A DNA stretch of 23,462 nucleotides, from IMG/VR virus record IMGVR_UViG_3300020401_000096, positions 1 to 23,462 of that record; one strand, written 5' to 3'. Shown in pieces: positions 1 through 23,462 of this stretch. Under the pieces are notes generated by a model. That model saw nothing but the letters and a program-made list of their open reading frames with translations. It searched no databases and was not told where the DNA came from. Position numbers and translations under genes: made by a program. The stretch comes from a virus. How positions within the stretch are numbered: the first letter of the stretch is position 1; the number at the start of each line of letters is the position of its first letter.

Positions 1-183
1 TTTGCCACAGAAGCAGACGCAAGAGCTACGGTTGCAAAAGTTAAGAGAGTCAGTAAACCTTTTGCGAGAAAGATACAGATTCTTACAGTTGGTGAGCAGA
101 GAGCAAAGGTGATGGGTAAAAATAAAGTAGCTAGTATATTTAAAAGAGGCAAAGAAAGCATAAGGAAAGCGCACAAAAAGTAA
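1..183 (+). CDS. C-terminal end of an unidentified basic phage protein (partial)
   Basis: The frame is open from the first base of the window to a TAA at 181-183 and encodes the last 60 residues of a protein that begins outside the window. The tail is rich in lysine and arginine and ends in KAHKK. No conserved domain can be recognised from this fragment. It lies directly upstream of the lysozyme gene on the same strand, and its stop codon overlaps the first bases of the 20-bp palindrome at 182-201. By position it is probably the end of a virion or late protein, but that is inference only. Confidence 0.7.
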   Translation, partial: FATEADARATVAKVKRVSKPFARKIQILTVGEQRAKVMGKNKVASIFKRGKESIRKAHKK

Positions 184-201
184 AACTTTACGTAAAGTTT
201 T
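182..201. repeat. Perfect 20-bp palindrome AAAACTTTACGTAAAGTTTT, copy 1
   Basis: The sequence AAAACTTTACGTAAAGTTTT equals its own reverse complement. It sits between the stop of the preceding gene and the GGAGG ribosome binding site of the lysozyme gene. An identical copy lies at 20723-20742 and a 19/20 match at 12698-12717. A dimeric protein could bind it, or the RNA could form an 8-bp stem with an ACGT loop. The role is unknown. Confidence 0.9.
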
Positions 202-211
202 GGAGGTAGTT

Positions 212-658
212 ATGGACATTGATAAATTAAGACAAGAATTAGAAGCTGATGAAGGGAAAGTACATGCAATTTACTTGGATCACCTTAACCTGCCTACTTT
301 TGGGATTGGCCATTTGGTTCTTGATTCTGATCCAGAATATGGACAGCCTGTAGGCACACCTGTAAGTGAAGAGCGTGTAAATAGCTGTTTTGACAGCGAT
401 ATACAAGGAACTATAACAGATTGTAAAAATTTATTTAATAACTTTGATGACTTGCCAGAAGAGGCGCAATTAATTTTATGTAATATGATGTACAATTTGG
501 GGTACACAAGACTAAGTAAATTTAGTAAACTTAGAGCAAGTATATCAATTATGGATTTTACTGAGAGCGCAAATCAGATGTATGACTCGAAATGGAGAAC
601 ACAAGTGCCAAACAGAGCAGAGCGTTTAATAAATAGAATGAAAGCATTAGGAGCGTAA
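212..658 (+). CDS. T4-type lysozyme (endolysin, muramidase, GH24)
   Basis: Hydrolyses the MurNAc-GlcNAc bond of host peptidoglycan at the end of infection. The 148-residue protein carries the T4 lysozyme catalytic triad with exact family spacing: Glu14 (in DEG), Asp23 (YLDH) and Thr29 (TFGIGH), compared with Glu11, Asp20 and Thr26 in T4. The C-terminal VPNRAERLINRM matches the PNRA helix of T4 lysozyme. I chose ATG 212 because GGAGG (202-206) precedes it by 5 bases; a TTG at 200 in the same frame would have no such site. There is no signal peptide, so release would need a holin, and none is adjacent. A two-helix membrane protein lies far away at 21384. The start of the gene is preceded by the 20-bp palindrome, which may regulate it. 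Confidence 0.93.
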   Translation: MDIDKLRQELEADEGKVHAIYLDHLNLPTFGIGHLVLDSDPEYGQPVGTPVSEERVNSCFDSDIQGTITDCKNLFNNFDDLPEEAQLILCNMMYNLGYTRLSKFSKLRASISIMDFTESANQMYDSKWRTQVPNRAERLINRMKALGA

Positions 659-659
659 C

Positions 660-1676
660 ATGTTATCAGCAATACTTAGTTTAGCAGCACCGGCAATATT
701 AGGGCCAGCCGGTTTAGCAACTGGAATAAGTCCAATGTTTGCAAGCGCAATAGGTGGCGGCTTGGGATCTCTATTACAAGGAGGAGATACAGAAGATATT
801 TTAACAGGTGCTGCTTTAGGTGGCATTGGTAGCGCCATAGGTGGTTCTAGTGCATTTGGTGGTAATCCAGCCGCTCCTACTACAGGCGTTTCTACAGGTG
901 CTGTTGGCTCCAATTTGCCATCCGCTATGACAATGCAAGGAGGGACCACAGGTGCGGTTCCGGGTTTTACAGAGATGTTAACAAGACCAGAGGCTTTAGG
1001 TGCTGGTATAGGTGGATTAGCTGCTGATTCTATGATAATGCCAAAATTTAGAGATGATAAAGAAGATCCAGAAATGCCAAGAGGTATGCCTATAAAGAAC
1101 ACATCTATATTTCCAGAGATGGGTTATGACGCAGGCAAAATGGGTGAGTTTAACTATAGAATACCTAGAAACTTTGCAGAAGGTGGAGAAGTAGAAAGCG
1201 ATATTATGCCTATGGATGCAGGTATTGGTGGCATGATGAATGATGGTATGAATGATAAAGAATTAATTAGTAGCGCTATTGACGTATTACAAGGTGAAAT
1301 AATAGACACTGACAGACAAAGTGTAATACTAGCACAATTTGTAGCTCAGTTTGGTCAAGAAGCGTTACAAGATTTAATTAATAAAGTTGAATCTGGTGAA
1401 ATACCAGCTATTCCTAGCGAGGGCGATGGTATGGTTAGCGGTGCAGGTGATGGCATGGCTGATATGATACCCGCCTCAATGGAAGGAGATCAAGATGTAT
1501 TACTTTCTGATGGTGAGTTTGTTGTGCCTGCTGACGTTGTTAGTGGCCTCGGAAACGGCTCCTCAGATGCAGGTGCTGATAAATTAGAAGATATGATGGA
1601 TAGAGTTAGAGAACTAAGAACTGGCGGTAAGACACAGCCGCCTGCTATACCTGATGAGATGATGTTGCCTGCATGA
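660..1676 (+). CDS. Gly/Ala-rich virion-associated protein of marine phage type
   Basis: The 338-residue protein begins with a hydrophobic alanine/glycine-rich region (about residues 1-90) with several GG and GLGS-type turns, which could be membrane-active. The middle contains the motif RNFAEGGEVES (around residue 170), a type I recall seeing often in marine phage structural proteins. The C-terminal third carries LLSDGEFVVPADVVSGLGNG, also a pattern I recall from such proteins. It starts one base after the lysozyme stop, with AGGAG just upstream, and its stop overlaps the next gene in ATGA. No enzyme motif is visible. It may be an internal virion or tail-associated protein, but the function is unproven and the family assignment is from memory. 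Confidence 0.65.
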   Translation: MLSAILSLAAPAILGPAGLATGISPMFASAIGGGLGSLLQGGDTEDILTGAALGGIGSAIGGSSAFGGNPAAPTTGVSTGAVGSNLPSAMTMQGGTTGAVPGFTEMLTRPEALGAGIGGLAADSMIMPKFRDDKEDPEMPRGMPIKNTSIFPEMGYDAGKMGEFNYRIPRNFAEGGEVESDIMPMDAGIGGMMNDGMNDKELISSAIDVLQGEIIDTDRQSVILAQFVAQFGQEALQDLINKVESGEIPAIPSEGDGMVSGAGDGMADMIPASMEGDQDVLLSDGEFVVPADVVSGLGNGSSDAGADKLEDMMDRVRELRTGGKTQPPAIPDEMMLPA

Positions 1677-2101
1677 TATGCACAGCAGTGCCTCGTGAGG
1701 CAATAGACATAGTTTGGGGCGATGTTAGCAATATGCTTAACAAAGCTATAATAACTAGTAAGGGTAAGTATCATATTGATGATATTTATCAGGATTTAAT
1801 GAAAGGTTATTATAATCTTTGGTTAATAGTAGATAATAAAGATGGAGAAAAAGTTATAGCAGCGATAACCACAAGAATAATAGAATATCCAAATAGAAAA
1901 GCTATGGCTATGGATTGGATAGGCGGTAAAAGAATGATGGAGTGGCTGCCTATAGCTATGGAAAAATTATCTAGTTTTGCAAAAGACTGTGATTGCAGTC
2001 ACCTAGAAGGCTATGGCAGAAAAGCATGGATAAAAATATTAAAAAAATATAATTGGGAACCTGAATATATAGCTTATCGTATGGAGATTAATAATGGGTA
2101 A
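1673..2101 (+). CDS. Small GNAT-like phage protein
   Basis: This 142-residue protein resembles the small acyltransferase-fold proteins often found among phage structural genes. The supporting pattern is a beta-rich middle (LWLIVDNKDGEKVIAAITTR), a glycine-containing loop around IGGKRMMEW, and a C-terminal HLEGYGRKAWIKILKKYNW segment. The last of these resembles the phage signature in which a short helix-strand precedes 'GRxxWxxxLxxxGW'. Acetyl-CoA binding residues cannot be confirmed by eye, so catalysis is uncertain. It overlaps the preceding gene by ATGA (1673-1676) and the next by 8 bases (2094-2101), so it is translationally coupled in the late operon. It could be a chaperone-like or internal protein without enzymatic activity. 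Confidence 0.6.
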   Translation: MICTAVPREAIDIVWGDVSNMLNKAIITSKGKYHIDDIYQDLMKGYYNLWLIVDNKDGEKVIAAITTRIIEYPNRKAMAMDWIGGKRMMEWLPIAMEKLSSFAKDCDCSHLEGYGRKAWIKILKKYNWEPEYIAYRMEINNG

Positions 2102-3032
2102 AGGTAGATCAAGGCCACAGCAGCCTACAGAACAAAATATAGTACAAAGCTCATTACCTAAATATTTTGAGCCTTATGCTATAGACATGATAAAAAGGGC
2201 TGAAGCTGAATCAAAAAGAGAATATATTCCATATGAAGGCCAAAGACTTGCAGATGAAAACACTGATACAGCTAGATCAAGAGAAATAGCTAGAGCTGTG
2301 GCAGAGGGCGGTATACCGGGCCTAGGTCAAGCAACAGCAGGCACTACAGCAGGTATGGGTAGAGCTATAGAGGGCTTAGGATTTCAATCACAAGATTTTG
2401 GATCTGATCAAGCACGACAATATATGTCTCCGTATTTGCAAAACGTGTTAGACGTACAAAAAAGACAGGCTATATTAGATTTTAACAGACAACAAGCAGG
2501 CAGAGATGCTGATGCCGTTCAGGCTGGTGCGTTTGGCGGCTCAAGACAAGCTGTAGCTCAAGCTCTTGCTGGAGAAGGCTTGCAAAGACAACTAGGTGAA
2601 ATACAAGCTGTTGGCCAACAAAAAGCATTTGAGCAAGCACAGCAACAGTTTGAAAGAGATAGAGCGGCACAACTAGCGGCAGAAAGACAAGGGTTATCTG
2701 CAGCAGAAAGTTTGTCTGGTCAATCAGCACAACTTGCTGCGTTAGGTGAAAAGGCTAGAGCAGGTGATATTGAGTCTGCACAGTTGTTAGAAAAAATTGC
2801 TAAAGATAGACAGGCAAGAGAACAAGCTGGATTAGACTTGGCATATGAAGATTTTGTTAGACAAAGAGACATGCCAAGAGAAGATTTAACATTCCTGTCA
2901 TCTATTCTCCGTGGTGTTCCTGTACAGCCATCAACAGAAACAACTAAATTTCAACAATACAATCCTGTGAAAGACTTATTAGGTACAGGTATAGCTGGAT
3001 TAGGATTATACAGAGGATTAACAGGCGGATGA
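2094..3032 (+). CDS. Gln/Ala-rich helical virion-associated protein
   Basis: A 312-residue protein with a long helical, glutamine- and alanine-rich central part (about residues 105-260). It includes the conserved-looking stretches YMSPYLQNVLDVQKRQA and AGAFGGSRQAV, which I recall from internal or tail-associated proteins of marine podoviruses. The C-terminus ends in a small hydrophobic glycine-rich segment (LLGTGIAGLGLYRGLTGG). ATG 2094 is preceded by GGAG with 8 bases spacing and overlaps the preceding stop. Its stop overlaps the ATGATG of the next gene. The helical make-up and its place upstream of the giant protein would suit an ejected internal protein analogous to T7 gp14-gp16, but no direct homology to those is claimed. 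Confidence 0.62.
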   Translation: MGKGRSRPQQPTEQNIVQSSLPKYFEPYAIDMIKRAEAESKREYIPYEGQRLADENTDTARSREIARAVAEGGIPGLGQATAGTTAGMGRAIEGLGFQSQDFGSDQARQYMSPYLQNVLDVQKRQAILDFNRQQAGRDADAVQAGAFGGSRQAVAQALAGEGLQRQLGEIQAVGQQKAFEQAQQQFERDRAAQLAAERQGLSAAESLSGQSAQLAALGEKARAGDIESAQLLEKIAKDRQAREQAGLDLAYEDFVRQRDMPREDLTFLSSILRGVPVQPSTETTKFQQYNPVKDLLGTGIAGLGLYRGLTGG

Positions 3033-4000
3033 TGAATGTTTTACAAATACAAGATGATTTAAAAAACTTTTCTGAAGATCAGTTAATAAAAGAAATGCAA
3101 CAGCCAAGTGGCTCTGCGCCTCAGTTCCTTGTATTATCAGAATTAAATAGACGTAAAAGAGTTAAAGGTGAATTTGCAGCTAGACAAGCTCAGACTGAGC
3201 CTACAGTTGCACAAGAAGTTGTGGCTGCCGCTGGTGTTCCTCAGTCTGGTATGATGGGTATGTCAGAGGCAATGGCTCCTGCAAGTGTAAATTCAGGTGG
3301 TATTGGGTCTATGATGCCACAAACTATGAACAATGGTGGCGTTATAAAAGCATCTAATGGTTTTGCTGGTACTGGTAGTACTTCACAACAAATATTAGAT
3401 AGATTAGAAGAAAAAGATAAAGCAAAGATAGATGAAAATGCTGATGTAGAGAATATATCAAAAGACGTAACTACACAGAATACAGGAGTAAGAGGTAATG
3501 TGCCTAATTATACTATAGAGCCTGATATAATACCTTTAGTATCTGATTCCGTAGAACAAGATATTTTAAATTTACAAAAAGGACTGCAGAAAGAAAGAGC
3601 CTTAGATAGAGCTTTAGCTATCGCACAGGCAGGTTTTGGTATTTTGGCATCAGATGCACCAACTTTGGGACAAGCAGTGGGTGAAGGGGCTTCTACGGGC
3701 CTAGAAGCCTATAGAGATGCTAATAAAAGATATCAAGAAGGTGTTGTTGATTTAATAAATGCTAGAGCGAAGATTGCGTCTGGTAGAAAGAAAGGTAAGT
3801 TAACTGCAAGTGACATCATGAGCAATCTTAATAAAACTAGAGAGCAGCTTTATGGTAAGCCCGGTGACTTGGCTTACATCAAATCAGAAATTGATGATAA
3901 AACTAGGAATCAATTAATGGCACAAGAAAGATTTTTAATGAATCTTCTAAAAGAGGATTATGGTATAGATTTACCTGTTGCAACAGCCATATCATCTTAA
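3029..4000 (+). CDS. Virion-associated protein with N-terminal helical module
   Basis: A 323-residue protein. Residues 1-55 form a charged helical module with the pattern QDDLKNFSEDQLIKEMQQ followed by FLVLSELNRRKR, which I recall from marine phage late operons. A low-complexity Met/Gly/Asn region follows, with NNGGVIKASNGFAG around residue 102. A helical C-terminal half contains ALAIAQAGFGILASDAPTLGQAVGEGA, a hydrophobic amphipathic-looking segment. The start may be ATG 3029 or the adjacent ATG 3032; both follow AGGCGG closely. It overlaps the upstream gene and is separated from the giant gene by 10 bases. It is probably a partner of the giant polyvalent protein in the capsid, by position only. 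Confidence 0.6.
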   Translation: MMNVLQIQDDLKNFSEDQLIKEMQQPSGSAPQFLVLSELNRRKRVKGEFAARQAQTEPTVAQEVVAAAGVPQSGMMGMSEAMAPASVNSGGIGSMMPQTMNNGGVIKASNGFAGTGSTSQQILDRLEEKDKAKIDENADVENISKDVTTQNTGVRGNVPNYTIEPDIIPLVSDSVEQDILNLQKGLQKERALDRALAIAQAGFGILASDAPTLGQAVGEGASTGLEAYRDANKRYQEGVVDLINARAKIASGRKKGKLTASDIMSNLNKTREQLYGKPGDLAYIKSEIDDKTRNQLMAQERFLMNLLKEDYGIDLPVATAISS

Positions 4001-4010
4001 AGGCGCATAA

Positions 4011-7000
4011 ATGGGTACAATTAATGTAAAAAGTAACTTAACTGGTAAAACATACCCTATATTGATAGCTGGTAACAGGCCCACTGCAGCAGAAGACCAA
4101 TTTATACAAAAATATATTGCTAGAGAAGATGGTGTTTTATTAGAAGCGCCTGAAACAGCGGAAGAAGAAGGGAGTCTTATTGATGTCCCTAAAAGTTTTG
4201 TTGGAAGTTTTATAAGAGGTTTTACAGATTTACCCGGTGGTATAGCCTCAATAGGTGAAGGCGTTGGGCAAAGATTAGGCTTCGATGTAGCACCCGGTGA
4301 GACAGGATTAGGAGAAGCTGCACAAAATTTTTCTAAAGGCGCTAGTAGAGCTTTAGCAGATACTTTTGATTTTAATGAAAGTCCTTATAGTAAATTTGGT
4401 CAAGCAGGTGGGTCTCTTGCCTCTTTTTTAGCAGGTGGATGGGCTGTTAAAAGTGGTTTGGCAGTTGCAGGCGCTGCCCCTAAAATTGCTTCATATTTAG
4501 GTTTAGGCACTGTTGCAACACAGGGTGCGGCTTTAACATCACAAGATCAGATGAATAGGATTGCTAATTTTTTAGAAAATGGCGGTGTTATAGACGGTTC
4601 GCAAAAAGCAGATGCTGTATTATTAAGCGCTTTAATTGGTACATCAGAGGCTATACCTTTTGCTGCGTTAAGCAAGAGCTTAGGAGCTTCTTTAAAAATT
4701 TTAAAAAAAGTAGACAAAAAAGATATAGATGAAGCAGTAAAAACTATAGGCGGCAGAATAAAAAGAAGCATTGGTGTTGGTATTGGAGAGGGTACTCAAG
4801 AGTTAGTTGCAGGTATACTTCAAGATTTAACTGAAAAAAATATTTACAACCCAGATGTTCAAGTTGGACAAAGTGCATATGATGATGCCGTTTATGGTGG
4901 TGGCGCAGGTTTTGCTTTAAATTTAATATTAGACAGTATTAGAGGCAGAAGAGTAAATCAATACGAAAAGAAACAAAAAGAATTAGATAATGATGCAGAT
5001 GAAGCTGCTAGAGAAAATGCTAGTATGGCTCAAAATGCAAAAGATTATTTAAAAACCCAAGAAGATAAACAAGTAAAACTAATAGAGGGTCCGGGCCTTG
5101 GATTGCCTGCACCCGATGCTCCAATTATCCTACCATCTGGCGATCCTGTTACTGATATAGACAATCAATCAGCAGTTGATGCCCAAGAAAATCAAAAAAG
5201 AAAAAATACTGAAGATACATTACAGGCTGCAAGAGAGGCTACAACTCCATATAATCCTGTGAAATTAGAGAGTTTGCCAGAAGATGAAGCGTTTAAAATA
5301 CGTAAACAAAGAATAGAATTAAAAAAAGGCATACCTGTAGATGATCCCGTAACAATACAAGAATTAGAAGAAGTTGTTGGCCCTGAAGCATCTTTAAGAG
5401 AAAAAATTTTACAAAAACCTACTTTAAATAAAGTGCCTGCATTAGAGGAAATATCAGATGCTGAATTAGAAGCAGAGCGCATCACACAAGAAACAAAAGA
5501 ACAAGTAATAAAATTTCAAGAAAATCTATTAAAACAAAAAATAATTAATAGAGCTGCAGCAAAAAGAGTATATCAAAAACTATACAAAGAAAAAATGCCA
5601 GATGATATTGCTGATGGTGCATTGGCTCAAATGTTAGGATCTGGTTTATTGCAGTATGATGGAAAAGGTAGATATTCACCTAGAAATCAGGTAGATGTAA
5701 ATTTAGATTTTATTGAACAGGCAAGAGCTTTATCTGAAAGAGCAAGGCAAATAAGAGAAGCTGATGATAGACTAAGAAAGCAAAGAAACATATTTCGTAA
5801 TGATCCAGTTAATCTTGAAACTAACAGTCAACAATTAGATTTATTACAAAAAAGATATAGTGATATACAATTAGAGGCCTTTAATTTAGAAAATAAAGCT
5901 AATCAGGCTGTGCAAGGTCAACAAACAATACAAGCTAGAAGAATAGCTCCTGCACTTGCGCCTAAAAAGGTCTTTGATCAAGCTACTAAAACAAAAGAAA
6001 CTCCAGAATATGTATTAAAACAAAAGCGTGTTCTTGATGCTCTACGAGCAGAGCTAAATAGAATAGGATTAACTGATGTAAGGTTAGAAGGTAGACCATT
6101 ATTAGATGCTGCACAGTTAACAGAAGACCTTTCAAGAGGACAAGACATAGGTATAACTGAAGGCATACAAGAAGTTTCACCTGATGGCAAACGTATCATA
6201 GCGTTAGCAATGGAAATATACGATCCTAATATGACTGATGCTGAGTTGCAGGCAAAGTTAGGAAGTGTCATGAATCATGAAATTATTCATGCATTAAAAA
6301 GTTTAAATGTTTTTACAGATCAGGAATATGACATATTAAAAAAAGCTGCAATGACAAGAAAATATGTCAAAAGATCAAAAGGCACAGATACAACAAGAAG
6401 TTATACATATTATGAAAGAGCTACTCATGCTTATATACGTGATGGTATGCCAAATGAACAAATAGTAGAAGAAGCTATTGCAGAGATGTATAGAGACTAT
6501 ACTGATGGTAAACTTAAATTTGGCGGTAAACCAAAGAGTCTTTTTGATAGAATTGTTGCTTTTTTCAAAGCTATATTTGGTTCGCATGCAGATCAAGGTT
6601 TTACACAGACAGAACAAATTTTTGAAAATATAGGCACAACAGAGATAGAAAAGCAGATAGGTAGAAGAGATAGAAAGCCGGATGATCCTGAAACTGTTAC
6701 TGAGCCACGTAGATCACGTATAATTATTGATAGATTACCAGATTTACACAGAGGTTCTATAGGACCCTTACCTATAGCGCATGTTGTTAAGTCTAGATAT
6801 TTACAATCGATAGGTATGCCTAATACAAGGCCTGATAGGTATGTGCAAGTAAATGAAGAGTTAGCTAGAAGAATAGCTAAAGACTTTGACGAAGCAAAGC
6901 ATGACCCAACTAATCCAGAGGTAATACAAGCATACAAAGCTATGGCTGATGAAACATTTAATCAATGGTTATTTATAAAAGATACAGGAATACAAATAGA

Positions 7001-10000
7001 ATTTATTAAGCCAAATCAAGCAAACCCATACCCAAGAGCATCTAAAGATTTATTAGAAGATATCAATAATAATCATATGTGGGTTTTTGCTACAGACGAT
7101 GGTTTTGGCAGTGATGCTATAACGGACCAAGATATAGCAGAGAACCCATTATTACAGACAACTGGTGAGATAATTGATGGTCGTGATGCTCGATATAATG
7201 ATTTATTTAGAATAGTTCATGATTACTTTGGTCACGCATTAGAGGGTGCTACTTTTTCAGCTAGAGGTGAAGAAAATGCTTGGCAGGCACATAGCCGTAT
7301 GTATACCCCGTTAGCCGCTAGAGCTATGACCACAGAAACAAGAGGACAAAACTCATGGCTTAACTACAGTGATGCTGTTGGAGACCATAATAGAAATAGC
7401 AAAAATAAAGCTGAAGAAACAATATACGCAGATCAAAAGATAACTTTACTGTCTGATTTTGTGCAAACAGAGGGATTAGCTAATAATATAGAGGGAGCAG
7501 TAGATGAAAGAGCAATTCAAGAAGATGAACGATTTAGTGAAACAAGAGATGATGCAACTGACAGAGGAAGAGATGCAAGAAGAGATGGAAGACGCAGCGT
7601 TATACGAAGCACGATTGAATCGACAAAAGAAAGGAGGGAACCTGAGTTATCTCCGCAAAGGACAGTCAAGCTAACACACTTCTCTCCTATCGAGGGCCTC
7701 CAAAGCATAGACCCAGAAAAACAAAGGTCTAATTTATTTATGCGGGGAGAAGAGAGGAGAAGAACTTTTGAGGGATATCCTGCTAGAAGCTATTTTGCTG
7801 TAAATATATCTGATCCTAATGGTTATAATCCGGAACAAAACTTAGGAGATAATATATACGAATTGGATGTACCGTATGAAGGTATGTATGATTGGGAAGC
7901 AGACCCAGAAAAATTCAACGATGCAGCAAATGCAGAATTAGATAAAAGTAGACCTGATATCAAAGACCCAACTGGTCGTGTTAATTACATAACTACTGCT
8001 AAAGAAAGGATGATTAAAGAGTCTGGCGCTACGGGTTATTGGATAAATGATCCTTTCCGTGGAACTATGGCGGCTATGTTTTATGAGTTGAGAGTGCCAG
8101 AGACGTATCAAGCTAAGAAGTATGATCAAGCATATAAAGATGGTATAAACCAAAAACGTGGTGTTGATGCAAAAAGAACCATGAGATCTAGAACCAGAGT
8201 TGTGGGACAAGAACATACAGTTAGCACAAGATTTCCTACCGCAAAAGCAAGAGAGGCAGATCCATCTGCTGAGTTGTTATTTATAAATGGAGATCTTATA
8301 AAGAATGATTCTAAACTTGCAAAAAATGCTGCTGATATAATTAAAAAATATAATTTATCAGAAAATGCAAAACGTTACGTAAACTTTTCAAATGAAGAAA
8401 TTATAGAAGATCACATTCAGGCTATGACAAATAACATATTATTTGTTCATGATTCCATAGATCCTACAATTAGAGAAAGATCTTCTCTTTGGTACGATGG
8501 CGCAAGAAACATAGTAGATAAGTTTTCAAAAACGTATAATTATCCTCCTGAAGTAGTTGCTGCGGTTATGGCAGTGCAGTCACCACAAAAAGATTGGTAT
8601 ATGAATGTTTCATTAGCTGAAAGGGTTATGGATATCGCTAGAAATCATAGTGATAAAGACTTTACACCAGAGATGGTAAAAACAGCAAAGAGGATATACG
8701 GTAAAAATAAAGCAATACAAGCTGCTATAAAGCACATATCTAATCCTAATAGAGATTCTACAAGCCTAGATAGTTTACAGTTTTCTTTTCACAAAGCTCT
8801 TTGGGTTAGAATATTTGATGAAACATATAATGACAGAGGTCATAGAGTAATAACTCCAGAGGGTGAATTTTTAGATTACGCAAGAAAAAAACCATCGAAA
8901 GCACAGTTAGGAAAAAAGACGCTATCAAATTATGAATCCATATTTGGTGTTCAAGGCGATCCTAAAGGCACAGGTTGGGGTTCTAATAATACTATAGATA
9001 AAGCTATGCAGTTATTAGAGTTGCGTGGTGACAATTCTTTACAACAAGTATCTGTATTACTTGGTGACAGGCATAAAGTTAGAAGTTTTTTTAATAATAT
9101 AATTACGCCTATGTCTCCAGACGGTCATTCTACAATAGATACGCATGCGGTTGCAGTAGCATTTTTTAAACCTTTAAGTGGTAAATCTTTTGAAGTAGAT
9201 CAAAATTTTGGATTATATACTGCGAAGGGTAGAGCGGACCTATACGGAATCATACCTAATTCCTCTGTTACAGGTGTTAGAGGCATGTATGGATTAATAT
9301 ATGATGCCTATGCAAGAGCCGCAGAACAAAGAGGTATTTTGCCAAGGCAAATGCAATCAATAACATGGGAAGCTATAAGAGGTTTGTTTCCTGATACATT
9401 TAAAAATGAAACACAAAATGTTGAAAGAATAAATAACATATGGAGATCATATGTAGATGGTGGATTAACTTTAGATCAAACAAGACAGGAGATAATAAAT
9501 GCTACGCCAGATGGATTTGCGGAACCAAGTTGGGCAAGACCCCCTAATACAATACCTCAATTCAGTAGGGATGCCAGTTACGAGACAGAACTACCTAGAC
9601 CTTATGTATCCGGAAGGAATACCAGAAATGACAGCGGAATTGGAAGAGACTCTACCGGAACACCTGAGACTAGACGCTCAAGAATAAGAGCAACACCTTC
9701 TAGTGAGAGACAAAGACAGGCACAGCAAAATGATCGTGACATTGCACAGGCTCAGTTAAATATAAGATATAATAATTTAGCAGGGGTTTTGGCTAAAGCA
9801 TTTAAAGTAGTGCCTGAGTCATTTTTATTTGGCAACACTAGAGCGCAGGCCGCACAAAAGATAGTGCAAAAATATCAAGACTCTTTTCAACCTGTTGGCG
9901 CAATGATGGATGAGTTGCGTGATAAAGGCTACACAATAGCTGATGCTATGGACCCTTATCTAAGAGAAGTAAATTCTTCAGGTATTATAGGAGATAAATT

Positions 10001-12635
10001 AACTGATTTAGAAGAAACTATAGTTAAACCAACTATTGAAGAAATTAAAAAAATAAAAGTTTCGGATGAAAAATTAACAGAATTAAAAAATGCCTCTGCT
10101 AGAGCCGCTGCGCAAGAGCAAGGAGAGGGATTAGTTAACAAAACTATAGATTCTTCAATAGATGTTAAGTTAGCTTTAACAGATATATATCTTTACGCTA
10201 TGCATGCAAAAGAGAGAAATATAGATATAGCAAATCGCTATGCCAGACCTAATGGTTCAGGATTATCAAAGGCTGAAGCTGATGTAATATTAGATTGGTT
10301 TGACAGTTTAGATCAATCAAATAAAGATATTTTTCAATTTATCAATAAACAAACTAGAAGAATAGTTAATAGTACTAATAATATTAGATATGAAAGTGGA
10401 TTAATAGATAAAGCAGAATACGATGAGCATCAAGAGGGTGCTAGATTTAAATACTATGTACCTTTACGTGGTGATTTAGACATTGATGTTGAGATGAAAG
10501 AGGATAGACAAAATACATTACGTAAAACAACTAATTACTTTGGCGCTTTAGGAAGAGAGGACAAAGTAGCTAGAGGCCGTGGTATTAAGTATGCAGAAAA
10601 TATTTTTGCATCAGTTATTGCCCAAAACCAAAGAGCGATAGATAGATCAGAAAGAAATAAAGTAGGTCAGAGTCTTTTAAGATTATTAAGAGGTCAAGAA
10701 GAACAACCTGATGGTAGCACGGCTATAAACGATGCGTTGGCTACAGATTTACAGCAAAATTTTGCAGAAATAACAACTGAAGCAGAACCTATGGACCCAC
10801 ATCAGATTGCAATAAAAGAGAATGGTCAACAAGTTTACGTAAACTTTTACAGAGAAAGTATGTCCAGATCTTTCAAGCATCATTACGAACCTAAAACACA
10901 TCATGTTGCATTTAGAACTTTATCTAAATTAAATAGATTTTTATCTAATGTTAATACTTCTTACAACCCAGCTTTCGTTATTCCAAACTTTGCAAAAGAC
11001 TTGGAAACAGCTTTAGTAAATATACAACAACATGATGCAGAAGGTATTACAAAAGAGATAACTAGAGATGTTGCTGGTGCTATAAATGGGATTAGAAAAG
11101 TTTTTGGTGTTGGTGCAAATCCTTTTGGCAAAAGAACGCCAGACACATCTAGTTATTGGTCACAAGAATATTTAAAATTTGTAAAGGCAGGTGGCAAGAA
11201 CGCCACTAACCAAATGGGAACTGTGCAAGATCAAATGGAGAATCTTAGTAAGTTGTTAATGGATATTAGTGAAGCTAAAACATTAGGATTTAAAAGAAAT
11301 GGATTCTTTAGAAAAAAAGGAAGAAGTCTTTTACAGTTTTTAGAAGATTACAATACTGTTATTGAGAATGGTGTACGTGTTGCCACGTTTACTAATTTGA
11401 AAAAAAGAGGATTTACTGATGCTAGGGCTGCCGAAGCAGCTAGGAACGTAACGGTAAACTTTGCCAAAGGTGGTGAAGATAAAGTATTTATGAACTCTTT
11501 GTATTTATTTTATAACGCATCCTTGCAAGGTAGTATGGCTATATACAATGCGGCTTATAAATCTAAAAAGGTAAGAAAAATATTAGGTGGCATAATAGTT
11601 TATGGATTTTTGCAAGATCAACTATTAGCATTTTTAGACGATCCGTCAGAAGATGATGATCCAATAACTTATGATAAATTAAATGAATATGATTTAGAGC
11701 ATAATTTAATATTTCCATCTTTTGGTTTAATGGAAGATAAGTTTATAGCAATACCATTGGCTTATGGACTTAATATGCCATTTAATTTAGGCAGATCTCT
11801 TAGCCGCTACACACGAGGCGAATATACTTTTGGTCAAGCAGCAAATAGTATTTTTGACACAACTATGGAAACATTATCTCCTTTTGGTGCAATAGAGAAC
11901 TTTGAAACATACGTAATACCAACTGCTTTTAAACCGGCAGTAGAAATGTATATTAATAAAAATTACAGAAACGATCCTATATACAAAGAAACGCCTATGT
12001 ACTCAACAACGAATGTTCCTGATGCTTATACACATTGGACAAATACCGGTGCTGTATCTAAATTTATAGTACAAACTATAAATGATTTAACATTTGGAGA
12101 TGAAGTAGAAAGTGGTTTGATTGACATATCTCCTGACACGATAGAATATTTTTATGAGTATGTAATAGGAGGTGCTGGTGCTTTTATAGGTAGATCAGCT
12201 AATCTAGTTTTTGATGTCATACCGGCTATAGCTTCCGGAGACTTTGAGGGTAACTTACCAAACAGAATACCATTTGTTAGAAAAGTAATAAAACAGCCGT
12301 CAGATAGAGTAGATACACAAAATTATTTAGAAAAGAGAAAAGAGCTATACACGATATTTTCTAGAATTGACTTAGCAAGAAGAAGAGGTGATCCCGAAAC
12401 TATACGTAAACTTATCGCTAGGTACGATGACGAGGTACGCATATATGGTAGATTTAAGGCTTTAGACAACGCAAGAAACAGATTGTTGAGACAGATCAAG
12501 GAGTTAGAACGAAATCTTCGACTGTCAGATGATGTCAGACAAAAACTTATTAAATTACGTAGAGAACGAATACAAGAGATCATGAGAAAAGGTATTCAGT
12601 TAATGAGAAGTGTGGGCATAAGACAAACTGCATGA
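4011..12635 (+). CDS. Giant polyvalent (multi-domain injected) phage protein with metallopeptidase and LPD38-like regions
   Basis: One frame of 2874 codons, preceded by AAGG 8 bases before ATG 4011. Domains in order: a short N-terminal module (1-40); an Ala/Gly-rich hydrophobic region (about 130-195) and a GIGEGTQELVAGILQD helix region (about 255-315); charged coiled-coil-like stretches (about 315-700); a metallopeptidase-like domain with HEIIH at 756-760 and Glu820/821; an unassigned domain with HDYFGH (1070-1075), GEENAW (1086-1091) and TETRGQNSW (1108-1116); a possible ADP-ribosyltransferase-like segment (about 1213-1330); an unassigned domain with SPQKDW (1524-1529) and DTHA (1710-1713); then helical regions and an LPD38-like C-terminus (about 2290-2700). 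Basic linkers at 900, 1194, 1391 and 1888 separate the parts. Iyer and colleagues described such 'polyvalent proteins' as delivered with phage DNA. Delivery here is inference. Confidence 0.88.
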   Translation: MGTINVKSNLTGKTYPILIAGNRPTAAEDQFIQKYIAREDGVLLEAPETAEEEGSLIDVPKSFVGSFIRGFTDLPGGIASIGEGVGQRLGFDVAPGETGLGEAAQNFSKGASRALADTFDFNESPYSKFGQAGGSLASFLAGGWAVKSGLAVAGAAPKIASYLGLGTVATQGAALTSQDQMNRIANFLENGGVIDGSQKADAVLLSALIGTSEAIPFAALSKSLGASLKILKKVDKKDIDEAVKTIGGRIKRSIGVGIGEGTQELVAGILQDLTEKNIYNPDVQVGQSAYDDAVYGGGAGFALNLILDSIRGRRVNQYEKKQKELDNDADEAARENASMAQNAKDYLKTQEDKQVKLIEGPGLGLPAPDAPIILPSGDPVTDIDNQSAVDAQENQKRKNTEDTLQAAREATTPYNPVKLESLPEDEAFKIRKQRIELKKGIPVDDPVTIQELEEVVGPEASLREKILQKPTLNKVPALEEISDAELEAERITQETKEQVIKFQENLLKQKIINRAAAKRVYQKLYKEKMPDDIADGALAQMLGSGLLQYDGKGRYSPRNQVDVNLDFIEQARALSERARQIREADDRLRKQRNIFRNDPVNLETNSQQLDLLQKRYSDIQLEAFNLENKANQAVQGQQTIQARRIAPALAPKKVFDQATKTKETPEYVLKQKRVLDALRAELNRIGLTDVRLEGRPLLDAAQLTEDLSRGQDIGITEGIQEVSPDGKRIIALAMEIYDPNMTDAELQAKLGSVMNHEIIHALKSLNVFTDQEYDILKKAAMTRKYVKRSKGTDTTRSYTYYERATHAYIRDGMPNEQIVEEAIAEMYRDYTDGKLKFGGKPKSLFDRIVAFFKAIFGSHADQGFTQTEQIFENIGTTEIEKQIGRRDRKPDDPETVTEPRRSRIIIDRLPDLHRGSIGPLPIAHVVKSRYLQSIGMPNTRPDRYVQVNEELARRIAKDFDEAKHDPTNPEVIQAYKAMADETFNQWLFIKDTGIQIEFIKPNQANPYPRASKDLLEDINNNHMWVFATDDGFGSDAITDQDIAENPLLQTTGEIIDGRDARYNDLFRIVHDYFGHALEGATFSARGEENAWQAHSRMYTPLAARAMTTETRGQNSWLNYSDAVGDHNRNSKNKAEETIYADQKITLLSDFVQTEGLANNIEGAVDERAIQEDERFSETRDDATDRGRDARRDGRRSVIRSTIESTKERREPELSPQRTVKLTHFSPIEGLQSIDPEKQRSNLFMRGEERRRTFEGYPARSYFAVNISDPNGYNPEQNLGDNIYELDVPYEGMYDWEADPEKFNDAANAELDKSRPDIKDPTGRVNYITTAKERMIKESGATGYWINDPFRGTMAAMFYELRVPETYQAKKYDQAYKDGINQKRGVDAKRTMRSRTRVVGQEHTVSTRFPTAKAREADPSAELLFINGDLIKNDSKLAKNAADIIKKYNLSENAKRYVNFSNEEIIEDHIQAMTNNILFVHDSIDPTIRERSSLWYDGARNIVDKFSKTYNYPPEVVAAVMAVQSPQKDWYMNVSLAERVMDIARNHSDKDFTPEMVKTAKRIYGKNKAIQAAIKHISNPNRDSTSLDSLQFSFHKALWVRIFDETYNDRGHRVITPEGEFLDYARKKPSKAQLGKKTLSNYESIFGVQGDPKGTGWGSNNTIDKAMQLLELRGDNSLQQVSVLLGDRHKVRSFFNNIITPMSPDGHSTIDTHAVAVAFFKPLSGKSFEVDQNFGLYTAKGRADLYGIIPNSSVTGVRGMYGLIYDAYARAAEQRGILPRQMQSITWEAIRGLFPDTFKNETQNVERINNIWRSYVDGGLTLDQTRQEIINATPDGFAEPSWARPPNTIPQFSRDASYETELPRPYVSGRNTRNDSGIGRDSTGTPETRRSRIRATPSSERQRQAQQNDRDIAQAQLNIRYNNLAGVLAKAFKVVPESFLFGNTRAQAAQKIVQKYQDSFQPVGAMMDELRDKGYTIADAMDPYLREVNSSGIIGDKLTDLEETIVKPTIEEIKKIKVSDEKLTELKNASARAAAQEQGEGLVNKTIDSSIDVKLALTDIYLYAMHAKERNIDIANRYARPNGSGLSKAEADVILDWFDSLDQSNKDIFQFINKQTRRIVNSTNNIRYESGLIDKAEYDEHQEGARFKYYVPLRGDLDIDVEMKEDRQNTLRKTTNYFGALGREDKVARGRGIKYAENIFASVIAQNQRAIDRSERNKVGQSLLRLLRGQEEQPDGSTAINDALATDLQQNFAEITTEAEPMDPHQIAIKENGQQVYVNFYRESMSRSFKHHYEPKTHHVAFRTLSKLNRFLSNVNTSYNPAFVIPNFAKDLETALVNIQQHDAEGITKEITRDVAGAINGIRKVFGVGANPFGKRTPDTSSYWSQEYLKFVKAGGKNATNQMGTVQDQMENLSKLLMDISEAKTLGFKRNGFFRKKGRSLLQFLEDYNTVIENGVRVATFTNLKKRGFTDARAAEAARNVTVNFAKGGEDKVFMNSLYLFYNASLQGSMAIYNAAYKSKKVRKILGGIIVYGFLQDQLLAFLDDPSEDDDPITYDKLNEYDLEHNLIFPSFGLMEDKFIAIPLAYGLNMPFNLGRSLSRYTRGEYTFGQAANSIFDTTMETLSPFGAIENFETYVIPTAFKPAVEMYINKNYRNDPIYKETPMYSTTNVPDAYTHWTNTGAVSKFIVQTINDLTFGDEVESGLIDISPDTIEYFYEYVIGGAGAFIGRSANLVFDVIPAIASGDFEGNLPNRIPFVRKVIKQPSDRVDTQNYLEKRKELYTIFSRIDLARRRGDPETIRKLIARYDDEVRIYGRFKALDNARNRLLRQIKELERNLRLSDDVRQKLIKLRRERIQEIMRKGIQLMRSVGIRQTA
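6213..6500 (+). other. Metallopeptidase-like domain (HEIIH) inside the giant protein
   Basis: The codons at 6276-6290 encode HEIIH (residues 756-760), the zinc-binding HExxH motif of zincin-type peptidases. A downstream EEAIAEMYRDY (Glu820/Glu821) is placed where the third zinc ligand would be expected. Metallopeptidase domains of this kind are known from phage polyvalent proteins. The substrate is unknown: it could be the protein itself or a host protein. Confidence 0.7.
6745..7480 (+). other. Unassigned domain with HDYFGH / GEENAW / TETRGQNSW motifs
   Basis: Residues about 912-1157 form a compact region between two basic linkers. It contains HDYFGH (1070-1075), GEENAW (1086-1091), HSRMYTPLAARAM and TETRGQNSW (1108-1116). 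The invariant-looking His, Asp, Glu, Arg and Gln residues are typical of an active site. I recall similar motifs in other giant phage proteins but cannot name the family. Confidence 0.5.
7647..7980 (+). other. Possible ADP-ribosyltransferase-like segment of the giant protein
   Basis: Residues about 1213-1323 show the order LTHFSPIEGL, then an Arg-rich stretch and YPARSYFAVN, then NIYELDVPYEGMYDW. This order resembles the H / Y-F / acidic strand arrangement of ADP-ribosyltransferase domains in polyvalent proteins. The catalytic acidic residue cannot be fixed by eye, so the call is tentative. Confidence 0.3.
8268..9420 (+). other. Unassigned domain with SPQKDW and DTHA motifs in the giant protein
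   Basis: Residues about 1420-1803 carry AAVMAVQSPQKDWYMNVSLA (around 1524), then GDRHKVRSFFNNI, STIDTHAVAVAFFKPLSG (DTHA 1710-1713) and finally RQMQSITWEAIRGLFPDTF. The pattern recurs in phage proteins as I remember them and is faintly like helix-hairpin-helix DNA glycosylase-type folds, but I cannot confirm that relation. No function is claimed. Confidence 0.4.
10831..10846. repeat. Perfect 16-bp palindrome AAGTTTACGTAAACTT inside the giant gene
   Basis: The sequence AAGTTTACGTAAACTT shares the TTTACGTAAA core of the intergenic 20-bp palindromes but lies inside the coding frame, where it encodes part of VYVNF. A related stretch, TACGTAAACTTTT, occurs at 8376-8388 and also encodes YVNF. It may be a codon coincidence. 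Confidence 0.6.
10878..12110 (+). other. LPD38-like C-terminal region of the giant protein
   Basis: Residues about 2290-2700 include NPAFVIPNFAKDLETALVN (from 2319), a hydrophobic segment around 2522-2542 (ILGGIIVYGFLQDQLLAFL) and ending motifs such as FIAIPLAYGLNMPFNLGR. The arrangement matches what I know of large polyvalent protein-associated domain 38. It is followed by a strongly basic, coiled-coil-like tail to residue 2874. Confidence 0.6.
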
Positions 12636-12697
12636 TAGTAGTACAGCTTATTTTTACTAGTATATTTAAATCCGTTGAGCTGTTGGAGTATAAGAGC

Positions 12698-12717
12698 AAA
12701 AGTTTACGTAAAGTTTT
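12698..12717. repeat. 20-bp near-palindrome AAAAGTTTACGTAAAGTTTT, copy 2
   Basis: Matches the palindrome at 182 and 20723 in 19 of 20 positions (C to G at the fifth base). It is followed by AGTCT, exactly as is the copy at 20723. It lies 60 bases after the end of the giant gene and just before the hairpin at 12726, at the junction of two convergent operons. Confidence 0.85.
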
Positions 12718-12725
12718 AGTCTAGC

Positions 12726-12750
12726 TTCCCCGTGCCGGGGAACGACTTTT
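12726..12750 (+). terminator. Possible terminator of the late operon
   Basis: TTCCCCG (12726-12732) and CGGGGAA (12736-12742) form a 7-bp GC-rich stem with a TGC loop. It is followed by CGAC and only four T's. It stands between the end of the late rightward operon and the end of the leftward operon. The short T-run makes it a weaker intrinsic terminator than the one at 20684. In the leftward direction no T-run follows. Confidence 0.5.
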
Positions 12751-12755
12751 CATAG

Positions 12756-12977
12756 TCATTTCTTTTTTATTTTTATTAATTCTTTGAGATACCATTCTGC
12801 TTTCATCAAATCTTCTAAACTATTCTTGTGCTTGTGCCTGTATCTCCAAACATATTTAATTATATTTCCTTGTAGGTAATACTCGTAGCCCTCGCCTAGG
12901 GCTGATTTAATCGCATCAATACATTCTACTTTACCTTTTCTGTAGTGGCTTGGTCTGTTTACATTATCTTTATTCAT
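12756..12977 (-). CDS. DUF3310 protein (T7 gp1.7-like)
   Basis: A 73-residue protein with the family pattern: NRPSHYRKGKVECIDAI at the start (His11-Tyr12), GNIIKYVWRYRHK in the middle (Gly37, Asn38, Lys41, Tyr42, Arg45) and LEDLMKAEWYLKELI at the end. DUF3310 includes the T7 gp1.7 nucleotide kinase, so a role in nucleotide metabolism is plausible. Activity is not shown here. I start it at ATG 12977 because GGGAG lies 5 bases upstream; an in-frame ATG at 12989 lacks such a site. Its ATG overlaps the upstream stop (ATGA). It is the last gene of the leftward operon. Confidence 0.88.
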   Translation of the reverse strand: MNKDNVNRPSHYRKGKVECIDAIKSALGEGYEYYLQGNIIKYVWRYRHKHKNSLEDLMKAEWYLKELIKIKKK

Positions 12978-13432
12978 TTTATCTCCCATCTAAATTTAAG
13001 TTGTCCATGAATTGGCAACCAATCTCTATTCGGTCTAGTAGTCCAACCTTTGTTTTCTTTCCAACCACCAGTTTCTCCCATTATCTTCCAACCTACACCA
13101 CGAAGACTAGCACCAGATTCTTTTTGCAATGTATATGTAATCATTTTTAATCCACCCATTTGTTGCCATATTCTCCAACATCTTCCATACAAAAACGAAC
13201 AAGTATTTTTTGGGGCATTTGGTTTTACGCACACACGCAATACCTCTGCTGTAAATCCATCATCTAATCTTCTTGCAATTGGTCTACCCACAATTGCTAC
13301 ACCATGCAATTCATCTAAAGAAGCTCCAATAGAAAATTTTCCACCTTGAGTTGGTTTACTATGTCTGTGAAAGTTCGCAACGAACTCATTAGCTTCTTGA
13401 ATACTCATTGGTATGGTTTTAAGTTTCTTCAT
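12974..13432 (-). CDS. XF1762-family protein (GNAT/Mom-like fold suspected)
   Basis: A 152-residue protein matching a phage and mobile-element family I know as XF1762. The matching order is FVANFHRHSKPTQGGKFSIGA, then GVAIVGRPIARRLDDG, EVLRVCV, CSFLYGRCWRIWQQMGG, then ITYTLQKESGASLRGVGWK. The fold is thought to be acetyltransferase-like and somewhat similar to the phage Mu Mom protein, which modifies adenines in DNA. That link is inference, and DNA modification by this protein is not demonstrated. Its start overlaps the upstream gene by 14 bases, with GGAAG before ATG 13432, and its stop overlaps the DUF3310 start. If it does modify DNA, it would protect the genome from host restriction. Confidence 0.75.
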   Translation of the reverse strand: MKKLKTIPMSIQEANEFVANFHRHSKPTQGGKFSIGASLDELHGVAIVGRPIARRLDDGFTAEVLRVCVKPNAPKNTCSFLYGRCWRIWQQMGGLKMITYTLQKESGASLRGVGWKIMGETGGWKENKGWTTRPNRDWLPIHGQLKFRWEIK

Positions 13433-13679
13433 CGTCTTCCAAGAAATCGTTTATGACATCTAGTTTATGCATATTAACAAATATGGGAGTATCTTCTCCT
13501 ACCCAAGATCCTATTGTGTTAAAGTTAAACCACTCTATAGCCTCGTCTTCATCCCAATTGTTATCATTCATGAGTATCATTATACATTTATCATAATCAT
13601 ATAATGCCACTTGTTTCCTACTGAAGGCACTTATGGTAGTGCCAACAAAAGCATCTTCGTATCCGTCTGCTAGTTTCAT
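13419..13679 (-). CDS. Small conserved phage protein, function unknown
   Basis: An 86-residue acidic protein. The central pattern (VALYDYDKCIMILM, then DEDEAIEWFNFNTIGSWVGEDTPIFV) is a recurring small phage protein as I remember it, often near replication genes. No function is known to me. ATG 13679 overlaps the upstream HNH gene stop (ATGA) and lacks a clear Shine-Dalgarno site, so it probably depends on translational coupling. Its last codons contain the ribosome binding site of the XF1762-type gene. Confidence 0.7.
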   Translation of the reverse strand: MKLADGYEDAFVGTTISAFSRKQVALYDYDKCIMILMNDNNWDEDEAIEWFNFNTIGSWVGEDTPIFVNMHKLDVINDFLEDDEET

Positions 13680-14224
13680 TTTAGTCCATGCTCCTTGTGA
13701 TGACAGCTAATGCAAAGCAAGTCACATTTAGCTATTTCTGCTTTTATCTTTTCCATAGAATGGTTCTTGCCAACCAATCTAGAAATATTATCAATCTTGG
13801 TGTTAGGGTCTCTGTGATGAAAATGTAGTATGTCCGGATTGTCTTTGTATCCACAAGCCATACACCCCACTTCTTGTTTGTAAGCACTAACTTGCAACCT
13901 TTTCTCAGCTTTTCTCCTAGCATTTAATCTGTTACTAGCTTTGTTTTTAAATCTTTCTTCTGCATCGTTCTTTGCTTTCTTTTGGGTCAAATTCATTTCT
14001 AAAGAGTTTCTAACCAAGAAACTATCTAAGTCTTTGTTAAAATTAGTTTGACTCTCTAGCTTGTCTGCTAGATCCCTTAAATGCTTTGCCAAGTGATTTA
14101 GTTTAATTTGTTTGGATATCTCTTCTTCAGTATAGCCAATAGAAGAAATAATATAGCCATTGAGATTTTGTTTAACTCCATTTACTTTGCATGGCATGTT
14201 TTCTACTTTTTTATCAATTTTCAT
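13676..14224 (-). CDS. HNH-type zinc-binding nuclease-like protein
   Basis: A 182-residue protein. The C-terminal third holds an HNH-like zinc module: CMAC (Cys121, Cys124), HFHHRDP (His136, His137, Asp139), then CDLLCISCHH (Cys171, Cys174, His175-176). The two CxxC pairs would bind structural zinc and the HH would be the catalytic site. The N-terminal 110 residues are helical and charged, without a recognised domain. AAGGA lies 5 bases before ATG 14224. Such proteins in phages can be free-standing homing endonucleases or nicking enzymes for packaging. Being inside an operon rather than interrupting a gene slightly favours a housekeeping role, but homing cannot be excluded. Confidence 0.75.
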   Translation of the reverse strand: MKIDKKVENMPCKVNGVKQNLNGYIISSIGYTEEEISKQIKLNHLAKHLRDLADKLESQTNFNKDLDSFLVRNSLEMNLTQKKAKNDAEERFKNKASNRLNARRKAEKRLQVSAYKQEVGCMACGYKDNPDILHFHHRDPNTKIDNISRLVGKNHSMEKIKAEIAKCDLLCISCHHKEHGLK

Positions 14225-14233
14225 GTCTGTCCT

Positions 14234-14677
14234 TTATTTGGCTGCCGACAAATCAGAGTGTGAAATTATTTTAAAATCCTTAATATCAAAGTGGCAAACC
14301 GGCTCTTGATCTTGCCAATCATCTCTATCTGATCTACCACCTTGCTTTACATCAAAGTCTGAAAAGAAATTTATCCAACCGGTAGCATCAGACCAACTTA
14401 CAATTAAAACAGATTTTGTTCCGGTAACAGATGCCAGACGTCTGGCTTTAATTACCTTAGACAAAGATATTATGTAAGTTGAAAAATCATGTATCGAGTT
14501 CTGTCTACATTTCACTTCAGCAAAACCCAACAGCTTTTCATCTCTGTACATGGCATAATCTAATTTATAGGATATTGGTAACTTAGAATAAGACACATCC
14601 CATTTTACTGACATGTGCCTTAAAACATTTTTTTCTTTATCTAGGTTATCTTCCGATTCGTATTTTTTCCTAGGCAT
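14234..14677 (-). CDS. Putative PD-(D/E)XK-type nuclease-like protein
   Basis: A 147-residue protein with the spacing of a PD-(D/E)XK core: Asp40 in YKLDYAM, then Glu54 and Lys56 in GFAEVKCRQ, followed by a helix with STYIISLSKVIKARRL. I place the start at ATG 14677 (MPRKKYES); a TTG further upstream at 14713 would overlap the preceding gene by 32 bases. No good Shine-Dalgarno is visible; the bases just upstream of the ATG instead carry a variant of the TTTACGTAA palindrome. It may process replication or recombination intermediates. The family is not pinned down and the nuclease call rests on the D...EVK pattern. Confidence 0.5.
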   Translation of the reverse strand: MPRKKYESEDNLDKEKNVLRHMSVKWDVSYSKLPISYKLDYAMYRDEKLLGFAEVKCRQNSIHDFSTYIISLSKVIKARRLASVTGTKSVLIVSWSDATGWINFFSDFDVKQGGRSDRDDWQDQEPVCHFDIKDFKIISHSDLSAAK

Positions 14678-14695
14678 AACTTTACGTAACTTTTT
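14678..14695. repeat. Variant of the TTTACGTAAA palindrome between two genes
   Basis: AACTTTACGTAACTTTTT shares a 12-base core (AACTTTACGTAA) with the perfect palindrome. It spans the stop of the HTH gene (14682-14684) and lies immediately upstream of ATG 14677 of the PD-(D/E)XK-type gene. It is less symmetric than the other copies. Confidence 0.5.
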
Positions 14696-14921
14696 CACTA
14701 CGTTGTTCTTCAAGCCACTTTTTAACCTCTTCTTTACTCCAAATATTCTTTTCTCTTTTTTCAGATTTCATCAGAGGGAATGGCTTGGGAAAGTTACGTT
14801 CCTTGGTATTTACGATCTTGTATACTGACTGTTTTGAAACCATGAGCATATGTGCTAGACCATCAAGTGTAATATACTCAGCATTTTCAACAATCTCGTC
14901 TTTAGATCTCTTCCGTGGCAT
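14682..14921 (-). CDS. Small HTH DNA-binding protein (AlpA/excisionase-like)
   Basis: A 79-residue protein. ITLDGLAHMLMVSKQSVYKIV is a helix-turn-helix of the MerR/AlpA type, followed by FPKPFPL and IWSKEEVKKWLEEQ, the usual C-terminal wing and helix of such proteins. I use ATG 14921 because GGGGG lies 6 bases upstream; the ATG at 14925 has the purine run directly against it. It probably controls transcription. It is the only obvious DNA-binding regulator in the window, so it is a candidate to bind the palindromes, but that is a guess. No integrase is nearby, so an excisionase role is unlikely. Confidence 0.72.
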   Translation of the reverse strand: MPRKRSKDEIVENAEYITLDGLAHMLMVSKQSVYKIVNTKERNFPKPFPLMKSEKREKNIWSKEEVKKWLEEQRSEKVT

Positions 14922-15135
14922 TTTCATCCCCCTTATCCGGAGTACCATCTTCTTTTAACTTAACCATAACAACCATGTACCTAGAGCCAACCCAATCCTT
15001 GTGTAACTCAGCCGGAACATCGTTGGGATGTATGGTAAGCCTTATGTTAGTTCCGTTTTTATCTTGCATCATAGATGTTTTAACAGCCTCGAAACTCACG
15101 TTAGGCACATCTGTTTTTGTTGAAATATCATCCAT
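14902..15135 (-). CDS. Small phage protein with HPNDVP motif, function unknown
   Basis: A 77-residue protein with the pattern IRLTIHPNDVPAELHKDWVGSRYMVVMVKL, which I recall as a recurring small phage protein near replication genes. It has an acidic tail. No function is known to me. AAAGGAG precedes ATG 15135 with 6 bases spacing. The 3' end overlaps the start of the HTH gene by 20 bases. Confidence 0.65.
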   Translation of the reverse strand: MDDISTKTDVPNVSFEAVKTSMMQDKNGTNIRLTIHPNDVPAELHKDWVGSRYMVVMVKLKEDGTPDKGDENATEEI

Positions 15136-15146
15136 TACAATCTCCT

Positions 15147-15464
15147 TTAAAATGTTATTTCTTCTAGTGCAGAAAAGTCTTCTTTTGGCTTTTCTTCTTT
15201 TTTCTCTTCATCTTTATTAGGTGGATCATATATGTTTGCCCTCAAAGATAAAAATGATGTTCCGGTTTTGTTACTGTATTTTTTCCAACCGGATATATTA
15301 AATTGGGGTTTCTTTACACCATCTTTCATTTGCCTTACTAAGTCTTCTATTACATCGTATGACAATTCAAATTGACCGGTGTAATCCGGAGATCTATCAG
15401 ATCTCTTATTTTTACTCATAAACAAAGTTCCACTAGGTGGATAGTCTTTTTTTTCTTCACTCAT
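15147..15464 (-). CDS. Putative single-stranded DNA-binding-like protein
   Basis: A 105-residue protein with a beta-strand-rich first part (SGTLFMSKNKRSDRSPDYTG, then NISGWKKYSNKTGTSFLSL) and a highly acidic tail (PPNKDEEKKEEKPKED) ending DFSALEEITF. An acidic tail ending in phenylalanine is typical of single-strand binding proteins, where it binds partner enzymes. The OB-fold cannot be confirmed by eye. AAGGAG precedes ATG 15464. It directly follows the possible annealing protein in the same operon, so a role coating ssDNA for replication and recombination fits. Confidence 0.5.
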   Translation of the reverse strand: MSEEKKDYPPSGTLFMSKNKRSDRSPDYTGQFELSYDVIEDLVRQMKDGVKKPQFNISGWKKYSNKTGTSFLSLRANIYDPPNKDEEKKEEKPKEDFSALEEITF

Positions 15465-16157
15465 TCAACTCTCCTTTTGTTGTGATTTGAGTTTATCTGC
15501 CCTCTCTATAAAAGCCTTGGAGACCTCTCCAAAAACATTAGGGTCAAATTCTTTTAGTGCCGTTAGAGCCTTTGCATTAGAATTTTTAAAACTTCTAAGT
15601 TCATCAATGTTGGTGTCCGGCATAAATGTTAAGAATATCTCTTTAACCTCTTCAGCACCTTTTTTTGTAGATATATATTGAACCTTTTCTGTTTTAATAT
15701 CTGTAACACCTATAGTTTTTTCTTCTTCATCAGATCCATTGTCTAAAGTTCCACCTTTAATTTCAGCCGGTCTTTCTTCTTTAAATGCATCTGCCTCATC
15801 TTCTGCATACACATCGCCATGAAGACCAACTAATTTTAAGACAACTCTGTCCTTGGCTCTCTTTTCAGCCATGGCATATGGATAGCTATTCTTATTATTG
15901 GATGGAGATGCCTCTCCAATAGACCATTCTGATTTGTCTCCCATAGTTCCGGTGACAAGTAAACTGACGACTTTTTTTTCAGAATTACATTCTAAAATTG
16001 TTGGCTCTTTAAAAACTATTTTTCTGTGTACAGCAACTTTTTCCAATGCTTTATGCAGTAACACGTAAGTACCATGACAATTCCAACCGGCTTGTTTTGG
16101 TGTCATGCCTATTTCTCTCAAGGTATCTGCTACCTTTTCCGGTATATCACTTTTCAT
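15465..16157 (-). CDS. Putative single-strand annealing protein (Erf/Rad52-like superfamily)
   Basis: A 230-residue protein. The N-terminal half (about 23-125) has AGWNCHGTYVLLHKALEKV, strands, then GEASPSNNKNSYPYAMAEKRAKDRVVLKLVG and HGDVYAEDEADAF. The order resembles phage recombination annealing proteins, which end their core with an AEKRAKDR-type helix and a following short strand. The C-terminal half is acidic and variable, with a helical end. It is encoded between SSB-like and nuclease-like genes, as in phage recombination cassettes. The exact family is not certain. AAAGG lies 7 bases before ATG 16157. Confidence 0.45.
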   Translation of the reverse strand: MKSDIPEKVADTLREIGMTPKQAGWNCHGTYVLLHKALEKVAVHRKIVFKEPTILECNSEKKVVSLLVTGTMGDKSEWSIGEASPSNNKNSYPYAMAEKRAKDRVVLKLVGLHGDVYAEDEADAFKEERPAEIKGGTLDNGSDEEEKTIGVTDIKTEKVQYISTKKGAEEVKEIFLTFMPDTNIDELRSFKNSNAKALTALKEFDPNVFGEVSKAFIERADKLKSQQKES

Positions 16158-16160
16158 CTA

Positions 16161-16397
16161 CTAACCTTTCTCCTCTGTAGAAAATATTTCTGTCCTTGTG
16201 CTGTCATAATGCGAGGTCTTGAGAAAATTTCTTTGGAATGTAGTTTTCTTTATTCCGGTATCCACTCTTTCATAGGTTATCAATTCTTGTGTAATGATAT
16301 CGCCCTTGTTCTGTGGAAAAAAACTTTCATCTAAAACCTCGTTTATTCTGCACAATCCTCTTGTTGGTAAGTAACATAAATCAATTCTATCGCTCAT
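16161..16397 (-). CDS. Hypothetical small protein
   Basis: A 78-residue protein without a family I recognise. It begins MSDRIDLCYLPTRGLC and ends in a polar ETEKG-type tail. I start it at ATG 16397, just after the stop of the upstream gene; an earlier in-frame ATG would overlap that gene. No strong Shine-Dalgarno is seen. It sits between the annealing-like protein and another small unknown in the same operon, which supports it being a real gene. Confidence 0.55.
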   Translation of the reverse strand: MSDRIDLCYLPTRGLCRINEVLDESFFPQNKGDIITQELITYERVDTGIKKTTFQRNFLKTSHYDSTRTEIFSTEEKG

Positions 16398-16398
16398 C

Positions 16399-16629
16399 TT
16401 ACATACCAAACATTCTGTCAACGAACTCGTTGTATTTCTTGCCCACGTAATTAAACCATCTAATTAAGAAAAACTTTTTAATAGGCTTTCCTTTGTTAGT
16501 AGCCTCTTCTATGTGATCAGCAATTAAAGATTTATCCTTTTCTCTCATTCCGGATATCTTTGGCTTTAATTTAACAAAGCCACTCTTCTTAACTTTTCTA
16601 ACCACTTTTTTTGTTTTTTGTTCTTTCAT
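16399..16629 (-). CDS. Hypothetical small basic protein
   Basis: A 76-residue, strongly basic protein. Its first 30 residues are rich in lysine and arginine (KKVVRKVKK), followed by FFLIRWFNYVGKKYNEF. AAGGAGAG lies 6 bases before ATG 16629, and its start overlaps the stop of the nuclease gene by ATGA. The charge suggests nucleic-acid contact, but no domain is recognised. Confidence 0.6.
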   Translation of the reverse strand: MKEQKTKKVVRKVKKSGFVKLKPKISGMREKDKSLIADHIEEATNKGKPIKKFFLIRWFNYVGKKYNEFVDRMFGM

Positions 16630-17531
16630 TTTATTCTCTCCTTATATTGATTACAAAAATCAGCAACTGAACAATAGTTGCCACAACGTGTGTACTCGCC
16701 ACTACGAAACTCTAATTCTAAATCTGTTTTCTTTGTATATGCTTTGTCAGTTTCATTGTGCCAACCCATATATTGATTAGCCTCTTCCTCACTATCTAAA
16801 ACTCTCAATGCTCTTTTCTGACCCTTTTTCTTTACTGCCCAAGTATCGTTTTTCTTCCATGTTTCTTCGTCAGAACAGAATGGAAGTTCTTCATTCAAGT
16901 CATAATTAACTTGAGCCTCTTGATGTAATGATAATCTATCTGATACGTATTTGTGTGCCACCTCATCATCCCACATAGGTATATCAACAAATACTATTGG
17001 TGCTTGAGGGTAGTTCTCTTTTTTCTCAGCATCTCTTCTGTTCCAATCTCTGAGGATTGCACATATTTTTAAAGCACCAACTTTATGCTGAGTAAATTTG
17101 TGTTTGTCTCTGCACAGCCAAGCATAACAATTAAGCTGTCTTTCCCACTCTACCTTTCCATAAATAACTGACCAAACAGATGTAACCTTATAATCAATTA
17201 TCGTTGAAATTCCATCTACTATTTCTTGCCTATCCAAAGCACCGGATATAATCCAACCATTTAATTTAGAATATAATCTCTCCTCTGTAATTATATCTTT
17301 TGATGGATTTGATTGTTCTAAAACTGAATGTACAGCAGTTCCAAATAATGCCCAAACCATGTCAACAGCATCTATTTCGATGTCTTCTTTGTAGACATCT
17401 TTCATTATTCTAACTCTTGGACTATCGATTAATGACGTTACTGATATGTCAGCTTTACCTTTACTGTATTTGTCGTTTATGGCAAAGTCTACGAAAGGTT
17501 GTGGCATACCAAACTTATTGGTAATTTTCAT
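16626..17531 (-). CDS. RecB/Cas4-like PD-(D/E)XK exonuclease
   Basis: A 301-residue protein with the four core motifs of RecB/Cas4-like nucleases: His68 (FGTAVH), Asp100 (ISGALD), Asp113-x-Lys115 (TIIDYK) and Gln132 (WERQLNCYAW). Near the C-terminus, Cys283, Cys287 and Cys293 (RCGNYCSVADFC) resemble an iron-sulfur binding set. A fourth cysteine upstream of the core, usual in Cas4, is missing, so the cluster may be incomplete or use another ligand. It probably resects DNA ends for recombination with the annealing-like protein. It is the first gene of the leftward operon. AGGAG precedes ATG 17531 and the promoter is at 17557-17584. Confidence 0.85.
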   Translation of the reverse strand: MKITNKFGMPQPFVDFAINDKYSKGKADISVTSLIDSPRVRIMKDVYKEDIEIDAVDMVWALFGTAVHSVLEQSNPSKDIITEERLYSKLNGWIISGALDRQEIVDGISTIIDYKVTSVWSVIYGKVEWERQLNCYAWLCRDKHKFTQHKVGALKICAILRDWNRRDAEKKENYPQAPIVFVDIPMWDDEVAHKYVSDRLSLHQEAQVNYDLNEELPFCSDEETWKKNDTWAVKKKGQKRALRVLDSEEEANQYMGWHNETDKAYTKKTDLELEFRSGEYTRCGNYCSVADFCNQYKERIK

Positions 17532-17555
17532 ATTTTTCTCCTATTATGCTACAAT
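17527..17555 (+). promoter_or_regulatory. Possible extended -10 promoter for the rusA/helicase operon
   Basis: TGCTACAAT (17547-17555) is an extended -10 (TG then TACAAT). A weak -35 (TTCATA, 17527-17532) lies 17 bases upstream. It overlaps the leftward promoter on the other strand, so the two may compete for polymerase. Confidence 0.45.
17541..17553. repeat. 13-bp sequence CTATTATGCTACA shared with 20668
   Basis: CTATTATGCTACA recurs exactly at 20668-20680. Both copies lie in intergenic DNA and both include the TGCTACA extended -10-like stretch. They may be a shared operator or promoter piece. Confidence 0.6.
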
Positions 17556-17556
17556 A

Positions 17557-17584
17557 AATATATATATAGGTAAAATAATGTCAA
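17557..17584 (-). promoter_or_regulatory. Sigma70-type promoter for the leftward operon
   Basis: Reading leftward, TTGACA (17584-17579) is followed after 16 bases by TATATT (17562-17557), a near-consensus sigma70 promoter. A start near 17550 would leave a short leader carrying AGGAG before ATG 17531. The -35 box overlaps the start codon of the rusA-like gene. Confidence 0.7.
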
Positions 17585-17970
17585 TACAAATAAATAAAAG
17601 TTTTAATTTTATAGTTTATGGAGAACCGGCATCCAAAGGAAACTCAAGAAAAATAGTGCATTTTGGTAAAAGAATGGCACTTATAAAATCTCAAAAAGCT
17701 AGAGATTATGAAAAGAATTTTGCAAAGCAATGCCCTCAATTAGAAAATCTTATTGAAACAAATGTGAAAGTAGAGTTAATTATATACTATGCATCAAGAA
17801 GACCGGATCTAGACGAAAGTGTTGTTCTAGATTGTATGCAAGGAAAAATTTATGTTAATGACAGACAAGTCAAACAAAAAATCGTTTATTGGGGGTTGGA
17901 CAGAAACGCACCACGAACTCACATCAGAATCTCGACTTTGGAAACATGTGATTTGCCAAGCGATTTCTGA
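17578..17970 (+). CDS. rusA: RusA-like Holliday junction resolvase
   Basis: A 130-residue endonuclease that resolves branched DNA during replication and recombination. The N-terminal YGEPASKGNSRK pattern and the acidic cluster PDLDES (Asp77, Asp79), LD (Asp85) and NDRQ (Asp95) are the RusA signature; the aspartates bind magnesium. Its length is normal for the family, and the ending near APRTHIRI is also typical. ATG 17578 has AGG upstream and follows the divergent promoter region. Its last 119 bases are overlapped by the next gene in another frame. It begins the rightward operon with the primase-helicase. Confidence 0.85.
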   Translation: MSIQINKSFNFIVYGEPASKGNSRKIVHFGKRMALIKSQKARDYEKNFAKQCPQLENLIETNVKVELIIYYASRRPDLDESVVLDCMQGKIYVNDRQVKQKIVYWGLDRNAPRTHIRISTLETCDLPSDF

Positions 17971-18178
17971 TTCATATCTTGGAAACAAAAGACAAAAACT
18001 TGCTGTAGGTCAATGGATTGTATCAGATGATTTTATTATGGTATGTGATTTAAGTTCTTTAAATTCTGATAGGATGGAAAAATTAATAAAAGAAATATTA
18101 ACTAGTAAGCCGGTAGTGGCTAGATATTTAGGGGAGAAACTTAGAAAGGTAATTCAAAACAAAACATGCAGTATGTAA
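17852..18178 (+). CDS. Phage protein with LWKHVI-type motif, overlapping rusA
   Basis: A 108-residue protein. The region ESRLWKHVICQAISDSYLGNKRQKLAVGQWIVSDDFIMVCDLSSL matches a recurring small phage protein as I remember it (pattern LW..VI.QAI.DA ... W...DF..VC.LA). Function is unknown. ATG 17852 is supported by AAGGA 7 bases upstream. The first ~23 residues lie wholly inside the rusA frame, a 119-base overlap, and look less conserved; a later start cannot be excluded. It ends just where the AT-only tract begins. Confidence 0.65.
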   Translation: MLMTDKSNKKSFIGGWTETHHELTSESRLWKHVICQAISDSYLGNKRQKLAVGQWIVSDDFIMVCDLSSLNSDRMEKLIKEILTSKPVVARYLGEKLRKVIQNKTCSM

Positions 18179-18193
18179 TATTTATAAATATTA
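18177..18193. repeat. 17-bp AT repeat AATATTTATAAATATTA, copy 1
   Basis: AATATTTATAAATATTA starts with a perfect 16-bp palindrome. An identical copy lies at 18229-18245. Between them the sequence is almost only A and T, with several ATATAT runs. Confidence 0.85.
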
Positions 18194-18228
18194 ATATATA
18201 TATAAATAATATATATAAACTTCTTTAG

Positions 18229-18245
18229 AATATTTATAAATATTA
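18229..18245. repeat. 17-bp AT repeat AATATTTATAAATATTA, copy 2
   Basis: Exact second copy, 52 bases from the first. Together they flank an AT-only tract upstream of the primase-helicase gene. The tract could be an unwinding element of a replication origin or a regulator site. Confidence 0.85.
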
Positions 18246-18262
18246 TACTAGAAATTTTTTTG

Positions 18263-18292
18263 TTGACGATTTCTTTGTTTTAAAATAATTAT
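18263..18292 (+). promoter_or_regulatory. Weak possible promoter before the primase-helicase gene
   Basis: TTGACG (18263-18268) matches a -35 box in 5 of 6 positions. The best -10 (AATTAT at 18287-18292, 18 bases away) is poor. It may add transcription to the helicase gene, but readthrough from 17562 would also suffice. Confidence 0.25.
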
Positions 18293-18316
18293 GAATTGTG
18301 TAGCAAGGAGATTAAT

Positions 18317-20140
18317 ATGGAGATAAAACACTCACTAAGAAGTGTTGCCTACAAATTAGGAGATGGGCAACACAAGGCAATATGCCCATTCTGTTCCCAT
18401 ACAAGAAAAAAGAGAGAGCAAAAAACATTATCGTTAAAAGTACACGATGATGTGATTATGTATTACTGTTGGCATTGTGGGGAAGATGGTGGCATAAAAT
18501 TCAATGATGACAATATGGCGAGGAGAAAATCTGTGGAAGAAGAAAAGGTTGTAAGCATCAATAAGAATGTAGCTGATAAATGGATTGGCATTGAAGAAAA
18601 TAATGATTGCTTAGAATACTTAAACAGCAGAGGTATATCCAAAGAAACAGCAGAAAAAGCCGGTTTAAAATTTACGAAACAATATATTGGATCAATAAAA
18701 AAAGAAGTTTCTTGTTTGGTTTTCCCATATCAAAACAACAATGGTGGGTATCAGTTTGCCAAAGTAAGATCTTTTCCGGACAAAGGTTTTTCTAGCTTTG
18801 GTAAAGCAGATAAATTTTATAACGTAGAAAACATAAATAAAGATGAAGACATAATAATTTGTGAGGGAGAGATGGATTGCCTATCTTTTATGGAAGTAGG
18901 CTACACAAACAGCATCTCAATACCACATGGTGCTGTCATGAAAGTTGTTGATGGTAAAATAGATCCTCGTGACGATAATAAATTTAAATTTATTTGGAAC
19001 TCAAAAGAAAAGCTAGACACTTGTAAAAAAATAATAATAGCTATGGACAACGATCAAGCTGGACAAGCTATGGAAGAAGAAATAGCTAGAAGAGTTGGTA
19101 AAGATAAATGTTTTAAAATTGTTTATCCAAAAGATTGTAAAGATGCAAACGAGATATTAACAAAACATGGCATAGATAAATTAAAAGATATTGTAAAAAA
19201 CTCTATCCCATATCCGGTTTCAGGTTTATACGATGCAGAACATTTTTATGATCAAGTAGATGAGATATTTGAAAATGGTGTTGGTAGTGGAACAAGCACC
19301 GGATATAAAGACGTTGATAATCTATACACAGTAGTAGAGGGTCAGCTTACAGTTGTTACCGGTCATCCATCCTCCGGTAAATCAGAGTTTGTAGATCAAA
19401 TAATGATAAACATATCTAAACAAAAAGGTTGGAAATTTGGTATTTGTTCTTTTGAAAACGAGCCAAGAATACATATTGCTAAGTTAATCAGCAAGTATAT
19501 TGGAAAACCTTTTTTTAGTGGGATGACACCTAGAATGACTACACAAGAATTACAGAATGGCAAAAAGTTTGTGTCAGATAATTTTTGTTTTCTCTATCAA
19601 GCAGATGGTTCGCTATCCACGTTAGACAGCATACTAGAAAGACTTAAAACTGCTGTTCTAAGATTTGGTATTAGAGGCTGTGTTATAGATCCATACAATT
19701 ATATAGCAAAAGATATCACTACGTCTGAAACTGATTGGATATCTGATATGCTAACAAAACTTAGAGTATTTGCACAAGCACATGGTATCCACATATGGTT
19801 TGTCGCTCATCCAACAAAGATGGTTAGAAGAGAAGATGGAACTGTGCCACCACCAAAAGGTTACGACATTGCCGGTTCTGCAAGTTTCTTTAGTAAATCA
19901 GATGTTGGATTAACTGTGCATAGAACAAATCCATCTGAAAGCAATGTTACAGAAATACTTGTTTGGAAATGTAGATTTTCTTGGGTTGGTGCTATTGGAG
20001 AATGTGAATTAGAATATGATAAACTTACATCTAGATATGATGCAATATCAGACGTTGCTAAGATGTTGAAACCAAAACCAAAAGACAAGCAATACAATAA
20101 TTATTATGAGCCAAAAGAATACAAAGACATCGATTTCTAA
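18317..20140 (+). CDS. Primase-helicase (T7 gp4 / Twinkle-like)
   Basis: A 607-residue replicative enzyme that lays primers and unwinds DNA at the fork. Zinc-binding site: CPFC (Cys23, Cys26) and CWHC (Cys51, Cys54). TOPRIM domain: CEGEMD with Glu183 and Glu185, and AMDNDQAG with Asp244 and Asp246. Helicase domain: Walker A GHPSSGKS (349-356, Lys355), FENEP just after it, Walker B VIDPYNYI (Asp458), and WFVAHPTK (His498). Start ATG 18317 has AAGGAG at 6 bases; a TTG 7 codons upstream lacks this. The domain order and length (about 600) match the T7 gp4/Twinkle family. A putative origin tract lies just upstream. Its 3' end overlaps the next gene by 35 bases. Confidence 0.95.
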   Translation: MEIKHSLRSVAYKLGDGQHKAICPFCSHTRKKREQKTLSLKVHDDVIMYYCWHCGEDGGIKFNDDNMARRKSVEEEKVVSINKNVADKWIGIEENNDCLEYLNSRGISKETAEKAGLKFTKQYIGSIKKEVSCLVFPYQNNNGGYQFAKVRSFPDKGFSSFGKADKFYNVENINKDEDIIICEGEMDCLSFMEVGYTNSISIPHGAVMKVVDGKIDPRDDNKFKFIWNSKEKLDTCKKIIIAMDNDQAGQAMEEEIARRVGKDKCFKIVYPKDCKDANEILTKHGIDKLKDIVKNSIPYPVSGLYDAEHFYDQVDEIFENGVGSGTSTGYKDVDNLYTVVEGQLTVVTGHPSSGKSEFVDQIMINISKQKGWKFGICSFENEPRIHIAKLISKYIGKPFFSGMTPRMTTQELQNGKKFVSDNFCFLYQADGSLSTLDSILERLKTAVLRFGIRGCVIDPYNYIAKDITTSETDWISDMLTKLRVFAQAHGIHIWFVAHPTKMVRREDGTVPPPKGYDIAGSASFFSKSDVGLTVHRTNPSESNVTEILVWKCRFSWVGAIGECELEYDKLTSRYDAISDVAKMLKPKPKDKQYNNYYEPKEYKDIDF

Positions 20141-20615
20141 AAAAAGTAAAAAAAATTACGATGAGTTTAGAGTATATGATGGACAACATACTGCAAAAGC
20201 AGAGTTTGTAGGAAATACTAATAAGGCTAGGATAAAGATATTAGATCAGACATGTTTAGACCGGCTACTCATGCATGATAGTATATCATTAGCAAATTAT
20301 AGAATAATGGATAGACTTTATTCTGATTATTGCAAATCCGGATTTGTTGGAGTTAGGGCATCAAATTACAATCCTAGGATCGAGGCTACACACGAGGGAT
20401 TGAGCGAGAAACATATGATGATAAAAAGAAAAGTTATGGATTGTTTCTCTTACGTAAAAAAAACTGGAAACAAAACAGCATATAAAATTTTTAAAAAAAT
20501 TATACACGATGAAGAAATCACGAAATGGGAAAATGAATGGATTGCTGTGGATGGGAACTTTGATTTTATATGCAATCACGTGGAAAAGTTTTATAAATTT
20601 TGGGGAAATAGTTGA
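20106..20615 (+). CDS. Conserved-looking phage protein of unknown function
   Basis: A 169-residue protein. After a basic N-terminus (SKKSKKNYDEF), the body runs LDQTCLDRLLMHDSISLANYRIMDRLYSDYCKSGF and ends in helices. The 'L..L...g.I....y...dr.y..dy..' pattern faintly resembles phage proteins of the DUF6456 kind, but I cannot confirm it. ATG 20106 lies 35 bases inside the end of the helicase gene with no clear Shine-Dalgarno, so expression is probably coupled. A candidate promoter (20612) starts at its stop codon. Confidence 0.65.
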   Translation: MSQKNTKTSISKKSKKNYDEFRVYDGQHTAKAEFVGNTNKARIKILDQTCLDRLLMHDSISLANYRIMDRLYSDYCKSGFVGVRASNYNPRIEATHEGLSEKHMMIKRKVMDCFSYVKKTGNKTAYKIFKKIIHDEEITKWENEWIAVDGNFDFICNHVEKFYKFWGNS

Positions 20616-20640
20616 CTAATGCTTTGGTGGCACTTATTAA
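20612..20640 (+). promoter_or_regulatory. Possible sigma70 promoter upstream of terminator
   Basis: TTGACT (20612-20617) and TATTAA (20635-20640) are 17 bases apart, giving 5/6 and 4/6 matches. CACTTA...TAAGTG around the -10 forms an inverted repeat. No gene follows before the terminator at 20684, so the product would be a short RNA of about 73 bases. Confidence 0.45.
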
Positions 20641-20667
20641 TTAAGTGTGAGTATTATTTCTCATATA

Positions 20668-20680
20668 CTATTATGCTACA
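20668..20680. repeat. 13-bp sequence CTATTATGCTACA, second copy
   Basis: Exact copy of 17541-17553. It lies between the possible promoter at 20612 and the terminator at 20684, in DNA without a gene. Confidence 0.6.
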
Positions 20681-20683
20681 CAC

Positions 20684-20719
20684 AAAGAGCCAATCATCTC
20701 CTCGATTGGCTCTTTTTTT
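20684..20719 (+). terminator. Rho-independent terminator of the helicase operon
   Basis: AAAGAGCCAATC (20684-20695) pairs with GATTGGCTCTTT (20704-20715) over 12 bp around an 8-base loop and runs into seven T's (20713-20719). It lies 69 bases after the stop of the last rightward gene. Confidence 0.92.
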
Positions 20720-20722
20720 GTG

Positions 20723-20742
20723 AAAACTTTACGTAAAGTTTT
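20723..20742. repeat. Perfect 20-bp palindrome AAAACTTTACGTAAAGTTTT, copy 3
   Basis: Identical to the copy at 182-201. It follows the terminator at 20684 by three bases and precedes the end of the leftward operon. Like the 12698 copy it is followed by AGTCT. Confidence 0.9.
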
Positions 20743-20776
20743 AGTCTGCTACTGTAGGGGGTAATGTAAGAGTAAT

Positions 20777-21028
20777 TTATTCGCCATTATTACTATTATA
20801 AATAGAATTAACTGCCCCTTTAATAACCTCAGTTGGTTTTCTAATTACTCTTCCAACATCAATTTCACGAATGGCTCTAGGATCATCTTCAAATCTTTCA
20901 TCCATTCCTAATTCTTTTGGTGTCATTTTGGAATTACGTTGATAGAGTTCACGTTGCAGATCTACAATAGAATTACGATACCGGTAGCCTTTAGATCTAC
21001 CTTTTAGTTTGCTGTATGTTGTTGTCAT
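20777..21028 (-). CDS. Hypothetical small protein at the end of the leftward operon
   Basis: An 83-residue charged protein, basic at the start (TTTYSKLKGRSKGYRYRN) and with MTPKELGMDERFEDDPRAIREIDVG in the middle. No family recognised. ATG 21028 has AAGGGG about 9 bases upstream and overlaps the preceding frame by ATGA. It ends about 35 bases right of the palindrome at 20723. Confidence 0.65.
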   Translation of the reverse strand: MTTTYSKLKGRSKGYRYRNSIVDLQRELYQRNSKMTPKELGMDERFEDDPRAIREIDVGRVIRKPTEVIKGAVNSIYNSNNGE

Positions 21029-21234
21029 GTGAATTTCCCCTTAATAAGCGAATACTCTTCGTACAGAGCATCTAGGTTGATTTGGTAGGTTTCGTACAGA
21101 GAGGTCTGCCAACCCCTCTGTACGAGGCTCTGAGAGCCTTTTTTTATGTGCTTAAACCTCGCTGGATAACGAATGGAGGTTTTATCGTGAACATAGCACA
21201 TATTTTGTGGCTTTCCGTACATTAACTGAACCAT
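21025..21234 (-). CDS. Doubtful small protein overlapping a structured + strand element
   Basis: A frame of 69 codons from ATG 21234, with GAGG about 11 bases upstream. The frame opens further up to ATG 21348, but that extension is cysteine-rich and looks non-coding. The C-terminal part contains an 11-residue repeat (LYETYQINLDA, then LYEEYSLIK) that comes from the 33-bp spaced DNA repeat TTCGTACAGAG. Its stop overlaps the next start by ATGA, which favours a real, coupled gene. Against it, the same DNA holds a strong hairpin and terminator on the + strand. It may be a true coiled-coil peptide or a frame that is open by chance. Confidence 0.4.
   Translation of the reverse strand: MVQLMYGKPQNMCYVHDKTSIRYPARFKHIKKGSQSLVQRGWQTSLYETYQINLDALYEEYSLIKGKFT
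21058..21101. repeat. Direct repeat TTCGTACAGAG, 33 bp apart
   Basis: TTCGTACAGAG occurs at 21058-21068 and 21091-21101, and its inverted form CTCTGTACGA at 21116-21125. The second direct copy and the inverted copy make the hairpin at 21092. Confidence 0.85.
21092..21125 (+). ncRNA. Long hairpin (candidate structured RNA element)
   Basis: TCGTACAGAG (21092-21101) pairs with CTCTGTACGA (21116-21125) over 10 bp. After an A/C mismatch, GGT (21103-21105) pairs with ACC (21112-21114), closing a 6-base loop. It stands directly before an intrinsic terminator on the + strand. The element is within a doubtful minus-strand frame. Its role is unknown, and the ncRNA label is tentative. Confidence 0.4.
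21125..21145 (+). terminator. Rho-independent terminator on the + strand
   Basis: AGGCTC (21125-21130) and GAGCCT (21134-21139) form a 6-bp stem around TGA, followed by T's to 21145. No + strand gene ends nearby, so it may end readthrough past 20719 or a short RNA. Confidence 0.75.
21154..21182. repeat. Further inverted repeat AAACCTC / GAGGTTT
   Basis: AAACCTC (21154-21160) and GAGGTTT (21176-21182) form a 7-bp stem with a 15-base loop just after the terminator. It adds to the dense secondary structure of 21058-21182. Confidence 0.5.
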
Positions 21235-21251
21235 TTTTAAAGAGACCTCAG

Positions 21252-21363
21252 TTTTGCCCACAATACAAGTGCAATAAAAACATTTGAGGGTACACGTATC
21301 TAGGGATGTACAGCATTGACGTATGGTTAATGCATAAACCAAAGGCATCCACTTTTGCCCACA
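21252..21363. repeat. Direct repeat TTTTGCCCACA in a gene-poor stretch
   Basis: TTTTGCCCACA occurs at 21252-21262 and 21353-21363, with similar flanks (CAG/CAC before, ATA/TTA after). The stretch 21235-21383 between the membrane-protein gene and ATG 21234 has no convincing gene. It may be a leader or regulatory region for the downstream leftward genes. Confidence 0.55.
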
Positions 21364-21383
21364 TTATGGAGTGGTCTCTCCCC

Positions 21384-21575
21384 CTATTCTTTAAAATAGA
21401 TACTGTAAAAACTTACAAGTATCATGGTTAAACCAATTGATCCTATAAACAATGTAAACAGTATGCCCTCTACACTCTGCATATAATATCCATTAGGATC
21501 AGACAAAGTAACTAATGACATAAGCATAACACAAATGCCTAAGAGAAATAAGAATATTCTATCTAATTTATCCAT
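21384..21575 (-). CDS. Two-helix small membrane protein
   Basis: A 63-residue protein with two clear hydrophobic segments, about 7-24 (IFLFLLGICVMLMSLVTL) and 36-60 (GILFTLFIGSIGLTMILVSFY), separated by a short polar loop with SDPNG. This shape suits a holin, but the lysozyme is in another operon, so a different membrane role is equally possible. The ATG at 21575 overlaps the preceding gene (ATGGATAA) and GGGAG in the KWEK codons of that gene acts as its ribosome binding site. Confidence 0.7.
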   Translation of the reverse strand: MDKLDRIFLFLLGICVMLMSLVTLSDPNGYYMQSVEGILFTLFIGSIGLTMILVSFYSIYFKE

Positions 21576-21768
21576 TATCTTTCTCCCATTTTTTTATTAC
21601 ATTTTTTAATTCCACAGCCATTTCATATCGACCATCAAGAATACCTAATTCTCGACTATCAACATCGTCTTCATGGCTGTGTGATTTATAAGTTTTTATC
21701 TCTGAAGATATTTCTTTTTTAATCACAGCTATAAGCTGATTAGATAAATCATCCGGATTATTCCTCAT
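21568..21768 (-). CDS. Small acidic protein, paralogue of its upstream neighbour
   Basis: A 66-residue protein with the C-terminal pattern ILDGRYEMAVELKNVIKKWEKDNG. The neighbour's end (IFSGRNELAESLLDNINKWEKSDEE) has the same GR.E.A..L...I.KWEK order, so the two appear to be paralogues. The start is ATG 21768, with GGGAG 8 bases upstream; longer in-frame starts would lie deep inside the neighbour's gene. It overlaps both neighbours. Function unknown. Confidence 0.68.
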   Translation of the reverse strand: MRNNPDDLSNQLIAVIKKEISSEIKTYKSHSHEDDVDSRELGILDGRYEMAVELKNVIKKWEKDNG

Positions 21769-22213
21769 CAGATTTCTCCCATTTATTAATATTATCAAGT
21801 AAACTCTCAGCAAGTTCATTTCTACCGGAAAAAATCTCCGGTTGATCGCAAACATTTTCCCAATGCTCTCCACCATCAATTCTATCTTGCATCTCTTCAT
21901 ATGAATTAATTTCATCTTTAAGATGTTGCTTTACATTAAGTAGAATATTAGCTGATTGTAACTCCTCTAGTAATGGATCTTTATACTGCAAGTGCAAAAA
22001 CCTATACTTTCTGATGTTACTTAGTTTTCTAGCTTTGTCTTTTTTGGACATAAACTTAGTTCTGACAGCATCATAATTTCTGCCTAATTCTCTTTGCAGA
22101 AATCCGGAATGATAAACATAAGGGCATGTCATCCTTTCATAGTCTGACATCCCCTCATAAATTAAATCATGAGCCAAATCCTTATGATGCTTTTGTAATT
22201 TTATTTTTTGCAT
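21758..22213 (-). CDS. Hypothetical protein with KWEK C-terminal module
   Basis: A 151-residue protein. The N-terminal part is basic and helical (MQKIKLQKHHKDLAHDLIYEGMSDYERMT), with RELGRNYDAVRTKFMSKKDKARKLSNIRKYRFL in the middle, suggestive of a DNA-binding helix pair but not a recognised domain. The C-terminus is the acidic GRNELAESLLDNINKWEKSDEE module shared with the next gene. ATG 22213 lies just after the upstream stop and has GGGAG 7 bases before it. Function unknown. Confidence 0.68.
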   Translation of the reverse strand: MQKIKLQKHHKDLAHDLIYEGMSDYERMTCPYVYHSGFLQRELGRNYDAVRTKFMSKKDKARKLSNIRKYRFLHLQYKDPLLEELQSANILLNVKQHLKDEINSYEEMQDRIDGGEHWENVCDQPEIFSGRNELAESLLDNINKWEKSDEE

Positions 22214-22214
22214 T

Positions 22215-23381
22215 TTACACTCCCATTGCATTAAGTATGTTTCGCTGAACTCTGCCACTCATGACATTCTCTGCTCTTCTAAAGTTTGAGGATGCACAGT
22301 TTATAGTCTCAGCTATGTTATACCTACGATTATTGTAAGTTTGAGCAGTTTCTCTGTCGTTGCCCCTAAAAGGTATATTGCCCATGCCTTGCTGTGTTTC
22401 TTCAATTGTCCAAGCCTTTGTTTGGTAAACCAAATAATACAGATCTTTCTCCATGCTGATAATACCATCGTGGCTTGTAATGATATCAACAGTATAAGCC
22501 TCAAGACCATTAGCTGTAATTCTGTCAGAAACTTTGAGAGGCTTGGCACTAGCAACAAATGCTGTTTTGCTTTTGTATACTGTTGTTGCCAAACCTTTCA
22601 TGTAGACATTTTTAAACCATGATGGAGACAAAGAAACCTCATTGAAATGCTCGTAGTACTGCCAATTATCTGCTCTTCCTACAGTAGATGGTTTAATAGC
22701 TGTTTCTGCTCTTAATGCATCAGCACTAATCTTGACATTGGTTCTAGCCATATTGTCATCCCACCATTTTTTAGCAAAGGCATTAGTGAGTACAGCATAC
22801 TTGCTGTTAACAGCTTGACCATTGAAGAAACCATGCTCGTAATTACGTTCTTTACGAAATACTTTTTTGCCATCAATCTTATTGCTGTAAATGGCAGACT
22901 TATCTTTACGAGCCTTTCTGTGTTGCTTGATCCAAGCACTACAATTGTAAATGCTGTCTAAACCATGATTGCCAAAATGATCTTTGTGCTTGGTAAACAT
23001 AAAAACAAAATCTTTTTCTTCAGCAGATAAATCGTCTGCATGATATGAATAATTAGATCCGGCTTTTACTAGACTAGCTTTTTGGTTTTCGTTTAATCCA
23101 AATGCTTTGTATCCCTCGTTTAAAAAGTTGAGATAATGCTTTAAGACTATTTGATCCTTAAACTCTTGAGATTTAGGATCTTGTTTTTTTCCAAAATTAT
23201 GTATCATAAAATACTCCATATAATGATAGTAGTTGGCTGATTTCATGCTTTCGCAATCATCAGTAGGAACACACATTCCTATATCAGCATCGTTAAAATC
23301 CCTAGGTACAATCACACACAGACATATCGTTTCGCCTCTGTGTGACGTTCCTAGAGCCTTGTTTTTATCTAAAAGTAGCAT
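22215..23381 (-). CDS. Large protein of unknown function (388 aa)
   Basis: A 388-residue protein I do not recognise. The first third carries ETICLCVIVPRDFNDADIGMCVPTDDCESM. The middle is rich in His, Lys, Tyr and Asn (HADDLSAEEKDFVFMFTKHKDHFGNHGLDS), and the last third is strand-rich with polar loops, with NNRRYNIAETINCASSNFRRAENVMSGRVQ near the end. No transmembrane segment or signal peptide is seen, and no enzyme motif. Its start codon overlaps the stop of the upstream gene (TAATG), so it is in the same leftward operon. A length this large with no family match makes it a good target for structure prediction. Confidence 0.72.
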   Translation of the reverse strand: MLLLDKNKALGTSHRGETICLCVIVPRDFNDADIGMCVPTDDCESMKSANYYHYMEYFMIHNFGKKQDPKSQEFKDQIVLKHYLNFLNEGYKAFGLNENQKASLVKAGSNYSYHADDLSAEEKDFVFMFTKHKDHFGNHGLDSIYNCSAWIKQHRKARKDKSAIYSNKIDGKKVFRKERNYEHGFFNGQAVNSKYAVLTNAFAKKWWDDNMARTNVKISADALRAETAIKPSTVGRADNWQYYEHFNEVSLSPSWFKNVYMKGLATTVYKSKTAFVASAKPLKVSDRITANGLEAYTVDIITSHDGIISMEKDLYYLVYQTKAWTIEETQQGMGNIPFRGNDRETAQTYNNRRYNIAETINCASSNFRRAENVMSGRVQRNILNAMGV

Positions 23382-23462
23382 TAAGCCACTTTCAGATAGG
23401 TTGTTTGACCAATAGGTGCATTATCAGCACGTAGGTCTGTGCTTACCCACAGAACCGGATAT
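23381..23462 (-). CDS. C-terminal end of an upstream gene (partial)
   Basis: Reading leftward from position 23461, 26 codons encode YPVLWVSTDLRADNAPIGQT and TYLKVA, then TAA at 23383-23381, which overlaps the ATG of the 388-residue gene. The frame continues outside the window. The overlap and open frame support a real gene of the same operon. No domain can be assigned from this fragment. Confidence 0.6.
   Translation of the reverse strand, partial: YPVLWVSTDLRADNAPIGQTTYLKVA

What the first reader, a model, noticed from the sequence alone, without database searches (positions are those of the whole stretch)
4011..12635. A 2874-residue polyvalent protein may be delivered with the phage DNA and carries several enzyme-like domains
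One continuous frame encodes, in order, hydrophobic/amphipathic segments, an HEIIH metallopeptidase-like domain, an unassigned HDYFGH domain, a possible ADP-ribosyltransferase-like segment, a DTHA domain and an LPD38-like C-terminus. It stands in the late operon, next to other virion-type proteins. Polyvalent proteins are known as arsenals that enter the host with DNA, but this domain combination is not one I can name as described.
Basis: partly seen in the sequence, partly recalled or inferred. Interest (0 to 1): 0.8.

Follow-up and report, generated by a model that had tools for sequence, protein, structure and literature searches.

The report
Phage giant multi-enzyme ejection protein
A marine virus of bacteria encodes one 2,874-residue protein that looks like a packaged multi-tool, probably shot into the host with the viral DNA and carrying a protease-like, an ADP-ribosyltransferase-like and a DNA-repair-enzyme-like part; such proteins are a known class, but the DNA-glycosylase-like part and its partner appear not to have been described in them.

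Summary
The 2,874-aa ORF is real (4011-12635) and is the last gene of the late operon of a 59.9-kb marine phage. It is a polyvalent protein, a class described by Iyer et al. 2017. Its C-terminal ~950 residues (with LPD38) are homologous to the C-terminus of Bcep22-type DarB-like proteins; one of these, JC1 gp69, is a proven virion protein. Order of parts: N-terminal region, zincin protease (HExxH plus distal Glu conserved), HDYFGH domain, ADP-ribosyltransferase-fold domain (nearest solved structure AcrIF11; His and Tyr kept, catalytic acid not conserved), 'DTHA' domain, virion-type C-terminus.

New here: the DTHA domain is a DUF7178 relative with inserts. Stand-alone DUF7178 proteins and HhH-GPD DNA glycosylases are reciprocal best profile matches, with Lys and Asp in the catalytic positions. 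The slot is exchanged as a cassette: near-identical proteins carry DTHA alleles only 77% identical, and cousins carry a remote relative instead. HDYFGH and DUF7178 co-occur in seven architectures, including adjacent mycobacteriophage genes, so they probably act together.

Delivery and all activities are inferred. HhH-GPD membership is not confirmed by direct structure or Pfam searches. New variant of a known kind.

The parts
4011..12635 (+). Giant polyvalent protein gene, 2874 aa
   Evidence: orthologs
4011..5045 (+). N-terminal region (residues 1-345), conserved, weakly hydrophobic
6078..6650 (+). Zincin-like metallopeptidase domain (residues 690-880); HEIIH 756-760, distal EEAIAE 820-825
   Evidence: 12 divergent rows; model
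6723..7535 (+). HDYFGH domain (residues 905-1175; phrog_3170), function unknown, conserved H, D, G, H, E, H, E, Q
7653..8165 (+). ADP-ribosyltransferase-fold domain (residues 1215-1385); H1223 and Y1261 invariant, strand-5 acid not conserved
8208..9560 (+). DTHA domain (residues 1400-1850): DUF7178 relative, HhH-GPD-glycosylase-like, K1689 and D1710; exchangeable cassette slot
9708..12584 (+). C-terminal virion-type region (residues 1900-2858), homologous to DarB-like virion proteins
   Evidence: PMC9144972
11670..12203 (+). LPD38 (residues 2554-2731)
   Evidence: Pfam PF18857, E 1.6e-29
2094..3032 (+). Neighbour: DNA ejection protein homologue (312 aa, phrog_4287)
3029..4000 (+). Neighbour: 323-aa protein immediately upstream, co-conserved with the giant gene

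Best explanation
This is a polyvalent ejection protein. It is made late and packaged in the head with the neighbouring ejection proteins through its C-terminal ~950-residue (LPD38) region, and it enters the host with the DNA. The embedded zincin protease probably cleaves it into working pieces. The payload between protease and C-terminus then acts in the host: the ART-fold domain would modify (or, if inactive, bind) a host defence or transcription protein, and the HDYFGH + DTHA pair would act on DNA, the DTHA domain as an HhH-GPD-type DNA glycosylase/lyase using K1689 and D1710. Shown by sequence: architecture, homology, conservation, cassette exchange, HDYFGH-DUF7178 linkage. Inferred: packaging, ejection, processing and every enzymatic activity.
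For: Delivery: C-terminal homology to JC1 gp69 (phmmer 4e-43, BLASTP 1.8e-49; tblastn, 122 of 128 phage records cover at least 80% of the region); JC1 gp69 was found in CsCl-purified virions with 51 unique peptides, second-highest score (PMC9144972 Table 6); ejection-protein homologue just upstream and late operon ending with this gene. Protease: HExxH and distal Glu in 12 divergent rows. ART: Foldseek top match AcrIF11, prob 0.96. DTHA: confident all-alpha model (pLDDT 88); DUF7178 solos match DTHA at 99.9%; solos versus a bacterial HhH-GPD profile score 29.1 against at most 17.7 in 40 shuffles, in the register that puts K and D on the catalytic Lys and Asp; in a set of 20 families the two are each other's best non-self match; depositors named four of the solos glycosylase or N-glycosylase/DNA lyase. 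Effector-like evolution: DTHA exchanged as a unit (window vs L012: dS 0.94 in DTHA, 0.01-0.12 in N, linker, protease and C); the same slot holds a remote relative in L108-L111. Linkage: HDYFGH and DUF7178 in seven architectures, including adjacent genes gp239/gp240 of phage Tonenili.
Against: No proteomics for this phage; JC1 gp69 shares only the C-terminus, at about 22% identity. Foldseek found no PDB match for the DTHA model (best E 0.31), Pfam HhH-GPD hits no member, and DTHA itself versus HhH-GPD is not above control; only the compact solos are. The ART lacks an invariant strand-5 acid. The HDYFGH part of the model is poor (pLDDT about 50-78).
Confidence: 0.6

Rival explanations
1. Mainly structural ejection protein: it builds or lines the DNA-ejection conduit, and the enzyme-like folds are degenerate or only scaffolds.
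For: C-terminal half belongs to a virion-protein family; ART lacks an invariant acid; it follows other ejection-type genes.
Against: Catalytic-type residues of the protease and HDYFGH domains and the K/D of DTHA are invariant across very divergent proteins and solo versions; the DTHA slot is exchanged like an effector.
Confidence: 0.15
2. The DTHA domain is a DNA-binding or other all-helical enzyme unrelated to HhH-GPD glycosylases; the motif likeness is convergent or chance.
For: No Foldseek, Pfam or PDB-sequence support; DTHA itself is not above control in profile comparison.
Against: Reciprocal best match of the solos with HhH-GPD in the catalytic register, above shuffles and decoys; independent depositor annotation as glycosylase.
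Confidence: 0.3
3. The glycosylase-like part serves repair of the incoming, sunlight- or oxidation-damaged phage genome rather than attack on the host or its defences.
For: Sister fold of repair enzymes; marine origin of many relatives.
Against: Rapid allelic exchange and replacement of the slot by a remote relative look like an arms race; permanent linkage to HDYFGH is not expected for a simple repair enzyme.
Confidence: 0.2

Closest known systems
Polyvalent proteins (Iyer et al. 2017, PMC5512222)
   Same: Very long multidomain protein of a terminase-portal phage, MPTase and ART domains, LPD38, encoded with virion genes
   Different: HDYFGH and the DUF7178/HhH-GPD-like cassette are not named there as far as I could find; 'glycosylase' does not occur in the paper's main text
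Bcep22-like DarB-like virion protein (Burkholderia phage JC1 gp69, 4515 aa)
   Same: Homologous C-terminal ~900 residues; last gene of the virion module; proven in virions
   Different: The N-terminal payload differs: relatives are annotated as transglycosylase/helicase/methylase; here protease, HDYFGH, ART, DTHA
Planktothrix phage Pag-Yong1 'large polyvalent protein' (L078)
   Same: HDYFGH domain (46% identity), a weak ART-PolyVal trace and LPD38
   Different: No DUF7178 domain found
DUF7178 / phrog_3842 solo proteins (e.g. Microbacterium phage Cece gp22)
   Same: Same core: invariant W-Y, S-P, W..N, K, D, Q..TW
   Different: About 200 aa, no insert, not part of a giant virion-type protein
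AcrIF11 anti-CRISPR ADP-ribosyltransferase (6KYF)
   Same: ART fold; conserved His and aromatic residue
   Different: No sequence match; no conserved counterpart of its D115; a small free protein, not a domain of a giant protein
HhH-GPD DNA glycosylases (EndoIII, MutY)
   Same: S..Q/P..W..N...A helix region, hairpin, Lys, then V/I-D at 19-21 residues
   Different: ~110-120-residue insert in DTHA; not detected by Pfam PF00730 or Foldseek

Membership tests
Polyvalent proteins (Iyer 2017) | Several domains of disparate activity in one polypeptide of an invasive element | tested here: met
Polyvalent proteins (Iyer 2017) | Linked to virion genes and to known polyvalent domains (LPD, MPTase) | tested here: met
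   LPD38 1.6e-29; late operon
Polyvalent proteins (Iyer 2017) | Packaged and delivered with DNA | not testable with these tools
   Only a C-terminal homologue was shown in virions (PMC9144972)
Zincin-like MPTase of polyvalent proteins | HEXXH on one helix and Glu on a following helix | tested here: met
   12 divergent rows; helices in model
Zincin-like MPTase of polyvalent proteins | Proteolytic activity | not testable with these tools
   no bench data
ADP-ribosyltransferases (ART-HYD2 / AcrIF11) | ART fold | tested here: inconclusive
   Foldseek prob 0.96 but E 0.044, TMt 0.48; model of moderate confidence
ADP-ribosyltransferases (ART-HYD2 / AcrIF11) | His in strand 1 and Tyr in strand 2 | tested here: met
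   H1223 and Y1261 invariant in 11 rows; strand placement from the model only
ADP-ribosyltransferases (ART-HYD2 / AcrIF11) | Asp/Glu in strand 5 | tested here: not met
   No invariant acid in the GYW...AA region across 11 rows
DUF7178 (PF23802) | Score above curated cut-off | tested here: met
   86 bits vs 27; all 37 relatives match
HhH-GPD DNA glycosylases (PF00730) | Score above Pfam cut-off | tested here: not met
   No PF00730 hit in DTHA or solos
HhH-GPD DNA glycosylases (PF00730) | Lys-Asp pair after a hairpin, about 18-20 apart | tested here: met
   K and D invariant, 19 apart in a representative solo, 21 in DTHA
HhH-GPD DNA glycosylases (PF00730) | Profile and fold similarity above control | tested here: inconclusive
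   Profile positive for solos, negative for DTHA itself and for Foldseek
Aromatic amino acid hydroxylases (Biopterin_H PF00351) | H....H ... E iron site within a homologous fold | tested here: inconclusive
   Only the 8-residue HDxFGH aligns; score 28.9 vs shuffle maximum 25.4; best of 20 families

The most novel reading that the evidence does not exclude
HDYFGH and the DUF7178/HhH-GPD-like domain form a two-step DNA-attacking module (a metal enzyme alters a base, a glycosylase/lyase excises it) that phages carry in the virion and inject as a swappable weapon against host DNA or host DNA-based defences.
Probability: 0.15. Interest if true: 0.88.

Novelty: new variant of a known kind. Interest (0 to 1): 0.6.

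Why it matters
If right, base-excision chemistry would join the list of tools that phages inject with their genome, and DUF7178, a domain of unknown function spread through marine and actinobacterial phages, gets a testable active site (Lys/Asp) and a likely partner (HDYFGH). The exchangeable slot gives a simple way to find what each cassette targets: compare near-identical phages that differ mainly there.

Tried and rejected
1) Profile search of DTHA and of DUF7178 solos against PDB sequences: nothing credible. 2) Foldseek of the DTHA model against PDB: only meaningless helical matches; against BFVD it finds only phage proteins without known function. 3) HDYFGH as a pterin-dependent hydroxylase: the idea rests on the HDxFGH motif and a distal Glu; the profile match is 8 residues and the distal Glu is not aligned, so it is kept only as a lead. 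4) The Mom-like DNA-modification gene next door (12974-13432) as a functional partner: not found beside the giant gene in the orthologs examined, dropped. 5) Multi-domain AlphaFold model of protease-HDYFGH-ART: only the protease and ART parts are usable (mean pLDDT 59). 6) Alternative cassette of L108-L111 versus HhH-GPD directly: within shuffle range; the link goes only through the DUF7178 solos. 7) Literature search for DUF7178: no paper. 8) Virion proteomics of cluster C mycobacteriophages in the literature: nothing found.

Full report
OBSERVATION. The ORF is exactly where stated: 4011-12635, plus strand, 2874 aa. The window is a 100% identical part of a 59,923-base viral contig (IMGVR_UViG_3300020471_000096). 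On that contig the late genes run terminase, portal, head, tail, virion structural protein, holin, lysozyme, DNA-ejection-protein homologue and last the giant gene (the terminase and portal lie at the other end of the contig, which I read as circular permutation). About 20 other viral contigs carry full-length orthologs at 94-48% identity, with the same upstream neighbours and a conserved downstream block.

ANATOMY. Residues 1-345: conserved N-terminal region with few hydrophobic stretches. Residues 690-880: zincin, HEIIH at 756-760 plus a distal EEAIAE; both motifs are kept in 12 divergent rows; Pfam gives only a sub-threshold M13 hit. Residues 905-1175: HDYFGH domain (phrog_3170); 14 rows keep H1070, D1071, G1074, H1075, E1087, H1094, E1109 and Q1113; no Pfam family. 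Residues 1215-1385: ART fold; the top Foldseek match of the model is 6KYF, the anti-CRISPR ADP-ribosyltransferase AcrIF11 (prob 0.96, E 0.044, TM-score 0.48 on the target), and the fourth is a chain of the MbcT-MbcA toxin-antitoxin complex. His and Tyr are invariant but a strand-5 acid is not, so activity is uncertain. Residues 1400-1850: the DTHA domain. Residues 1900-2858: C-terminal region with LPD38 (E 1.6e-29).

DELIVERY. The C-terminal region is homologous to the C-termini of giant proteins of Vibrio, Ruegeria, Stx-converting and Burkholderia phages; 122 of 128 phage records cover at least 80% of it. It matches JC1 gp69, a 4515-aa DarB-like protein, which was detected in CsCl-purified virions with 51 unique peptides, second only to the major capsid protein in score (PMC9144972, Table 6). 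In other phages DUF7178 also sits among head genes: Roseobacter phage CRP-738 gp40 lies between the portal and coat genes. This makes packaging likely but does not show it here.

THE DTHA DOMAIN. It is a DUF7178 member. AlphaFold2 with 37 relatives gives a confident all-helical model (mean pLDDT 88), with no PDB match by Foldseek. Compact ~200-aa solo DUF7178 proteins exist in Microbacterium, Mycobacterium, Rhodococcus, Gordonia, Streptomyces, Maribacter, Anabaena and Synechococcus phages, and depositors called four of them glycosylase, DNA glycosylase or N-glycosylase/DNA lyase. Aligned with them, the DTHA domain shows a large insert of roughly 110-120 residues and a smaller one; the solos share W-Y, S-P...W..N...A, K, V-D and Q..TW. 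hhalign of the solos with 30 bacterial HhH-GPD proteins (loci) scores 29.1, against at most 17.7 in 40 column shuffles, and the alignment lays the helix-hairpin-helix Lys and the catalytic Asp of HhH-GPD on the invariant Lys and Asp. In a set of 20 families drawn from the same loci, HhH-GPD is the best non-self match of the solos, and the solos are the best non-self match of HhH-GPD. In the model K1689 lies at the start of the second helix of a helix pair and D1710 directly precedes the next helix, as in EndoIII (own knowledge). Against this: DTHA itself is not above control, and Pfam and PDB sequence searches are silent. I put HhH-GPD kinship at about 0.7 and base-excision activity at about 0.5.

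EXCHANGE AND LINKAGE. Between the window and L012, synonymous divergence is 0.01-0.12 in the N-terminal, linker, protease and C-terminal segments, 0.31-0.54 in HDYFGH and ART, and 0.94 in DTHA (77% identical protein). L005, more distant elsewhere, has a 97% identical DTHA. Alleles of this domain are therefore exchanged largely as a unit, with breakpoints near residues 1400 and 1780. In the cousins L108-L111 the slot holds another cassette (motif GPKIGxGFYQNL...LTMDxWWMR) with about 160 relatives in viral contigs. Its profile matches the DUF7178 solos (prob 75%, score 43 vs shuffle maximum 26.5) with K and D aligned. HDYFGH and DUF7178 occur together in seven architectures: this family, L054, L115 (weak), Pseudofulvimonas L156, a Bacteroidetes MAG L161, Prosthecobacter L165, and as adjacent genes gp239 and gp240 of Mycobacterium phage Tonenili. 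Such repeated linkage argues for joint action.

MECHANISM. Shown: gene, architecture, homology, conservation, exchange, linkage. Inferred: packaging by the C-terminus, ejection with DNA, self-cleavage by the zincin (discussed as a possibility by Iyer et al., PMC5512222), ADP-ribosylation or binding of a host factor (model for polyvalent ARTs), base excision by DTHA, and an unknown, perhaps metal-dependent, role of HDYFGH. Whether the DNA activity is directed against host DNA, against a host DNA mark, or repairs the incoming genome cannot be decided from sequence.

NOVELTY. Polyvalent proteins, MPTase, ART and LPD38 are known. The word glycosylase does not occur in the main text of the 2017 survey, and no paper in the library searched mentions DUF7178. 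I therefore file this as a new variant of a known kind.

Noticed in passing
window 12974-13432 (-): XF1762-family / Mom-like DNA modification gene (NCBIfam 3.6e-49, phrog_1384) convergent with the giant gene; not found beside it in the orthologs examined.
   Followed up: partly
L005:9302-9304: In this close relative the giant gene is interrupted by one in-frame stop codon at residue 1392, between the ART and DTHA domains, giving two ORFs of 1391 and 1471 aa; sequencing error or a real split is not resolved.
   Followed up: no
L014, L017, L018, L095, after residue ~900 of the giant protein: Some orthologs carry an extra ~85-210 residue segment between the protease and HDYFGH domains.
   Followed up: no
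L110 residues 1045-1138 of the ORF at 2521-11736: A cousin carries a segment weakly like Mycobacterium phage L5 gp82 (PF25735, E 1e-5, just below cut-off) between protease and HDYFGH.
   Followed up: no
L218 (Virus Rctr197k, KX853510.1), residues ~498-692, 776-846 and 935-1038 of the held piece: One very long protein holds several separate DUF7178 matches in a row.
   Followed up: no
L056:5597-14965 (3123 aa): Another polyvalent protein with DUF7178 combines glucosaminidase, inorganic pyrophosphatase, zeta-toxin-like and LPD38 domains.
   Followed up: no
L224-L301: The alternative cassette (GPKIGxGFYQNL...LTMDxWWMR) is very common in viral contigs, and no Pfam family covered it in L110.
   Followed up: partly
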